A stretch of 64,000 bases of DNA from Tritonibacter horizontis (GTDB taxonomy: Bacteria > Pseudomonadota > Alphaproteobacteria > Rhodobacterales > Rhodobacteraceae): NCBI RefSeq assembly GCF_001518015.1, contig NZ_LPUY01000008.1:62001-126000 (forward strand), in the 5' to 3' direction. Below are positions 1 to 64,000 of this stretch, in pieces. Under the pieces are notes generated by a model. The model saw only the letters and a program-made list of their open reading frames with translations. It had not been told where the DNA came from and searched no databases. The stretch's first letter is position 1. Each line of letters opens with the position of its first letter. The position numbers and the translations under genes are program-made.

Positions 1-83
1 ATTTAACTTGTACAATATCTATAAAAGCCTACCCATCTCAGCTCTTGGTTGTAGATCAGGTGATTTGAGACACCACCGAGAGC

Positions 84-425
84 TCAGGCGTAATGCGCCT
101 CTTTTCCAAAGTGCTTGGTCAACATGTAGTAGACGACAGCGCGATACTTGTTCCGCTCCGACTGGCCGTAGGTCTCAACCACTTTTGCAATGGCATCCAT
201 CAGCTCTGGCCCATCCGAAAGGCCCAGTTTCTTGATGAGAAAATTGTTTTTCACCGTTTCCAGTTCGCCCGGCTGGCTCGATGCGACAGTAGACGCATCC
301 GCGTTGTAGATGGCCGGTCCACAGCCGATTGTCACTTTTGTCAGCAGATCCATATCCGGCTCCATGCCGCATTTGGACTTCAGGTCATCTGCATATTGCG
401 CAATCAACTCTTCACGCTTTCCCAT
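84..425 (-). CDS. DUF2853 family protein
   Basis: This is a 113-residue soluble protein with no signal peptide or membrane segment, resembling the small DUF2853 family common in alphaproteobacteria. Its biochemical role is not known. The reading frame stays open further upstream, but I place the start at the ATG at 425 because a GGGAGAG ribosome site lies 7 bases before it and the protein then begins MGKREELIAQYADDLK, as family members do. The C-terminal half (VVETYGQSERNKYRAVVYYMLTKHF split over two helices) is the most family-like part. It lies downstream of ahcY on the same strand, but the ahcY terminator at 577-605 separates the two, so it is probably transcribed alone. Confidence 0.8.
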   Translation of the reverse strand: MGKREELIAQYADDLKSKCGMEPDMDLLTKVTIGCGPAIYNADASTVASSQPGELETVKNNFLIKKLGLSDGPELMDAIAKVVETYGQSERNKYRAVVYYMLTKHFGKEAHYA

Positions 426-576
426 TGTCTCACTCTCCCGTCTATCAAGCAGTCGCCCTTCTGGCGTATATTTCGGTAGTCTGACGGTACGGCGAATTCG
501 GAGACGGACAAAGGATTTTCTGTCTTCAATCTGGACGGAGAAGCCGATGCGCAAAGTCACACCTTTTTATTCGCCA

Positions 577-605
577 TGAAAAAACCCGGCGCTAAGGCCG
601 GGTTT
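577..605 (-). terminator. Rho-independent terminator of ahcY
   Basis: A 9-bp perfect stem (582-590 with 597-605, arms AAACCCGGC / GCCGGGTTT) is followed on the minus strand by a run of T. It begins 25 bases past the ahcY stop codon. Confidence 0.9.
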
Positions 606-629
606 AACACATTCAGTTCGTTCGCAAAT

Positions 630-2015
630 TCAGTAGCGATAGTGCTCCGGCTTGAACGGGCCTTCAGGTTTGACGCCGATATAGGCCGCTTGCTCCGGTG
701 ACAGCTTTGTCAGCTTGGCACCAACACGATCAAGGTGCAGGGCCGCAACCTTTTCATCAAGATGCTTCGGCAGGATATAGACGTCGTTTTTGTAGTCATC
801 GCCCTTGGTCCACAGCTCGATCTGGGCCAGAACCTGATTGGTGAAGGAAGCCGACATCACGAAGGACGGATGCCCCGTGGCATTGCCGAGGTTCAACAAA
901 CGGCCCTGAGACAGCAGGATGATCCGATTGCCCGAAGGCAGCTCGATCATATCCACCTGTTCCTTGATGTTGGTCCACTTGTGGTTTTTCAGGCTCGCGA
1001 CCTGAATTTCATTGTCGAAGTGGCCGATGTTGCCGACGATGGCCATATCCTTCATCTCGCGCATATGCTCGATGCGGATAATGTCCTTGTTACCCGTGGT
1101 GGTGATGAAAATGTCCGCGTCCAGGGCCTCTTCCAGCAACACAACTTCGAAACCATCCATTGCCGCCTGAAGGGCACAGATTGGATCTGCTTCGGTAACC
1201 TTGACGCGTGCACCAGCGCCGCTCAGGGATGCTGCAGAGCCTTTACCGACGTCGCCATAGCCGCAAACCACCGCAACCTTGCCCGCCATCATGGTATCTG
1301 TGGCGCGGCGGATACCGTCCACGAGGCTCTCTTTACAGCCGTATTTATTGTCGAACTTGGACTTGGTGACAGAATCGTTCACGTTGATCGCCGGGAACGG
1401 AAGCTGCCCTTGCTTGACCAATTCGTACAGACGGTGAACGCCCGTCGTGGTTTCTTCCGACACGCCAACAATCTGGTCGCGCATCTTGGTGAACCAGCCC
1501 GGCGATGCCGCCATCCGTTTCTTGATCTGCGCCTTGATCACTTCTTCTTCTTCCGAGGTCGGCACCGCAATCACGTCCTCGCCCGCCTCCGCGCGTGCGC
1601 CCAGCAGCACGTAGAGGGTGGCGTCGCCGCCATCATCAAGGATCAGGTTCGGCCCTTCGGGAAACTGGAACGACCGGTCCAGATAATCCCAGTGTTCTTC
1701 CAGGCTTTGACCTTTGATTGCGAACACAGGCACACCGGATTCGGCGATAGCCGCGGCAGCGTGATCCTGAGTGGAATAGATGTTGCAGGACGCCCAGCGC
1801 ACATCAGCGCCCAGGGCGACCAATGTTTCGATCAGAACAGCCGTCTGGATGGTCATGTGCAAGGAGCCGACAATGCGCGACCCGGTCAGGGGTTTGGCCT
1901 CACCGTATTCACTGCGCAGCGCCATCAGACCCGGCATTTCAGTTTCGGCGATATCCAGCTCTTTGCGGCCAAAGCCCGCAAGCGCGATGTCCTTGACGAT
2001 ATAGTCTTCGGCCAT
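630..2015 (-). CDS. ahcY: S-adenosylhomocysteine hydrolase
   Basis: Cytosolic enzyme that splits S-adenosylhomocysteine into adenosine and homocysteine, removing the product inhibitor of methyltransferases in the methyl cycle. The 461-residue product has the family length for proteobacteria and carries the NAD-binding region with [13 protein letters not shown], the substrate region [17 protein letters not shown] and the conserved C-terminus KPEHYRY. An upstream in-frame extension reaches 2081, but the start at 2015 ([12 protein letters not shown]) has a GGAG site and matches the family. It sits two genes from regA; in Rhodobacter, ahcY lies near the reg cluster, so the linkage is ancestral. 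The 5' leader holds inverted repeats described separately. Confidence 0.97.
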
Positions 2016-2046
2016 TGTTTGCTCCGTATGAAAGGTCCACAGTTGT

Positions 2047-2119
2047 CTTCGTTCGGGAGGTACCACCGCAATAGTTGACAAGCAACGAAGATGGGTCCGC
2101 AGAACTTCGGATTTTGCGG
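2047..2119 (-). promoter_or_regulatory. Possible structured 5' leader of ahcY
   Basis: Upstream of ahcY on the minus strand there are two potential stem-loops: CTTCGTT (2047-2053) with AACGAAG (2084-2090), and CCGCA (2097-2101) with TGCGG (2115-2119). ahcY is often controlled by SAM- or SAH-sensing RNAs in bacteria, but I cannot match this leader to a known riboswitch core by eye. Confidence 0.25.
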
Positions 2120-2187
2120 CGCTGCCGGTTTGCCTCTGCGCTCGTCAGGGGCTAGCAAGGCACCAAAACTGAGACCTGGAACCCAAT

Positions 2188-2784
2188 ATGGCCCCACACC
2201 CTCCTCGTGCCTGGCAACGCATGCTGTCAGGCCGTCGCCTGGATCTTCTGGACCCGACGCCCGTTGATATCGAAATTGAAGACATTGCCCATGGGCTGGC
2301 TTTCGTCGCCCGCTGGAACGGGCAAACCAACGGTGACTTTGCCTATTCTGTCGCGGAACATTCGCTTCTGGTCGAGGTTCTTTATGGGCGGCTCAATCCC
2401 AAAGCCCCGACCAAATGGAAGCTTGCCGCGCTGCTACATGACGCGCCGGAATACGTCATCGGGGACATGATTTCGCCAGTGAAGGCCGCCGTCGGACCAG
2501 GGTACAAGGATCTGGATGTTCGGCTGACTGCGGCCATTCACATCCGGTTTGGGTTGCCAGCCGCGCTCCCGAAGACGGTCAAAGCCCAGATCAAAAGAGC
2601 TGACAGGATCTCTGCCTGGATGGAAGCCGTTCAAATCGCCGGTTTCTCGGAGGCTGAAGCGACGAAGTTCTTCGGGCGCCCAAACGCGGAAATGATTGCA
2701 GATCTGGATATTCGTCTGCGCCCGCCGGTTGAGGCGCGCCGTGATTTTGTCAGCCGACACGAAACGCTACTGAACGAACTTTAG
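2188..2784 (+). CDS. HD-domain phosphohydrolase (YfbR-like)
   Basis: A 198-residue HD-superfamily metal-dependent phosphohydrolase. The metal ligands are visible as AEHS (His58) and the HD pair in ALLHDAPEYVIGD (His84-Asp85). The N-terminal RAWQRMLSGRRLDLLDP and the HGLAFVARWNGQT segment are typical of alphaproteobacterial HD hydrolases related to the 5'-deoxynucleotidase YfbR. The substrate, possibly a nucleoside monophosphate, cannot be read from sequence. It is divergent from ahcY and converges on the GT61 gene, overlapping it by 4 bases at the 3' end. Confidence 0.85.
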   Translation: MAPHPPRAWQRMLSGRRLDLLDPTPVDIEIEDIAHGLAFVARWNGQTNGDFAYSVAEHSLLVEVLYGRLNPKAPTKWKLAALLHDAPEYVIGDMISPVKAAVGPGYKDLDVRLTAAIHIRFGLPAALPKTVKAQIKRADRISAWMEAVQIAGFSEAEATKFFGRPNAEMIADLDIRLRPPVEARRDFVSRHETLLNEL

Positions 2785-3986
2785 GTCGCTTCTCTTGCCG
2801 CGCGCTCTGCTTCTCTGGCTGCGCGGCGGGCACGACGAGCGGTCCGCACCATATGGATGCGCTCCCGCTCGAAATCCGGCGACTCGACAAATCTGTCGCG
2901 CTTGATCCCCTTTTCATCGAGAAGCTTGGCGCGCTCCTCTTCACTCAACACCGGCCAATCTTTGCCGCCGGTGATAAAGCCGCCTTCGCGCAGTTCACGA
3001 CCGATAACCGCATGATTCAATTCGCCAAAACTCAGGCGGCTTGACCGCTGTTTGTCAACCGGCACCCATTCCATCCGCAATGCGCCGATCACCAAAGGAT
3101 CACATTTGCAGAAATGACGGACATTGTCAGTCAGCAGGGTATGCGCCGAAGACTGGCGCCGTTGGATCATCGCAACTTTCTGGTCCGGGCGCCCGACCAT
3201 TGCATAAAGATGGAGCGCCGAGCCATCGGCGGCGATCACTTTCTTCGCCGCTTTATACCGGGCGAGCTGATCGGAAAGGCTGTGATCCTGGGGATGATAG
3301 ATCTGATACCCTTCGGCCGCGAGATAGGTTTCCAACATCTCCTCGCCCAACAATCCCCCCTTGCCGAGCCCGAGCTTGGAGCGCGAGATATACAGTTTGT
3401 CCGGCCCGTTGGGTCGGATATCGCGCGCAAAGGAAGAATGGATCGCGTTGCGATAGTTGGGGGTACCGGCGATGATTTCGCCAAGGCCAAACCCCTGCCC
3501 CGGCACCACCAGTTCTTCGACCTGCGACGGGTCGGCGACGACACGAATGGGAAGGTCCTTGTGCATCAACCCCAGAAACTCGGTATGAAATCCGCGAATT
3601 TGCTCACCGACGGCGGGACGTTTGGGAACGAACAAGACACCGTCAATCGGCCGATCAAGATGCGCAAGCGCCCAGAGCCGCGCGGTGCTTTCCACCAGAA
3701 AATGCCCAAAGTGAGCCCAGAGGACGCCCCCCCAAAGCCACCTCCCCTGTACCTTCTGCACTATTTCGGCAGGTCTCTCCGGCTCCGTCGAAATGGGACG
3801 GTGGCGCCGCCACAACGCGCCTTCCGGACAATAGGTGCCGTCCGGGTGCAAAATGCCCGTCGGCTGCACCATATCGCTGATGACCGGAGGCACGACAATC
3901 GCATCGTTTACGGTTGTCATGCTCTGGGACCACCCCCCTTTGGGCGAAGGGATGGTCGTCGGATCGCAGGAGCCGGGAGTGGACAT
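2781..3986 (-). CDS. Glycosyltransferase family 61-like protein
   Basis: A 401-residue protein resembling GT61 (DUF563) glycosyltransferases, which in bacteria decorate surface polysaccharides. Family-like parts are WGGVLWAHFGHFLVESTARLW near residue 85-105, the LYISRSKLGLGKGG segment and AADGSALHLYAM. The C-terminal 30 residues are a basic tail rich in Arg and Ala with a helical repeat look, not needed in the core fold. There is no signal peptide. It starts 9 bases after regA ends on the same strand with an AAGG site 7 bases before the ATG, so it is likely co-transcribed with senC-regA. In Rhodobacter capsulatus that downstream position is taken by hvrA, so its presence here is notable. The acceptor sugar is unknown. 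Confidence 0.75.
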   Translation of the reverse strand: MSTPGSCDPTTIPSPKGGWSQSMTTVNDAIVVPPVISDMVQPTGILHPDGTYCPEGALWRRHRPISTEPERPAEIVQKVQGRWLWGGVLWAHFGHFLVESTARLWALAHLDRPIDGVLFVPKRPAVGEQIRGFHTEFLGLMHKDLPIRVVADPSQVEELVVPGQGFGLGEIIAGTPNYRNAIHSSFARDIRPNGPDKLYISRSKLGLGKGGLLGEEMLETYLAAEGYQIYHPQDHSLSDQLARYKAAKKVIAADGSALHLYAMVGRPDQKVAMIQRRQSSAHTLLTDNVRHFCKCDPLVIGALRMEWVPVDKQRSSRLSFGELNHAVIGRELREGGFITGGKDWPVLSEEERAKLLDEKGIKRDRFVESPDFERERIHMVRTARRARRAAREAERAAREAT

Positions 3987-3995
3987 GTGGAAACC

Positions 3996-4550
3996 TTATT
4001 TGGGACTGCGCTTGGCCAGAATGCGTTGCAAGGTCCGGCGGTGCATGTTTAGCCGCCTGGCGGTTTCCGAAACGTTGCGATCACAAAGCTCGTAAACCCG
4101 CTGGATATGTTCCCACCGCACCCGATCCGCGCTCATCGGGTTTTCGGGCGGCGGTGGCATCGCATCATCACTGGCCAGAAGCGCATCGGTGATGTCCTTG
4201 GCGTCGGCGGGTTTGGACAGGTAATCGGTGGCCCCGATCTTGACGGCCGCGACCGCTGTCGCAATCGCGCCATATCCGGTCAGCACCACAACGCGGCTAT
4301 CCGGACGCTTTTCACGCAGGGCTTCGACCACATCCAACCCATTGCCGTCTTCCAGCCGCAGATCCACCACAGCATAGGCCGGGGGGCGGGCCAGGGCGGC
4401 CGTTTTGCCATCCGCAACGGACCCGGCCGTTTCGACCACAAATCCGCGCTTTTCCATCGCCTTGGCCAACCGCCGCAAAAAGGGTTCATCGTCATCGACC
4501 AGCAAGAGCGAGGCATCGGGTCCGATCTCGGGCAAAGCAGCTTCGACCAT
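3996..4550 (-). CDS. regA: Redox response regulator RegA/PrrA/ActR
   Basis: Response regulator of the global redox system that controls respiration, photosynthesis, CO2 and nitrogen fixation genes in Rhodobacterales. The 184-residue protein has an N-terminal receiver with the acidic pair at Asp19-21, phospho-acceptor Asp63 (the same number as in R. capsulatus RegA), Thr91 and Lys113, then a proline-rich linker (PPPPENP), then a Fis-type helix-turn-helix (NVSETARRLNMHRRTLQRIL). An AAAGGAA site precedes the ATG. It lies between senC and a GT61 gene, with regB divergent across senC, which is the classical reg/prr arrangement. Confidence 0.97.
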   Translation of the reverse strand: MVEAALPEIGPDASLLLVDDDEPFLRRLAKAMEKRGFVVETAGSVADGKTAALARPPAYAVVDLRLEDGNGLDVVEALREKRPDSRVVVLTGYGAIATAVAAVKIGATDYLSKPADAKDITDALLASDDAMPPPPENPMSADRVRWEHIQRVYELCDRNVSETARRLNMHRRTLQRILAKRSPK

Positions 4551-4633
4551 TCAATTTCCTTTCAGCGTCAAGCGCCACAGTTTGTCCGAAGAGTGTAAGT
4601 GGCAACCTTCGGAGGTCAATTCTTCTCACAGGC

Positions 4634-5260
4634 TCAGCTGTTGTCGATGAAACAGGCGACCTGATCCGCCATCATGTCAGCAGATATATCCCGGCGAAAA
4701 AACTCCACAAACCCATGCTCCGGCAAGACCAGGTAGGACATGGTCGTATGATCGACGAGGTAATAGTCATCGTCCTCTTCGTCATGAGCCTTGTAATATG
4801 TCTTGTAGGCCTTGCTGGCGGCCTTGACCTGTTCTGGAGATCCGGTCAGCCCGATCATTTTTTCATGCATGTTATACGCAAAGTCACCGACGACTTCTGG
4901 CGTGTCCCGCTTTGGATCGATCGAAATAAAGACCGGCGTGGTGGAATAGCCCCGCTCCGCCAGCACATCCACCGCCTGGGCATTTCTGCTTGTGTCCATC
5001 GGGCAGACATCCGGGCAGAAAGTATACCCGAAATATACAAGGGACGGCTCGGTGATGACCTCCGCGTCGGTAACGGTCACCCCTGCCGCGTTCACCAACT
5101 CGAACGGACCGCCAATCGCACCAGAGCCGCCGGCAACTGCACCGGACCGGCATTCTGCAAAGGCATCCGCGCTGCCTTCTCCCCGCAATGTCAGGTACCA
5201 AAGACCGCCGAGCAGCGCCGCGATACAGGCAATCCCCAGAATTGCAAAATTTCGAACCAT
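4634..5260 (-). CDS. senC: SCO1/SenC/PrrC copper-binding assembly protein
   Basis: Membrane-anchored thioredoxin-fold protein that delivers copper to the Cu centre of cytochrome oxidases; as PrrC it also links oxidase state to the Reg/Prr system. The 208-residue protein has one N-terminal membrane anchor (residues 5-25) and the conserved copper ligands Cys82 and Cys86 (FCPDVC) plus His171 (LVDHTTMSYL). A variable acidic loop (DEEDDDYY) precedes the His ligand. It is 83 bases upstream of regA on the same strand and divergent from regB, so expression is likely linked to the operator in 5317-5347. Confidence 0.95.
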   Translation of the reverse strand: MVRNFAILGIACIAALLGGLWYLTLRGEGSADAFAECRSGAVAGGSGAIGGPFELVNAAGVTVTDAEVITEPSLVYFGYTFCPDVCPMDTSRNAQAVDVLAERGYSTTPVFISIDPKRDTPEVVGDFAYNMHEKMIGLTGSPEQVKAASKAYKTYYKAHDEEDDDYYLVDHTTMSYLVLPEHGFVEFFRRDISADMMADQVACFIDNS

Positions 5261-5316
5261 CTCTCTTTATCCTCTTTGACACGCCCGTCCTGTGCCGCCG
5301 CGGTAAATGTGCCGCA

Positions 5317-5347
5317 GTTGATCCGGGTCTGGGTCAGACCTATCAAC
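5317..5347. promoter_or_regulatory. Nested inverted repeat between senC and regB
   Basis: The 120-base divergent spacer holds two nearly concentric dyads: outer GTTGAT (5317-5322) with ATCAAC (5342-5347), inner GGTCT (5326-5330) with AGACC (5336-5340). It is the only strong symmetry in the spacer and lies 34 bases before the regB start. It could be an operator for RegA autoregulation or for another regulator. Confidence 0.5.
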
Positions 5348-5380
5348 TAATATCCGCGATGCAACGGGAGCAAACGTCAC

Positions 5381-6775
5381 ATGGGCGATTCAAGGCTTGG
5401 GCTACTGAACGGACAGGAGCGTAGCAACTGGATCCGGTTGCGCACATTGATCTTGCTTCGGTGGGTTGCGATCTTTGGTCAAGCCACAGCTATTGGCGTC
5501 GCGCAGACTCAATACGACTTACGATTGTCCATCCTGCCCTGTTACTTTGCAATAGGTGTCTCGGCCCTGGCCAACCTGATTGCGCTTGTTATTTTTCCTG
5601 AAAACAAGCGTCTGACGGAGTTTCAGAACTTTCTCATGGTTCTGTTCGACCTGCTTCAGCTCTGTTTTCTCCTGTATATGACAGGCGGGCTGAACAACCC
5701 GTTTGCGCTTTTGATCATCGGCCCCGTCACGATTTCGGCCTCGGTGATGGGATTGCGCCCGACCCTGATCATTGGGACAACCGCGATCCTTCTGACGTCA
5801 TTGCTCGTCCCGTTTCATGTTCCGTTGCAAACGGCCGATGGCGAGATCCTGAAAATGCCAACGCTCTTTGTCTTTGGGCATTGGAGCGCCCTGGTCATCG
5901 CAACCTTGTTTTTAGGGGCCTATTCCTATCGGATCAGCGCGGAAATCCGGTCGATGTCTGACGCCCTGGCCGCCACTCAGTTTGCCCTGTCCCGAGAACA
6001 GAAACTGACCGACCTTGGCGGCGTCGTCGCGGCAGCCGCGCATGAGCTGGGCACACCTCTGGCAACGATCAAATTGACCAGTTCGGAATTGATCGATGAA
6101 TTGGAGGATCACCCGGATTTGCAGGAAGACGCCAGACTGATCCGGGAACAGGCGGATCGATGCCGCTATATTCTGCGGAACATGGGACGAGTCGGAAATG
6201 ACGATCTGCATTTGCGGCAGGCACCGCTGTCGGCCCTGGTGCACGAAGCCGCGGAACCCCATTTCGGACGCGGAAAGGACATCCGTTTCAGCGAACATCC
6301 CGGTGATGAAGGCCAGCTCAACCAGCCAAGCATCCTTCGCAAGCCCGAGATCATCCATGGGCTGCGCAATTTGGTCCAGAACGCAGTGGATTTCGCCCAT
6401 TCAAGCGTTTGCATCGAACTCCATTGGAACGACGCCTGGATCACCGTTCAGATTTGCGACGATGGCGAAGGCTTCCCCGTCCATCTGCTTGGGCGTCTTG
6501 GTGACCCTTTCATGCGGCGGCGCTCAACTTTGGTGAATCCAAAACAGCGTCCGGAATACGAAGGCATGGGATTGGGTCTCTTTATCGCCAAAACCCTGCT
6601 GGAGCGCACCGGGGCAAGACTGGGCTTTGCGAACGGCGGCGACAAGCGGACCGCCCAAGCCACGATGACGCCACAGGGTGCTTTGGTCACCGTCACGTGG
6701 CCACGGAAAACAATCGACGCCGTCAGGGGTGACACCCCGGTCCCGACCGGTCAGAACCAGCCGTTACAATTTTAG
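5381..6775 (+). CDS. regB: Redox sensor histidine kinase RegB/PrrB
   Basis: Membrane sensor kinase that phosphorylates RegA when the quinone pool or cellular redox state becomes reduced. The 464-residue protein has six predicted membrane segments in residues 20-185, with the quinone-binding heptapeptide GGLNNPF at 102-108. The H-box is AAHELGTPLA with His221. The redox-active cysteine of the dimer interface is present as Cys261 in REQADRCRYIL, 40 residues after the His as in R. capsulatus (His225/Cys265). The N-box (RNLVQNAVDF), G1 (DDGEGF) and G2 (GMGLGL) of the ATP domain are intact. The ATG at 5381 follows a GGGAG site. Confidence 0.97.
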   Translation: MGDSRLGLLNGQERSNWIRLRTLILLRWVAIFGQATAIGVAQTQYDLRLSILPCYFAIGVSALANLIALVIFPENKRLTEFQNFLMVLFDLLQLCFLLYMTGGLNNPFALLIIGPVTISASVMGLRPTLIIGTTAILLTSLLVPFHVPLQTADGEILKMPTLFVFGHWSALVIATLFLGAYSYRISAEIRSMSDALAATQFALSREQKLTDLGGVVAAAAHELGTPLATIKLTSSELIDELEDHPDLQEDARLIREQADRCRYILRNMGRVGNDDLHLRQAPLSALVHEAAEPHFGRGKDIRFSEHPGDEGQLNQPSILRKPEIIHGLRNLVQNAVDFAHSSVCIELHWNDAWITVQICDDGEGFPVHLLGRLGDPFMRRRSTLVNPKQRPEYEGMGLGLFIAKTLLERTGARLGFANGGDKRTAQATMTPQGALVTVTWPRKTIDAVRGDTPVPTGQNQPLQF

Positions 6776-6797
6776 ATGTTCATTTTTAGTAAACCAA

Positions 6798-6813
6798 TTA
6801 AACTTCGTTTAAC
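6798..6813 (+). promoter_or_regulatory. CtrA-type binding site upstream of divL-like gene
   Basis: TTAAACTTCGTTTAAC fits the CtrA consensus TTAA-N7-TTAAC exactly and is also a 6-bp dyad around TTC. It lies 48 bases before the chosen start of the PAS gene, in an AT-rich intergenic stretch. Confidence 0.65.
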
Positions 6814-6860
6814 TATTGTCGCAGAAAATGACGACGATGAGAATAATCGAGGCGGTGTCG

Positions 6861-8411
6861 ATGCAGTATTTCATGTCGGTTGAATGGTTCGTTCTGGCGA
6901 CCCTTTGTGTGGCCAGCGCAGCCGTCGCGGTTTGGTTCCTGAACCCAAAACCTGAACGTCGTGGGATGGATCACGACCTTCTTGTCGCGGACGGGCGCAC
7001 GGATGCGGTGTTCTTGTTTGATGACCAGACCCTGATTGCGTGGTCCTCCGGCGCGCGCAAGTTCCTCGGCGAAAATGCAGAGGAATTCAGCTGGACGAAA
7101 CTTCGAGACAAACTCTCCCGCAGCTATCCCGGCCTGCCCCAATCACCGGGTTTTTTGCGCGATGTCGGTTCGCTGACTTTGACCGGCACCGCAGAAGCGG
7201 ACAATCGCGAAGCCCATTGCGAATGGATTGATGGCATCACGCGGGTGCAATTGCGCCGGGCCGCGTCCGAGCTGGGCGAAGTTGCTGATGACCAGGAACT
7301 GACAACGCTCCGCGCCGCCGTGCATCAGGCGCCCTACCCGGTCTGGCTGCAATCCGACGACGCCCGTGTGACCTGGACCAACCTTGCCTACGACCGTCTG
7401 AACCAGAAAATCTGCGGTCGCGGCAATGACACCTCTGCCCCGTTGTTTCCAAATCTGGATGCTCCGATGACCAGCGGACGGGCCGAGCGCATCTCGATCG
7501 AGCTGCCGGAGCTGGAAAAAAAGCTCTGGTACAACGTGTCGACCACGGAAACGGAGGCCGGCTGGCTCTGTCATGCCATGGATGTGAATGCGGTTGTCGA
7601 TGCCGAGGTCGCCCAGCGGAATTTCGTGCAGACCCTCGCCAAAACCTTTGCCCAGCTATCCATCGGCCTGGCCATCTTTGACAGAAATCGTCAACTGGTC
7701 CTGTTCAACCCGGTCCTGATTGACCTGACTGCCCTGCCGGCAAGTTTTCTCAGCTCCAGACCGAACCTGATGTCCTTTTTTGATCGTTTGCGCGATCAGC
7801 GTATGATGCCAGAACCAAAGAACTATTCGAGCTGGCGCCACCAGATGGCGGACTTGCTGGAAGCGGCGGCAGAGGGCCGTTACCAGGAAACATGGTCGCT
7901 GCCTTCGGGTTCCGTCTATTCCGTGTCCGGGCGTCCCCACCCGGATGGGGCGATTGCCTTTCTGTTCGAAGATATCACCGCAGAGATCACGCTGACGCGG
8001 CAGTTCCGCTCGGAGCTGGAACTTGGGCAATCCATTCTGGACAATATTGATGACGCGTTCGCGGTGTTTGGCGCGGATGGCAGCATGGTGTACTCCAACA
8101 CGGCGTACCATGAGATGTGGAAGACGAACCCTGACGCCAGCTTTGCCAAGATTTCGATCACCGACGCCTGTAAAATCTGGCAGGAGCTCTCCGGCCCAAC
8201 CCCGGCATGGGGAGAAATTCGCGACTTTGTTGCTGGTGGAACGGAGAACCGGGGGCCGTGGTGGTCCCGCGTAACCCTGCGCAACGGCGAACAACTGATA
8301 TGCCGCACGCAGTCGCTTCAGAATGGCTCCACCATGGTTCGGTTCCAGCAGGCAAGTGTACCGATTGCGCCCCCCGAACAGGAGCGTTTCACCGTCAGCA
8401 AAGAGACCTGA
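6861..8411 (+). CDS. divL: PAS-domain protein, DivL-like (no kinase domain)
   Basis: A 516-residue protein with one N-terminal membrane segment (residues 8-26) followed by several PAS-like modules; the last (near 400-500, QSILDNIDDAFAVFGADGSMVYSN) is the clearest. It ends without any DHp or ATPase domain. In Caulobacter, DivL is a PAS protein that controls the CckA-ChpT-CtrA phosphorelay, and the Rhodobacter homologue is reported to lack the kinase part; its position just before tsaE supports the same identity here. Starts at 6816 (TTG), 6828 and 6837 are possible, but only the ATG at 6861 has a good site (GAGGCGG). An exact CtrA box lies upstream. The family assignment is inference from architecture and synteny. 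Confidence 0.65.
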   Translation: MQYFMSVEWFVLATLCVASAAVAVWFLNPKPERRGMDHDLLVADGRTDAVFLFDDQTLIAWSSGARKFLGENAEEFSWTKLRDKLSRSYPGLPQSPGFLRDVGSLTLTGTAEADNREAHCEWIDGITRVQLRRAASELGEVADDQELTTLRAAVHQAPYPVWLQSDDARVTWTNLAYDRLNQKICGRGNDTSAPLFPNLDAPMTSGRAERISIELPELEKKLWYNVSTTETEAGWLCHAMDVNAVVDAEVAQRNFVQTLAKTFAQLSIGLAIFDRNRQLVLFNPVLIDLTALPASFLSSRPNLMSFFDRLRDQRMMPEPKNYSSWRHQMADLLEAAAEGRYQETWSLPSGSVYSVSGRPHPDGAIAFLFEDITAEITLTRQFRSELELGQSILDNIDDAFAVFGADGSMVYSNTAYHEMWKTNPDASFAKISITDACKIWQELSGPTPAWGEIRDFVAGGTENRGPWWSRVTLRNGEQLICRTQSLQNGSTMVRFQQASVPIAPPEQERFTVSKET

Positions 8412-8453
8412 AACGCGCTTGCAGAGGGTGACACTCGGGGCCATTGTGGCGCC

Positions 8454-8942
8454 ATGACACACCACGACCCTCAGCGCCTTGCCACTTTCACTCTGGATAA
8501 CGGCGACGCGACGACAATTCTGGCCCAGAACATCGCTCGGACCCTCAGTCCGGGCGATGTTCTCTTGCTTGAGGGTCCAATTGGTGCCGGCAAGACCCAT
8601 TTTGCGCGCAGCCTGATCCAATCGCTTCTGTTGGCGCCAGAGGATGTTCCCTCGCCAACATTTACGATCGTGCAGATCTACGATGTCGCGGTCGGCGAAC
8701 TTTGGCATGCGGATCTGTACCGCCTGTCTCATGTAGATGAAATCGAAGAGCTGGGACTCCTTGCCGCTTTTGAAGAGGCGATCTGCCTGGTCGAGTGGCC
8801 TGATCGGCTGGAAGAGCTACGACCAGACACAGCGTTGAACGTCCGATTTTCCCTGGTTTCGGACCGAGACGATGCCAGGCGGGTCGAAGTGTTCTGGACG
8901 TCCGAAACCTGGGATCAAAAGCTTGAGGGACTGCGATCATGA
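8454..8942 (+). CDS. tsaE: tRNA t6A biosynthesis ATPase TsaE
   Basis: Small ATPase that works with TsaB, TsaC and TsaD to make the universal N6-threonylcarbamoyladenosine at position 37 of ANN-reading tRNAs. The 162-residue protein has a Walker A motif [10 protein letters not shown] at 41-50, [12 protein letters not shown] and the HADLYRL motif of the family, and a C-terminal VEWPDRLEE. Length is normal. It opens an overlapping operon: its stop overlaps the next start by 4 bases (ATGA). Confidence 0.95.
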
Positions 8943-9937
8943 CCTCCCGAGCGGCGGAGATCGCACATTTTCTCGACGCAAATGGGTTGCGGACCTGGGA
9001 GTCACAACCGCTGGCCGGCGATGCCTCTGTGCGCAGATATCATCGTTTGACCTCGAGCGCGGGCGAAACCCGCATCCTGATGGATTGGCCCCCTGACACA
9101 GGTGGTGACATCGGTCCCTTTGTCAGTCTGGCCAATTACCTTCTCGACATCGGGGTTTCTGCGCCCGGACACATCGCGCAGGACCCGGAACGCGGTCTGC
9201 TGCTGATTGAAGACCTCGGCGATGCAGTCTTTGCCCGGGTCATGGAAACGGATCCACAGCTGGAACAAACGCTCTACGCGGCTGCGACGGATTTGCTGAT
9301 CCATCTTCATCGTCGCCGACCGCCTGACCTGCCGGTTCTAACCCCGGAAATATTGTCTGAAATGACGTCTCTGGTGTTCAGCGAATACCGAAATGCGATC
9401 TCTGGCGACCCAGCGGATGATCACTTCAGCCAGTTCACATCCCGGTTCACTGATCTGCTGACCGACTGTCTGTCGGGCGACATGGTCTTTGTCCATCGTG
9501 ATTTCCATGCTGAAAACCTGCTCTGGCTGCCAATGCGGCAGGGGGTTGCTCGGGTCGGGGTGATTGACTTTCAGGACGCCAAGGTCGGCCACAGGGCCTA
9601 TGATCTGGTCTCGCTCCTGCAGGACGCACGTCGGGATGTGCCCACTACGATCGAAGCTGACGTCATCGCGCACTACATCGCCGCGACTGGCGTTGATGCC
9701 GACAGGTTCCACAAGGCCTATGCGGTGATCGGCGTTCAGCGCAACCTCCGTATCCTCGGAGTTTTTGCGCGCCTTTCGCGAGATTTCGGAAAATCTCAGT
9801 ACATTGATTTGATCCCGCGCGTCTGGGCCCATGTCGAACGCGGACTGTCTCATCCGGCGCTTTCTCCGGTTGCAAAGGATCTGCTTCAGATCCTCCCGGC
9901 ACCAACGGCTGTCGCTCTGGAAAGGCTACGCAAATGA
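8939..9937 (+). CDS. amgK: Amino-sugar anomeric kinase (AmgK-like APH family)
   Basis: A 332-residue kinase of the aminoglycoside phosphotransferase fold. The catalytic loop [12 protein letters not shown] and the metal-binding [22 protein letters not shown] are intact. Together with the following MurU-like gene it matches the AmgK-MurU pair, which phosphorylates N-acetylmuramate at the anomeric position and converts it to UDP-MurNAc, recycling peptidoglycan sugars and bypassing de novo synthesis (the fosfomycin-insensitive route). It overlaps tsaE and murU by 4 bases on either side, so the three are translated together. The pairing argues strongly against a true antibiotic-resistance kinase. 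Confidence 0.85.
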
Positions 9938-10623
9938 CGCAACCAGATGCCGTCATGATTTTTGCCGCAGGGTTCGGCACCCGAATGGGTGCCCTGACGG
10001 CAGATCGTCCAAAACCATTGATTTCTGTGGCCGGCAGACCGTTGATAGATCACGCGCTCGACCTCGCCCAATCGGTGAAGCCCCGGCGCATCGTGGTCAA
10101 TACACACTACAAGGCCGAGGTTCTGCACGAACACCTGAAATCTCATGGCGTATTGGTCAGTCATGAGGCCGATCAGATTCTTGATACCGGCGGTGGACTG
10201 AAAAACGCCCGTCCGCTTCTGGACAGCGACTGTGTTTTCACATTGAATCCCGACGTCGCATGGAAGGGCCCCAACCCGCTGACAACACTGCTGTCGTGCT
10301 GGAACGCTCACGACATGGACGCGCTGCTGCTTTGCGTGCCGACATCCCGCGCGATTGGTCGTATCGGAGGTGGCGATTTTTCCGCCGATATACAGGCGCG
10401 GATCTCACGTGGGGGCGATCTTGTTTATACCGGCGCACAGATTGTAAAACCCGCGCTGCTGGATCGCATCTCGGAGCCGGTTTTTTCCCTGAACACTCTC
10501 TGGGATCTTCTGATCAACGAAGGCCGCGCGGCGGCGGCGGAGTATCCTGGCACCTGGTGCGACGTCGGGCGACCCGACGGGATCGTGCGAGCGGAACATA
10601 TGTTGGGGAACGTCGATGTTTGA
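9934..10623 (+). CDS. murU: N-acetylmuramate-1-phosphate uridylyltransferase (MurU-like)
   Basis: A 229-residue sugar-1-phosphate nucleotidyltransferase. The signature [20 protein letters not shown] at the N-terminus binds the nucleotide, and DTGGGLKNA and FTLNPDV (metal-binding Asp) follow. It probably transfers UMP to MurNAc-1-phosphate made by the upstream AmgK. The short length without a C-terminal beta-helix separates it from GlmU and GlgC types. It overlaps amgK by 4 bases and addB by 8. Confidence 0.85.
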
Positions 10624-13549
10624 CTCGCAAGGCGGAAAGCCGCGTATTTTTGCTGTCCCATGCGGCGTTGACTTTCCAAAAGCGCTGGTAACCGGCCTGT
10701 TGCAACGCTTTGCCGGGCAGCCACCGGAAGCGCTCGCGCGGGTGGAACTGATCCTCAATACCGAACGGATGCAGCGCCGTGTCAGACAGCTTTTTGACAG
10801 CGGGCCCGCCGCACTTTTGCCCCGGGTCTCACTGCTCTCGGGACTGAGCAGGCATGCCGATCTCCGGGGGCTACCGCCTGCCCTGCCCCCGCTGCGACGC
10901 CGTCTGGAACTGTCCCAGCTGATCGCGAAACTACTGGATGCACAGCCCGATCTCGCTGCCCGCGCGTCGCTATACGATCTGTCGGATAGCCTTGCCGCAT
11001 TGATTGACGAAATGCAGAGCGAGGGTGTGACGACTGATAAAATTCGGGCTTTGGATGTCTCTGATATGTCCGGGCATTGGGCGCGGGCACAGTCTTTTAT
11101 CGGCATCGCTGACGAATTTGTCGATCTTCACGACGGCGCTTTGGATGTGAACGCCCGGCAGCGGCAGATGGTTCTGAACCTGATCGATGAGTGGTCGCAT
11201 TCACCACCCCAACATCCGGTCCTTCTTGCAGGCTCCACCGGATCCCGCGGGACGACGCTGTTGCTGATGGAAGCCATCGCACGGCTGCCCCAAGGGGCCG
11301 TTATCTTGCCGGGCTACGACTTTGATCAGCCGGACGCTGTCTGGGACAGTCTGTCGGATGCCTTGGTGGCCGAAGATCACCCCCAGTTCCGCTTTTGCAA
11401 ACTGATGCGCGATCTTGACCTTGAGCCGCAGGACATACACCGGTGGACCGACACTCCGCCGAATGCACCGGCACGTAACCGGCTGATATCACTCGCTTTG
11501 CGCCCTGCACCCGTGACCGATGCCTGGATGAGCGAAGGTCCTTCGTTGCGTGAATTGGACAAGGCCACCGAAGCGTTGACACTTGTTGAGGCCGATACCC
11601 CCCGCAGCGAGGCCCTGGCCATCGCGCTGCGCCTGCGTCAAGCCGCCGAAGACGGGCAAACGGCGGCCTTGATCACCCCGGATCGAATGCTGACGCGTCA
11701 GGTATCGGCGGCACTTGATCGGTGGAACATTCTTCCCGACGATTCTGCGGGGTTGCCGCTGCAACTGTCGCCTCCGGGCCGGTTCCTGCGACATGTTGCA
11801 GATCTCTACTGTCGCCCTTTGCAGGCGGATATGGTGCTGACGATTCTCAAGCACCCGCTGACCCATTCCGGTGCATCGCGCGGACCGCATCTGCGACACG
11901 CCCGCGATCTTGAGCTGCATATGCGTCGCTATGGACCGCCTTTTCCCGATGGTGACGCGCTTCGGAATTTCGGCCTGGGGCGCGATCTTCTGACAGGTTG
12001 GGCCGATTGGTTGGCAGACAACCTCAGCAATCAGAACCAATTCGGGGTAAGGCCGCTCTCTGCGTGGGTTGCAACCCTACGCCACACCGCAGAAACGCTC
12101 GCTGCGGGGTCGCAAACCTCTGGGTCGGGAGAGTTGTGGGAAAAGAACGCCGGGATCGCCGCGCGCGCCGTACTGGACGATCTGGAAGCCGAGGCGCCCC
12201 ATGGCGGCGAAATGAATGCAAGGGATTTTGCTGATCTTCTTGGCGCGCTGCTCGGCCAGAGTGAGGTCCGGGATCGCGACGCGCCCTATGGGTCAATCAT
12301 GATCTGGGGCACCCTGGAAGCGCGCGTGCAGGGCGCAGATCTGGTCATCCTTGGCGGGCTGAACGAAGGCAGCTGGCCGGAGGCCGCGAACCCAGATCCC
12401 TGGCTGAATAGAAAGCTGCGACACGACGCGGGTCTGCTGTTGCCCGAACGTCGGATCGGCCTGTCGGCGCATGATTTTCAACAAGCGGTGGCTGCGCCAG
12501 AGGTGTGGCTCACCCGCGCCAAGCGATCTGACGAGGCAGATACCGTGCCGTCTCGCTGGCTGAACCGGACAGTGAACCTCCTCGGTGGCCTGCCCGATCA
12601 AGGCGGAGTCACGGCACTGGCTGAAATGCGGCGAAGGGGAGAGGTCTGGCTAAACTGGGCAAGTGTGCTGGACACGCCAGTGCCCTCGCCCGCAAGCCCC
12701 CGCCCCTCACCCAGGCCACCGTTGATCGCACGCCCTCGCCGGTTGACGGTGACCGAAATTCCACGCCTGATCCGGGACCCTTATGCAATCTACGCCAAAC
12801 ATATCCTCCGCTTGCGCCGGCTGGATGCGTTGCTTCAGGAACCGGATGCATTGTTGCGCGGCACGGTTATCCACAAAGTGCTCGAAGATTTTATCAAGGC
12901 TGCTCAACAGGATCCGGAAACGCTTTCGGCGCAGAGCTTTCTGGACCATGCAAAAACCATACTCGAACAAGAGGTGCCCTGGCCCGTTGCCCGGCTGCTT
13001 TGGCTGACACGGCTACGCAAGGTGGCGGAGGATTTTGTCTCCGGTGAACGCATTCGGCTGACACGGGCGCGGCCCTCCGGGTTCGAAACCTCCGGCTCGG
13101 TTCGTCTGTCTCCCCTCGATTTCGAGATCAGTGCCAAGGCGGATCGGATTGACGTGGATGAACGCGGCGGGCTTTACATTTACGATTACAAGACCGGAGA
13201 TCCCCCGTCAGAAAACCAGCAGAAAGCCTTTGAAAAGCAGCTGCTGATTGAAGCCGCGATGGCGGAACACGGCGCTTTTGCGGTTTATGGTGCCGCGCAG
13301 GTGGAACGCGCGCTCTATATTGGTCTGAAGCCCCCGATGAAAGAAGTCGCCGCACCCTTGCATGATGAGCCGCCAACAAAGGTCTGGGCAGAGTTGCATG
13401 CCTTGATTGAGGCCTACTTTGACTACGAACAGGGCTACAGCAGCCGACGCATGGTCCACCGTGATGACATTGCAGGCGACTACGACCATCTGGCGCGCTT
13501 TGGTGAATGGGACCGCAGTGCCGAGCCTCGGCCAGAGGACCTGACATGA
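10616..13549 (+). CDS. addB: Double-strand break repair protein AddB (alphaproteobacterial type)
   Basis: AddB is the second subunit of the AddAB helicase-nuclease that resects DNA ends and loads RecA, the functional equivalent of RecBCD. The 977-residue protein has an inactivated helicase-like body and a C-terminal RecB-family nuclease: GTVIHKVLEDF near residue 749, and the catalytic DYKTG near 856 followed by QLLIEAAM. Length fits alphaproteobacterial AddB (about 1000). The ATG overlaps the murU end by 8 bases and its stop overlaps the addA start by 4 (ATGA), indicating coupled translation with its partner. Confidence 0.93.
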   Translation: MFDSQGGKPRIFAVPCGVDFPKALVTGLLQRFAGQPPEALARVELILNTERMQRRVRQLFDSGPAALLPRVSLLSGLSRHADLRGLPPALPPLRRRLELSQLIAKLLDAQPDLAARASLYDLSDSLAALIDEMQSEGVTTDKIRALDVSDMSGHWARAQSFIGIADEFVDLHDGALDVNARQRQMVLNLIDEWSHSPPQHPVLLAGSTGSRGTTLLLMEAIARLPQGAVILPGYDFDQPDAVWDSLSDALVAEDHPQFRFCKLMRDLDLEPQDIHRWTDTPPNAPARNRLISLALRPAPVTDAWMSEGPSLRELDKATEALTLVEADTPRSEALAIALRLRQAAEDGQTAALITPDRMLTRQVSAALDRWNILPDDSAGLPLQLSPPGRFLRHVADLYCRPLQADMVLTILKHPLTHSGASRGPHLRHARDLELHMRRYGPPFPDGDALRNFGLGRDLLTGWADWLADNLSNQNQFGVRPLSAWVATLRHTAETLAAGSQTSGSGELWEKNAGIAARAVLDDLEAEAPHGGEMNARDFADLLGALLGQSEVRDRDAPYGSIMIWGTLEARVQGADLVILGGLNEGSWPEAANPDPWLNRKLRHDAGLLLPERRIGLSAHDFQQAVAAPEVWLTRAKRSDEADTVPSRWLNRTVNLLGGLPDQGGVTALAEMRRRGEVWLNWASVLDTPVPSPASPRPSPRPPLIARPRRLTVTEIPRLIRDPYAIYAKHILRLRRLDALLQEPDALLRGTVIHKVLEDFIKAAQQDPETLSAQSFLDHAKTILEQEVPWPVARLLWLTRLRKVAEDFVSGERIRLTRARPSGFETSGSVRLSPLDFEISAKADRIDVDERGGLYIYDYKTGDPPSENQQKAFEKQLLIEAAMAEHGAFAVYGAAQVERALYIGLKPPMKEVAAPLHDEPPTKVWAELHALIEAYFDYEQGYSSRRMVHRDDIAGDYDHLARFGEWDRSAEPRPEDLT

Positions 13550-16500
13550 ACCGCAATGCCGCCTCCGAAGCGCAGTTTCGCGCTGCCCGACCCGACGCTT
13601 CGACCTGGCTTGCCGCAAATGCCGGCTCTGGCAAAACCAAGGTCCTGACGGACCGTGTGGCCCGCTTGTTGCTGCGTGGGGTCGAACCACAGCATATTCT
13701 TTGCCTGACCTACACAAAAGCCGCAGCAAGCGAGATGCAAAACCGGTTGTTCCAGCGGCTCGGCGAATGGGCAATGTTGTCGGATCAATCGCTCAGCGCC
13801 GCTTTGGTTGATCTGGGCGAAGAGAAGACCGCCACCACAGATGGCTTGTCACAGGCCCGCACGCTTTTTGCCCGCGCGATCGAAACGCCCGGAGGTCTGA
13901 AAATCCAGACCATCCACTCCTTCTGCGCCTCGCTGCTGCGACGTTTCCCGCTTGAGGCCGGTGTCAGCCCGCAATTCTCTGAAATGGAAGATCGCGCCGC
14001 AACAATGCTGCGCGCCGAAGTCGTGGACCATATGGCCCAAAGCGCGCAGGCCTCTGTGGTAGAGGCCGCATCCTACTACATCGGCGGTCTGGATTTTGAC
14101 GACCTCACCGCTGATATTTGCCGCCGACAGGCAGATTTCAATCCCGACCTTGATCACGACGGTCTGGCTGCGGTGTTCGATCTGCCCGAGGGGTACGATC
14201 TGGACGCCCTGAAAGCTGATGTTTTCCTCGGCAATGAACGCGATATCCTGAACCGCACCATCGCAATGCTGCAAACTGGCGGCAAACAGGACAACAAGGA
14301 CGCCGAACGGCTCGCTCTCCTTGGCGAGATTTCAATTGAGAATCTGGCGCAGCTGGAACGCGTGTTTCTTTACGCAACAGGCGAGAAGGCCGGTCAAGCC
14401 AAGATCGGTCGCTTCCCAACGAAAAAGCTGCAAGCCGACCATCCTGAGCTGATGGACCAGCTGGAGCCGTTTATGGCACGGGTAGAACTCGCCCGGCCGC
14501 GCTGGCTGGCGCTGGAGGCGATCGGAAAATCCCGCGCACTGCATGATTTCGCCCGCGTCTTCCTGCCGGAGTATGAACGGCGAAAGCAGGCCCGGGGCTG
14601 GCTCGATTTTGATGATCTGATCGTCAAGGCGCGCAACCTGCTGAACGATCCCGATGTTGCCAATTGGGTGCTCTATCGGCTGGATGGCGGCATCGACCAT
14701 ATTCTGGTCGATGAGGCGCAAGATACCAGCCCGGTGCAATGGGACGTGGTCGAAAAGCTGGCACAGGAGTTTACCTCCGGTTTGGGCGCACGCCAGGAAA
14801 TAGAGCGTACCATTTTTGTCGTCGGCGACAAGAAACAGTCAATCTATTCCTTTCAGGGCGCTGACCCCGACGCATTTGATGAAATGCAGGCCGAGTTCCA
14901 ACAGCGCCTGCAGGAAACCGGTGACGGGCTGCAAACGGCCAATCTTGCGTTTTCATTCCGCTCTTCTGCTGCAATCCTGGGGCTGGTCGATGTGGTTTTC
15001 GATGGTGAAGATCGCGCCGGTTTTGCCCAGGAGGCAAAGCACCAGGCCTTCAAATCCGATCTGCCCGGTCGGGTGGACCTGTGGCCAGTTGTCGAAAAGA
15101 CCGAGGACGAGGACGAGCGCGACTGGACCGACCCAGTTGACCGTCCCAGTCCCCGGCACCACGCGGTCATACTTGCGGAGCGTATCGCCGGCGAGATCAA
15201 GCAAATGATCGAGACCGGCGTCACTATTCCCGAAGACGGACCAGAGCGGGGCAGTTTTCAATGCCGACCGGTCCATGCTGGTGATTTTTTAATCTTGGTG
15301 CAGCGCCGGTCCGACCTCTTTTCCGAGATCATCCGCGCCTGCAAAGCCGTCGGTCTGCCGATTGCCGGGGCCGACCGCCTGAAGGTCGGGGCAGAGCTGG
15401 CGGTAAAGGATATTGCCGCGCTGCTGCGGTTTCTTGCCTTGCCCGAAGATTCTCTTTCTCTGGCCGAGGCGCTAAAGTCCCCCGTGTTCGGCTGGAGCGA
15501 GCAAATGCTGTTTGACCTCGCGCATCGGCGTGAAGAAAAGCATCTTTGGTCGGCGCTGCGCAAACGGGACACAGAGTTCCCCGAGACCATGGCCATTTTA
15601 AACGATCTGCGCAGCCAGGCCGATTTTCTGCGCCCTTATGATCTGATCGAACGGATCCTGACCCGGCATCAAGGGCGAGCGAAATTGCTTGGTCGCCTTG
15701 GGACCGAAGCCGAGGACGGCATCAACGCGCTGCTGTCGCAAGCTCTGGCCTATGAGCGGACAGAGGTGCCCAGCCTCACCGGCTTTCTGGTCTGGATGCA
15801 GACCGATGATCTGGAAATCAAACGTCAAATGGGCGCGGCAAGCGCGATGATCCGCGTGATGTCGGTACATGGCTCCAAAGGGTTGGAAGCGCCGATTGTC
15901 ATCTTGCCAGACACCACCAAACGGCGCCCCTCCCCGGCCCCCGAAGTGATGGAGGTCAATGGTACCCCCGTTTGGCGTGTCGCCGGCGAACAGATGCCCC
16001 CGGCAATGGTCACTGCCAAGGACAGGCTGCAAGAAAAACAAGCCAACGAACGGCTGAGATTGCTCTATGTTGCGCTAACGCGAGCGGAAAAATGGCTGAT
16101 CGTGGCCGGCGCGGGGGATCTCGATAAGGCGGGTGACAGTTGGTATCAACGGGTAGAGGCGGCCATGCGCAAAATGGCCGCCGTGCCCGTGAATGCGCCA
16201 GGCGGCGAAGGGCTCCGGCTTGCACATGGCGACTGGACAGGCCTGCCCTTCGTCCCTTCGGATGTGACCGAGGCGGACCCGATCACTCTGCCCACCATGT
16301 TTCAGCGCCCTGCCCCCGCGTTCGTCCCAACGCCTGCCACGCTGCGACCGTCGGAGGATCTGGGTGGCGCCAAGGCCTTGCCTGGTGATGGTGGTCTGGA
16401 CGAAACCGCAGCCAAAGCGCGCGGCACGGCGCTTCATGCCCTATTGGAACACCTGCCTGCACTGCCGGAATCGGATTGGGACACCGTCGCTGAAGCCCTC

Positions 16501-16908
16501 GTGCACCATCCAGACTGGCCTGAGCTTCTGAACGAAGCCCGGCGAGTCTTGAAAACCCCATCCTGCGCACAGGTTTTTGCGCCAGATACTTTGGCAGAGG
16601 TCGCCGTCAGTGCCCCGTTTGGGTCCCAGCGCCTGCATGGGGTGATTGATCGGCTGGTTGTATCACAAGATCATGTGTTGGCGGTGGATTTCAAAACCAA
16701 CGCCATTGTTCCGACCAAGCCCGAGCATTGCCCGGAGGGACTGTTGCGGCAAATGGGGGCCTATGCCGTGGCCCTGCGCGCCCTCTATCCGGATCGCCGT
16801 ATCGAGCTGGCTATTTTATGGACACGCACGGCCGATTTGATGGTGCTGCCCGAAACCCTGATCACACAGGCGCGTGAACGTGCCGGGTTCCAGCTTCTGG
16901 AACCTTGA
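13546..16908 (+). CDS. addA: Double-strand break repair helicase-nuclease AddA
   Basis: Catalytic subunit of AddAB: a UvrD-type helicase fused to a RecB-type nuclease. In the 1120-residue product, Walker A is AGSGKT at 26-31, the DEAQDTS box is the Walker B/motif II ([16 protein letters not shown]), motif III is [16 protein letters not shown] and motif VI is [13 protein letters not shown]. The C-terminal nuclease has the conserved DFKTN near residue 1048 and QMGAYAVAL. The frame is open upstream to 13507, but the ATG at 13546 overlaps the addB stop and gives the family N-terminus ([21 protein letters not shown]). Confidence 0.96.
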
Positions 16909-16969
16909 CGTCTCCTTCACACCTACTTACGTTCCGTGTCCAACTGCCAAACACTCAGGAGACATTCCA

Positions 16970-17290
16970 ATGTCCACCGTAGCCGTCACAGACGCGACTT
17001 TCGACGCTGAAGTCAAGAATTCCGATGTCCCCGTAGTGGTGGATTTCTGGGCCGAATGGTGCGGCCCCTGTAAACAGATCGGCCCCGCTCTTGAGGAGCT
17101 GGCAGCAGAATACGGCGGCAAGATCAAAGTGGCGAAAGTCGACGTTGACAGTAACCCGAACTCCGCGGCCGCCATGGGTGTGCGCGGTATTCCGGCGCTC
17201 TTTGTCTTTAAGGACGGTCAAGTGGTCTCGAACCGGGCAGGCGCCGCTCCAAAAGCGGCACTGAAAAGCTGGATCGACGACTCCATCTAA
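16970..17290 (+). CDS. trxA: Thioredoxin
   Basis: Cytosolic disulfide reductase of 106 residues, the standard thioredoxin length. The active site WCGPC places the cysteines at 31 and 34, and the cis-proline segment [13 protein letters not shown] is intact. The ATG at 16970 has an AGGAG site 6-7 bases upstream; the longer open frame has none. It is the last gene of the tsaE-to-trxA run, 61 bases after addA, and is closed by a strong terminator. The addA-trxA linkage is common in alphaproteobacteria. Confidence 0.97.
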
Positions 17291-17317
17291 GACGCCGAAA
17301 TTTGACCTGATAACTGG

Positions 17318-17345
17318 AAAGCGCCTCCACTGCGGGGCGCTTTTT
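17318..17345 (+). terminator. Rho-independent terminator after trxA
   Basis: Stem AAAGCGCC (17318-17325) with GGCGCTTT (17336-17343), ending in five T. It begins 27 bases after the trxA stop. Confidence 0.9.
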
Positions 17346-17392
17346 CCATGGCTCACATGTCGTTCGCGACCGGGCTGGGGTCAGATCGGGAC

Positions 17393-17423
17393 AAAAGAAA
17401 AGCCGCCCTGCGTCAGGACGGCT
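17393..17423 (-). terminator. Rho-independent terminator of the DUF1127 gene
   Basis: On the minus strand a 10-bp stem (17414-17423 with 17401-17410, one G-T pair, 3-base loop) is followed by TTTCTTTT. It is 28 bases past the DUF1127 stop. Confidence 0.85.
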
Positions 17424-17451
17424 CTTACTTTGCTGGATATGTCATTGAGAC

Positions 17452-17646
17452 CTACAGCGCCTCGATTTCAGCGCGGGTCAGACCGATGTCTTCGAGCTGT
17501 GCCGCGGTGAGAGCAGAGAGAGCTTTGCGCGTTTTGCGCGCTTCGTTCCAGTCCACCAGAGTCGAGCGCAGGTTGAAGAAGAAATCGACTGCGCGCAGAA
17601 CTGCGACGGAGCCGGCCGGTGCAATAGCGGTGCTTGCGTTTGCCAT
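17452..17646 (-). CDS. DUF1127 small protein (YjiS-like)
   Basis: A 64-residue protein whose C-terminal half (DWNEARKTRKALSALTAAQLEDIGLTRAEIEAL) is the DUF1127 motif. Such small proteins are abundant in Rhodobacterales; some are stress-induced and bind RNA or sit with small regulatory RNAs, but the role here is unknown. The ATG at 17646 is chosen because AAGGAA lies 7 bases upstream and family members start with a short Ala-rich tail; the open frame reaches 17733 without a ribosome site. A 5-bp hairpin (CCGAC 17671-17675 / GTCGG 17681-17685) sits just upstream in the leader. It is monocistronic, with its own terminator. Confidence 0.85.
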   Translation of the reverse strand: MANASTAIAPAGSVAVLRAVDFFFNLRSTLVDWNEARKTRKALSALTAAQLEDIGLTRAEIEAL

Positions 17647-17855
17647 GATCGTGTTCCTTGATAGAGCCAGCCGACACCATGTCGGTTGTTGATGCTCATC
17701 TAAGGCCGCAAACTGAGTCTCACAATTGCCCATTTATCAGCCCTGAATTGCGCGCCACGCATAGCATTTGTGCAGTTTGGAAACGAATTCTCAAACCTTT
17801 GCACCCGCTCCTTTGCTTAATTGACCATAGTGCCCGGACCATGTCGGCGCCGGAA

Positions 17856-17887
17856 CCCTTGTGCCAACCTGTGGTTGCTTCCATATA
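17856..17887 (+). promoter_or_regulatory. Candidate heat-shock (sigma-32) promoter of hslV
   Basis: CCCTTGTG (17856-17863), a 15-base spacer and TTCCATAT (17879-17886) resemble the sigma-32 pattern CTTGAA / CCCCATNT. Transcription would begin some 20 bases before the hslV start. hslVU is a heat-shock operon in bacteria, so the position makes sense; the match is partial. Confidence 0.4.
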
Positions 17888-17911
17888 GGCAGCAACGAAA
17901 CGGAGGCATTT

Positions 17912-18469
17912 ATGGCAGAGGAACAATTTCCTGGCTGGCATGGGACAACCATCATCGGCGTACGTAAGGGCGATGAAGTTGTTATCGCGGGGGATGGTCA
18001 GGTTTCGCTTGGTCAGACCGTGATAAAAGGCAGCGCGCGCAAGGTGCGACGGCTTTCGCCGGGCGGCTACGACGTGGTGGCGGGTTTTGCCGGTTCCACC
18101 GCTGATGCGTTCACGCTGTTGGAGCGGCTCGAAGCAAAGCTTGAGGCGACGCCCGGTCAGCTGCAGCGCGCCAGTGTGGAGCTGGCGAAAGACTGGCGCA
18201 CGGACAAGTATTTGCAAAAACTCGAGGCAATGCTGATCGTGACAGACGGCAAGGATCTCTATGTTATCACCGGCGCCGGCGACGTGTTGGAACCGGAACA
18301 TGATGTGGCCGCCATCGGTTCGGGCGGCAACTTTGCCCTCGCTGCGGCCCGTGGCATGATCGACAGTGACCGCAATGCAGAACAGATCGCCCGCGCCGCA
18401 ATGGCGATCGCGGCCGATATCTGCGTCTATACCAATGGCAACCTGACGGTAGAAAGCATCTCCAAGTGA
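17912..18469 (+). CDS. hslV: ATP-dependent protease peptidase subunit HslV (ClpQ)
   Basis: Proteasome-beta-like threonine peptidase that forms a double hexamer capped by the HslU ATPase and degrades misfolded and regulatory proteins. The 185-residue precursor has an 11-residue propeptide ending WHG; the nucleophile is the next residue, Thr12, in [24 protein letters not shown] and [13 protein letters not shown] are family signatures. A CGGAGG site supports the ATG at 17912. The GTG of the following membrane protein overlaps its stop, and hslU comes after that, an unusual split of the hslV-hslU pair. Confidence 0.97.
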
Positions 18470-19521
18470 TCTCGAAAGACGATCTCCGTGCGGCAGTCGG
18501 GTCCGGGCTTGTGTCCGAAGCGCAAGCTGCGTCCCTGACAGCCTTGGCCGACAGCAGACGGGGCGCGCGTGAACATCTCGCGCCCGGAGACGAGCCCTTT
18601 GAACTGTTCAAAGGGTTCAACGAGATATTTATCGTCGTTGGCCTTGGCATATTGACCATGGGTTGGATCGCGGTGGTGACGGCCTCGATGCTGACGGAAA
18701 TCGTGAACTACAAGACCCAGATGACGACCGCAGCCCTCATCGGTGCGGCAATCCTCTGGGGATTGTCCGAATATTTCATTCGCCGTCGCCGCATGATCGC
18801 CCCGGCGATAGCTCTGTCTGTGCTGTTTGGCGCGAATGCGGCGATGGGGCTGGTGGCGCAATTTGCGCAGCCCTTCATGATCGCACAGGAAGACTATTCG
18901 TCGCTGCCGCTCGCACTCAGTCTCTCAACTTTGGCCCTGTTGATCTACTGGTGGCGGTTTCGCGTGCCTTTTGCGATGGCACTGATTGCGCTGGGGCTTT
19001 TTGCCGTTGCCTTGATACTCGCAGCAGATCAATCCGGCGCACCAACGGAAATCGGCGACCTGTTTCTACTGAGCGCCAATGGCCCGTTTGCCTGGATCAC
19101 GCTGCTTGTGGGGATGCTGGTGTTCGGCGTTGCGATGATCTTTGATCTCAGCGATCCGCATCGCGTCACACGCAGATCCGCACAGGGGTTTTGGTTGCAT
19201 GTGGTTGCAGCACCCGCATTGGTGAACACGACGGCGCTGACGCTGCTCGACAACGATCAGGGGTTCATACTTGCGGTGGTTCTTGGGCTTTTTGCGCTTG
19301 TCGCCATCGTCATTGATCGCCGGTCATTTCTCATAACCGCAATCGGGTATATTGTCGCGCTCAGCACAACTGTTTTTGACAGCGAAGGCACCGGCTTCAG
19401 CATCCTGGCACTTGGTGTTGCGCTGGTTTTCCTGGGCGCTTTCTGGGCGAGAATCCGCGCGGCGCTGCTCTCACTGCTCTCTGGCGTGCTGCCGCTTCAC
19501 CGCCTTCCGCCCTCACACTGA
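18466..19521 (+). CDS. Polytopic membrane protein between hslV and hslU
   Basis: A 351-residue integral membrane protein with about ten hydrophobic segments from residue 55 onward and a short cytosolic N-terminus ([28 protein letters not shown]) that looks like a small helical DUF2157-type head. I cannot assign a function. The start is a GTG whose last two bases lie in the hslV stop (GTGA), so translation is coupled to hslV. It ends 13 bases before hslU. Placement inside the heat-shock protease operon suggests co-expression with HslVU, but a functional link is only inference. Confidence 0.8.
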
Positions 19522-19534
19522 ACAAGGGATAGAC

Positions 19535-20845
19535 ATGACTGATCTGACCCCCCGGGAAATCGTCTCCGAACTCGACAGATTCATTATTGGCCAGAAGGAC
19601 GCAAAACGTGCCGTCGCGGTCGCCCTGCGCAATCGCTGGCGTCGCAAACAACTGCCCGATGATCTTCGCGATGAGGTCCATCCAAAGAACATTCTGATGA
19701 TCGGCCCCACCGGCGTCGGCAAGACCGAGATTTCCCGCCGCCTGGCAAAGCTCGCCAACGCGCCCTTTATCAAGGTCGAAGCCACCAAGTTCACCGAAGT
19801 TGGATATGTGGGCCGTGATGTGGATCAGATCATTCGTGATCTGGTTGATACGGCAATTGTGCAGACCCGCGACCGCATGCGCGATGAGGTCAAAGCAAGG
19901 GCGCTCAAAGCCGCAGAAGCCAGAGTCCTGGAAGCCATCGCCGGGGCTGACGCCCGCGAGAGCACCCTGGAGATGTTTCGCAAGAAGCTCAAATCCGGCG
20001 AGCTGGACGACACCGTGATCGAACTTGAGCTGACAGATTCTTCCAATCCGATGGGCGGCATGTTCGAAATTCCCGGCCAGCCCGGTGGTAATATGGGAAT
20101 GATGAACCTCGGTGATCTGTTCGGAAAGGCCATGGGCAACCGGACCACCAAGAAAAAACTGACAGTTGCCGAAAGCTATGACGTTCTCGTCAGCGAAGAA
20201 GCGGACAAGCTGCTAGACGATGAAACCGTCAACAAAGCCGCGCTTGAAGCGGTGGAGCAAAACGGCATCGTTTTCCTGGACGAGATAGACAAGGTTTGTG
20301 TCCGCTCCGATGTTCGTGGCGGTGATGTCAGCCGCGAGGGTGTGCAACGCGATCTCTTGCCTCTGATAGAAGGCACGACAGTCAGCACCAAACACGGGCC
20401 GGTGAAAACGGATCATATCCTGTTTATCGCATCCGGCGCTTTTCACATCGCGAAACCCTCTGATCTGTTGCCGGAACTACAAGGGCGACTGCCAATCCGC
20501 GTCAATCTGCGGGCCTTGAATGAAGAGGACTTCGTTCGCATCCTGACCGAAACCGACAATGCCCTGACCCGCCAGTATGAGGCGCTGTTGGGCACTGAGA
20601 AGGTCAAGGTGACGTTCACGACCGATGGGATCCACGGGCTCGCTCAGATTGCTGCCGAAGTGAATCACAGCGTCGAGAACATCGGTGCCCGTCGTCTTTA
20701 TACCGTCATGGAGCGGGTGTTCGAGGAATTGTCTTTCACAGCACCGGACTGTCCCGGAACCGAAATCGTCGTCGACGCCGCCTTTGTGAACAAGAACCTC
20801 AGAGAGCTGACAAAATCGACAGATCTCAGCCGCTACGTGCTTTGA
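19535..20845 (+). CDS. hslU: ATP-dependent protease ATPase subunit HslU (ClpY)
   Basis: AAA+ unfoldase that feeds substrates to HslV. In the 436-residue protein, Walker A is GPTGVGKT at 57-64 and Walker B is IVFLDEIDK. The insertion (I) domain spans about 110-230, with a Met/Gly-rich stretch ([20 protein letters not shown]), and the C-terminus DLSRYVL inserts into HslV. The pore motif VGYVGRDV is intact. The frame is open far upstream, but the ATG at 19535 (AAGGGAT site) gives the family N-terminus [17 protein letters not shown]. Confidence 0.97.
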
Positions 20846-20853
20846 ACAACTGG

Positions 20854-20887
20854 TCCTGTCCCGCCCGTCTACCGGGGTGGGACAGGA
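20854..20887. terminator. Hairpin between convergent hslU and smr
   Basis: A 13-bp stem (20854-20866 with 20875-20887, one G-T pair, loop 20867-20874) lies between the two converging genes. Neither side has a clear T run, so it is either a factor-dependent bidirectional terminator or a 3'-end stabiliser. Confidence 0.5.
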
Positions 20888-20906
20888 GACCCATCAGGCG
20901 GACCAC

Positions 20907-21506
20907 TCACCGGTTGCGACGCAAATAAACATAATAGGCGCCGTCCCCGCCATGGCTGATATGCGCCGCAGTGATTTGCAGCACGGCCTGCGCCAGCGGC
21001 GGCAGGGATAACCATTGTGGTACCTGATGCCGCAGAACCCCGCGCGGCACGGGCATCGGTCCCGGTTCATCGCGATCTTTACCCTTTCCGGTAATCACCA
21101 GAACCAACCGTTTTTCAGAGGCTTGGGCATTTAGAATGAACCGGACCAATGCGCCATGTGCGGCATCCATCCGCATCCCGTGCAGGTCAAGTTTTCCTTC
21201 CGGCTTCAGCTTGCCCCGTTTCATCCGGCGAAAGGCTTTTTCATCCATCCGCAACGGATTTGCGGCCAGTTTTCGTCCCAGACTTGGCTTCAGATCGTGG
21301 CGTGGTGCGGGCGCACAGGTCTTGCTGCCGACCTTAAACTCCGACAGCGGGACAGATGTCCGATGAGGCTTTGGTTTGGGTGACGGAAGTGGCGGTTCGG
21401 CATGGCTCCCCGCCTTTTCTGCTCGGCTCGTCTGCAACTTTTCGGTATGAGCCACGACCTTTTTCCAAAGGTCGATCTCGTCTGATGTCAGCTTGCGGCG
21501 GCTCAT
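20907..21506 (-). CDS. Smr-domain protein (putative endonuclease)
   Basis: A 199-residue protein with a disordered, Pro/Lys-rich N-terminal half and a C-terminal Smr domain (MutS2 C-terminal type). The Smr signature LDLHGMRMDAAHGAL (from residue 107) and VLVITGKGKD are clear, as is the HGGDGAYYVYLRR end. Smr domains nick or cleave DNA or RNA; recent work links them to ribosome rescue. Its start codon and the mltA stop share one base (TGATG), and with mltA and the Tim44-like gene it forms a three-gene minus-strand operon. Confidence 0.9.
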   Translation of the reverse strand: MSRRKLTSDEIDLWKKVVAHTEKLQTSRAEKAGSHAEPPLPSPKPKPHRTSVPLSEFKVGSKTCAPAPRHDLKPSLGRKLAANPLRMDEKAFRRMKRGKLKPEGKLDLHGMRMDAAHGALVRFILNAQASEKRLVLVITGKGKDRDEPGPMPVPRGVLRHQVPQWLSLPPLAQAVLQITAAHISHGGDGAYYVYLRRNR

Positions 21507-22564
21507 CAGATATCATCCGGCAACAATGCATAGGCCCGTTGGATCGGCATCAACACAAACATCCGGCCAGGATCCTTGAGTTGACCGGCCTGGCGTCCGG
21601 CCTCATCCCCTGCTCCGAAGAATATATCGGCCCGTTGCGCCCCTTTGATCGCCGATCCGGTGTCTTGCGCGATCATCAGGCGACGCATCTTGGTTTCACC
21701 ATTCTTTTCCAGCCAGACAGGCGCCCCAAGCGGGGTATAGGCCGGATCTACCGCGACCGAGCGCAACGGCGTGATCGACCGGTTCATGGCACCAAGCGGC
21801 CCTTTGTTTGGTGCAACACGGTTCACTTCCCGGAAAAAGACATAAGACGGATTGTGCATCAAAAGCTCGTTGCCGATCTTTGGATTTCTGCGCACCCAGT
21901 TGCTGATGACCCGTGCGCTCACCTGGTGCAGGTTATAAATTCCACGCCGCGCCAATTCCTGGCCGATCGACCGATAAGGGTGCCCATTCGCACCGCCATA
22001 CCCGAGCCTTATGGTTGACCCGTTGGTAAGCTTGATCCGACCAGAGCCTTGGATCTGCAGGAAAAAAAGCTCTACCGGGTCATCGACCCAGGCGATCTCC
22101 AGTCCCCGCCCCTCCATCACGCCGCTGGTGAGAAGATCCCGTCGGGTGAGCCAGGGCGAATTTTGTCGGGCCTCAGGTGGCATTCTATAGACCGGATAAC
22201 GATAGCGACTGGTTGGGACCAGAGATCCCTGCAATTCGGGCTCGAAGTAGCCAGTGAACAGCCCCTCATGACCATCCTCGATCATGACAGGGCGGAAAAA
22301 CAGCTCGAAGAAACTGCGGGCGCCGCTGTCATCTGCACTCTGAGCCATCGCACAGAGGGATTGCCAGTCCGCCGCATCCATATCCATGCAGGTGTTCCGA
22401 AAAACACGAAGCGCCTCGACATGATTGTCGAGGTCCCAATCGGAAAGATCTCCGAATTCAAGAATACGATGAGAAACCGAGTCCGCAGTTTGCGCTCCGA
22501 CACCGGAACAAAGGGCCGCGGCCAGAAAAGCCGCGCCAAGTCCCCGCCGAAGCGCCTCTGTCAT
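21506..22564 (-). CDS. mltA: Membrane-bound lytic murein transglycosylase A
   Basis: Periplasmic enzyme that cuts peptidoglycan glycan strands with formation of 1,6-anhydro-MurNAc. The 352-residue precursor has a cleavable signal peptide (RRGLGAAFLAAALCSGVGA, residues 6-24), with no proper lipobox, so it may be a soluble or loosely bound form. The MltA core (FTGYFEPELQGS, QIQGSGRI, YGGANGHPYRSIG) is followed by the 3D domain with VDPAYTPLGAPVWLE and the aspartate-rich AQDTGSAIKGAQRADIFFG. The ATG at 22564 overlaps the upstream stop (ATGA). Its anhydro products feed the sort of recycling the amgK-murU genes perform. Confidence 0.94.
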   Translation of the reverse strand: MTEALRRGLGAAFLAAALCSGVGAQTADSVSHRILEFGDLSDWDLDNHVEALRVFRNTCMDMDAADWQSLCAMAQSADDSGARSFFELFFRPVMIEDGHEGLFTGYFEPELQGSLVPTSRYRYPVYRMPPEARQNSPWLTRRDLLTSGVMEGRGLEIAWVDDPVELFFLQIQGSGRIKLTNGSTIRLGYGGANGHPYRSIGQELARRGIYNLHQVSARVISNWVRRNPKIGNELLMHNPSYVFFREVNRVAPNKGPLGAMNRSITPLRSVAVDPAYTPLGAPVWLEKNGETKMRRLMIAQDTGSAIKGAQRADIFFGAGDEAGRQAGQLKDPGRMFVLMPIQRAYALLPDDI

Positions 22565-23217
22565 GCGTCCGTTGCCACCAGCTGCCAGTTCGGATCGTCG
22601 CCACCCATGTGCCGAGAGAAGGTCCAAGTATCTTTCTGGCGTTTCACGGCCTTTGGATCACCTTCGACGATTTCGCCGCTGCGGTTGCGAACGGCGGAGG
22701 TCAACTCGCCAACGAACCGTACGGTGATATCAGCCGTCCCGGTCGCCTCGTCAAAAGTGGCGTCGGCGATTGAGGTTTCACGCACGCCAATGAATTCCGC
22801 TTCGATGGTCAGGCCCTGATCCTCGCGATTGGAAACCGCATCGACAAAGCTTTGAAAAATCTCGTCAGAGATAAACGGCTGAATACCGTCGAGCTCTCCG
22901 GTTTCAAACCCCATCAGGATCATCTCGTAGGCACCGCGGGCACCCTGCACGAACTCCGCCACGTGAAACGACGGTTCCGCGCGCTTCATTGCTGCAAACG
23001 CTTGGGCTTGCGGGCTTCCCTCATCGACAAAGGCCACGATATCATCATCGGGGCTCCCGTCGATTACTTCGAATTTGCGCTGGGGCGCGCGGACTTCGGA
23101 CCCGGACAGTGGCGGCTTTTCAAAGCCCTCACGTGTACCCAGAACGCTCTTCAGGCGCAGGATCAGAAAAACCGCGATGCCGGCCAGGACCAAAAGCTCT
23201 ATCAAGGGCGACTCCAT
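22561..23217 (-). CDS. Tim44-domain membrane-anchored protein
   Basis: A 218-residue protein with one N-terminal membrane anchor (residues 5-25), a short charged linker and a C-terminal Tim44-like domain (FVQGARGAYEMILMGFETGELD to the end, TWTFSRHMGGDDPNWQLVATDA). Alphaproteobacterial homologues, sometimes called TimA, are ancestral to the mitochondrial import motor subunit Tim44. The bacterial role is poorly known, probably in membrane protein handling. It leads the minus-strand operon with mltA and smr, and its divergent neighbour is fxsA, with a perfect palindrome between them. SecB is encoded one gene beyond fxsA. Confidence 0.9.
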   Translation of the reverse strand: MESPLIELLVLAGIAVFLILRLKSVLGTREGFEKPPLSGSEVRAPQRKFEVIDGSPDDDIVAFVDEGSPQAQAFAAMKRAEPSFHVAEFVQGARGAYEMILMGFETGELDGIQPFISDEIFQSFVDAVSNREDQGLTIEAEFIGVRETSIADATFDEATGTADITVRFVGELTSAVRNRSGEIVEGDPKAVKRQKDTWTFSRHMGGDDPNWQLVATDA

Positions 23218-23242
23218 TCATACCTCTTGTCCACCAGGACCT

Positions 23243-23259
23243 GTTGGTTTGAAACCAAC
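23243..23259. promoter_or_regulatory. Perfect 17-bp palindrome between Tim44-like gene and fxsA
   Basis: GTTGGTTTGAAACCAAC: 8-bp arms around one central base, in the middle of the 113-base divergent spacer. This is the layout of a repressor or activator operator serving both genes. I do not recognise the motif. Confidence 0.5.
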
Positions 23260-23330
23260 GTGTTCTGCTCTTATGTAGGTGACAGGCGGGACCAAGTCCA
23301 CCGTTCTGCCCTATGGAGAGGACGCCTATC

Positions 23331-23828
23331 ATGCCACTTTTTCTGGCTTTTCTGCTGGTACCTATCATTGAAATCGGCCTGTTCATTCAGGTCGGCAGCG
23401 TGATCGGTCTCTGGCCGACCCTCGGGATTGTCATATTGACGGCAATTTTGGGCACCTGGCTGGTCAAGACTCAGGGCCGTCTGGCCCTTGGGCAGTTGCG
23501 CGGCTCGTTTGAACAATTGTCGGATCCAACGGAGCCTCTTGCCCACGGCGCGATGATTTTGCTGGCAGGCGCGCTGCTTCTCACACCCGGATTTTTTACC
23601 GACGCCATGGGGTTTGTGTTGCTCGTCCCCGGGTTTCGCAGTCGGGCCTTTGCCTATCTGCGCAGCAAGGTAACGGTGGCATCTTTTCAGATGGGGACCG
23701 GACCGGCAAACCGACCAACACACACGGGACCGCAGCCGGGCAACGGGGTCATCGATGGTGAATTCGAAGATGTCACCCCGCGCCCCCGTCACAAAGGTCC
23801 ATCCGGCTGGGTGGAGGACCAAAAATAA
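23331..23828 (+). CDS. fxsA: FxsA family membrane protein
   Basis: A 165-residue cytoplasmic membrane protein of the FxsA family, named because its overproduction in E. coli relieves F-plasmid exclusion of phage T7. The hydrophobic part (residues 1-100) carries the family's PIIEIGLFIQVG and LTPGFFTDAMGFVLLVPGFR; the C-terminal tail is polar and disordered (residues 115-165). I choose the ATG at 23331, with GGAGAGG about 10 bases upstream, over an ATG at 23313 that would cover that site. It is followed 64 bases later by secB, so the two are likely co-transcribed. Confidence 0.92.
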   Translation: MPLFLAFLLVPIIEIGLFIQVGSVIGLWPTLGIVILTAILGTWLVKTQGRLALGQLRGSFEQLSDPTEPLAHGAMILLAGALLLTPGFFTDAMGFVLLVPGFRSRAFAYLRSKVTVASFQMGTGPANRPTHTGPQPGNGVIDGEFEDVTPRPRHKGPSGWVEDQK

Positions 23829-23892
23829 GACTTTGAGGAAGCTCGCCCAAGCTGGTAAGCACGCTGCGACACGCAAAATTCAGGAGAGTTCC

Positions 23893-24384
23893 ATGGCCGA
23901 AAATGGCGCAACCGCAGAGGGTACAGGTCAGCCGCCGGTGCAGATGAATATTCTCGGGCAGTTCATCCGCGACCTGTCGTTTGAGAACGTGATGGCCCAA
24001 AAAGGCGTCGGTGGCGAAGTCCAGCCAGACGTCAACGTTCAAGTTGCGCTGGATGCCAAAAAGCGCAGCACCGAAAATCAGTACGAAGTCATCACCAAGC
24101 TGACAATCGAGTCAAAGAACAAGGCCGGTGGCGAGACGCTGTTCGTGCTGGAACTGGAATACGTTGGTATTTTCAACATCTCAGGCGTGCCAGAGGATCA
24201 GTTGCACCCGTTCTTGTTGATCGAATGCCCGCGGATGCTGTTCCCATTCCTGCGCCGGATCGTGTCCGACATCAGCCGTGACGGTGGTTTCCCGCCGCTG
24301 AACCTGGACAACATCGACTTTGTCGGCATCTACCGCAACGAGCTTGCGCGGCGTCAGACCCCCGCTGACGAAACAGTGAACTAA
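23893..24384 (+). CDS. secB: Protein-export chaperone SecB
   Basis: Homotetrameric cytosolic chaperone that keeps secretory precursors unfolded and hands them to SecA. The 163-residue protein has the family core MNILGQFIRDLSFENV (residues 18-33), LELEYVGIFNISGV and ECPRMLFPFLRRIVSDISRDGGFPPL (the SecA-binding side is in two blocks). A CAGGAG site precedes the ATG at 23893; the open frame upstream overlaps fxsA and is not used. A terminator follows immediately. The secB-dnaQ-coaE-aroE-maf neighbourhood is typical of the region next to oriC in alphaproteobacteria. Confidence 0.97.
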   Translation: MAENGATAEGTGQPPVQMNILGQFIRDLSFENVMAQKGVGGEVQPDVNVQVALDAKKRSTENQYEVITKLTIESKNKAGGETLFVLELEYVGIFNISGVPEDQLHPFLLIECPRMLFPFLRRIVSDISRDGGFPPLNLDNIDFVGIYRNELARRQTPADETVN

Positions 24385-24410
24385 AGCGACACATCGCATC
24401 AGTGTTCAGG

Positions 24411-24441
24411 AGCGTCGCCCCCTCTGGGAGCGGCGCTTTTT
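24411..24441 (+). terminator. Rho-independent terminator after secB
   Basis: Stem AGCGTCGC (24411-24418) with GCGGCGCT (24430-24437, one wobble pair), extended inside by C/G pairs and ending in TTTTT. It stops exactly at the dnaQ stop codon on the other strand. Confidence 0.85.
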
Positions 24442-25172
24442 CAGTTCTGACCAGCGTTCCAAAGCGCGTCTTCGCCGAGTTTGGCGACAAAGGCGTCATG
24501 CGCTGCTTTTTCCTCTGCGGTCAATTTCGTCGGCAATTGCACAGGTCTCGGCTGCGGACGCCAATCACTGTCAACCTCGCGCGGGCCGTTGGATGATTGG
24601 GTCGACAATCCGAAATCCGGTTGCCGTCCGCCGATCAGCTCAAGATACACATCCGCGAGAATTTCCGAGTCGAGCAATGCGCCGTGCAGGGTTCGGTTGG
24701 TATTGTCGATGCTGAACCGGCGGCAAAGCGCATCCAGCGAGGCAGGAGAACCGGGGAACCGTTTGCGCGCAATCGCCAGGGTGTCGATGGCCTGATCCAT
24801 CGGCAGTTGACGCAGGTTCAGCCAGCCGAGTTCCGCGTTCAAGAACTTCATGTCAAAACTGGCGTTGTGGATCACAAGTTTTGCATCGCCGACGAAATCC
24901 AGAAACTTCTGGCCGATTTTGGCGAAAACCGGTTTATCCCGCAGCGTCACAGCCCCCGGAGACGGTTGTTGTGGCGGCTCCAGCAGGTCAGGCCCAATCC
25001 CGTGAACGCCAAAGGCCTCGGCCGGCATGGAGCGTTCCGGATTTATATATTCGTGAAACGTCTTGCCGGTCGGCATGTGGTTGAACAGCTCCACCGCGCC
25101 GATCTCGACAATTCTGTCGCCTGAAAACGGATCAAAACCTGTGGTTTCCGTATCGAGTACGATTTCACGCAT
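24441..25172 (-). CDS. dnaQ: DNA polymerase III epsilon subunit (proofreading exonuclease)
   Basis: 3'-5' proofreading exonuclease of the replicative polymerase. The 243-residue protein has the DEDDh motifs: ExoI VLDTETTG (Asp7, Glu9), ExoII HNASFDMKFL and ExoIII HGALLDSEILADVYLEL. The C-terminal tail that binds the alpha subunit is Lys/Ala-rich. The start at 25172 overlaps the coaE 3' end by 8 bases; the open frame continues upstream but gives a non-family N-terminus. Confidence 0.95.
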   Translation of the reverse strand: MREIVLDTETTGFDPFSGDRIVEIGAVELFNHMPTGKTFHEYINPERSMPAEAFGVHGIGPDLLEPPQQPSPGAVTLRDKPVFAKIGQKFLDFVGDAKLVIHNASFDMKFLNAELGWLNLRQLPMDQAIDTLAIARKRFPGSPASLDALCRRFSIDNTNRTLHGALLDSEILADVYLELIGGRQPDFGLSTQSSNGPREVDSDWRPQPRPVQLPTKLTAEEKAAHDAFVAKLGEDALWNAGQN

Positions 25173-25758
25173 GACCCATCCTCCGTCTGATGTCGTCCAA
25201 GACAGCTGAAACCTGATCCCGTGCATGTGGCAGGCTATCGGTTTCGATCTTGTAGTCGCTCTTTCTCAGTTTTTCGTCGATCGGAAGCTGCTTCGAGAGG
25301 ATCTGATCAAACTGGCTGGCGCTCATCGTGCCACGGGCCAAGACGCGACCTTGTTGCGTTTTCGGATCTACATAGACACATGCAACCGCGTCCATTTCCG
25401 TGTCACTGCCTGTCTCAAACAGCAGGGGAATGTCGAAGACCAGGATACCTGTTTTTATGCTCGACCGAAAGGCCTGCCGGTCGGCCTGAACCAGCGGATG
25501 GACAATGGATTCGATCTGATCCAGTACAGATTTATCATTCAAAATCAAATCTTTGAGTATACCTCTGTCAACCGCTCCGTTTTTGATTGCAGTTGGAAAG
25601 GCATCACCTATCGGACCGACGGCCGCACCACCCAAACTGTAGAGCCGATGAACGGCAGCATCCGCGTCCCAGATCTTGCAACCCAATTCTGCAAAGATTT
25701 TTGCGGTAGTGGATTTGCCCATACCGATGGAACCGGTCAGGCCGAGCGAGAACCTCAT
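25165..25758 (-). CDS. coaE: Dephospho-CoA kinase
   Basis: Last enzyme of coenzyme A synthesis: phosphorylates the 3'-hydroxyl of dephospho-CoA. The 197-residue P-loop kinase has Walker A GSIGMGKS at 9-16, WDADAAVHRLY (acceptor binding) and VFDIPLLFETG. It overlaps aroE upstream by 4 bases and dnaQ downstream by 8, so the genes are translated as one unit. Confidence 0.96.
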   Translation of the reverse strand: MRFSLGLTGSIGMGKSTTAKIFAELGCKIWDADAAVHRLYSLGGAAVGPIGDAFPTAIKNGAVDRGILKDLILNDKSVLDQIESIVHPLVQADRQAFRSSIKTGILVFDIPLLFETGSDTEMDAVACVYVDPKTQQGRVLARGTMSASQFDQILSKQLPIDEKLRKSDYKIETDSLPHARDQVSAVLDDIRRRMGHA

Positions 25759-26588
25759 TTAAGCGCTGCTTCCCGCAAGGCCTCATCAACTTCTGGCCGA
25801 TGCCCGAACCAACGTTCAAACCCTGGCACAGCCTGATGCAATAGCATTCCAAGCCCATCAACGGTCGTACAACCCGCCTGTTCGCCTGCTAGCAAAAGCT
25901 CGGTCTTTAGCGGCGCATAGACCAGATCGGCAACAACCGTTGAGGATTGCAACCCGTCCAGCGGTACCCGCAAGCGGCGCTGGCCAACCATTCCGAGAGA
26001 CGTGGTGTTCACAACCAGTGCTGCATCCTCGATGATATTGCCTGCTTGTGCCCAATCGACGACCCTGACCTTGTTGCCGAACATGCTGGCAAAGGTCTCC
26101 GCGCGGGCGCGGGTTCTATTTGTAAGACGGATTTCCGGTACGCCCGCTTCTATCAGCGACGCGACCACGGCGCGGCTTGCCCCCCCTGCGCCAAATACTG
26201 TCGCTGGCCCGGATTTTGGGTCCCAATCCGGCGCGCCCTGATGCAGGTTGGTGATGAATCCGTAACCATCCGTATTGTCAGCGACCACTGTCCCGTCTTC
26301 ACGGAAGATCAATGTATTCGCCGCACCCATAAGTTTCGCGCGATCGGTCACCTTGTCAGCAATCGTCATGATTGCTTCCTTGTGGGGAGCAGTGACATTC
26401 GCCCCCACAAACCCCATTTTTGGCAGCATTCGAATGATCTGTTCAAGGTCGTCCGCTTCCACATGCATCGGCACATAGTGCCCTTTTATCGCATGTGTAT
26501 CGAGCCAGTGTCGGTGCACCAAAGGAGAGCGCGACTGCGCAATCGGGCAGCCTATCACACCTGCGAGCGGGATTTTCTGCTCTGTCAT
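25755..26588 (-). CDS. aroE: Shikimate dehydrogenase (NADP+)
   Basis: Fourth step of the shikimate pathway: reduces 3-dehydroshikimate to shikimate with NADPH. The 277-residue protein shows the substrate site SRSPLVHRHWL and NVTAPHKEA (catalytic Lys), the dinucleotide site GAGGASRAVVA and NRTRARAE (the Arg favours NADP), and the GLGMLLHQAVPGFERWFG end. It overlaps maf upstream and coaE downstream by 4 bases each. Confidence 0.96.
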   Translation of the reverse strand: MTEQKIPLAGVIGCPIAQSRSPLVHRHWLDTHAIKGHYVPMHVEADDLEQIIRMLPKMGFVGANVTAPHKEAIMTIADKVTDRAKLMGAANTLIFREDGTVVADNTDGYGFITNLHQGAPDWDPKSGPATVFGAGGASRAVVASLIEAGVPEIRLTNRTRARAETFASMFGNKVRVVDWAQAGNIIEDAALVVNTTSLGMVGQRRLRVPLDGLQSSTVVADLVYAPLKTELLLAGEQAGCTTVDGLGMLLHQAVPGFERWFGHRPEVDEALREAALK

Positions 26589-27184
26589 TGTTCGATTATC
26601 CCCTGCAGACCTAGGTAACTTATGATTTCCAACATCGGTAATCCCAAAACATTAAAGTAGCTGCCGTCAATGGTTGTAAACAGCCGGACACCCTCTTCTT
26701 CCAATTTATAGGCTCCGACGGCATGTCGAATGCTGTCCCAATTGCGTGCCACATAATCCTCTAGGTAGCTGTCGCTACTTTGCCGCATCGCCATCCGAAC
26801 CTGCCCGACGTGCCGCCAGAGCGGCATACCATCCCGGTAGATGACTGCCGCGGACAATAGCGTGTGGCGCTTCCCCCGCATGTCCTTCAACTGTTCCAGC
26901 GCAGTTTCCGGTGTCACAGGTTTCGACAACAGGCGGCCTTCGAAATCCAGCACCTGATCGCATCCCAGTACAAGCCGGTTTGGGTGGCGCCCGGAAACCT
27001 TGCGCGCCTTTGCCTCAGCCAAGGCATCAGCGATGTCTCGCGGTGACGCGCCTTCCGACAACAATGCTGCCTTAATTGCGCCTTCATCGACGCGGGCACG
27101 TTCTACCTCTACGTTAACATTTGCCTGACGGAGCAACTGTGCACGGATGGCAGATCCGGAGGCCAGAACGATGTGGGTACTCAT
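26585..27184 (-). CDS. maf: Maf-like nucleoside triphosphate pyrophosphatase
   Basis: Housecleaning pyrophosphatase that removes non-canonical or methylated nucleotides, and a septum-related factor in some bacteria. The 199-residue protein has the ASGSAIRAQLL nucleotide site, DEGAIK, and GCDQVLDFEGRLLSKP in the position of the usual catalytic Asp. It heads the maf-aroE-coaE-dnaQ operon and is the first gene left of the putative origin, transcribed away from it. A DnaA-like box (27184-27192) touches its start codon. Confidence 0.94.
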   Translation of the reverse strand: MSTHIVLASGSAIRAQLLRQANVNVEVERARVDEGAIKAALLSEGASPRDIADALAEAKARKVSGRHPNRLVLGCDQVLDFEGRLLSKPVTPETALEQLKDMRGKRHTLLSAAVIYRDGMPLWRHVGQVRMAMRQSSDSYLEDYVARNWDSIRHAVGAYKLEEEGVRLFTTIDGSYFNVLGLPMLEIISYLGLQGIIEQ

Positions 27185-27364
27185 GTGGAAAACCCTATGG
27201 GAAAGCGTCTGATGGTTCTGGGACGTTTTGTATGCATTTCACCGCTCAGCGCAAGGCTTGGACTAAACCCCGGTTTTGATGAAAATTCTCCATGATTCCT
27301 CCATGGGGGATTGGGATAACTTTCAGAGCGTGGATAACTCGGCTCATCCCGGTTTGTCCCGGTC

Positions 27365-27373
27365 TTATCCACA
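27365..27373 (+). other. Perfect DnaA box
   Basis: TTATCCACA, identical to the consensus DnaA 9-mer, near the centre of the maf-hemJ spacer and 28 bases from an oppositely oriented 8/9 box at 27329-27337. Confidence 0.8.
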
Positions 27374-27392
27374 AGAGTGGAAAGGTAAACAT

Positions 27393-27428
27393 ATGGTTAA
27401 CACCCATATTTTTCAGGGTGTTAACCAT
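27393..27428. repeat. 13-bp perfect inverted repeat in the origin tract
   Basis: ATGGTTAACACCC (27393-27405) and GGGTGTTAACCAT (27416-27428) flank a 10-base AT-rich loop. Both arms carry GTTAAC. It could be a protein-binding dyad or an extruding hairpin at the origin; as a transcription terminator it is unlikely, because no gene ends into it. Confidence 0.75.
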
Positions 27429-27532
27429 TTATTCAGGTCTGTGTCAGGAATGTGGCGCAAAATCTGTCCACGTTGTGAGTAGCAGTGCGAATGACTCGAT
27501 AATCCACCGAAAACAGGGTGCACTACAAAAAC

Positions 27533-27563
27533 ATCATCCTTATAAAACTAATTAATATTTAAG
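27533..27563. other. AT-rich block, candidate DNA unwinding element
   Basis: A run dominated by A and T (CTTATAAAACTAATTAATAT is its core, then TTAAGG) lies between the DnaA boxes and hemJ, the usual position for the strand-opening element of a bacterial origin. It may also contain the hemJ promoter. Confidence 0.55.
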
Positions 27564-27602
27564 GGGGGCCCATGGGTCCTGTTCGGAACAAGGAACCCGA
27601 TC

Positions 27603-28058
27603 ATGGACCTGACAGATCTGATGTTCACCCTCTACCCCTATGCGAAATCTCTTCACATCATGGCAGTGCTGAGCTGGATGGCAGGGCTGTTCTATCTTCC
27701 ACGGCTTTTTGTGTATCACGTCGAGCAAGCTCAGAAATATGAACAGATCCAGCCGATCTTCGTGACGATGGAACAGAAGCTGTTGAAACTGATCATGCGA
27801 CCAGCCAGCATTGTGGCATGGGCTGCAGGGCTGTTCATGGTCTTCACACCAGGGATCGTTGATTGGTCCTACGTCTGGCCCTGGACCAAAGGCGCATCCG
27901 TGCTTGCGATGACCTGGTTTCACCACTGGCTGATACGACGTCAAGCAGCCTTCGCTACGGGTGAAAACAAGCTCACTGGGCGGCAATATCGGTTGATGAA
28001 CGAGGTCCCGACCCTTCTGATGGTCATCATCGTTGTATCGGTCGTTTTCAAGTTCTGA
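27603..28058 (+). CDS. hemJ: Protoporphyrinogen oxidase HemJ
   Basis: Membrane enzyme that oxidises protoporphyrinogen IX to protoporphyrin IX, the penultimate step of heme synthesis, in most alphaproteobacteria lacking HemY and HemG. The 151-residue protein has four membrane segments and the family motif SLHIMAVLSWMAGLFYLPRLFVYH split across helix 1, with the conserved His at 18, and MRPASIVAWAAGL. An AAGGAA site precedes the ATG at 27603. It is the first gene right of the putative origin. Confidence 0.93.
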   Translation: MDLTDLMFTLYPYAKSLHIMAVLSWMAGLFYLPRLFVYHVEQAQKYEQIQPIFVTMEQKLLKLIMRPASIVAWAAGLFMVFTPGIVDWSYVWPWTKGASVLAMTWFHHWLIRRQAAFATGENKLTGRQYRLMNEVPTLLMVIIVVSVVFKF

Positions 28059-28059
28059 C

Positions 28060-28073
28060 GTGTCATTTGACAC
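28060..28073. promoter_or_regulatory. Short dyad between hemJ and rho
   Basis: GTGTCATTTGACAC (6-bp arms around TT) lies 2 bases after the hemJ stop and 112 bases before rho. It could be an operator for rho or a weak 3' hairpin of hemJ; there is no T run. Confidence 0.25.
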
Positions 28074-28185
28074 AGACCAGCAGACCCAGTACTAACGGCC
28101 CAGCGGACCCGTCCGGGATTCCCGCCATTTCCGTATCTTTATCGTGATGTCCTCTGCTGGCAGAGGGAACAAGGGCCGTTTGTGA

Positions 28186-29457
28186 ATGACCGAGCAATCT
28201 CTGAATCTTTCTGATCTCAAGGCCAAAAGCCCCAAGGACCTCCTCGCCATGGCTGAGGAGCTGGAGATCGAGAATGCCTCGACCATGCGCAAGGGCGAGA
28301 TGATGTTCCAGATCCTGCGCGAACGCGCCGATGAGGGATGGGAAATCGCCGGCGATGGCGTTTTGGAAGTGCTTCAAGACGGTTTCGGCTTTCTGCGGTC
28401 GCCAGAGGCCAACTATCTGCCTGGTCCGGATGATATCTACGTTTCTCCTGACATGATCCGACAGTTGTCGCTGCGCACTGGCGATACGGTCGAGGGTCAG
28501 ATCAAGGCGCCGCTTGAAAACGAACGCTATTTTGCGCTGACAACGGTCACCAAAATCAACTTTGAAGAGCCTGAAAAGGCACGCCACAAAATTGCGTTTG
28601 ATAACCTGACGCCGCTTTATCCTGACGAGCGGATGACCATGGAAATCGAAGATCACTCTGCCAAGGATCGGTCTTCGCGAGTGATTGATCTGGTTGCGCC
28701 GATAGGCAAGGGCCAGCGGTCCCTGATCGTTGCGCCACCACGGACCGGTAAAACGGTTCTGTTGCAGAATATTGCGCATTCGATCGAGCAAAATCACCCG
28801 GAATGCTATCTGATCGTTTTGCTGATCGACGAACGTCCCGAAGAGGTGACAGACATGCAACGTTCGGTCAAAGGTGAGGTTGTCTCCTCTACCTTCGACG
28901 AACCCGCTGCGCGTCACGTGGCCGTCTCTGAAATGGTGATCGAAAAAGCGAAACGGCTCGTCGAACACAAACGAGATGTTGTTATTCTTCTGGACTCCAT
29001 CACAAGACTTGGCCGAGCCTTCAACACTGTTGTGCCATCTTCCGGCAAAGTGCTGACAGGTGGTGTTGATGCAAATGCGCTGCAACGTCCAAAACGGTTC
29101 TTTGGGGCGGCACGGAACATCGAAGAGGGCGGATCTCTGACGATTATCGCGACTGCTCTGATCGACACCGGCAGTCGGATGGATGAAGTTATCTTTGAAG
29201 AATTCAAAGGTACGGGCAACTCCGAGATCGTTCTGGACCGCAAGATTGCCGACAAACGGGTGTTCCCCGCAATCGACATCCTCAAGTCTGGAACCCGGAA
29301 GGAAGAGCTCCTGGTCGACAAGGTGGATCTGGCAAAAACCTTTGTTCTGCGGCGTATTCTGAACCCGATGGGGACAACGGACGCCATCGAGTTCCTGCTC
29401 TCTAAGCTCAAGCAAACAAAGACAAATACGGAATTCTTCGACTCAATGAACACCTAG
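28186..29457 (+). CDS. rho: Transcription termination factor Rho
   Basis: Hexameric RNA helicase that ends transcription of untranslated RNA. The 423-residue protein has the N-terminal helix bundle, the RNA-binding cold-shock-like domain with [23 protein letters not shown], the P-loop [11 protein letters not shown] near residue 183, the RERPEEV-type Q-loop region and a conserved C-terminus. Length is standard. The ATG at 28186 follows an AAGGG site. Codon use changes to a more AT-rich style in the next gene (mnmE), not in rho. Confidence 0.97.
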
Positions 29458-29486
29458 ATCAGGCAGGGCGATCAAGAGGCCAAATC

Positions 29487-30773
29487 ATGGATACAATCTT
29501 TGCATTGGCCAGTGCCCAGGGTAAGGCCGGTGTTGCTGTAATACGTGTGTCTGGCCCTAGCGCGCTTGAGGTTGGGTCAACGCTGTCAGGTAAAACACTT
29601 CCTGATCGTGGTATGACATTTTCAATTTTGAAAAGTGATACTGGTGAGATTCTGGACGAAGCGCTTGTATTGTCGTTTCGCGGGCCAGAAAGTTTTACCG
29701 GGGAAGATGTCGTCGAGTTCCAAGTTCATGGCAGCAACGCCGTTGTCGCCGCAATGCTCGATGAGCTGGAGAAGCTGAGCAACGTTAGACTTGCGGAGCC
29801 TGGCGAATTCACACGCCGCGCGATGGACAATGCAAAGTTGGATCTTACTCAGGTCGAAGGACTTGCCGATCTCATCGATGCAGAAACAGAAATGCAGCGA
29901 AAGCAAGCTCAAGTTATCCTGTCAGGGGGCTTGCGAAAGATAGCCGATCGCTGGAGATCCGATCTCATTCGCGCGGCGTCTCTTATCGAAGTAACGATTG
30001 ATTTTGCGGATGAGGACGTACCGGTCGATGTTACCCCAGAAGTGAACAAGCTTCTTTCTGGAGTTATGTTTGATTTAAATAGGGAAATTGAAGGATTTTC
30101 TGTTTCCGAACGCATTCGATCCGGGTTTGAAGTCGCTATCATCGGAGCGCCCAACGTTGGAAAATCAACACTTCTGAATGCTCTTGCCGGGCGCGATGCT
30201 GCGATCACGTCTGAATATGCTGGTACGACCCGTGACGTTATTGAAGTCCGAATGGATCTCCATGGTCTTCCGGTGACCCTGCTTGATACCGCCGGTCTTC
30301 GTGATACTGATGATCATGTTGAAGGTATCGGTATTCAGCGTGCCCGGGATCGGGCGGAACAAGCTGATCTAAGAGTGTTTTTGGCGAATGAGCATGAAGT
30401 ACTAGATGTTCGTTTTGTAGACGGGGACATTCGACTTTTTCCAAAAGCAGATATGCGTCAGTCACCGGATGGGGCAATTTCTGGGAAAACGGGGGAGGGG
30501 ATTGATTATTTGGTTCAACATGTCTTTGAGACGTTGAAGAATCGGTCCGTCCATGCTGGAATTTCTACTCGTGCGCGACATCGGAACGCACTAAACCGCT
30601 GTTCTCAGAGTTTGGATCGCGCAATCCACGTCCTGAAAGATGGCCCGGAATTTTATGATATTGCGGCCGAAGAAATGAGATCCGCTATTCGGTCGATCGA
30701 AGGGCTTATCGGCCGGATAGGCGTAGAAAACCTACTGGATGAGATTTTTTCGAGTTTCTGCTTGGGTAAATGA
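29487..30773 (+). CDS. mnmE: tRNA uridine-5-carboxymethylaminomethyl synthesis GTPase MnmE
   Basis: With MnmG, makes the 5-carboxymethylaminomethyl group on wobble uridine 34. The 428-residue protein has the N-terminal folate-binding domain (MDTIFALASAQGKAGVAVIR), the G domain with GAPNVGKS at 220-227 and DTAGLRDT, and the terminal CLGK (catalytic Cys). The G4 NKxD region looks weak (FPKADMRQ), a point also seen in some alphaproteobacterial MnmE. It begins a low-GC stretch running through mnmG, rsmG and parA. The mnmG GTG is 13 bases downstream, inside a parS site. Confidence 0.95.
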   Translation: MDTIFALASAQGKAGVAVIRVSGPSALEVGSTLSGKTLPDRGMTFSILKSDTGEILDEALVLSFRGPESFTGEDVVEFQVHGSNAVVAAMLDELEKLSNVRLAEPGEFTRRAMDNAKLDLTQVEGLADLIDAETEMQRKQAQVILSGGLRKIADRWRSDLIRAASLIEVTIDFADEDVPVDVTPEVNKLLSGVMFDLNREIEGFSVSERIRSGFEVAIIGAPNVGKSTLLNALAGRDAAITSEYAGTTRDVIEVRMDLHGLPVTLLDTAGLRDTDDHVEGIGIQRARDRAEQADLRVFLANEHEVLDVRFVDGDIRLFPKADMRQSPDGAISGKTGEGIDYLVQHVFETLKNRSVHAGISTRARHRNALNRCSQSLDRAIHVLKDGPEFYDIAAEEMRSAIRSIEGLIGRIGVENLLDEIFSSFCLGK

Positions 30774-30777
30774 GGAC

Positions 30778-30793
30778 TGTTTCACGTGAAACA
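30778..30793. other. parS centromere site 1
   Basis: TGTTTCACGTGAAACA, a perfect 16-bp palindrome identical to the universal ParB-binding parS sequence. It spans the mnmE-mnmG junction, with the mnmG GTG start codon in its centre (30786). Confidence 0.95.
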
Positions 30794-32660
30794 TTCAAAC
30801 TACGATGTAATCGTCGTCGGCGGTGGTCATGCCGGAACCGAGGCCGCACACGCTTCCGCTAGAATGGGCGCGAAGACGGCTTTGATTACGCTGTCCAAAG
30901 ATAGCATCGGAGTGATGTCTTGTAACCCAGCCATCGGAGGTTTGGGAAAGGGACATCTTGTTCGAGAGATCGATGCGATGGACGGTGTTATGGGACGCGT
31001 GGCTGATCTCGCCGGAATTCAGTTTCGATTGCTGAATCGCCGCAAGGGACCGGCAGTTCAAGGTCCAAGAGCGCAGGCAGACCGAGCGATATATCGGTCC
31101 GCGGTTCTCAATGCTACCGAATCACAATCCAACCTTGATATCATTCAGGGAGAAGTTGTAGATTTTCTCGGACATAGTGCTCATCAGGTGACCGGTGTGG
31201 AGCTTGCAGATGGAAGTGAAGTGACTGCTAAAGCCGTGGTCCTTACATCTGGTACCTTCCTGAACGGCGTAATTCATATCGGCGATGTTTCGCATGCCGG
31301 CGGTCGCATGGGAGATAAACCTTCCATCCGTTTGGCACTGCGGCTCAAATATTTCGAACTTCCGCTAGGACGGTTGAAAACAGGGACTCCGCCGAGGTTG
31401 GATGGAAAAAGCATCGATTGGGAGAGACTTGAAACCCAACCTGGTGATGATGATCCGACCTTCTTTTCCTTTCTCACTTCGAAAGTGTCTGTCGACCAGA
31501 TTTCTTGTGGAATAACCCATACAAACGAAAAAACTCACCAAATCATCAGGGAAAATCTCGAACGCTCAGCTATGTACGGCGGTCATATTGAGGGAATTGG
31601 ACCGAGATACTGTCCCTCGATCGAAGATAAGGTCGTGCGATTTGCAGAAAAGACATCCCATCAAATTTTTCTGGAGCCGGAAGGGCTAAATACTTCGACG
31701 GTATATCCGAACGGAATTTCCACCAGTTTGCCTGAGTCTGTACAGGTTGAATATGTCCGCTCTATCGTTGGCCTTGAAAACGCAAAGATCTCACAGCCCG
31801 GTTACGCAATCGAGTACGACTTTGTCGATCCCAGATCTCTGCGATTGACACTGGAATTGAAGAGTGTTGGCGGGCTTTTCTTTGCAGGGCAAATCAATGG
31901 TACGACTGGCTATGAAGAAGCAGCCGCGCAAGGTCTCGTTGCCGGGCTGAATGCGGCGTGTAAAAGCCTTGGTAAAGAGCAGGTAGAGTTTAGTCGATCC
32001 AATAGCTACATCGGCGTTATGATCGACGATCTGGTGACGAATGGCGTATCTGAGCCTTACAGGATGTTCACGTCACGGGCGGAGTTCAGGCTGTCGTTGC
32101 GGGCGGATAATGCTGATCAACGTCTGACGCCGATAGGCCAGAATTTGGGTTGTGTTACCGAAGCGCGCAGTCGACAATTCGAAAAGAAAATTGAAGCGCT
32201 GAAATCTGCTACCGCTCTGTTGGCTTCCTCATCGTTCACTCCGAAACAGTTGAATGATGTGGGTGTGCGAGCCAACGAGGATGGAAAACGTCGGAGTGGA
32301 CGAGAGGTTTTGGCATTTCCTGATGTCGCATTTGAGGACTTGGTGCCGTTAATCCCATCATTGTCCAGCGTGAGTGGCGATATTCGCCAACAAGTGACGC
32401 GAGAGGCGTTATACGCTAACTATATTGAGCGTCAAAACCGGGAGGTTTCGTTGTTGAAAAAGGACGAACAACATATAATTCCTGGTGATTTTGACTATCA
32501 AATTGAAGGCCTGTCGACGGAACTTCGGCAGAAGCTTAATAGGGTAAAGCCTGAAAATTTGGCGCAAGCTGCACGAATTGATGGCATCACGCCCGCGGCG
32601 CTGGCCTTGGTTCTTGGGACACTTAAGCGAAGAGAGCGATTTGAGGCGAAATCAGCATGA
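30786..32660 (+). CDS. mnmG: tRNA uridine-5-carboxymethylaminomethyl enzyme MnmG (GidA)
   Basis: FAD enzyme partner of MnmE in wobble uridine modification. The 624-residue protein has the FAD-binding [53 protein letters not shown] and [18 protein letters not shown]. The start is a GTG located inside parS, with GAGGA 9-10 bases upstream; no ATG alternative gives the family N-terminus. It overlaps rsmG by 4 bases. Nucleotide composition is clearly more AT-rich than in the flanking 20 kb. Confidence 0.96.
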
Positions 32661-33274
32661 GCGTCGATCTTGTTCGAGCCCATTTCAATGTTTCACGTGA
32701 AACATCGGAGCGGCTGGATATTTTTGCAGCAACGCTGAAAAAGTGGAATCCAAAGATAAATTTGGTTTCTAAAGGCAGTCTGACATGTCTGTGGGAGCGG
32801 CATATCCTGGACAGTATCCAGGTCTTCCATGCGGTGGAGACGCCACCGTCGTGGCTGGATCTTGGAAGCGGAGGAGGGCTGCCAGGTTTGATCGTTGCCA
32901 TTCTTGCTGCCGAACTTTCGCCCAAAACCTTGATCACCTTGATTGAAAGTGACCAACGAAAATGTGCGTTTTTGAGAAATGTAGCTAGAGAATGTGAAAT
33001 CTCAGTCTTGGTGAAGTCCGAACGCATTGAGACAGCTGATCCAGAGAACGCACATGTGATTTCCGCGCGTGCCCTTGCGGATTTAGATACCCTTTTGTCG
33101 TTTTCAAAACGACATCTTCAACAAGGTGGCGTTTCAGTCTTTCCAAAAGGCGAAAGCTGGAAAAAAGAAGTGGATAACGCTCGCGAACGATGGCGGTTTG
33201 AATGCGAAGAGATTACAAGTCTAACTGAGCCTGAGGCTGTCATTCTCAAGATCAAGGGAGTAGAGCGTGTCTGA
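32657..33274 (+). CDS. rsmG: 16S rRNA (guanine-N7) methyltransferase RsmG (GidB)
   Basis: Methylates N7 of G527 (E. coli numbering) in 16S rRNA; loss gives low-level streptomycin resistance. The 205-residue protein has the SAM-binding [17 protein letters not shown] (from residue 65) and [18 protein letters not shown], and SARALADL. The segment NVSRET near residue 11-16 is encoded by a parS site, which constrains these codons. It overlaps mnmG by 4 bases and parA by 8. Confidence 0.95.
32689..32704. other. parS centromere site 2
   Basis: A second perfect copy of TGTTTCACGTGAAACA, inside the rsmG reading frame, where it encodes part of NVSRETS. It is 1.9 kb from site 1 and 0.6 kb before parA. 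Confidence 0.95.
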
Positions 33275-34079
33275 CATGTCCCGTTTGGGAGACCCCCGCA
33301 TAATTGCCATTGCAAACCAGAAGGGTGGGGTAGGTAAGACAACCACAGCAATAAACCTCGCGGCAGCCTTGGTAGAAGAGGGGATGCGCGTCCTACTTGT
33401 TGATTTGGATCCTCAGGGCAACGCATCGACAGGTTTGGGTGTGGAAGCGGATGCACGCGAACACACCACCTATGACCTTCTCGTTGAATCAGCGGATTTG
33501 TCCGATGTGATCAGACAGACCGATCTAGATGACCTTTGTATTATTCCTGCAACCGTCGATTTGAGCTCTGCGGATATCGAGCTTATTTCAAATGAGAAGC
33601 GAAGCTACCTGCTACATGATGCTTTGCGACAACCGGCAATGGCAGAATATGATTGGGACTATATTCTGATTGATTGCCCTCCATCTCTCAATCTTCTGAC
33701 CGTCAACGCTATGGTTGCCGCGCATTCGGTTCTGATTCCGCTTCAAAGTGAGTTTTTTGCCTTGGAGGGCCTGTCACAGCTGATGCTGACTATTCGAGAA
33801 GTTCGACAGGCTGCAAATCCCAAACTTCGGATCGAAGGCGTTGTGTTGACAATGTATGATCGTCGAAACAACCTGTCTCAACAGGTTGAGCAAGATGCGC
33901 GGGAAAACCTGGGAGATTTGGTGTTTCGAACCAAAATCCCACGCAATGTTCGTGTCAGCGAGGCGCCATCCTATGCCATGCCTGTGTTGAGCTACGATTC
34001 TACCTCTCTGGGAGCCAAGGCGTACCGACAGCTTGCCGGAGAATTGATTGCCAACAACCAAGAAGTAGCGGCCGAATAA
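33267..34079 (+). CDS. parA: Chromosome partitioning ATPase ParA
   Basis: Walker-type ATPase that forms the gradient driving ParB-parS complexes apart. The 270-residue protein has the deviant Walker A KGGVGKT at 19-25, the second-Lys signature of the family, [13 protein letters not shown] and [16 protein letters not shown]. There is no N-terminal DNA-binding extension, so it is a chromosomal-type ParA. The GTG at 33267 has GGGAG 6 bases upstream and overlaps rsmG by 8; an ATG at 33276 is the alternative. It is followed 12 bases later by parB. Confidence 0.96.
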
Positions 34080-34091
34080 AAGGGGCGAGTA

Positions 34092-34991
34092 ATGTCAGAT
34101 AAAAAACCCAAACCTCGGGGATTGGGCCGCGGGCTCTCCGCTCTTATGGCAGATGTCAACGCAGAACCGGTAAGCACGGACAGCGGTAGACCGCCTAGAA
34201 ATGCCGAAATCCTGGTTCCGACCGAAAAAGTACAGGCGAACCCGGATCAGCCGCGACGTCAATTTTTGCAGGAAGATCTTGATGATCTGACAGCTTCCAT
34301 CAAAGAAAAGGGGGTATTGCAGCCCCTTATTGTACGGCCACGCGATGGTGGAATGTATGAAATTGTCGCAGGCGAACGCCGCTGGCGTGCAGCACAGGCT
34401 GCTCAATTGCATGAGGTTCCTGTTCTTATTCGCGACTACTCCGATGTGGAAATGTTGGAAGTTGCGATTATTGAGAACATTCAACGTTCCGACCTGAATG
34501 CGTTGGAAGAAGCGCAAAGCTATAAGCAGCTGATGGACAAATTTGGACATACTCAGGAGAAAATGGCGGAGGCGCTGGGGAAAAGTCGCAGCCACATTGC
34601 CAACCTGGTTCGTTTATTGCATTTGCCGACCGACGTTCAAACCTTGGTACTTGATCGAAAGCTCTCAGCGGGGCACGCGCGCGCATTGATCACCTCTGAC
34701 AACGCGTCAGAGCTGGCAAAGCGGATCGTCAAAGGCGGGCTGTCTGTTCGCGCAACCGAAGCATTGGTCAAGAAAGACGCGGCAGGTGTCGCGGGATCCA
34801 GTTCGGCGAAAAAGCCGAAATCGCAGGCTGAGAAAGATGCAGATACGCGCGCGCTTGAATCTGATCTTTCGGCGATGGTGAGGATGAAGGTGTCGATTGA
34901 CCACAAACCTGGCGGTGAATCTGGTACGGTCACAATCACCTATGAGACGCTGGATCAGCTGGACGAACTTTGTAATCTTCTTAGCCGTTAG
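34092..34991 (+). CDS. parB: Chromosome partitioning protein ParB
   Basis: CTP-dependent DNA clamp that loads at parS and spreads to form the centromere complex. The 299-residue protein begins with the ParA-activating basic tail (KPKPRGLGRGLSALM), then the CTP-binding domain with QPRRQF and the GERRWRAAQAA motif, then the helix-turn-helix TQEKMAEALGKSRSHIANLVRLLHLP, a Lys/Ser linker and a C-terminal dimerisation domain. Its two likely loading sites are at 30778 and 32689. The last 11 bases overlap the convergent DUF454 gene. Confidence 0.97.
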   Translation: MSDKKPKPRGLGRGLSALMADVNAEPVSTDSGRPPRNAEILVPTEKVQANPDQPRRQFLQEDLDDLTASIKEKGVLQPLIVRPRDGGMYEIVAGERRWRAAQAAQLHEVPVLIRDYSDVEMLEVAIIENIQRSDLNALEEAQSYKQLMDKFGHTQEKMAEALGKSRSHIANLVRLLHLPTDVQTLVLDRKLSAGHARALITSDNASELAKRIVKGGLSVRATEALVKKDAAGVAGSSSAKKPKSQAEKDADTRALESDLSAMVRMKVSIDHKPGGESGTVTITYETLDQLDELCNLLSR

Positions 34992-35334
34992 GCCGTGACC
35001 AGATAAACAAGGTGACAAGGCTCAGGGCGGCAGCTTGAATCAAAAGCAACGGTGCTGGGACCTGTAAAACAAGAGAAATTGTGAATACGGCGGCGATCGA
35101 TACGGTGGCCGCCTTTTTTGCACGCGGCGAGATCGCGCCATGTTGCTGCCAGTCGAGAATGAGCGGACCAAAAACGCGATGCTCCATCAGCCAGCGGTGC
35201 AGGCGTTCCGACGACCGTGCAAAGAAGAAGGCTGACAGGAGTAAAAACGGAACTGTCGGCAGGAGCGGAAGGATCACCCCAAGGGTTGCGAGAAGCAACG
35301 AAATGAGACCGAGGAAGAGGTATATCACCTTCAT
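34981..35334 (-). CDS. DUF454 (YbaN-like) membrane protein
   Basis: A 117-residue inner-membrane protein of the DUF454/YbaN family with three hydrophobic segments: residues 1-40 hold two (VIYLFLGLISLLLATLGVIL then LPTVPFLLLSAFFFARSS), and 75-115 hold the last. PLLPTVPFLLL, RSSERLHRWLMEH and FGPLILDWQQHGAI are the family signature. Function is unknown. I use the ATG at 35334; a TTG at 35340 would add two residues. The start lies just past the hemW stop, so the two are likely co-transcribed. Confidence 0.88.
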   Translation of the reverse strand: MKVIYLFLGLISLLLATLGVILPLLPTVPFLLLSAFFFARSSERLHRWLMEHRVFGPLILDWQQHGAISPRAKKAATVSIAAVFTISLVLQVPAPLLLIQAAALSLVTLFIWSRPNG

Positions 35335-35336
35335 AA

Positions 35337-36491
35337 TCAATCCACTAGGAGTTCACGGAGAACAGCGTTGAGAACCGCACGTCCCTTGATCGTTGCGCGA
35401 AGCCGGTTGTTTTCGACGACAACCATTTCCAAGTCGCTCAGTTCATTCAACTTAACTGAGGAAAGCGGTCTACCGGAGAGGATCTGGTGTCTTTCAATAT
35501 CTAGACCTTCATATAGTCGCATACCCATCATCATGTGTTCGACCACTTGATCTTCTGGTGTCAGTACTTCGAAGGGAAATGTACCCTGGTTGTTCTCGAC
35601 AGCTTTCAACCACGCACCCGGTGCACGAGGCGATTCCGTTGCATAGCGTTGGTTCTTCAGGGTCAATCGTCCATGCGCCCCCGGGCCAACGCCGACGTAA
35701 TCTCCATATCGCCAATAGATTTTGTTGTGGCGGCTTTCCGCACCGGGCCTGGCATGGTTCGAGATTTCATATCCTGGCAAACCATGGGCCGCACAGATGT
35801 CTTGCGTCGCAATATACATGTCGGCTGCATTGTCATCTGTCGGCAGTTCACGGAGCTTGCCCCGCGCATAGCGATCACCAAAGGCAGTGCCGTCTTCGAT
35901 TGTCAGTTGATAGAGCGACAAGTGGTCAATCGCCATGTTGAGGGCTTCTGACAGTTCGCGTTCCCAACTTTGCAGAGATTGCCCCTGACGCGCATAGATC
36001 AGGTCAAAGCTCACACGGTCAAAGCAGGACCGGGCGACATCAAAGGCTTTCGTCGCCTCCGCGACGGTATGGATGCGACCCAGTCGCCGTAGATCTTCGT
36101 CATTCAGGGCCTGTATGCCCATCGAAATGCGATTTACGCCGGCGTCACGATACCCATTGAAACGGCCTGCTTCGACCGAGCCAGGGTTTGCCTCAAGCGA
36201 GATTTCAATATCGTTGGCAAAGGGCCAAATTTCCTTGGCGGTTTCGATCACCGCGGCAACGGTGTCCGGGTGCATCAAGGAGGGGGTGCCGCCGCCGAAG
36301 AAGATGCTGTTCAGAACACGGCCGGGAACCAGCGCGCCCATGCGATGAAGCTCTTTCTGATAGGCCTCAACCCAGACGGATTGGTCGATCTTTGAGACAA
36401 CATGGCTGTTGAAATCGCAATAGGGGCATTTGGCCTGGCAAAAGGGCCAATGGATGTAGAGGCCAAAGCCCCCATTGCGCCAATCATCCAC
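35337..36491 (-). CDS. hemW: Heme chaperone HemW (radical SAM)
   Basis: Radical-SAM protein that binds heme and transfers it to respiratory enzymes; often misnamed as oxygen-independent coproporphyrinogen oxidase. The radical-SAM cluster motif is CQAKCPYC (Cys18, 22, 25 from the chosen start), followed by FFGGGTPSL, and the length of 384 residues fits HemW rather than the longer HemN. I choose the GTG at 36491, which overlaps the rdgB stop by 8 bases and has AAAGG upstream; an ATG at 36524 is possible but lacks a site. Part of the minus-strand run rph-rdgB-hemW-DUF454. Confidence 0.9.
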   Translation of the reverse strand: MDDWRNGGFGLYIHWPFCQAKCPYCDFNSHVVSKIDQSVWVEAYQKELHRMGALVPGRVLNSIFFGGGTPSLMHPDTVAAVIETAKEIWPFANDIEISLEANPGSVEAGRFNGYRDAGVNRISMGIQALNDEDLRRLGRIHTVAEATKAFDVARSCFDRVSFDLIYARQGQSLQSWERELSEALNMAIDHLSLYQLTIEDGTAFGDRYARGKLRELPTDDNAADMYIATQDICAAHGLPGYEISNHARPGAESRHNKIYWRYGDYVGVGPGAHGRLTLKNQRYATESPRAPGAWLKAVENNQGTFPFEVLTPEDQVVEHMMMGMRLYEGLDIERHQILSGRPLSSVKLNELSDLEMVVVENNRLRATIKGRAVLNAVLRELLVD

Positions 36492-37098
36492 CGAAACAGC
36501 CTTTGACAAATTTTGCGACCGCATCGCCGCGGTGACTGATCTTGTTTTTCTCCCATCGATCCATCTCGGAAAATGTGACCTCATGGCCCTGGGGGACAAA
36601 CATGGGGTCGTAGCCGAATCCATCCAGTCCGCGTGGAGGCCAGATCAGATGACCCGGCGCAACGCCTTCAAAGACTTCGTCGTGGCCATCCGGCCAGGCG
36701 AGGACGAGGGTGCAGCGAAACTGTGCCAACCACGGCTGATCCGCTTTTGCCTGCTGCAATGCGTCATGGGCGCGGGTCATTGCCTGCATGAAGTCACGAC
36801 CATTTCCGGTCTCGGCCCAATCGGCAGTATAGACCCCGGGCGCGCCGTCCAGGGCGTCAATTGTAATACCGCTGTCATCTGAAAGGGCAGGGAGCCCGGT
36901 TGCCTGCGCTGCCGCATGGGCCTTGATCCGGGCGTTGCCGACAAAGGTGTCTTCGGTTTCGTCCGGTTCGGGCAGGTTCAGCTCTGCGGCGCCCACAATT
37001 GTAACACCAAACGGCTGGAGGAGATGGGCCATCTCCTCCAATTTACCTTTGTTGTGGGTGGCGACCAGCAACCGGTCGCCGTCAAACTTCCGCGTCAT
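36484..37098 (-). CDS. rdgB: XTP/dITP pyrophosphatase (RdgB/HAM1)
   Basis: Hydrolyses dITP, XTP and related deaminated purine nucleotides to monophosphates, keeping them out of DNA. The 204-residue protein has the substrate loop [11 protein letters not shown], the catalytic [11 protein letters not shown] and [20 protein letters not shown]. It overlaps rph by 4 bases and hemW by 8. Confidence 0.95.
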
Positions 37099-37808
37099 GA
37101 TGCAGCTGCCTTTTGCATCTCGGCCAATTCCGCCGTGCCCTGCGTTGCAAGATCCATCAGTTGGTTCATCTGGTCCCGCGAAAAGACAGATCCCTCGGCA
37201 CTCATCTGCACTTCAATCAGCTTGCCGGAACCGGTCATGATGAAGTTGCCATCGACGCCGGCTTCGGAATCTTCGGGGTAGTCGAGATCAAGCACAGGCT
37301 GACCGGCATAGATACCGCAGGAAATCGCGGAGACCGGATCGACAAGGGGGTCGATCTTGACGTCGCCGATCTTCATCAGCTTGTTCACGGCCAGCCGCAA
37401 CGCCACCCAACCGCCGGTGATGGAGGCGCAACGCGTGCCGCCATCGGCCTGAAGCACATCGCAATCGACCGTGATCTGCCGTTCTCCCAATGCGACCCGG
37501 TCAACGCCGGCGCGCAGAGCGCGGCCAATCAGGCGCTGGATTTCGACCGTACGGCCGCCTTGTTTTCCCGTCGTCGCTTCGCGCCGCATGCGAGTATTCG
37601 TTGCCCGCGGCAGCATGCCGTATTCTGCCGTTACCCAGCCAAGCCCTGACCCCTTGATAAACGGTGGCACCCGGTCTTCAATCGTCGCAGTGCAGAGCAC
37701 ATGGGTCTCGCCCATCTTGATCAGGCAAGAGCCTTCTGCATGTTTGGTAAAGCCGGTTTCGAAAGAAACCGCGCGCATTTCGTTCAGGGCACGTCCAGAG
37801 GGTCGCAT
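37095..37808 (-). CDS. rph: Ribonuclease PH
   Basis: Phosphorolytic 3'-5' exoribonuclease that trims tRNA precursors. The 237-residue protein has [20 protein letters not shown] at the start, [29 protein letters not shown] (the active-site Arg-rich part in two pieces) and [19 protein letters not shown]. Length matches an intact, non-frameshifted enzyme. It is divergent from hrcA across 139 bases that contain no CIRCE element. Confidence 0.96.
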
Positions 37809-37947
37809 GTGGATATCCTTTTGCTGTTGCCTGTCGATACCGTTCGTGGCCTTGGCGATGCAAGGGTCATTGACCAGATCTAGGGATGCGCTTTAGTGAC
37901 AAAGAGAGGTACCGTTCGGGTAACTTCAGCGATGCACCGAGTGAGAG

Positions 37948-39012
37948 ATGACCAACGCCAATACCATCCTGCAAGATATGAACGACCGATCGCGCGAAGT
38001 CTTTCGGTTGTTGGTCGAAAGCTATCTGGACACGGGTACACCGGTCGGGAGCCGAACGCTTACCCGCTCACTGAATGAAAAGGTCAGCGCGGCAACTGTT
38101 CGTAATGTCATGCAGGATCTGGAATATCTCGGATTGCTCGACAGTCCTCATGCTAGTGCGGGCCGCGTTCCGACCCATATGGGGTTGCGTCTGTTTGTCG
38201 ATGGATTGTTGCAAATGGGCGATCCCAATATGCAAGATCGGGCCCGCATCGACCGGACGTTGGGAGAGAGCAACAGCGATGTTGGCGGTATGCTGGATCG
38301 TGTTGGCGCCGCGCTATCCGGGGTGACACAGGGGGCGTCGCTTGTTTTGACGCCCAAATACGAGGCCGAGCTGCGTCATATCGAATTTGTCTCGCTCGCA
38401 CAGGATCGGGCGCTGGTTGTGCTGGTATTCTCTGACGGGCACGTGGAAAACCGCCTGTTCACCCCGCCGCCGGGGCAAACGCCCAGTTCGATGCGAGAGG
38501 CTGCAAATTTTCTCAATGCGTTGATCGAGGGGCGGACCCTGAGCGAAGTGCGACAGGATGTGCAGGCAGAGATCAACAAGCGACGCCAGGAAATTGATAC
38601 GCTGGCCAGCGATATGATAGAGAGCGGGCTTGCCGCCTGGGAGCAGGATGGCAACGATCAGGCGCGGCTGATCGTTCGGGGACGCGCGAATCTCCTGTCC
38701 GAAGATGGCGCCCCGGACGAGCTGGAGAAAATCAGAACCCTGTTTGATGATCTGGAACGCAAAAGAGACATCGCCGAATTCCTCGAACTGACCGAAGAGG
38801 GCGATGGTGTACGCATTTTTATCGGCTCAGAGAACAAACTTTTCTCACTTTCGGGTTCCTCTTTGGTGGTGTCTCCATATATGAACGCAGATCGAAAGAT
38901 CATCGGTGCGGTGGGGGTCATCGGCCCCACGCGCCTGAACTACGGACGGATTGTGCCGATCGTGGACTACACGGCACAGCTGGTCGGAAAAATGGTATCC
39001 GACCAGAGTTAG
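37948..39012 (+). CDS. hrcA: Heat-inducible transcription repressor HrcA
   Basis: Repressor that binds CIRCE operators upstream of groESL and related chaperone genes and needs GroEL for activity. The 354-residue protein has the winged-helix N-terminus (VGSRTLTRSLNEKVSAATVRNVMQDLEYLGLL, residues 32-66) and the GAF-like C-terminal half with SSLVVSPY and GAVGVIGPTRLNYGRIVPIVDYTA. No CIRCE sequence (TTAGCACTC-N9-GAGTGCTAA) is visible upstream, so it does not appear to repress itself by that element. grpE follows after 9 bases. Confidence 0.95.
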   Translation: MTNANTILQDMNDRSREVFRLLVESYLDTGTPVGSRTLTRSLNEKVSAATVRNVMQDLEYLGLLDSPHASAGRVPTHMGLRLFVDGLLQMGDPNMQDRARIDRTLGESNSDVGGMLDRVGAALSGVTQGASLVLTPKYEAELRHIEFVSLAQDRALVVLVFSDGHVENRLFTPPPGQTPSSMREAANFLNALIEGRTLSEVRQDVQAEINKRRQEIDTLASDMIESGLAAWEQDGNDQARLIVRGRANLLSEDGAPDELEKIRTLFDDLERKRDIAEFLELTEEGDGVRIFIGSENKLFSLSGSSLVVSPYMNADRKIIGAVGVIGPTRLNYGRIVPIVDYTAQLVGKMVSDQS

Positions 39013-39021
39013 AGGTGGATT

Positions 39022-39585
39022 ATGGCAGAGCCCAAGAACGAAGATTTTTTGGACGATATCGAAGCAGCCGAGGCCGAAGAGCGCTTGGCGCAAACCGAGG
39101 AATACGATGACGAGGCGCTGGAGCTGGACTCTTTGCGCGCGGAACGTGACGAATACAAAGACCGCTTTATGCGGGCCCTTGCCGATGCTGAGAACGCCCG
39201 CAAGCGGGGCGACAAGGCCCGGCGGGAAGCAGAGCAATATGGCGGGTCGAAGCTGGCGCGCGACATGTTGCCAGTCTATGACAATATGAAACGGGCGCTT
39301 GAAGCGGCAACCGAAGAACAGAAGGCTGTGTCAGCAGCGCTGATCGAAGGGATCGAGCTGACGATGCGCGCGTTGCTGGACGTGTTCCAGAAGCACGGCA
39401 TGCAAGTGATTGCACCGCAGGTTGGTGACCGCTTTGATCCTCAGGTACATGAAGCGATGTTCGAAGCGCCAGTGCCCGGCACCAAGGCAGGCGACATCAT
39501 CCAGGTCTCTGCTGAAGGTTTCATGCTGCACGATCGGCTGTTGCGGCCGGCCCAGGTCGGGGTGTCGTCCACGCCTGCCTCGTGA
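39022..39585 (+). CDS. grpE: Nucleotide exchange factor GrpE
   Basis: Dimeric cochaperone that releases ADP from DnaK. The 187-residue protein has an acidic N-terminus, a long helix (LDSLRAERDEYKDRFMRALADAENARKR, in two turns) and the beta domain with GDRFDPQVHEAMFEAPVPGTKAGDIIQV. It sits 9 bases after hrcA with a GAGG site, so the two heat-shock genes form an operon ended by a terminator. Confidence 0.96.
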   Translation: MAEPKNEDFLDDIEAAEAEERLAQTEEYDDEALELDSLRAERDEYKDRFMRALADAENARKRGDKARREAEQYGGSKLARDMLPVYDNMKRALEAATEEQKAVSAALIEGIELTMRALLDVFQKHGMQVIAPQVGDRFDPQVHEAMFEAPVPGTKAGDIIQVSAEGFMLHDRLLRPAQVGVSSTPAS

Positions 39586-39611
39586 TTTCGCAGGCATAAT
39601 TGAATTCTATA

Positions 39612-39641
39612 CGGGCCGCTCAATCTGGGCGGCCCGATTTT
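39612..39641 (+). terminator. Rho-independent terminator after grpE
   Basis: Perfect 8-bp stem CGGGCCGC (39612-39619) / GCGGCCCG (39629-39636), then ATTTTAT. Directional for the plus strand only. Confidence 0.88.
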
Positions 39642-39701
39642 ATGTCAAAAGCCGATAATTATACACGCACTGTGGTCGATCCGAGCACCTAGACCTGATG
39701 T

Positions 39702-42350
39702 CTATTTTGCCTGCTCACCGGCTTCTTTCAGGCGATACAAGGCGTCCAGTGCTTCACGTGGACTGAGGTCATCTGGATGGATCTCCTCCAACAAGCTTTC
39801 GACAGCTGACGACGTTGGCGTAGCTGCGGGTGCTGGGGTCGGCGGGGCAGCGGCGAAAAGGGGCAGATCATCAACAGCAATCTTGCCTGATCCGCCTTCT
39901 TCCCGGCTGCTTTTTTCCAGCATATCGAGCACATTTCGCGCGCGCGCAACCACAGTGGCGGGCAGCCCGGCCAGCTGTGCGACCTGAACCCCATAGGAGC
40001 GATCCGCAGCCCCTTTTTTCACCTCATGAAGGAAAATGACTTCGCCGTTCCATTCCTTGACGGTGATCGTAGCATTGTCGACCCCGGGGAGCTTGGCGGC
40101 CAGTTGTGTCAGTTCGTGGTAGTGGGTGGCGAAGAGTGCGCGCGATTGATTGACTTCGTGCAGGTGTTCAAGCGTTGCCCAGGCAATGGACAGACCGTCG
40201 TAGGTTGCCGTCCCGCGTCCGATCTCGTCCAGGATCACCAATGCACGGTCATCAGCTTGGTTGAGGATTGCTGCCGTTTCCACCATTTCCACCATAAAGG
40301 TGGATCGTCCACGTGCGAGGTCGTCCGATGCGCCGACGCGGCTGAACAACTGGCTAATGAGCCCGATATGAGCGCTCTCGGCCGGCACGTAGCTCCCCAT
40401 CTGGGTCAATATGGCGATCAGGGCATTCTGGCGTAGAAATGTTGATTTACCCGCCATATTCGGGCCTGTCAGCAACCACACCGCGGCACCGTCTTCGGCG
40501 CTCAGGTCACAGTCGTTGGCAACAAAGCTTTCGCCGCCCTGTTGCCGCAGCGCTCGTTCCACAACCGGGTGGCGTCCTCCCTCCACACGAAATGCGCGTG
40601 AGGTATCTACCTTTGGTCGGGTCCAGTTCTCGGCTCGCGCCAGATCCGCAAGAGAGGTGACGAGATCCAATTCGGAAAACCCACGCGCAGCCTGATTGAG
40701 CCGCGCCGCGTTGTCCAAAATCTCATCAGAAATCCTTTTGTAGAGCCGCTTTTCGATCTCTAGCGCCAGATTTCCGGCATTGAGGATCTTGGTCTCGATT
40801 TCGCTGAGCTCTACCGTTGTGAAGCGCACCTGATTGGCCGTGGTCTGCCGATGGATATAGATTTCGGACATTGGCGCAGACTGCATTTTCTCTGCGTGGG
40901 TCGACGTCGTTTCGATGAAATACCCGAGGACATTGTTGTGCTTGATCTTCAGGGAACTGATGCCGGTATGCTCGGAATAATTCCGCTGCAAACTCGCGAT
41001 AACAGAGCGGCCCTCATCACGCAGGGTTCGTGCTTCGTCAAGTTCCGCATCGTAGCCGGCCGCGATGAAACCGCCATCGCGGGCAAGCAATGGCGGTTCG
41101 GCAACCAGCGACATATCTAGCAGGTGCAACAGCGGGTCAAAACCATGGAGCGAAGATACGGCCTCGCTCAGCAGCGGTGGCAGGTCGAGCGAGCGAACCC
41201 GCTGTTCTATGGCTTCGCCTTGGGTGAGGGCATTCCGAATGGCGGTGAGATCACGTGGACCGCCCCGCTCCAGTGCGAGGCGGGACAAAGCGCGGTCGAC
41301 ATCCGGTGTTTTGCGCAGAAAATCCCGCAAGTCATCGCCGAGTGTTGGATCCTCGATGACGGATGTCAGCGCATTGAGCCTTGCAGTCAAGACGTCCATG
41401 TTGCGCGATGGGCTAGACAATCGTTGTTCAAGCAGGCGTCCCCCGCCCGGCGTCACGGTCCGATCCACGACCGACAGCAGCGACCCCATTCGACCGCCAG
41501 ACAGGGAGCGGGTCAGTTCAAGGTTACGGCGTGTCGAGGCGTCAATCTGGACCGTGCGGTCCTCCGATTCCTGCTGTGGAGGCTGCAGCAGCGGCAATTT
41601 GCCTTTTTGGGTAATTTCAAGGTAGTCCACAAGCGCGCCCATGGCGGAAACCTCGGCGCGACTGAAGGTTCCGAACCCATCCAGCGCGCCGACGCGAAAC
41701 AGAGCGCAGAGCCGTTTTTCGGCCGCGGTGCTGTCAAAGCTCGCCTTTCCCAATGGTGTCAGTGGAATCTGGTATTCGTCGGCCAGGGCTCGTGTCTGGT
41801 CATAAACCGGGCCATCTGAGACGATCAGCTCCGACGGTGCCAGCCGCGCCAGCTCTGGGCTGAGCCGAACACGTGCAATTGGCATCACGTGAAAAACACC
41901 GGTGGAAATATCCGCCCAGGCAAGTGCCGCCTGGTCCCGCAACTCTGCATAAGAGACGAGGAAGTTGTGGCGGCGCGCCTCCAGAAGGGAATCTTCTGTC
42001 AGGGTGCCGGGCGTCACCAGACGGACGACATCTCGTTTGACCACCGATTTGGCGCCGCGTTTCTTCGCTTCGGCCGGGCTTTCCAGTTGTTCACCGACGG
42101 CAACACGAAAACCTTTGCGGATCAGCGTCAGGAGATAGCCCTCGGCGGCATGCACCGGGACACCGCACATCGGGATATCCCGATCTTCATGTTTGCCCCG
42201 TTTTGTCAGCGCAATGTCCAATGCCTCAGCAGCATTGACCGCATCCTCAAAGAACATCTCATAGAAATCGCCCATGCGATAGAAAAGCAGCGCATCTGGA
42301 TACTGTGCTTTGATCTCGAGATATTGCGCCATCATCGGCGTAACGGTCAT
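39702..42350 (-). CDS. mutS: DNA mismatch repair protein MutS
   Basis: Mismatch recognition ATPase. The 882-residue protein has the mismatch-binding FYRMGDFYEMF near the N-terminus (Phe-X-Glu wedge in residues 30-38), the core and lever domains, and the ABC ATPase with Walker A GPNMAGKST near residue 628, Walker B LVILDEIGRGTATYDG and the ATHYHELTQLA His switch. I start at the ATG at 42350 with GGGGG upstream; an ATG four codons earlier has no site. Full family length. Confidence 0.97.
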   Translation of the reverse strand: MTVTPMMAQYLEIKAQYPDALLFYRMGDFYEMFFEDAVNAAEALDIALTKRGKHEDRDIPMCGVPVHAAEGYLLTLIRKGFRVAVGEQLESPAEAKKRGAKSVVKRDVVRLVTPGTLTEDSLLEARRHNFLVSYAELRDQAALAWADISTGVFHVMPIARVRLSPELARLAPSELIVSDGPVYDQTRALADEYQIPLTPLGKASFDSTAAEKRLCALFRVGALDGFGTFSRAEVSAMGALVDYLEITQKGKLPLLQPPQQESEDRTVQIDASTRRNLELTRSLSGGRMGSLLSVVDRTVTPGGGRLLEQRLSSPSRNMDVLTARLNALTSVIEDPTLGDDLRDFLRKTPDVDRALSRLALERGGPRDLTAIRNALTQGEAIEQRVRSLDLPPLLSEAVSSLHGFDPLLHLLDMSLVAEPPLLARDGGFIAAGYDAELDEARTLRDEGRSVIASLQRNYSEHTGISSLKIKHNNVLGYFIETTSTHAEKMQSAPMSEIYIHRQTTANQVRFTTVELSEIETKILNAGNLALEIEKRLYKRISDEILDNAARLNQAARGFSELDLVTSLADLARAENWTRPKVDTSRAFRVEGGRHPVVERALRQQGGESFVANDCDLSAEDGAAVWLLTGPNMAGKSTFLRQNALIAILTQMGSYVPAESAHIGLISQLFSRVGASDDLARGRSTFMVEMVETAAILNQADDRALVILDEIGRGTATYDGLSIAWATLEHLHEVNQSRALFATHYHELTQLAAKLPGVDNATITVKEWNGEVIFLHEVKKGAADRSYGVQVAQLAGLPATVVARARNVLDMLEKSSREEGGSGKIAVDDLPLFAAAPPTPAPAATPTSSAVESLLEEIHPDDLSPREALDALYRLKEAGEQAK

Positions 42351-42416
42351 GCGGGCCCCCATCGGTCACGTCGCATGACGTTTACATGGCTGGAGTCGCG
42401 AGGAAAACCCAGCAAT

Positions 42417-42451
42417 GAAAAGACCGAACCCCGAAAGTACGGAATTCGGTC
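42417..42451 (-). terminator. Rho-independent terminator of the flagellin-like gene
   Basis: On the minus strand GACCGAA (42445-42451) pairs with TTCGGTC (42422-42428), with an inner CCG/CGG stem, and is followed by TTTT. It is 23 bases past the gene's stop. Confidence 0.75.
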
Positions 42452-42473
42452 CAGGATCAAATTCTGGGGTGCG

Positions 42474-43322
42474 TCAGGAGTAGAGAGAGCGCAGCGATCC
42501 CGGCGAGGCATTGGCGATCGACAGCGACAAACCGCCAAGCTGTTCTTGCGCGCTGAGGGCTTCGAAACGGGCGGCTGCATCTTCCATATCGGTATCGGTC
42601 AGCTCGCTGATCCCCATCTGGATCGCGTCGCTCAGCTTGTCCATAAAGACATCCTGCTCAGCAAGTTGCTGCGCACCGGCGCCGAGGGCCGCGGCACTGT
42701 CCGTCGCATATCGCAGGAAACCTTCGATCTCGGTCAAGGCCGTTCGCGCAGAGGCTGCATCGGTGACGGTTGTGCGGTTGTTGATGTCAAAGCTGGTGCT
42801 GCTTTCGAAATCGACACCGCCGATGCTGATCGTGGACAGGGTCGGCGCATCGCTGCCAGAACGGTCCTGGGACGCTGCGACGTTCAAGCCGGTCCCACCG
42901 CTACCGTCCGTGTCGGTCGCAAGCAGGTTGACACCGTTGAAGCTCGACGAGGAAATGATCGTGTTGATCTGCTCGGTCTTCTGGGCGAGCTGTTCTTCGA
43001 CCATCGAATAATCAGCAGTGCCAGAGCTGGCGAGGATCGTCAGTTCCTTCATGTCGGTCAACAGATTGGTGATCTGCTCCGCGCCGGCAGAGGCAACTGA
43101 AACAGTGGCCTCACCGATGTTCAGGCCGTTGGATGTGGCCTCAAACCCGGCCAGATCCGACCCCATGATTTCTGAAATCGCCCAGATCGCCGGCGCGTCC
43201 TTGGCTTCGTCTACGTCCTTGCCGGTGGAGATATCGTCCTGGACGTCCTCTTTTTCCACCTGGTTGTTCGAAAGGACCCGGAGCGCGATCTCGGCTCCTG
43301 GATTGGTATTGATACTGGTCAT
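42474..43322 (-). CDS. Divergent flagellin-like protein
   Basis: A 282-residue protein with flagellin ends. The N-terminal D0/D1-type helix (SINTNPGAEIALRVLSNN, then DISTGKDVDEAKDAPAIWAIS) and the C-terminal one (LGGLSLSIANASPGSLRSLYS) match flagellins, but the usual STG-(K/R)-V and DN-A motifs are altered to KDVDEAKDAPA and the surface is strongly acidic. No other flagellar gene is in the window. It is monocistronic, with AGGGG upstream of the ATG at 43322 and its own terminator. It could be a minor filament subunit or an adapted homologue; assignment to the flagellin family is firm, function is not. Confidence 0.82.
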   Translation of the reverse strand: MTSINTNPGAEIALRVLSNNQVEKEDVQDDISTGKDVDEAKDAPAIWAISEIMGSDLAGFEATSNGLNIGEATVSVASAGAEQITNLLTDMKELTILASSGTADYSMVEEQLAQKTEQINTIISSSSFNGVNLLATDTDGSGGTGLNVAASQDRSGSDAPTLSTISIGGVDFESSTSFDINNRTTVTDAASARTALTEIEGFLRYATDSAAALGAGAQQLAEQDVFMDKLSDAIQMGISELTDTDMEDAAARFEALSAQEQLGGLSLSIANASPGSLRSLYS

Positions 43323-43646
43323 GCATGCACCCCTAAATAACCCATTACCTGGTTCAAGTGTTTCATTTGGCCGGTCCCGATCGGGTCGGGAGCAGCGGGG
43401 GATGCCATTCTGACAATTGCAGTCAACAACGAAGTCGCTGCGCCACCTGGCGTTCAAGCGCCGTTAAGAAACACCACGCAATTGTAGCAAACCGGGGTCT
43501 GAAGTGGGGCGAAACTTTGACTATCTGTTATCTTTTAACTCTGGATTTGACTGAAAATCAAAATGCTGAATCGTGAAAGCGGTGGATTGAGAGGATCCTT
43601 CGGCTGGGATATGACAGGGTCTGACCAGGAGAGGACGAGGACCAAG
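43323..43646. other. Divergent intergenic region, flagellin-like gene and maeB
   Basis: 324 bases without a supportable gene. The left part carries the leader of the flagellin-like gene and a 10-bp palindrome CCCGATCGGG (43376-43385). The right part is AT-rich with two TTTGACT copies 30 bases apart (43516-43522 and 43546-43552), which might be -35 elements, but I find no convincing -10 partners. The maeB frame stays open back to 43563 without a ribosome site. Confidence 0.5.
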
Positions 43647-45902
43647 ATGCCAAATGCCAAGATCACCGACGATGAAGCACTGGCCTTTCATCTGGAGCCA
43701 TCGCCCGGCAAATGGGAGGTGCAAGCGACGGTCCAGATGACCACGCAGCGCGACCTCTCTCTGGCCTATTCGCCGGGGGTGGCTGTCCCTTGCGAAGCGA
43801 TCGCCGCCAATCCAGAAACGGCCTATGACTATACCAACAAAGGAAATCTCGTTGCGGTGATTTCGAACGGCACCGCAGTGCTGGGGCTCGGGAACCTCGG
43901 TGCATTGGGATCCAAGCCGGTGATGGAAGGGAAATCCGTCCTTTTCAAACGCTTCGCGGACGTGAATTCTATCGACATCGAGCTGGACACCGAAGATCCG
44001 GATGCCTTCTGTCAGGCGGTACGGCTGATGGGGCCCACCTTTGGCGGCATAAACCTCGAAGACATCAAGGCGCCGGAATGTTTCATCATTGAACAGCGCC
44101 TCAAGGATGAGATGGACATTCCCGTCTTCCACGACGATCAGCACGGAACCGCCGTGATCTGCGCCGCCGGCCTGCTCAACGCGCTGCATCTGTCAGACAA
44201 GAAGATCGAAGACGTTAAAATCGTACTGAACGGAGCCGGCGCCGCCGGTATCGCCTGTATCGAACTGTTGAAATCCATGGGGGCGCAGCATGACAATTGC
44301 ATCGTCTGCGATACCAAGGGTGTGATCTATCAGGGGCGCACCGAGGGCATGAACCAATGGAAGTCAGCTCATGCTGTAAAGACAGAGCTGCGCTCGCTTG
44401 AAGAGGCGATGAAGGGTGCAGATGTGTTCCTCGGCGTGTCGGTCAAAGGGGCCGTGACCCAGGAGATGGTCAAATCCATGGCCGACAATCCGGTTATCTT
44501 TGCGATGGCCAACCCGGATCCGGAAATCACGCCGGAAGAGGCGCATGAGGTTCGTGTGGATGCAATCGTTGCGACTGGTCGCTCGGATTATCCCAATCAG
44601 GTCAACAATGTACTGGGTTTTCCCTACCTCTTCCGTGGGGCGCTTGATATTCACGCCCGGGCGATCAACGACGAGATGAAGATCGCCTGTGCCCATGCGC
44701 TGGCGCGCCTGGCGCGCGAGGATGTGCCGGATGAGGTCGCATTGGCCTATGGAAAATCGCTGACCTTTGGGCGCGACTACATTATTCCGACGCCCTTCGA
44801 TCCACGCCTGATCCATCGTATCCCGCCGGCCGTGGCCAAGGCAGGGATGGATACGGGTGTTGCGCGACGGCCGATCATCGACATGGATGCCTATGAGCAC
44901 GGTTTGCGGGGTCGTATGGATCCGACGCAGTCCATCCTGCGAGGCCTGAATGCCCGCGCCCGTGCCGCGCAATCCCGAATGATCTTTGCCGAAGGTGATG
45001 ATCCGAGGGTCCTGCGCGCTGCCGTCACCTATCAAAGGTCGGGGTTTGGTAAGGCTCTGGTGGTCGGACGTCAGGAGGATGTGAAGGCTAAACTAGAAGA
45101 AGCCGGCCTGGGCGATGCGGTCCGAGAATTGGAAATCGTCAATGCAGCCAAGACCCAACATTTCGAGACCTACAAGAATTTTCTATACGAACGCCTGAAC
45201 CGTAAGGGGTTTGATCGAAAGGATATTCATCGTCTCGTCGGGCGTGACAGGCATGTGTTTTCGGCCTTGATGCTGGCCCATGGGCATGGCGATGGTCTGG
45301 TGACGGGTGCCACACGGAAATCCGCCCATGTGCTGGAAAAGATCAACCATGTCTTTGATGCGGATGCCCAACATGGTGCCGCCGGGGTGACCGCTCTGCT
45401 GCACAAGGGCCGGATCGTGCTGATCGGGGACACGCTGGTGCATGAATGGCCCGATGAAAACGATCTGGCGACCATCGCTGAACGCGCAGCCGGCGTTGCC
45501 CGCCATATGGGGCTGGACCCCCGCGTCGCATTCGTGAGCTTTTCGACATTTGGCTATCCGGTGTCCGAACGAGCCGAAAAAATGCATATTGCGCCGGGTG
45601 TGCTCGACAAACGCGGCGTCGACTTCGAATACGAGGGCGAGATGACCGTGGATGTGGCGCTGAACGCGAAAGCGCAGGAGCATTATCCCTTTCAGCGGCT
45701 TTCAGGGCCGGCAAACATCCTGGTGGTGCCCGCGCGGCATTCTGCATCGATCTCTGTCAAACTGATGCAGGAAATGGGTGGGGCCACGATCGTCGGACCG
45801 ATTCTGGCGGGTGTCGACAAGCCGATCCAGATCTGCTCGACCAGTTCCACCGCCAACGACATTCTCAATATGGCCGTGCTTGCGGCTTGTAACATAGGCT
45901 GA
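43647..45902 (+). CDS. maeB: NADP-dependent malic enzyme with phosphotransacetylase-like domain
   Basis: Converts malate to pyruvate with CO2 and NADPH, supplying reducing power and pyruvate on C4 substrates. The 751-residue MaeB-type fusion has the malic domain first (YSPGVAVPCEAI, NGTAVLGLGNLG, FHDDQHGTAVI, NGAGAAGIACIELL; residues 1-430) and a C-terminal phosphotransacetylase-like regulatory domain (MIFAEGDDPRVLRAA through the end), which in related enzymes binds acetyl-CoA for inhibition. The ATG at 43647 has GAGG 6 bases upstream. Confidence 0.96.
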   Translation: MPNAKITDDEALAFHLEPSPGKWEVQATVQMTTQRDLSLAYSPGVAVPCEAIAANPETAYDYTNKGNLVAVISNGTAVLGLGNLGALGSKPVMEGKSVLFKRFADVNSIDIELDTEDPDAFCQAVRLMGPTFGGINLEDIKAPECFIIEQRLKDEMDIPVFHDDQHGTAVICAAGLLNALHLSDKKIEDVKIVLNGAGAAGIACIELLKSMGAQHDNCIVCDTKGVIYQGRTEGMNQWKSAHAVKTELRSLEEAMKGADVFLGVSVKGAVTQEMVKSMADNPVIFAMANPDPEITPEEAHEVRVDAIVATGRSDYPNQVNNVLGFPYLFRGALDIHARAINDEMKIACAHALARLAREDVPDEVALAYGKSLTFGRDYIIPTPFDPRLIHRIPPAVAKAGMDTGVARRPIIDMDAYEHGLRGRMDPTQSILRGLNARARAAQSRMIFAEGDDPRVLRAAVTYQRSGFGKALVVGRQEDVKAKLEEAGLGDAVRELEIVNAAKTQHFETYKNFLYERLNRKGFDRKDIHRLVGRDRHVFSALMLAHGHGDGLVTGATRKSAHVLEKINHVFDADAQHGAAGVTALLHKGRIVLIGDTLVHEWPDENDLATIAERAAGVARHMGLDPRVAFVSFSTFGYPVSERAEKMHIAPGVLDKRGVDFEYEGEMTVDVALNAKAQEHYPFQRLSGPANILVVPARHSASISVKLMQEMGGATIVGPILAGVDKPIQICSTSSTANDILNMAVLAACNIG

Positions 45903-45916
45903 CGGGGGGACACGAG

Positions 45917-46789
45917 ATGGCCATATGGAACCTCGGCTCGATCAATATCGATATGGTCTATGCTCTGCCGCACATGCCGGAACCGGGTGAAACCCTTGCC
46001 GCGACGTCCTTTGACCAAGGTCTGGGCGGCAAGGGCGCCAATATGTCCGTGGCCGCTGCGCGGGCTGGCGCGCATGCTTGTCACATCGGGGCCGTTGGCC
46101 CCCAGGGGACATGGACCGTGGATCGCTTGACCGAATATGGCGTTGATACCCGACATATTGCTCGGATCGAGGCGCCAACGGGACATGCCATCATTGCGGT
46201 CGACCCCGCCGGCGAAAACCAGATCATCCTGTTCCCCGGTGCCAACCGGGCATTGACAGAGGCGCAGGTCGGACAAGCCCTGTCGGCAGCCAATGCCGGC
46301 GACATATTGTTGCTGCAGAATGAGACAAATATGCAAGCGGAGGCCGCGCGGATCGGGCGACAGCTGGGGTTGCGTGTCGCCTATGCTGCGGCTCCCTTTG
46401 ACAGCGATGCGGTACAGGCGGTGCTCCCGGATCTTGACCTGTTGTTCCTGAACGAGATTGAAGCCGCGCAACTGGAACAGGCGACCGGAACCCTGCCACA
46501 GAACATGGGGGTCAAGGACGTTATTGTGACGCTCGGCGCGAAGGGAGCGCGTCACTACGACGGGCAAACCGGGGTGGTCACGGATGTGCCCGCGCTGAAA
46601 GTGGTGCCTGTCGACACGACCGGGGCAGGGGATACTTTTACGGGGTATGTTCTGGCCGCGCTCGATCGTGGTATGCCGATGGTACAGGCGATGGGGCTTG
46701 CCTCTCGCGCTGGCGCGCTGATGGTGACGCGCCATGGGGCAGCCGACGTCATTCCAGACCTGAAAGAGGTCCAGAACGCCAAATTCTGA
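45917..46789 (+). CDS. PfkB-family carbohydrate kinase (ribokinase-like)
   Basis: A 290-residue sugar kinase of the ribokinase family. LGSINIDMVYALPHMPEPGETL and GGKGANMSVAAARAGA form the N-terminal substrate signature, and DTTGAGDTFTGYVLAAL contains the catalytic Asp and anion hole. The pattern is closest to ribokinase, but no ribose transporter or regulator is adjacent, so the substrate is uncertain. It begins 14 bases after maeB and may be co-transcribed with it. Confidence 0.88.
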   Translation: MAIWNLGSINIDMVYALPHMPEPGETLAATSFDQGLGGKGANMSVAAARAGAHACHIGAVGPQGTWTVDRLTEYGVDTRHIARIEAPTGHAIIAVDPAGENQIILFPGANRALTEAQVGQALSAANAGDILLLQNETNMQAEAARIGRQLGLRVAYAAAPFDSDAVQAVLPDLDLLFLNEIEAAQLEQATGTLPQNMGVKDVIVTLGAKGARHYDGQTGVVTDVPALKVVPVDTTGAGDTFTGYVLAALDRGMPMVQAMGLASRAGALMVTRHGAADVIPDLKEVQNAKF

Positions 46790-46822
46790 TCGCGTATCCC
46801 TGGGGCGGTCCGTGCGCGATTG

Positions 46823-46841
46823 GCGAATGTTCCTCATTCGC
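46823..46841 (+). other. Hairpin after the PfkB kinase gene
   Basis: GCGAATG (46823-46829) and CATTCGC (46835-46841) form a perfect 7-bp stem with a 5-base loop, 33 bases past the stop. The T run is poor (CTTCCC), so it is a possible weak terminator. Confidence 0.4.
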
Positions 46842-46987
46842 TTCCCATCAGAATTTTCCCAGAGAGCGGTATTCCAATCGATACATAGCCGACGAACAAC
46901 AGGCAGCCATGACGCTAGTTTACTGCTTGGATCAGGCGGTTCTTTCTTCTAGCGTCGACGAAATTGGAATGAGCTGGGGACTAGAAA

Positions 46988-47701
46988 ATGCGGATTGCAA
47001 TGTGGTCGGGGCCGCGAAATCTTTCCACCGCTATGATGTATGCCTTTGGTGCACGCAGTGACTGCGCTGTCGTCGATGAACCTTTCTATGCGGCCTATCT
47101 GGCGCAGACCGGTCTATTGCATCCGATGCGGGACGAGATACTAGAGAGCCAATCCCAAGACCCCATTGAAGTCGAAAAGGCCTTGTTAGGGCCTATTCCT
47201 GGCGCAAAACCGCATTTCTATCAGAAACATATGACGCAACATATGATTGCTGGTGTGCCGCGGGAATGGATGCGCGATGTCACCAATGTATTCTTGATCC
47301 GCCATCCGGCGCGGGTGATTGCATCCTTTGCCGCGAAATATGCGGACATCAGCCTGGAGGACATCGGTTTCCAACAGCAATGGGCGTTGATCGAACAGCT
47401 CAGGGACTGGGGGTCCGATGTGACGGTTGTTGACAGTCATGACATACGACAAGATCCCGCGATGCGATTGGAGCAACTCTGCGAGGCGATCAGCCTGCCA
47501 TTCTCGCCAAAGATGCTCGGCTGGCCAAAAGGTGGTCATCGCGATGACGGGGTCTGGGCCGCGCATTGGTATGGAGCTGTATGGAATTCAACTGGTTTTG
47601 CCGGTCCCGAAGCCGAACTGCCCGAGGTGCCAGACGCCCTGAAACCCGTTCTTCAGGCGGCGATGGGCTATTATGAAGACATGCAGGCGATTAAGCTGTG
47701 A
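46988..47701 (+). CDS. Sulfotransferase-like P-loop protein
   Basis: A 237-residue protein with a sulfotransferase fold signature. The N-terminal WSGPRNLSTAMMYAFGARSD resembles the PAPS 5'-phosphosulfate loop, and FLIRHPARVIASFAAKY the 3'-phosphate-binding segment. DEPFYAAYL follows the first strand as in bacterial members often annotated as sulfotransferase or HAD-like. The acceptor is unknown. It has a GGGGA site before the ATG and stands alone between hairpin-bounded spacers. Confidence 0.78.
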   Translation: MRIAMWSGPRNLSTAMMYAFGARSDCAVVDEPFYAAYLAQTGLLHPMRDEILESQSQDPIEVEKALLGPIPGAKPHFYQKHMTQHMIAGVPREWMRDVTNVFLIRHPARVIASFAAKYADISLEDIGFQQQWALIEQLRDWGSDVTVVDSHDIRQDPAMRLEQLCEAISLPFSPKMLGWPKGGHRDDGVWAAHWYGAVWNSTGFAGPEAELPEVPDALKPVLQAAMGYYEDMQAIKL

Positions 47702-47719
47702 CGAAGCCGGTTCTGGCGG

Positions 47720-48001
47720 CTAGCCGATCAGCTTGCCAAGGCGAAGCGCCACACTCATGTCGCCCGAAACCTTGATCTTGCCCATCATAACCGCAGTCAT
47801 CGGGTTCAAGTCACCGCGAAGCAGTTTTTTGAGGTTGTCAGAGCTGAGGCGCAGCGTGCAATCCGTCGGTTGCGCTTGGGTGTCAACACGACCGTTATCC
47901 AGCACCACGACGCCATCTGCGCCGCAATCAAAGGTCATCGAGCCTTCAAAGCTCTTTCCGACGAGTCCTTTACGGATATCTGCAGCTATTGCTTCGAGCA
48001 C
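47720..48001 (-). CDS. SCP2 sterol/lipid-binding domain protein
   Basis: A 93-residue single-domain protein of the SCP2 fold, which binds lipids in a hydrophobic tunnel. GKSFEGSMTFDCGADGVVVLDNG and LLRGDLNPMTAVMMGKIKVSGDMSVALRLGKLI (in two halves) are the family pattern. The start is a GTG at 48001 with a strong GGGAGG site; a stop lies in frame not far upstream, so no ATG is available. The partner lipid is unknown; similar proteins in Rhodobacterales are stand-alone. Confidence 0.87.
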   Translation of the reverse strand: MLEAIAADIRKGLVGKSFEGSMTFDCGADGVVVLDNGRVDTQAQPTDCTLRLSSDNLKKLLRGDLNPMTAVMMGKIKVSGDMSVALRLGKLIG

Positions 48002-48098
48002 TTTTGCCTCCCACGGCGCGTTAAACCAGCCATAGGCGGCATTGGCGCGTCAGAGCAAGCGTGACCGAAGGGAAGCTATCCCCGATCAGGCATGAGGA

Positions 48099-48491
48099 TC
48101 AGTCTGAAAGGTTCTGAGTCCAGTCCCGCACGTCGTTGCCACCGGTATCGACCTTGAGAAAGCCACCTGTCTTGAACCCTCTCGCGGTGCAATCGGTATC
48201 GCCGATGATTTTGAACTCATCGTCGGTGTAGCAAAAGGTGTATTCGCCGGTCCAGGACCCCGAAGTGCTCTTTGCCAGAATGTAGTAGAACCTGTTTGTA
48301 AGGTCGCCAACAATTTGTGTGCTGCAGTGCTCCGGTTCGATGGTCCACCATCCCTCGGAGACCCATTGTTCGCCTTCCTTGTACCCGATCGCCGCGAAAG
48401 CTTGAGTGTCGGTTTCATTACAAATTCGAAAGTCAGCAAGCAAGGGTGTGCCCAGACAAACCAACAAACCCGTCAGGAAATATAGCTTCAT
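48099..48491 (-). CDS. DUF1036 secreted protein
   Basis: A 130-residue exported protein of the DUF1036 family. Residues 1-19 (MKLYFLTGLLVCLGTPLLA) are a signal peptide. The mature part keeps the paired cysteines (FRICNET, EHCSTQI, FCYTDDEF, GDTDCTARGF), which suggest two disulfides, and the aromatic GWWTIEP. Function is unknown. Its GGAGG ribosome site is part of a potential hairpin (see separate entry). Confidence 0.87.
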   Translation of the reverse strand: MKLYFLTGLLVCLGTPLLADFRICNETDTQAFAAIGYKEGEQWVSEGWWTIEPEHCSTQIVGDLTNRFYYILAKSTSGSWTGEYTFCYTDDEFKIIGDTDCTARGFKTGGFLKVDTGGNDVRDWTQNLSD

Positions 48492-48497
48492 CGCGTC

Positions 48498-48526
48498 CTC
48501 CGGACTTCGGTGTTTCTACGCCGGAG
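48498..48526 (-). promoter_or_regulatory. Hairpin covering the DUF1036 ribosome site
   Basis: In the minus-strand mRNA CTCCGG (48521-48526) can pair with CCGGAG (48498-48503), which contains most of the GGAGG site placed 6 bases before the ATG at 48491. The 17-base loop makes this a modest but potentially regulatory structure. Confidence 0.35.
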
Positions 48527-48601
48527 TTTAGCGATTTTTCACGCCGGGGCGACATGTGATTTCCGCGCAAATGTCTCCATTCGCAGGATCGTGCCCAGGG
48601 G

Positions 48602-49057
48602 CTAGGACGGTGCGATTTCCTCAGCCGTATGCGGACACACCTTGCCATCAAAAAATTGCACAAGCACATCCCGGCATTCTGAAGGAGCATTGGGGGCAGC
48701 GGCAAACAGCGTCATCGACGAACGGAGTTTCTTGGCGTCGACCTTTCCCAGAATCGTGTCTGGTTTTATGCTCTTACGCGCCAGAAGAAGGCGGCAAACC
48801 GTGATCAACCGTTCCCGCAGCACGTCATGTTTAAGAAACAGCTCCGCTTCGCGCAGATCTTCGATGCCGTAAAGCTGCGCCATTGGCGATGACCCCAGGC
48901 TCGCCAATTGGGGGAAAACAAACCACATCCAGTGGCTTGTTTTCTTGCCCGCAGTCAATTCTGCGATCACCTCTGACCAGACAGCGTCTTGAGCCTCGAC
49001 AAACATGTCGAGTTCTTCGTCCAGGTCCTCTTCAAACGGGTCGTCGTCGTAGGTCAA
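48602..49057 (-). CDS. DUF1810 family protein
   Basis: A 151-residue protein with the DUF1810 core [25 protein letters not shown] and [11 protein letters not shown]. Members are small cytosolic proteins; some have been linked to calpastatin-like annotations without proof of function. The likely start is the TTG at 49057, which overlaps the argG stop (TTGA) and gives an acidic N-terminus; an ATG 17 codons later would leave only FVEAQD before the core. Coupling to argG is suggested by the overlap. Confidence 0.82.
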
Positions 49058-50280
49058 GACTTCACTCGTTTGTTGCGGACGGCCAGAAGTTTCAGGCGCA
49101 GCGCATTCAGCTGAATGAAACCTGCCGCATCTTTCTGGTCATACGCGCCGGCGTCTTCTTCGAAGGTGACATGCGCCTCGGAATAGAGCGAGTGATCAGA
49201 CCAGCGCCCAACGGTTTTCGCTGAACCTTTGTAGAGTTTCAGACGAACGGTACCCGTGACATGCTTCTGGCTCTCGTCGATCAGGGCCTGCAGCATCTCG
49301 CGTTCCGGGCTGAACCAGAAGCCATTGTAGATCAGTTCCGCATAGCGCGGCATGATCGAATCCTTCAGGTGGCCTGCGCCACTGTCGAGCGTAATCTGTT
49401 CGATGCCACGGTGCGCTTCCAGCAGGATGTCGCCGCCGGGGGTTTCGTAGATGCCGCGGGATTTCATGCCGACGAACCGGTTCTCGACAAAATCGAGACG
49501 GCCGATGCCATGCTTGCGGCCATATTCGTTGAGCTGAGTCAGGATTGTTGCCGGGCTCAGCGCCTCGCCGTTGATGGCCACTGCGTCACCCTTCTCAAAG
49601 GTGATTTCGATGAACTCCGGCGTGTCGGGCGCATCTTCGGGGTTCACGGTGCGCTGGTAGACATAGTCGGGGGCCATTTCGGCGGGATCTTCCAGCACTT
49701 TACCCTCGGAGGAGGTGTGCAACAGGTTCGCATCGACCGAAAACGGCGCTTCGCCGCGTTTGTCTTTGGCAATCGGGATCTGGTTGGCTTCTGCGAATTC
49801 CAGCAACTTGGTGCGCGACGACAAATCCCATTCACGCCAGGGCGCAATCACTTTGATTTCAGGGCTCAGCGCATAGGCTGACAGTTCAAACCGTACCTGG
49901 TCGTTACCCTTGCCTGTCGCGCCATGGGACACGGCATCGGCACCGGTTTCCTCGGCAATCTCGATCAGGCGTTTGGAAATCAGCGGGCGCGCGATGGAGG
50001 TGCCCAGCAGATAGAGCCCCTCATAGACGGCATTGGCGCGGAACATCGGGAACACGAAATCACGAACAAACTCTTCGCGGATGTCCTCGATATAGATGTT
50101 TTCCGGCTTGATGCCCAAAAGCTCCGCTTTTTGTCGCGCAGGCTCCAGCTCCTCGCCCTGACCGAGATCGGCGGTGAAGGTGATCACCTCGCAGCCGTAT
50201 TCGGTCTGCAGCCATTTCAGGATGATCGAAGTATCAAGGCCACCGGAGTAGGCCAACACAACTTTCTTGGGCGCGGACAT
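49054..50280 (-). CDS. argG: Argininosuccinate synthase
   Basis: Condenses citrulline and aspartate with ATP to argininosuccinate in arginine synthesis. The 408-residue protein begins with the PP-loop [15 protein letters not shown] and has [14 protein letters not shown] and [22 protein letters not shown] (two blocks). Length is standard. No other arginine gene is adjacent. The leader contains a TTGCAC-GAAG-GTGCAA stem (50323-50338). Confidence 0.97.
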
Positions 50281-50322
50281 GGATTTTCCTCTTGGTCAGA
50301 ACGACAAGCGCCGTAGCGCCTT

Positions 50323-50338
50323 TTGCACGAAGGTGCAA
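50323..50338. promoter_or_regulatory. Hairpin or dyad upstream of argG
   Basis: TTGCACGAAGGTGCAA, 6-bp perfect arms with a 4-base loop, lies 43 bases before the argG start and 80 before the divergent membrane-protein gene. It may be a leader hairpin or an operator dyad. Confidence 0.3.
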
Positions 50339-50417
50339 GGTTTTCTGGTTTTGTGCAGAGAATGCGTCCGATATGAAGGGAGGACAACACAGAAGCGCAT
50401 TTTTTAGGAGTATTTCC

Positions 50418-51179
50418 ATGACCAGTTGGTCGCTGTTCAAACATGCTATAAAGATGCTTGTTCGAAACTGGAAAGACGTGCTGCGTATTTTTCTCGTGCC
50501 GACTTTGATCTCGGTTGGCATCGTTGGCTTCGCTGCACAGCGCACCGGCGTTTTCACGATGGTCATGGAGGCCCCCATTCCCAACACGACGGAGCCAGCC
50601 GGGTTTCTGGGTACTATTCTGGTCTCGGCGATCATCGTTTTTCTTGTTTTTATCTGGTCGGTCGTGGCTTGGCACCGCTATGTATTGAACGAGGAACCCG
50701 TGGTTGGGTTCATTCCGCCCCTGCGGATGAAACGTATCGGGGCCTATGTGCTTCAGGTGATCCTGATCAGTCTTCTTGTGGTATTGAGCATGATCCCCGT
50801 TATGATCGTCCTCGTGGCTCTGATGGCGGTGATGGGGTCAGCTTTCAGGACGTTCTCTTTTATTTTTGAGCCGGGGCTTACGCTGTTCCCCGCGTGGGTT
50901 TTCCTGCGACTGTCAGTGTCTTTGCCTCACGTTGCCACGGGAAAACCGAGTATGTCCCTGTTGCAAGGCTGGAAAGCCACATCCGGCGCCTTTGGTCCGG
51001 TGATCGGATTGGCCTTGATCACAGTTGTGATGCAATTTGTGGCAGAAAGCGTAGCGTTTCTGCTGGCCGGTCCCCTTGCGGTGATCTGGACGCTGGGCGC
51101 GGGTTTGATACTCGGCCTGATTCAGGTCAGCATCCTGACGACCCTCTACGGATACTACGTCGAGAAACGCCCGATCTGA
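50418..51179 (+). CDS. Polytopic membrane protein of unknown function
   Basis: A 253-residue inner-membrane protein with six or seven hydrophobic segments (first near 20-38, last near 205-245). A short basic N-terminus (SLFKHAIKMLVRNWKDVLRI) precedes the first segment, as in the YIP1/glycerophosphoryl-diester permease-like families of Rhodobacterales, but I do not recognise a defined family. The ATG at 50418 has TAGGAG 8 bases upstream; the open frame further up is not used. It lies between argG and ilvA. Confidence 0.8.
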   Translation: MTSWSLFKHAIKMLVRNWKDVLRIFLVPTLISVGIVGFAAQRTGVFTMVMEAPIPNTTEPAGFLGTILVSAIIVFLVFIWSVVAWHRYVLNEEPVVGFIPPLRMKRIGAYVLQVILISLLVVLSMIPVMIVLVALMAVMGSAFRTFSFIFEPGLTLFPAWVFLRLSVSLPHVATGKPSMSLLQGWKATSGAFGPVIGLALITVVMQFVAESVAFLLAGPLAVIWTLGAGLILGLIQVSILTTLYGYYVEKRPI

Positions 51180-51256
51180 TCATGTCTGTCGGGTATTCAA
51201 CAGAATGCATTGGTGCGCCCTCTTGCCTTGGGCGCAGCTTTGCGCCACCAAAACTT

Positions 51257-52483
51257 ATGACCAATTTCCGAACCCAGGCCCAGGCGGCCGAGGTGGCGAT
51301 GCGCGATGTCTTCCCGCCCACGCCGCTGCAACGCAATGAACTTTTGTCTCACCGTTTTGGTGCGGACATTTACCTCAAGCGCGAGGATCTCAGCCCGGTT
51401 CGGTCCTACAAGATCCGGGGCGCACTGAATGCGATGCGCAAGCAGGCGGACAAAAACCTGTTTGTTTGCGCATCTGCGGGCAATCACGCTCAGGGCATGG
51501 CCTATATGTGCCGGCATCTGGGGAAGTCGGGCGTGATCTTCATGCCCGTTACGACTCCACAGCAAAAGATCCAGAAAACGCGGATGTTTGGCGGTGACAA
51601 TATCGAAATTCATCTGGTCGGTGACTACTTTGATGTCACGCTGGCTGCTGCTCAGGCCTGGAGCGAAAAAGAGGGCGGATATTTCCTGTCCCCCTTTGAC
51701 GATGTCGATGTGATAGAAGGTCAGGCCTCTATCGCGGTCGAAATCGAGACCCAGCTGGGGGCTGCGCCGGACCATATTGTCCTGCCGGTTGGCGGCGGCG
51801 GCATGTCGTCGGGCGTGGCACAATATTTTGGTGACGATGTGCATGCCTTGTTTGTCGAGCCAAGCGGCGGCGCCTGTTTGCGTGCGGCGCTGGAGGCCGG
51901 ACACCCGGTCGCACTCAGTAAAGTCGATACCTTTGTCGATGGCGCCGCGGTGGGGCGGCTTGGCGCGCGCCCGTTTGATCTGTTGCGACATGTGCCCTTA
52001 CCTGACGTTCTGACGATTGCCGAAGATCGGATTTGCACGACCATTCTCGAAATGCTCAACGTCGAAGGGATTGTGCTTGAACCTGCTGGCGCTCTGGCGA
52101 TCGAGGCGCTGGGCGACCTCAGAACCTGGATCAAGGGAAAGTCCGTGGTCTGTGTGACGTCTGGCGGAAATTTTGACTTCGAGCGTTTGCCAGAGGTCAA
52201 GGAGCGGGCACAGCGCTATTCCGGCGTCAAAAAGTATTTCTTGCTACGTTTGCCCCAACGTCCGGGCGCGTTGAAGGAATTTTTGAATTTCCTCGGGCCG
52301 GAAGACGACATTGCCAGGTTTGAATATATGAAGAAATCGGCCCGCAATTTTGGCTCTGTTCTGATCGGTATCGAGACCAAGCGATCAGAAAATTTCCTGC
52401 CGCTTCTCGCCCAACTTGACGCCGCCGGGTTCACCTATACCGACATCACCAATGATGAAACGCTGGCGCAGTTCGTCATCTGA
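51257..52483 (+). CDS. ilvA: Threonine ammonia-lyase (threonine dehydratase)
   Basis: PLP enzyme that deaminates threonine to 2-oxobutanoate, the first committed step to isoleucine. The 408-residue protein has the PLP lysine Lys52 in PVRSYKIRGA, CASAGNHAQGMAY, the phosphate-binding GGGGMSSG, and a single C-terminal ACT-like regulatory domain (RPGALKEFLNFLG to the end), as in the Bacillus-type short enzyme. The frame is open far upstream; I chose the ATG at 51257 because it gives the family N-terminus (MTNFRTQAQAAEVAMRDVFP), though its ribosome site is weak. An ATG at 51182 is the alternative. Confidence 0.92.
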   Translation: MTNFRTQAQAAEVAMRDVFPPTPLQRNELLSHRFGADIYLKREDLSPVRSYKIRGALNAMRKQADKNLFVCASAGNHAQGMAYMCRHLGKSGVIFMPVTTPQQKIQKTRMFGGDNIEIHLVGDYFDVTLAAAQAWSEKEGGYFLSPFDDVDVIEGQASIAVEIETQLGAAPDHIVLPVGGGGMSSGVAQYFGDDVHALFVEPSGGACLRAALEAGHPVALSKVDTFVDGAAVGRLGARPFDLLRHVPLPDVLTIAEDRICTTILEMLNVEGIVLEPAGALAIEALGDLRTWIKGKSVVCVTSGGNFDFERLPEVKERAQRYSGVKKYFLLRLPQRPGALKEFLNFLGPEDDIARFEYMKKSARNFGSVLIGIETKRSENFLPLLAQLDAAGFTYTDITNDETLAQFVI

Positions 52484-52498
52484 AGGTGGGTTCTTCTA

Positions 52499-52822
52499 TC
52501 AGGCGTGGGTTGCAACGTCTGCCAGAAATGTCGCTTTGGATTGGTGATAACAAGAAATCACCCCTGCAAGATCGACATCTGCCGCAGCCCCGTTTGCGGA
52601 CATACGTTCTCCCTCCAAGCATTGATTGGAGAAATTCTGAAACCCGAGGTTGAGCGCGCTGCCTTTGAGGAAATGCAAATCTTGCTCAAGTTGGGACCGG
52701 TCTCCGGTCGCCAGCTTCTCAATCACTTCTTCGACCTCTTCAAGGAAGAGCTCGATCACTTCTTCAAAGCCGTCTTCGCCAACTTCGTCTTTTAGTTCTC
52801 TTACACGCGGCCAGTCTATCAT
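52499..52822 (-). CDS. Hpt-domain phosphotransfer protein
   Basis: A 107-residue histidine phosphotransfer module. The phospho-acceptor is His50 in DLHFLKGSALNLGF, and the acidic helix EEVIELFLEEVEEVIEKL precedes it. Starting at the ATG at 52822 gives the family start MIDWPRVRELKDEVG, with GGAAG upstream. The open frame continues to 53014, but that part is AT-rich and looks like spacer. It is divergent from a receiver-PP2C phosphatase, so it may pass phosphate to that protein's receiver; the kinase is not in the window. Confidence 0.85.
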   Translation of the reverse strand: MIDWPRVRELKDEVGEDGFEEVIELFLEEVEEVIEKLATGDRSQLEQDLHFLKGSALNLGFQNFSNQCLEGERMSANGAAADVDLAGVISCYHQSKATFLADVATHA

Positions 52823-52995
52823 TGCCTTCTTCCAAGATTCTCGAGAAGTCCTAGCTAAGTCTATGTCAAAGCCAGTAAAAGCATAGTAAACAGAAAAAAC
52901 TAATCTAAAATCGTATTCTTCATCAGCTATTAAGTCGAACAAGTGTTTTCTAAGACAGTCACGAGGGGACACGCCGCGTTTATGAGGGATTGTCG

Positions 52996-54267
52996 GTGCT
53001 GCCAGAGCATTCAATTAATGGCGAAGATTTGCCTGTAAGCGGGTCCATCCGGCGTGTGCTGGTCGTGGATGACAGCCGCCTGCAGCGCCGTATCCTCGTC
53101 GCCTCACTCAAAAAGTGGGGGTTCGAAGTTGTCGAAGCCGAAGGCGGCGAAGAGGCAATGGAGATCTGTCGGGCAGATCCGCCTGATTTGATTCTCAGTG
53201 ACTGGATGATGCCGGGCATGAACGGCATTGAATTCTGCCGTATGTTTCGCGCCGAATCCAACGAGGCCTACAGCTATTTCATTCTCCTGACGTCCAAGAG
53301 TGAGAAGAATGAAGTGGCTGAAGGCCTGGACGCCGGTGCCGATGATTTTCTGACCAAACCCGTCAGTTCCGATGAATTGCGCGCCCGCATCTCTGCCGGC
53401 GAGCGAATTTTGCGAATGCAGCGGGAATTGTTCGAAAAGAACCGCATCGTGTCCGAGACGCTTGGCGAGCTGCAAACCGTCTATGATGCGATTGACAAGG
53501 ATCTGATTCAGGCGCGGAAAATTCAGGAATCCCTCGTGCCCGAGCTGACTCGGTCGTTTGGGGCCTCCGAGGTGAACCTGCTGCTGAAGCCTTGCGGCCA
53601 TATTGGCGGCGATCTGGTTGGAATGTTCTCTCCGGGGATCAACCGGATGGGTTTTTATTCCATCGACGTCTCCGGCCACGGTATCACCTCTGCCATGATG
53701 ACCGCGCGTTTGGGCGGCTACCTCTCCTCGACCTATTTCGATCAGAACGTAGGGATGGAGAAGAAATTCAACCGCTTCTATGCGTTGCGTCCCCCGGAAG
53801 AGGTTGCAAGCGTGCTGAACGCCCGCTTGATCGCCGATACTGGCATCGAAGAATACTTCACCATGGCCTATTGCATCGCGGATCTTCGCACGGGTGTGAT
53901 CAAAATGGTCCAGGCCGGCCACCCTCACCCGCTTTTGTTACGTGCCGATGGATCTATGGAGTTCATCGGGAAAGGCGGCGTTCCAGTCGGGTTGGTTCCT
54001 GATATCACCTACGATCAGGAAGAGTTCGTCATGGAGAAAGGCGATCGCTTGCTCCTCTATTCAGACGGGTTTACCGAAGCCCATCTGAAGGACGGCTCCA
54101 TGCTAGACACCGATGGCTTTGTTGAGCTGATAAAGCGTTGCAACGCGCGCCAGAACGGCAAGGATTTCCTTGATGAGCTTTACCTGAAGCTCACCGAGGT
54201 CATGGGGGATGACAAGGGCCTAGAGGACGATATCTCGGCCACGCTGTTTGAATTTCAGGGGCCTTGA
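52996..54267 (+). CDS. Response regulator with PP2C-type (SpoIIE/RsbU) phosphatase output
   Basis: A 423-residue protein with an N-terminal receiver (Asp24-25, phospho-acceptor Asp69, Thr99, Lys121), a helical linker (about 135-180) and a C-terminal SpoIIE/RsbU-type serine phosphatase. The metal-binding aspartates are all present: HIGGDLVGMF, IDVSGHG, YSDGFTE and LEDDISATLFEF. Such proteins dephosphorylate anti-anti-sigma factors in partner switching, and here control is likely by phosphorylation from the divergent Hpt. The GTG at 52996 is preferred (GAGGGA 8 bases upstream) over a TTG at 52990. No RsbV/RsbW genes are nearby. Confidence 0.92.
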   Translation: MLPEHSINGEDLPVSGSIRRVLVVDDSRLQRRILVASLKKWGFEVVEAEGGEEAMEICRADPPDLILSDWMMPGMNGIEFCRMFRAESNEAYSYFILLTSKSEKNEVAEGLDAGADDFLTKPVSSDELRARISAGERILRMQRELFEKNRIVSETLGELQTVYDAIDKDLIQARKIQESLVPELTRSFGASEVNLLLKPCGHIGGDLVGMFSPGINRMGFYSIDVSGHGITSAMMTARLGGYLSSTYFDQNVGMEKKFNRFYALRPPEEVASVLNARLIADTGIEEYFTMAYCIADLRTGVIKMVQAGHPHPLLLRADGSMEFIGKGGVPVGLVPDITYDQEEFVMEKGDRLLLYSDGFTEAHLKDGSMLDTDGFVELIKRCNARQNGKDFLDELYLKLTEVMGDDKGLEDDISATLFEFQGP

Positions 54268-54282
54268 TCGCGCCTTAAACCG

Positions 54283-54726
54283 TCAGATCGTTCCGATCAG
54301 GAGCCGCGCGAAATGCTGATCGCCGCTGTTGCCAAGCACATCTACGGCGTCACTGGCGGACAACCAGAGCGCGCGATGGGCTGGCTCCGTTGGGTCACTT
54401 AGGCAGAGCACGGGCCGGGCCACATAGATGTGGCAAATTTTTTCGGCCCAGAGATCGTACTCGGGCATAAAAACGAACCTCCGAAAGGTTCCAACCTTTC
54501 GAGGTTGGCCAATCTTCCATCCCGTCTCTTCAAATACTTCACGGTGCAATGCTTGAACGGGCGATTCCCCGGCGTCCAAACCGCCGCCGGGCAATTGGAT
54601 GTCGGGGGCTGGATCGGACTGACAGGTCAGCAACAGCTTCCCGTTTCGGGGTAACAGCGCATAGGCGCCGACACGTACCCGGTAATTACGATGATGTTGT
54701 GGCGGCTCTCCGAAACGTCTGATCAC
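54283..54726 (-). CDS. NUDIX hydrolase
   Basis: A 147-residue NUDIX protein. The NUDIX box runs from GGGLDAGESPVQALHREVFEETGW, in which the metal-binding REVFEETG glutamates are kept. The substrate is unknown; close relatives are often listed as ADP-ribose or oxidised nucleotide hydrolases. The GTG at 54726 gives the family start (IRRFGEPP) and has AAGGGG 6 bases upstream; a TTG at 54753 is less likely. It converges on the receiver-phosphatase gene and is divergent from hslO. Confidence 0.85.
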   Translation of the reverse strand: MIRRFGEPPQHHRNYRVRVGAYALLPRNGKLLLTCQSDPAPDIQLPGGGLDAGESPVQALHREVFEETGWKIGQPRKVGTFRRFVFMPEYDLWAEKICHIYVARPVLCLSDPTEPAHRALWLSASDAVDVLGNSGDQHFARLLIGTI

Positions 54727-54802
54727 GGGCAGCCCCTTTCCTCTCAGACCCAAAATCCTATATAGCGTCGGTATGCCAATAGCCGGCCTCTAAGGAAACC
54801 CC

Positions 54803-55780
54803 ATGACACTTGGTAAAAAAATCGCGTGGGACGATACCGTCCTGCCCTTCCAGCTTGATGCATCCGACATGCGCGGCCGCGTGGCGCGGCTTGATGGCGT
54901 GTTGGACGGTATTCTGGAGCAACACAATTATCCCCCCGCAGTCGAAGCGCTGGTGGCGGAGATGGCTTTGCTGACCGCATTGATCGGGCAAACCATGAGT
55001 CTGCGATGGAAACTGTCGTTGCAAGTGCAGTCCAAAGGGGCCGTTCGCATGATCGCGACGGATTACTATGCGCCCGAACACGAAGGTGACACCGCGCGCA
55101 TCCGGGCCTATGCCAGCTATGATGCGGATCGCGTCATTGATGGCGCTCCGTTTGATCTGGTCGGCGAAGGCTATTTCGCAATCCTGATCGACCAGGGAGA
55201 GGGGACACAGCCTTACCAGGGGATCACGCCACTGTCGGCGACGTCCTTGTCGGACTGTGCCGAGGCGTATTTTGCCCAGTCTGAACAGCTGCCGACGCGA
55301 TTCCAGCTCAGTTTTGGGAAATCATCTGAACCGGGCAAGGGTGAGTCCTGGCGCGCTGGGGGGGTCATGCTTCAGCATATGCCAAAAGCATCGCCATTTG
55401 CGGCGCAGGGGCAGGGCACCGGCGAGGTCCTGAGCGCGACAGATCTGGTGTCCGGTGACGAAGAAGAAAACTGGAACCGGGTCAACGTCCTGCTTGCGAC
55501 GGTTGAGGACCTGGAACTGATCGGCCCGTCGATTTCACCGAGCGAACTGCTTCTTCGTCTCTTTCACGAGGAACAACCACGGGTCTATGATGCGCAATCG
55601 GTCCGGTTTGGCTGCACCTGTTCCGAAGATCGCGTGCGTCAGAGCTTGTCGATCTATTCCGCCAAGGACATCGCGACGATGACAACGGATGAGGGGCGCG
55701 TGACGGCGGATTGCCAGTTCTGCGGCGCGCATTACGATCTCGATCCGGCAACCGTCGGTTTTGAGGCCAAAGAGGAGTGA
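54803..55780 (+). CDS. hslO: Redox-regulated chaperone Hsp33
   Basis: Zinc-binding holdase activated by oxidative stress together with unfolding. The 325-residue protein keeps the zinc/redox cysteines Cys271, Cys273 (CTC), Cys304 and Cys307 (CQFC). MSLRWKLSLQVQSKGAVRMI and the linker before the zinc domain fit the family; length is slightly above E. coli Hsp33 (292), as in other alphaproteobacteria. The next NUDIX gene starts 4 bases after its stop. Confidence 0.95.
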   Translation: MTLGKKIAWDDTVLPFQLDASDMRGRVARLDGVLDGILEQHNYPPAVEALVAEMALLTALIGQTMSLRWKLSLQVQSKGAVRMIATDYYAPEHEGDTARIRAYASYDADRVIDGAPFDLVGEGYFAILIDQGEGTQPYQGITPLSATSLSDCAEAYFAQSEQLPTRFQLSFGKSSEPGKGESWRAGGVMLQHMPKASPFAAQGQGTGEVLSATDLVSGDEEENWNRVNVLLATVEDLELIGPSISPSELLLRLFHEEQPRVYDAQSVRFGCTCSEDRVRQSLSIYSAKDIATMTTDEGRVTADCQFCGAHYDLDPATVGFEAKEE

Positions 55781-55784
55781 CACC

Positions 55785-56387
55785 GTGTCAGCGCTTGCGG
55801 CGAGCATTACCGAAGCGTTGCGACGCAATGTCGGACAGACCACTGATTTCGACCTGAACCCAGAGGTCGTCCTCCCTGCCGGGCGCACCCTGCGTCCGGC
55901 AGGGGTGCTGCTCGGTATCGAAACCTTTTCCGACCGACCGAGAGTTCTGTTGACCAAACGGTCTTCTGCATTGCGGCATCACCCGGGTCAAATCGCATTT
56001 CCGGGTGGAAAAGTTGATGCAACAGACCGCGATGCGACTGCTGCGGCGCTGCGAGAAGCCTCGGAGGAAGTTGGGCTGCCACCAATGCTGCCCCGGATTC
56101 TCGGTCACCTTCCTTCGCATGAGACGGTCACCGGGTTTCAGGTCACCCCGGTTGTGGCCTTGATTGAACGTCCCTTTGATACGCGCGCCGAAATTGGGGA
56201 AGTGGCAGAGGTTTTCCGGGTTCCGCTGGATCATCTCCTGGATGTGTCACGCTATCAGATCCAATCGCGTCACTGGCGAGGGGCACGACGACACTACTTT
56301 GTCGTTCCCTTCGGTCCTTACTATATCTGGGGTGCGACCGCGCGCATGCTCCGTGGATTTGCGGCAGCAATGGGGGCGGGGGAATGA
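55785..56387 (+). CDS. NUDIX CoA pyrophosphatase-like hydrolase
   Basis: A 200-residue NUDIX protein with the CoA-type pattern: LTKRSSALRHHPGQIAFPGGK (the NuCoA motif region) directly before the NUDIX box ATAAALREASEEVGL. Such enzymes cleave CoA and its oxidised forms to phosphopantetheine. The GTG at 55785 has GGAG upstream. It overlaps the CCA-adding gene by 4 bases; hslO, this gene and the CCA enzyme form an operon. Confidence 0.9.
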   Translation: MSALAASITEALRRNVGQTTDFDLNPEVVLPAGRTLRPAGVLLGIETFSDRPRVLLTKRSSALRHHPGQIAFPGGKVDATDRDATAAALREASEEVGLPPMLPRILGHLPSHETVTGFQVTPVVALIERPFDTRAEIGEVAEVFRVPLDHLLDVSRYQIQSRHWRGARRHYFVVPFGPYYIWGATARMLRGFAAAMGAGE

Positions 56388-57541
56388 AAATTGATCAGCC
56401 GTGGCTTCGAACCCCTGCCACAAGAAACGTCTGCATTGCCCTGAGCGACGGCGGGGCGGAGGTTTTCTTTGTTGGGGGATGTGTGCGCAATGCGCTGCTG
56501 AAAGAACCGGTTTCGGATCTTGATCTCGCCACGTCCCTGTCGCCGCAGGATGTTCTGGAGCGGGCAAACCGCGCTGGGCTCAAAGCGGTTCCGACGGGGA
56601 TTGAGCATGGCACTGTGACGATCTTGTCAGAAGGTCAGCCATTTGAAGTCACAACCTTCCGGAAGGATGTGGCGACAGACGGGCGACGTGCCGTGGTTGC
56701 ATTTTCCAGCTCGGTCAGGGAGGACGCGCAGCGGCGGGATTTCACGATGAACGCGATCTATGCACGCCCCGATGGCGAGGTTGTCGATCCGCTTGACGGC
56801 TTGAGCGATCTGCATGCACGCAGGGTCCGGTTCATCGGCGATGCATCGACACGCATCAAAGAAGACTACCTGAGGATCCTGCGGTATTTTCGGTTTCATT
56901 GCTGGTACGGCAAGCCTGAAGACGGGTTTGACCCCGAGGCGCTTGCCGCGATTGCAGAAACGCAGGACGGGCTGGAGCAGCTTTCCCGGGAACGCGTCGG
57001 GGTTGAAATCGTCAAACTTTTGTCCGCGCACGATCCAGCGCCCTGCGTGGCGGCGATGCGGCAGATTGGCGTTCTGGCGCGTGTTTTGCCAGGAGCAAAT
57101 GACCGGGCTCTGGCGCCGCTGATCCATCTGGAAGGCGATCTGGCCCCGCAGGCAGAGACGCGTCTGGCAACACTAGGCAGTGAAACGTTGCAGGCGGACT
57201 TGCGGCTGAGCAAGGCCATGTCCGAGCGCATCCGGCTGTTGCGGGATTTGGCAGTGGGGTCGACCTCGCCAAGTGAACTTGCCTACCGACATGGCGCAGA
57301 GACCGCGAAACGTGCGTTGATTTTGCGGGCTGCCTTGCTGGAAACATCACTTCAACCCACGTTAGAGACTGATATTTCGATTGGGGCGGCGGCCATTTTT
57401 CCCGTAGCAGCCAAAGATTTGATGCCGCGTGTCTCGGGTCCGGCTCTGGGGCGGGCGCTGCGAGCCCTCGAGGCAGAGTGGATCGAATCCGGCTTTGTCC
57501 TCACGCGGGAGGAACTGATCGCGACCTTGCGGCCGGATTGA
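56384..57541 (+). CDS. cca: CCA tRNA nucleotidyltransferase / poly(A) polymerase family
   Basis: A 385-residue class II nucleotidyltransferase. FFVGGCVRNALL, the metal-binding SDLDLATSL, and DAQRRDFTMNAIYA are the catalytic and nucleotide-selection motifs; the later DYLRILRYFRFHCWYG belongs to the neck. In alphaproteobacteria this form acts as the CCA-adding enzyme that completes tRNA 3' ends; a poly(A) polymerase role cannot be excluded by sequence alone. Confidence 0.92.
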   Translation: MKIDQPWLRTPATRNVCIALSDGGAEVFFVGGCVRNALLKEPVSDLDLATSLSPQDVLERANRAGLKAVPTGIEHGTVTILSEGQPFEVTTFRKDVATDGRRAVVAFSSSVREDAQRRDFTMNAIYARPDGEVVDPLDGLSDLHARRVRFIGDASTRIKEDYLRILRYFRFHCWYGKPEDGFDPEALAAIAETQDGLEQLSRERVGVEIVKLLSAHDPAPCVAAMRQIGVLARVLPGANDRALAPLIHLEGDLAPQAETRLATLGSETLQADLRLSKAMSERIRLLRDLAVGSTSPSELAYRHGAETAKRALILRAALLETSLQPTLETDISIGAAAIFPVAAKDLMPRVSGPALGRALRALEAEWIESGFVLTREELIATLRPD

Positions 57542-57605
57542 TGGCTGCAACTGGACCGGGCCACGCCAGTCGCAATTGTGTCTGGCTCCAGACTGTTAAC
57601 TGCAT

Positions 57606-57682
57606 TTTCCAGCATACGGTCCAGGTGCAACCCATAGGCGATTTGTTCAGAGCGAGTGGCCGTGATCCTTTCGTGCTGGAAA
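57606..57682. repeat. 9-bp inverted repeat upstream of coxC
   Basis: TTTCCAGCA (57606-57614) and TGCTGGAAA (57674-57682) are perfect reverse complements 59 bases apart, ending 49 bases before the coxC start. A 14-base dyad GTCTGGCTCCAGAC (57580-57593), possibly the end of the preceding operon, lies just upstream. They could be a looping operator or a long leader stem. Confidence 0.4.
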
Positions 57683-57731
57683 CAGCAATCATCGTTTGCG
57701 AATCCCACCCCCATCCCTAAGATTACCGGGG

Positions 57732-58859
57732 ATGGAAACGCTTCTTGCACAACACAACTTCACGCTTGTGATCATGGCCTGCCTGGTCGCGACCGTTGCC
57801 GCATTCACGGGGCTGTCGTTGACGAGAGAGTTGGCAAAGAAACCTGTTCTGCAACGCAAAATCTCGATCTCACTGGCCGCGATCGCGCTGGGCGGTGGCA
57901 TCTGGTCGATGCATTTTGTCGCCATGCTGGGTTTGCAGTTGCCAATCCTGTTCTACTACGATGCTGCGCTCACACTGGTCTCGGCGCTGACCGCGATCCT
58001 GATTGTCGGGGTCGCGCTTGTGTTGTTGCATTTTGTCGAACGGACGCCGCTGGTCATAAGCAGCGCAGGTGGCATTGTTGGAATTGGTGTCCTGGCCATG
58101 CACTATATCGGTATGGCGGGTTTGCAGCAGTGTCGCGCGATCTATACCCCTTTTGGGCTGATCGTTTCTTCGGTGGTGGCCATCGGGCTATGCGTGTTGG
58201 CGATCTGGCTTGCGTATGGGAAACGCAGGATCCGAAACATCTATCTTGGTTCTTTGTGTTTCGCGGTCGCGGTTTGCTCCGTGCATTTTCTCGCGATGGC
58301 CGGAACCAGCTTTGTCGCCGTCCCAAGCTTAGCGGAATTTGGCCTGACGATGAGCAACGAAGTTCTGGCGATAGGCGTAATTTTCTCAAGCTTTGTTCTG
58401 TTCGGGACGTTTCTTTGGGTTGGCGTTACCTTTTTGGTGCCGCAAGACCGTGTCATAGAACCGCAGATCCAAACTCCGGCACCACGCCCAAAGGCCGCGC
58501 CCCATGACTTGCAAATCCCCTGCGAGCGGGATGGCATCAAGGTCTTCATCGCGCCGGAAGACGTTATTTTGATGCGCGCTGATGGGCATTATACGCAGGT
58601 CTACACCGACCGGGATCGACTCTTTTGTGTCTGGCCGATCACGCAGGCGTCAAAGCGGTTGGTGCCCGTGGGTTTCTTGCAGACGCACCGCAGCTATCTG
58701 GTGAATTCGAACAAGGTTCTGCGCTTCGAGCGGGCGAAGGACAAGGGACGTTGCGTCTTTCAAAAACCAGACCTTCCGCCGGCGCCGGTCAGCCGGTCCA
58801 AGCTGAAATCCATTCAGGATGTGCTCTGCCCGGAGCGCGGCGCAATTGGTGCAGAATAG
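57732..58859 (+). CDS. coxC: MHYT-LytTR membrane regulator, CoxC-like
   Basis: A 375-residue membrane-bound transcription regulator at the head of the CO dehydrogenase cluster. Residues 1-235 form about seven membrane helices with three MHYT-type repeats (SMHFVAML, AMHYIGMAG, SVHFLAMAG), proposed to bind metal and sense small gases. After a Pro-rich linker comes a LytTR DNA-binding domain (IKVFIAPEDVILMRADGHYTQVYT to FLQTHRSYLVNSNKVL). This matches CoxC/CoxH of Oligotropha. A direct repeat fitting a LytTR target overlaps its stop codon and precedes coxM. The start has no strong ribosome site. Confidence 0.88.
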   Translation: METLLAQHNFTLVIMACLVATVAAFTGLSLTRELAKKPVLQRKISISLAAIALGGGIWSMHFVAMLGLQLPILFYYDAALTLVSALTAILIVGVALVLLHFVERTPLVISSAGGIVGIGVLAMHYIGMAGLQQCRAIYTPFGLIVSSVVAIGLCVLAIWLAYGKRRIRNIYLGSLCFAVAVCSVHFLAMAGTSFVAVPSLAEFGLTMSNEVLAIGVIFSSFVLFGTFLWVGVTFLVPQDRVIEPQIQTPAPRPKAAPHDLQIPCERDGIKVFIAPEDVILMRADGHYTQVYTDRDRLFCVWPITQASKRLVPVGFLQTHRSYLVNSNKVLRFERAKDKGRCVFQKPDLPPAPVSRSKLKSIQDVLCPERGAIGAE

Positions 58860-58877
58860 GGCGCATTTCGTGCAGAA
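58840..58877 (+). promoter_or_regulatory. 17-bp direct repeat at 21-bp offset before coxM
   Basis: GCGCAATTGGTGCAGAA (58840-58856) and GCGCATTTCGTGCAGAA (58861-58877) agree in 15 of 17 positions and are two helical turns apart, the arrangement bound by LytTR dimers. They sit at the coxC 3' end, 91 bases before coxM. A weaker ATTTCAT at 58885-58891 may be a further half. Confidence 0.55.
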
Positions 58878-58968
58878 GCCCTGTATTTCATCAGATTCCT
58901 GAAGCCATCCGTCGCGCGTCGGGCGCAGTCTCCCCCCAGCAAGAGTAATCGCTTTAGGGAGGAAGCCG

Positions 58969-59823
58969 ATGATTCCAGCGTCATTTGAATACTATCGCCC
59001 GAAGGATATGGCGGGCGTCATCGCCATCCTTCAGGAGCACGGGGACGAGGCGCGCGTGCTTGCGGGGGGCCACAGCCTGATCCCGATGATGAAGCTGCGC
59101 ATGGCGGAAGTTCCGCATCTCATCGACATGCAGGACGTCGGTGGTTTGTCGGACATCGAAATCGGCCCTGATCGTGTCCGGATCGGTGCGATGGTCACGC
59201 AATCTGATCTTATCGACGATGCCGCTTTGGCAAAGGTTGCCCCCATCCTGCGCGAAGCAGCCCTACAAATCGCCGACCCTCAGGTGCGTTATATGGGAAC
59301 CGTCGGTGGCAATGTTGCAAATGGGGATCCCGGAAACGACATGCCGGGGCTGATGCAATGCCTTGACGCAACCTTTGTCCTGATCGGACCGGATGGCGAA
59401 CGCGCGGTCGCGGCGCGGGACTTTTACGAGGCCGCCTACATGACCGCGCGCGAAGACGAAGAGGTGCTGACAGCCGTGACGATCCCGCTTCCCAAAGGCG
59501 GTTATGCCTATGAGAAGCAGAAGCGCAAGATCGGGGACTATGCCACGGCTGCGGCGGCAGTTCAGATTTCCAAGGATCAAAACGGGTGTAGCGCTGCGTC
59601 GATCGCGATGACGAACCTGAGCGATACGCCCATCTTTTCCGAGGCCGCAGGTGCGGCGTTGGTTGGCACCTCTGTTGATGATGCCGCGCTCAAAGCCGCA
59701 GTTGCGGCGATGCTGAACGACATTGACCCAACCGAAGATAACCGCGGCCCGATCGCATTCAAGAAATATGTGGCTGGCGTCATTCTGCGCCGCGCCATCG
59801 AACGTGCCTGGTCGCGCGCCTGA
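58969..59823 (+). CDS. coxM: Aerobic CO dehydrogenase medium subunit (FAD) CoxM
   Basis: Flavoprotein subunit that carries electrons from the iron-sulfur subunit to the quinone pool. The 284-residue protein keeps both FAD motifs at the same positions as Oligotropha CoxM: AGGHS at 32-36 and TVGG at 111-114. A GGGAGG site lies before the ATG. It is followed 13 bases later by coxS, giving the conserved M-S-L order. Confidence 0.95.
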
Positions 59824-59836
59824 GGGAGGAATTTCC

Positions 59837-60331
59837 ATGTCCAAGAAAATGCACATTACGCTGACGGTGAACGGTAAGGAAGAAGAGTTCCTGGCAGAGC
59901 CGCGTGAACTGTTGATCTATACTCTGCGCGAACGGCTGAACATCACCGGTCCGCATATTGGCTGCGACACGTCCCATTGCGGAGCCTGCACTGTGACGAT
60001 CAACGGCAAGTCCGTGAAATCCTGTACCCTCTTTTCCGCCCAGGCGAATGGAAAGGAGATCACCACCATCGAGGGGATTGGTGGTCCCGATGATCTGCAT
60101 CCGCTGCAATCCGCCTTCAAGGAGCATCATGGGCTCCAGTGTGGGTTTTGCACGCCGGGCATGATTACACGCGCAGCAAAGCTTCTGCAGGAAAACCCGA
60201 ATCCGACCGAGGCGGAGATCCGCTTTGGAATGGCCGGCAATATCTGCCGCTGTACGGGCTACCAGAACATCATCAAGTCCATTCAGGCCGCTGCCGCGGA
60301 AATGAATGCCGCCAAGGAGGCTGCAGAATGA
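59837..60331 (+). CDS. coxS: Aerobic CO dehydrogenase small subunit (2Fe-2S) CoxS
   Basis: Iron-sulfur subunit with two [2Fe-2S] clusters. In the 164-residue protein the plant-type cluster uses Cys43, Cys48, Cys51 and Cys63 and the second cluster Cys102, Cys105, Cys137 and Cys139 (CGFC, CRC). The ATG at 59837 has GGGAGGA upstream; the open frame further up overlaps coxM and is not used. Its stop overlaps the coxL start by 4 bases. Confidence 0.96.
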
Positions 60332-62745
60332 AAGACGAGATCGACAACAGAGACGAACGCGTTGCCAACCTCAAGGGTTTGGGTTGCTCGCGCAAACGCG
60401 TCGAGGATGCGCGCTTTACCCAAGGCAAGGGCAATTACGTTGACGACATAAAGCTGGACGGGATGCTGTTTGGTGACTTTGTCCGGTCGCCCTATGCGCA
60501 TGCGCGGATCAAGAGCATCGACACCGCGGCGGCCATGGAGGTCCCTGGCGTGCTGGCGGTTCTGACCGCTGCCGACCTGGAACCCCTTGGGCTGCATTGG
60601 ATGCCGACCCTGGCCGGCGACAAACAAATGGTACTGGCGGACGGAAAGGTCCTGTTTCAAGGGCAGGAAGTCGCCTTTGTCGTGGCCGAAGATCGTTTCG
60701 CCGCCGCTGACGGCATCGAGCTGGTCGAGGTCGAGTATGAAGAGCTTCCGGTGATCGTCGATCCATTTGAATCGTTGAAATCAGACGTGGTGTTGCGGGA
60801 GGATCTGGATCCCAAGGCCCCCGGTGCGCATGGACCGCGCAAACACCCGAACCACATTTTCACCTGGGAGGCCGGTGATAAGGCACCCACAGAAGAGGTG
60901 ATCGCGAATGCCGAGGTCGTAGCGACCGAAAGCATGTATTATCACCGCACCCATCCCTGCCCGCTGGAAACCTGCGGCTGCGTGGCTTCGATGGACAAGG
61001 TCAATGGAAAATTGACCCTCTGGGGGACGTTCCAGGCGCCCCATGCGATCCGCACGGTGGTCTCTTTGATCTCTGGCATCGAGGAACACAACATCCGTGT
61101 GATCTCGCCCGATATCGGCGGCGGCTTCGGCAACAAGGTTGGGGCTTATCCGGGCTATGTCTGCTCGGTTGTGGCGTCGATTGTCACTGGCAAGCCGGTG
61201 AAGTGGATCGAAGACCGCATGGACAATCTCATGACCACCGCCTTTGCGCGGGATTACCACATGACCGGCAAGATTTCAGCCACCAAAGAGGGCAAGATCA
61301 CCGCATTGCACTGTCATGTCACCGCCGATCACGGTGGGTTCGATGCCTGCGCCGATCCGACCAAGTTTCCGGCCGGGTTTATGAATATCTGCACGGGGTC
61401 CTACGATATTCCGACCGCGTATCTTGAGGTGGACGGGGTTTATACCAACAAGGCCCCAGGCGGAGTCAGCTATCGTTGTTCGTTCCGGGTGACCGAGGCG
61501 GTCTATTTCATTGAGCGCATGATCGAGGTGCTCGCGATTGAATTGAATATGGACGCGGCCGAGTTGCGCCGGATCAACTTCATCAAGAAGGAACAATTCC
61601 CTTACAAGGCGGCGCTGGGCTGGGAATACGACAGCGGCGACTACCACACCGCGTGGGACAAGGCGCTGAAGGCTGTTGATTACGACGGATTGCGTGCCGA
61701 ACAGGCGCAGCGGGTCGCGGATTTCAAAGCTGGCAAAACGCGCAAACTGATGGGCATCGGGTTGAGCTTTTTCACCGAGATTGTCGGCGCGGGTCCGGTC
61801 AAGAACTGTGATATCCTTGGGCTGGGCATGTTCGACAGTTGTGAGATCCGTATTCATCCGACCGGCTCCGCCATCGCCCGGCTTGGTACAATCTCGCAAG
61901 GGCAGGGTCACGCCACGACCTTTGCGCAGATCCTCGCGTCCGAGATCGGGTTGCCTGCGGATAGTATCACCATCGAAGAAGGCGACACCGATACGGCGCC
62001 CTATGGGCTCGGGACATACGGGTCGCGCTCAACGCCGGTGGCGGGAGCGGCCACTGCCATGGCTGGTCGCAAGATCCGCGCCAAGGCACAGATGATCGCG
62101 GCCTATCTGCTTGAAGTGCACGACAACGATGTCGAGTTCGATGTCGACCGGTTTGTGGTGAAGGGCGCGCCCGAGCGGTTCAAGACGATGAAGGAAATCG
62201 CCTTTGCCGCCTATAATCAAGCGATCCCGGGGCTCGAGCCGGGGCTGGAGGCGGTCAGTTACTACGATCCCCCGAACATGACCTATCCCTTTGGCGCATA
62301 TGTTTGTGTCATGGATATTGACGTGGACACGGGCGTTCCAGACATCCGCCGGTTCTACGCATTGGATGACTGCGGGACACGGATCAACCCGATGATCATC
62401 GAAGGCCAGATCCATGGCGGCCTGACAGAAGCGCTCGCTGTCGCCCTGGGGCAGGAAATTGCCTACGATGATATGGGCAATGTCAAAACGGGCACGTTGA
62501 TGGACTTTTTCCTGCCGACGGCATGGGAAGTGCCCAACTACGAGACCGATTTCACGGTGACCCCCAGCCCGCACCATCCGATTGGCGCCAAAGGCGTCGG
62601 GGAAAGTCCGCACGTCGGCGGCGTCCCGTGCTTTTCAAATGCCGTGCAGGACGCCTTCCGGCCTTTTGGCAACCGGCACACCAATATGCCGCATGACCAT
62701 TGGCGGATCTGGCGTACGGCAAATGAATTGGGGCTGCACGACTAG
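60328..62745 (+). CDS. coxL: Aerobic CO dehydrogenase large subunit CoxL, form I
   Basis: Catalytic molybdenum-copper subunit that oxidises CO to CO2. The 805-residue protein has the form I active-site loop as SYRCSFR with the copper-binding Cys384 (Cys388 in Oligotropha), so it is a true CO dehydrogenase, not the form II AYRGAGR type. GGGFG (264-268), TFQAPHA near Gln237 and the catalytic Glu759 in GVGESP are in register with a four-residue offset. The residue before Tyr is Ser381 where form I usually has Ala. ATGA overlap with coxS. Confidence 0.96.
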
Positions 62746-62757
62746 GACCTCCGCGAT

Positions 62758-62782
62758 GGGGCATCCGGGCAACGGATGCCCC
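62758..62782 (+). other. Perfect hairpin between coxL and coxD
   Basis: GGGGCATCCG (62758-62767) and CGGATGCCCC (62773-62782) form a 10-bp perfect stem with a 5-base loop, 12 bases past coxL and just before the coxD ribosome site. There is no T run, so it probably protects the coxMSL messenger or lowers read-through into coxD. Confidence 0.7.
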
Positions 62783-62799
62783 CGACAAGGGAATGCAAA

Positions 62800-63675
62800 A
62801 TGACCTGGACCGATCTTAAATCCGCTCTGGCGGCAGAGGGATATGTTGCCTCTGACGATCTGGCAGTGGCGCTGCATCTTGGCCTCTCATTGCAACGGCC
62901 TCTTCTGCTTGAGGGGTCGGCGGGCGTGGGGAAAACCCAGCTTGCCCACAGTCTGGCGATCGCGCGCGGGGCCAAGCTGATCCGGCTGCAATGTTACGAG
63001 GGGCTTGATTCCGCGCAGGCGATCTATGAATGGAATTACCAAAAGCAGCTTCTGTCGATCCGCGCTGCCGCCGAGAATGGCGAGACAGGAAACGCTGTAG
63101 AGAAACGGATTTTCTCGCGCGAATTCCTGCTGGAGCGGCCCTTGCTGGCCGCGATCACGCAAGACACGGCTCCGGTTCTGCTGATTGACGAAATTGATCG
63201 CGCGGATGAGGCGTTCGAAGCTTACCTTCTGGAGGTCCTCTCGGAGTTCCAGATCACCGTGCCAGAGCTGGGCACCATCACGGCAACGACCAAACCGGTT
63301 GTGATCCTGACATCAAACGGGACGCGCGACCTGTCGGACGCCCTGCGCCGTCGTTGTCTTTATTCCTATATGGAGTACCCGGATCGAATGACCGAGCTGG
63401 CGATCCTCGGCGCCCGCTATCCGACGGTCGAGACGAGGCTGGGGCAACAGATCGTCGGCTTTGTGCAGAAACTGCGTGAAGAAGACCTGGAGAAGACCCC
63501 TGGCATCGCCGAGATGTTGGATTTTGCTGCGGCCCTGATGGGGCTTGGGATCGCAGATCTCACCCGCGACCCGGCGGTCCTGCAACATACGTTGAGCACA
63601 TTGCTGAAGACGCAGAACGACCGCGCGCAGATCACGCCCGAGGTGGCGGCACGTATTGCGGGACGCGCCGCATGA
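62800..63675 (+). CDS. coxD: CoxD, MoxR-type AAA+ ATPase for CO dehydrogenase maturation
   Basis: A 291-residue AAA+ ATPase of the MoxR group. Walker A is GSAGVGKTQLAH, Walker B VLLIDEIDRADEAFEAYLLE, and sensor 1 ILTSNGTRDLSDALRRRC. In Oligotropha, CoxD is needed to put sulfur and copper into the Mo site of CoxL. The ATG at 62800 has AAGGG 8 bases upstream. It overlaps the next gene by 4 bases (ATGA), as MoxR ATPases do with their VWA partners. Confidence 0.93.
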   Translation: MTWTDLKSALAAEGYVASDDLAVALHLGLSLQRPLLLEGSAGVGKTQLAHSLAIARGAKLIRLQCYEGLDSAQAIYEWNYQKQLLSIRAAAENGETGNAVEKRIFSREFLLERPLLAAITQDTAPVLLIDEIDRADEAFEAYLLEVLSEFQITVPELGTITATTKPVVILTSNGTRDLSDALRRRCLYSYMEYPDRMTELAILGARYPTVETRLGQQIVGFVQKLREEDLEKTPGIAEMLDFAAALMGLGIADLTRDPAVLQHTLSTLLKTQNDRAQITPEVAARIAGRAA

Positions 63676-64000
63676 GCCGGGTGACTCGCTTTGCAGCCCG
63701 TGACCCCGGAGCGATGGCGCGCATATCCGGGTTCATGGCCCACCTGCGCAACAACGGGTTGCAACTTGGCGTTTGCGAAACCAACCTCGCGATGGAAGCG
63801 CTTTGTGCCGTCGAGGCTGTAGAAGCCCAACACGCGCGCCTTGCCTGGCGGGCGATCTGTACAGGCTGCAAAGACGAGGCAGATCGCTTTGATGATCTGT
63901 TCGACAGCTACTGGCTCGACGCAGGCCGTGTGAAACAAAAGATCGTACCGACACCGCCCACAAGCGATGACAGCGGTGTGCAGTCATCGCGAGACGCCCA
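63672..64000 (+). CDS. coxE: CoxE, VWA-containing maturation protein (partial, cut by window end)
   Basis: The first 109 codons of a gene that runs past the window. The start MSRVTRFAARDPGAMARISG, then MAHLRNNGLQLGVCETNLAMEAL and WRAICTGCKDEADRFDDLFDSYWL, matches the N-terminus of CoxE-like VWA proteins, which act with the CoxD ATPase in cofactor assembly. The VWA domain itself would lie beyond the edge. The ATG overlaps the coxD stop. Confidence 0.88.
   Translation, partial: MSRVTRFAARDPGAMARISGFMAHLRNNGLQLGVCETNLAMEALCAVEAVEAQHARLAWRAICTGCKDEADRFDDLFDSYWLDAGRVKQKIVPTPPTSDDSGVQSSRDA

Follow-up and report, generated by a model that had tools for sequence, protein, structure and literature searches.

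Sequence anatomy of a probable chromosomal replication origin between maf and hemJ in Tritonibacter horizontis

The stretch of Tritonibacter horizontis DNA analysed here (64,000 nucleotides, hereafter the window) belongs to contig C8 (352,446 bp) of a draft genome of 4.86 Mb in 139 contigs, and raises the question of whether the chromosome starts its replication in the 418-bp gap that separates the divergent genes maf and hemJ, and by means of which sequence elements. An earlier note, made from the letters alone, had proposed an origin there; its coordinates for the gap, 27185–27602, were found to be exact, as maf ends at 27184 and hemJ starts at 27603. Leftward beyond maf lie aroE, coaE and a gene for an exonuclease-domain protein, and rightward the gene order after hemJ is rho, mnmE, mnmG, rsmG, parA and parB. 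The sole NCBIfam match for 27603–28058 was TIGR00701 (HemJ), at 123 bits, which is below its cut-off of 138. The parABS system was placed correctly at 3–7 kb from the gap, with parS sites at 30778 and 32689 and parA/parB at 33267–34991. Since 101 Rhodobacteraceae origins have already been located in silico with Ori-Finder (PMC6699656), using the same criteria (GC-disparity minimum, DnaA boxes and parAB proximity), an origin location such as this one is of a known kind. In contrast to the present analysis, the available part of that study gives no sequence anatomy, and the 19-mer, CtrA-like and IHF-like sites treated below are not described in it. Such a location is usual in the group, and the new detail lies in the conserved unwinding element and a clade-specific CtrA-like site. 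Judged from composition and homology, 27185–27602 is in all probability the oriC of the main chromosome.

A cumulative GC-skew minimum had been expected near 27.4 kb, and along C8 the cumulative skew descended before window position 27125 and ascended after it, so that the minimum over the 352-kb contig lies 60 bp from the gap. The same distance was found in a second genome of the genus (G006), where the minimum fell at 3,030,353 within the contiguous 2.95–3.11 Mb examined (160 kb) and the homologous gap begins at 3,030,413. The G006 contig (3,200,938 bp) behaves as a full chromosome with two replichores over 28 sampled 20-kb stretches: skew was positive in every stretch between 3.03 Mb and the end of the contig and in every one up to 1.22 Mb, it was negative in all from 1.40 to 3.03 Mb bar one at 2.80 Mb (+0.016), and the opposite switch lay between 1.22 and 1.40 Mb, approximately half the contig away from 3.03 Mb. 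The position at a replichore switch, as for a DnaA-type oriC, was thereby found in both same-genus genomes. For the wider family, 10 of the 17 genomes with eight contigs or fewer were examined (one of the 17 was without a HemJ match and one had a weak match), and the minimum within 80 kb lay at most 1.6 kb from the hemJ start in four of the ten (G348, G436, G446 and G404). Three more switched sign with a minimum 18–22 kb to the left (G171, G414 and G492, the last weakly), and no sign change near hemJ was seen in the 80 kb of the other three (G500, G503 and G435). A moved origin or a local rearrangement could be the cause of these exceptions; all ten genomes encode maf, hemJ, rho, mnmG and parB in the same order together with at least one exact parS.

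The gap itself was 406–419 bp long in all 18 genus genomes (T. horizontis included). From 218 matches of a HemJ search, 80 named loci were kept, and in 78 of these maf and hemJ diverge across a gap of 348–446 bp; the remaining two yielded no gap sequence, L095 because its contig ends there and L139 because maf was not found, hence the 78 named gaps used below, a set that partly overlaps the 18 genus genomes. Conserved blocks were taken from an alignment of 79 sequences (Table 1). An 87-aa ORF is open within the gap (27292–27555), with single-base indels seen in relatives. In a tree built from MnmE and Maf, the rows nearest to the window were Tritonibacter mobilis, a MedPE-SWcel metagenome genome, Phaeobacter sp. 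B1627 and Epibacterium sp., which places the host among the roseobacters of this group. A maf-hemJ origin region was also present in L073, a record whose title, Nocardioides marinus DP1N28-1, names an actinobacterium but which groups with Leisingera on the tree; it is probably misnamed or contaminated. A plasmid origin was rejected, as positions 26000–29000 of the window had no near match among 72,556 plasmid records.

The one perfect and four degenerate DnaA boxes listed in the earlier note, in both orientations, were all recovered (TTATCCACA at 27365, and TTATCCACG, TTATCCCAA, TAATCCACC and TTTTCCACA). Boxes with at most one mismatch from TTATCCACA numbered two in the window's gap compared to 0.19 per shuffle (P 0.016), with means of 2.83 against 0.11 in shuffles for the genus gaps and 2.44 against 0.12 for the named gaps, 77 of the 78 carrying at least one box; a looser pattern, TTWTNCACA, was not significant in the window's gap alone (2 against 1.17, P 0.33). 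Strict boxes were not enriched across the whole window (10 found, 7.5 expected), and it is therefore their clustering that constitutes the signal: together with the maf edge, the gap is the only place on the 352-kb contig with at least three strict boxes per 418 bp. The central box was nearly invariant in the 33 rows of the clade discussed below (32 named rows plus the window, chosen from names and alignment), rows which were themselves found by the box pattern. A DnaA-box cluster in a gene-free region and an AT-rich unwinding element beside the boxes, both features of a DnaA-type oriC, were thus found here, and skew minima, box cluster and comparative footprinting agree with the earlier proposal of a chromosomal origin between maf and hemJ.

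Table 1. Features of the maf-hemJ region in window coordinates, with their conservation or basis.
Feature	Position	Strand	Conservation or basis
Candidate oriC, intergenic between divergent maf and hemJ	27185–27602		Skew minimum at 27125; near-constant gap length
maf (Maf-like nucleotide pyrophosphatase), left flank	26585–27184	-	Pfam PF02545 (Maf)
hemJ, right flank	27603–28058	+	Pfam UPF0093
DnaA box TTTTCCACA at maf edge	27184–27192	-	GTGGANAA conserved in family alignment
TTTGTATG, probably -10 element of maf promoter	27227–27234	-	Invariant in 18/18 genus rows
GANTC (GATTC), likely CcrM methylation site	27294–27298		Invariant in 18/18 genus rows
Degenerate DnaA box TTATCCCAA	27311–27319	-	Core GGATAA (27314) conserved
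DnaA box TTATCCACG	27329–27337	-	GGATA at 27331 conserved
Central DnaA box, perfect TTATCCACA	27365–27373	+	TTATCC[A/C]CA in relatives; aligned block TTATCCNCA
CtrA-like site TAAA-N7-TTAA, then C	27386–27400		Starts exactly 21 bp after central-box start
Inverted repeat, 13-bp arms, 10-nt loop, around two TTAAC half-sites	27393–27428		Arms not kept in relatives
Second CtrA-like site TTAA-N7-TTCA, inverted relative to first	27421–27435		Present in part of clade
Further DnaA-box position, degenerate in window	27474–27482	-	TGNGGATAA in many relatives; aligned block TGNGGANAA
GANTC (GACTC)	27493–27497		GANTC retained in 17/18 genus rows as aligned
DUE-proximal DnaA box TAATCCACC	27500–27508	+	T[T/A]ATCCACN in most of family; aligned block TNATCCACN
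Putative unwinding element CTACAAAAACATCATCCTT, 19-mer, possible deviant DnaA-trio-like array	27523–27541	+	Conserved across family
AT-rich DNA unwinding element, least stable 30-mer	27533–27562		Stability profile of gap
parS, perfect 16-mer	30778–30793		Exact match
parS, perfect 16-mer	32689–32704		Exact match
parA (33267–34079) and parB (34092–34991)	33267–34991	+	Profile matches

Both GANTC sites reported previously (27294 and 27493) are present. Their number in the window's gap alone was not above chance (P 0.48); the mean per genus gap was 4.22 compared to 1.71 in shuffles, and that per named gap 2.97 compared to 1.79, with the motif present in 63 of 78. The whole window holds 93 GANTC against 326 expected in shuffles, making the motif about 3.5 times rarer, a scarcity that might be expected given CcrM-type methylation in the genome. 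One N6_N4_Mtase-domain protein, likely CcrM, is encoded on C8 at a distance of approximately 215 kb; GcrA is also encoded in the genome.

The most constrained element of the gap was not singled out in the earlier note. It is the 19-mer at 27523–27541, beside the AT-rich tract, which occurs as a single exact copy in the genome, with only one other place added when up to three mismatches are allowed. The module recurs in the same order across the family, comprising a DnaA box, 13–14 nt, CTACAAAANCATCATCCTT (the 19-mer block at 27523) and then an AT- or pyrimidine-rich tract, and in 78 of 87 rows the 19-mer begins 13–14 nt after the 9-bp DnaA box (14–15 nt after ATCCAC). Among the 83 rows fitting the pattern, the successive triplets were CTA in 75, CAA in 58, AAA/AAC/AAT in 64, CAT in 65, CAT in 61 and CCT in 57. 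The AT-rich block was confirmed as the least stable 30-mer of the gap (27533–27562), and the least stable 30-mer was centred 20–75 bp from hemJ in 18/18 genus, 54/78 named and 5/8 further family gaps; in the remaining 24 named gaps it lay centrally in 23 (163–198 bp from hemJ) and at 19 bp in one. Two genomes with long gaps, G492 and G500, were excluded from the stability and spacer counts.

This arrangement resembles the basal unwinding system (PMC8287927), for which the available part of the source gives a rule of at least three consecutive NAN triplets with adenine in the middle (DnaA-trios), 3'-GAT-5' as the commonest trio next to the box, and a spacer peak at 10–13 nt. The likeness lies in a DnaA box, a spacer of 13–14 nt, CTA (3'-GAT-5') as the first triplet and then an AT-rich tract, and the box stands at the distance from the first 3'-GAT-5' trio, about 10–16 nt, that the rule in this source describes. 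A further difference is that roseobacters in general keep the array with strong conservation. The inner triplets are CAA-AAA-CAT-CAT here and without the middle adenine. For this reason the published rule of at least three NAN triplets fails in the CTA frame, the window reading 3'-GAT GTT TTT GTA GTA-5', and a strict DnaA-trio reading was rejected. As the middle-adenine rule does not hold, we describe the module as working like the basal unwinding system rather than filing it as a member. Deviant trios without the middle adenine are suspected in the same source (PMC8287927), and a few relatives come closer to a classic trio array, for example L133 with CTACTATTACATC; the sequence suggests that the 19-mer may be a derived DnaA-trio array. 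It would then offer a natural test of how far DnaA-trios can deviate while still opening DNA. A class-wide alphaproteobacterial unwinding motif was dropped as an idea, with the 16-mer (one mismatch) matching in 71 of 385 class genomes and a reversed control also matching, less often.

In the middle of the gap, the left CtrA-like site begins exactly 21 bp, or two helical turns, past where the central DnaA box starts in 27 of the 33 clade rows. The share of the commonest base at this site was 0.90 over its eight core columns, compared to 0.56 over the seven spacer columns and 0.60 in the flanks (33 rows). The CtrA reading was formed after the alignment had been viewed, and was controlled using other spacings and words, shuffles, the contig-wide density and the MnmE and Maf tree. 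With at most one mismatch allowed, TTAA-N7-TTAA sites numbered three in the window's gap against 0.25 in shuffles (none of 500 shuffles reached three), 2.22 against 0.38 in the genus gaps and 1.17 against 0.36 in the named gaps; the third one-mismatch site of the window sits in the AT tract, and its origin is without an exact site. Among half-site spacings of 0–20 the top count came at 7, although the counts at 5, 6 and 8 were elevated too; when nine other AT words were tried with the spacing of 7, they gave 0.17–1.17 per genus gap. Of the 23 one-mismatch sites on C8 in total, the gap holds the only cluster of at least three per 418 bp. CtrA is encoded in the genome (NF045991, 430 bits, cut-off 350), with a one-mismatch site 74 bp before the start of ctrA. 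The Caulobacter consensus TTAA-N7-TTAAC has served for CtrA-site prediction in D. shibae (PMC4046655). Its exact form was not enriched in the present genome (13 matches against 24 for the reversed control) and was rejected for marking CtrA targets across the genome.

How these sites are distributed was followed on the MnmE and Maf tree, built by a quick method from 77 rows with the origin sequence excluded (L094 and L138 are absent from these rows, out of the 78 named plus the window). The tree recovers the clade. Of 28 site-bearing rows, 27 fall within a 32-row clade with an SH-aLRT of 97 and the 28th, L136, lies outside; the site label requires six changes on the tree compared to 23 in shuffles.

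Several other explanations of the gap and its elements have to be weighed against these observations. If the gap served maf and hemJ merely as a divergent promoter region, its conserved elements would be promoters or regulator sites and the origin would lie elsewhere, e.g. near dnaA, which is located on a different contig (C20) and which a survey reports as conserved near the origin in Rhodobacterales (PMC8116508). Together, TTTGTATG and a conserved GCAA that reads TTGC in the direction of maf do fit a maf promoter, and the three family genomes without a skew switch here point the same way. These observations stand against a skew minimum at the gap in both same-genus genomes examined, a strict DnaA-box cluster unique on its contig, and a gap length that is near-constant across the 78 named loci; in addition, the 19-mer is unlike a sigma-70 promoter and the -10-like TATAAA is not maintained in the family. 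We consider a mere promoter region highly improbable. A narrower explanation takes only the 19-mer to be a promoter or leader element of hemJ instead of an unwinding element, consistent with its position 62–80 bp upstream of the hemJ start codon. It nevertheless begins at the stated distance from the DnaA box in 78 of 87 rows, directly before the AT-rich tract, and in G492, where a hemE-like gene stands between the region and hemJ, an CTACAACAACC stretch and AT-rich tract are still found on the maf side; no CTACAACAACC-type stretch was seen by eye in G500, which is arranged like G492. A role in hemJ expression is accordingly judged unlikely, and the 19-mer is treated here as a putative unwinding element.

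The inverted repeat and the central site have rival explanations of their own. The 13-bp perfect repeat pointed out earlier is real in the window (arms 27393–27405 and 27416–27428, within an 18-nt pair) but did not hold up as a conserved hairpin, being perfect in one of the 28 site-bearing rows, with a mean arm pairing of 7.75/13 over these rows at the best of seven shifts and with the window (13/13) included. Positions 26000–29000 had no Rfam match at E up to 1, on which an RNA element was rejected. A functional hairpin or cruciform, acting as a terminator or a single-strand initiation structure, is thus very hard to maintain despite the perfect arms, and the repeat is best read from its sequence as a pair of CtrA-like TTAA-N7-TTAA-like sites with one mismatch each. 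A stronger competitor is that the central TAAA-N7-TTAA is a diverged site for IHF or another nucleoid protein. Outside the clade, an exact IHF-type match (one strand, central 100 bp) was found in 17 of 46 loci compared to 0.33 in mononucleotide shuffles, and among the 21 non-clade loci with a central box it starts 32–33 bp after the box in seven, which is the place of the second TTAA half; IHF-like matches with at most one mismatch are also central in 11 of 32 clade loci, and the failure of the exact CtrA consensus to be enriched genome-wide fits the same explanation. CtrA-like matches with at most one mismatch were central in seven of the 46 non-clade loci, and an exact TTAA-N7-TTAA somewhere in the gap of 10 of 30 loci from the group termed 'other' was counted against the CtrA reading. 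Against an IHF site, the clade keeps both half-sites but not the 7-bp spacer, which is the pattern of a tandem TTAA repeat, and spacing 7 ranks highest even with its neighbours raised; an exact TTAA-N7-TTAA is present in two Pseudophaeobacter-like loci, and the Leisingera group has the CtrA-like site at the fixed offset in 10 of 11 loci and IHF-like central matches in none of 11. We regard a diverged site for IHF or another nucleoid protein as a substantial possibility, somewhat short of an even chance. The matches of either kind on both sides of the clade boundary speak against a clean exchange of one site for the other. Our best reading is that the CtrA-like site was gained once where an IHF-like position had been and was lost several times afterwards, but this is not a proof.

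From the observed location, the conserved elements and their spacing, we infer the following course of initiation, including all steps of binding, unwinding order, methylation and regulation. DnaA would occupy the boxes spread over 27185–27602 and be passed from the box at 27500–27508 across 13–14 nt onto CTACAAAAACATCATCCTT, where it would open the AT-rich tract at 27540–27562 for helicase loading. Forks would then depart both ways, co-directional with maf and hemJ, and ParB at the two parS sites 3–5 kb off would segregate the new origins, while the conserved GANTC sites may let CcrM-type methylation mark the replication state. Within the clade, a regulator probably binds mid-origin as well, at TAAA-N7-TTAAC. 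CtrA is the most likely candidate, and from this site, two helical turns past where the central box starts, it could compete or co-assemble with DnaA.

CtrA control of the origin is plausible on the sequence evidence. A bolder proposal is that in the Tritonibacter-Leisingera-Pseudophaeobacter-Zongyanglinia group an IHF-type position was rewired once to a CtrA site, whose distance to the core DnaA box is exactly two helical turns, such that a quorum-sensing-linked CtrA relay directly gates initiation, with a strongly conserved, deviant DnaA-trio array for unwinding; this we put forward tentatively, as a possibility that is rather more doubtful than not. If true, CtrA would have been recruited to an origin in an order where it is considered non-essential, and outside Caulobacter and the Rickettsiales predictions. 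With a CtrA-like site so precisely placed in a conserved origin, direct control could be tested by one footprint or point mutation.

The nearest known parallels are Cori of Caulobacter crescentus and the predicted origins of Rickettsia, Wolbachia, Ehrlichia and Anaplasma (PMC1914354, PMC4468827), which in the available parts of these sources likewise have a heme-gene neighbour, several DnaA boxes and CtrA and IHF sites. CtrA sites in Rickettsiales origins have thus been predicted before (PMC1914354). In Cori, which lies between hemE and COG1806, there are five CtrA sites, near or overlapping DnaA sites (PMC1914354, PMC4468827), in contrast to the two or three one-mismatch CtrA-like sites, maf/hemJ flanks and consensus TTATCCACA box found here. 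In G492 and G500 (80 kb around hemJ; loci L234–L241), the origin region is separated from hemJ by a gene that looks by eye like hemE, which matches the hemE flank reported for the Caulobacter and Rickettsia origins. In Phaeobacter inhibens, CtrA-relay mutants showed the strongest repression near oriC/terC, the sites of the flagellar cluster and a prophage (PMC12363192), and the available parts of the sources on the CtrA relay name no direct target at the origin. A search limited to the main text of open-access articles brought up no published account of either the 19-mer or CtrA-like sites within the origin of a roseobacter.

Several features elsewhere in the window were also noted. An exact CtrA-type motif, TTAAACTTCGTTTAAC, occurs at 6798–6813, just upstream of a gene for a PAS_7 protein (6816–8411), which has no NCBIfam match and is possibly DivL-like; CtrA control of divL has been inferred for some Rhodobacterales (PMC2877005). 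At 3996–6775, approximately 20–23 kb left of the origin, the gene for a RegA-type response regulator is grouped with those for an SCO1/SenC protein and a RegB histidine kinase. On the other side, approximately 15 kb from the origin, a flagellin gene was found at 42474–43457, with a one-mismatch CtrA-like site overlapping its start (43453).
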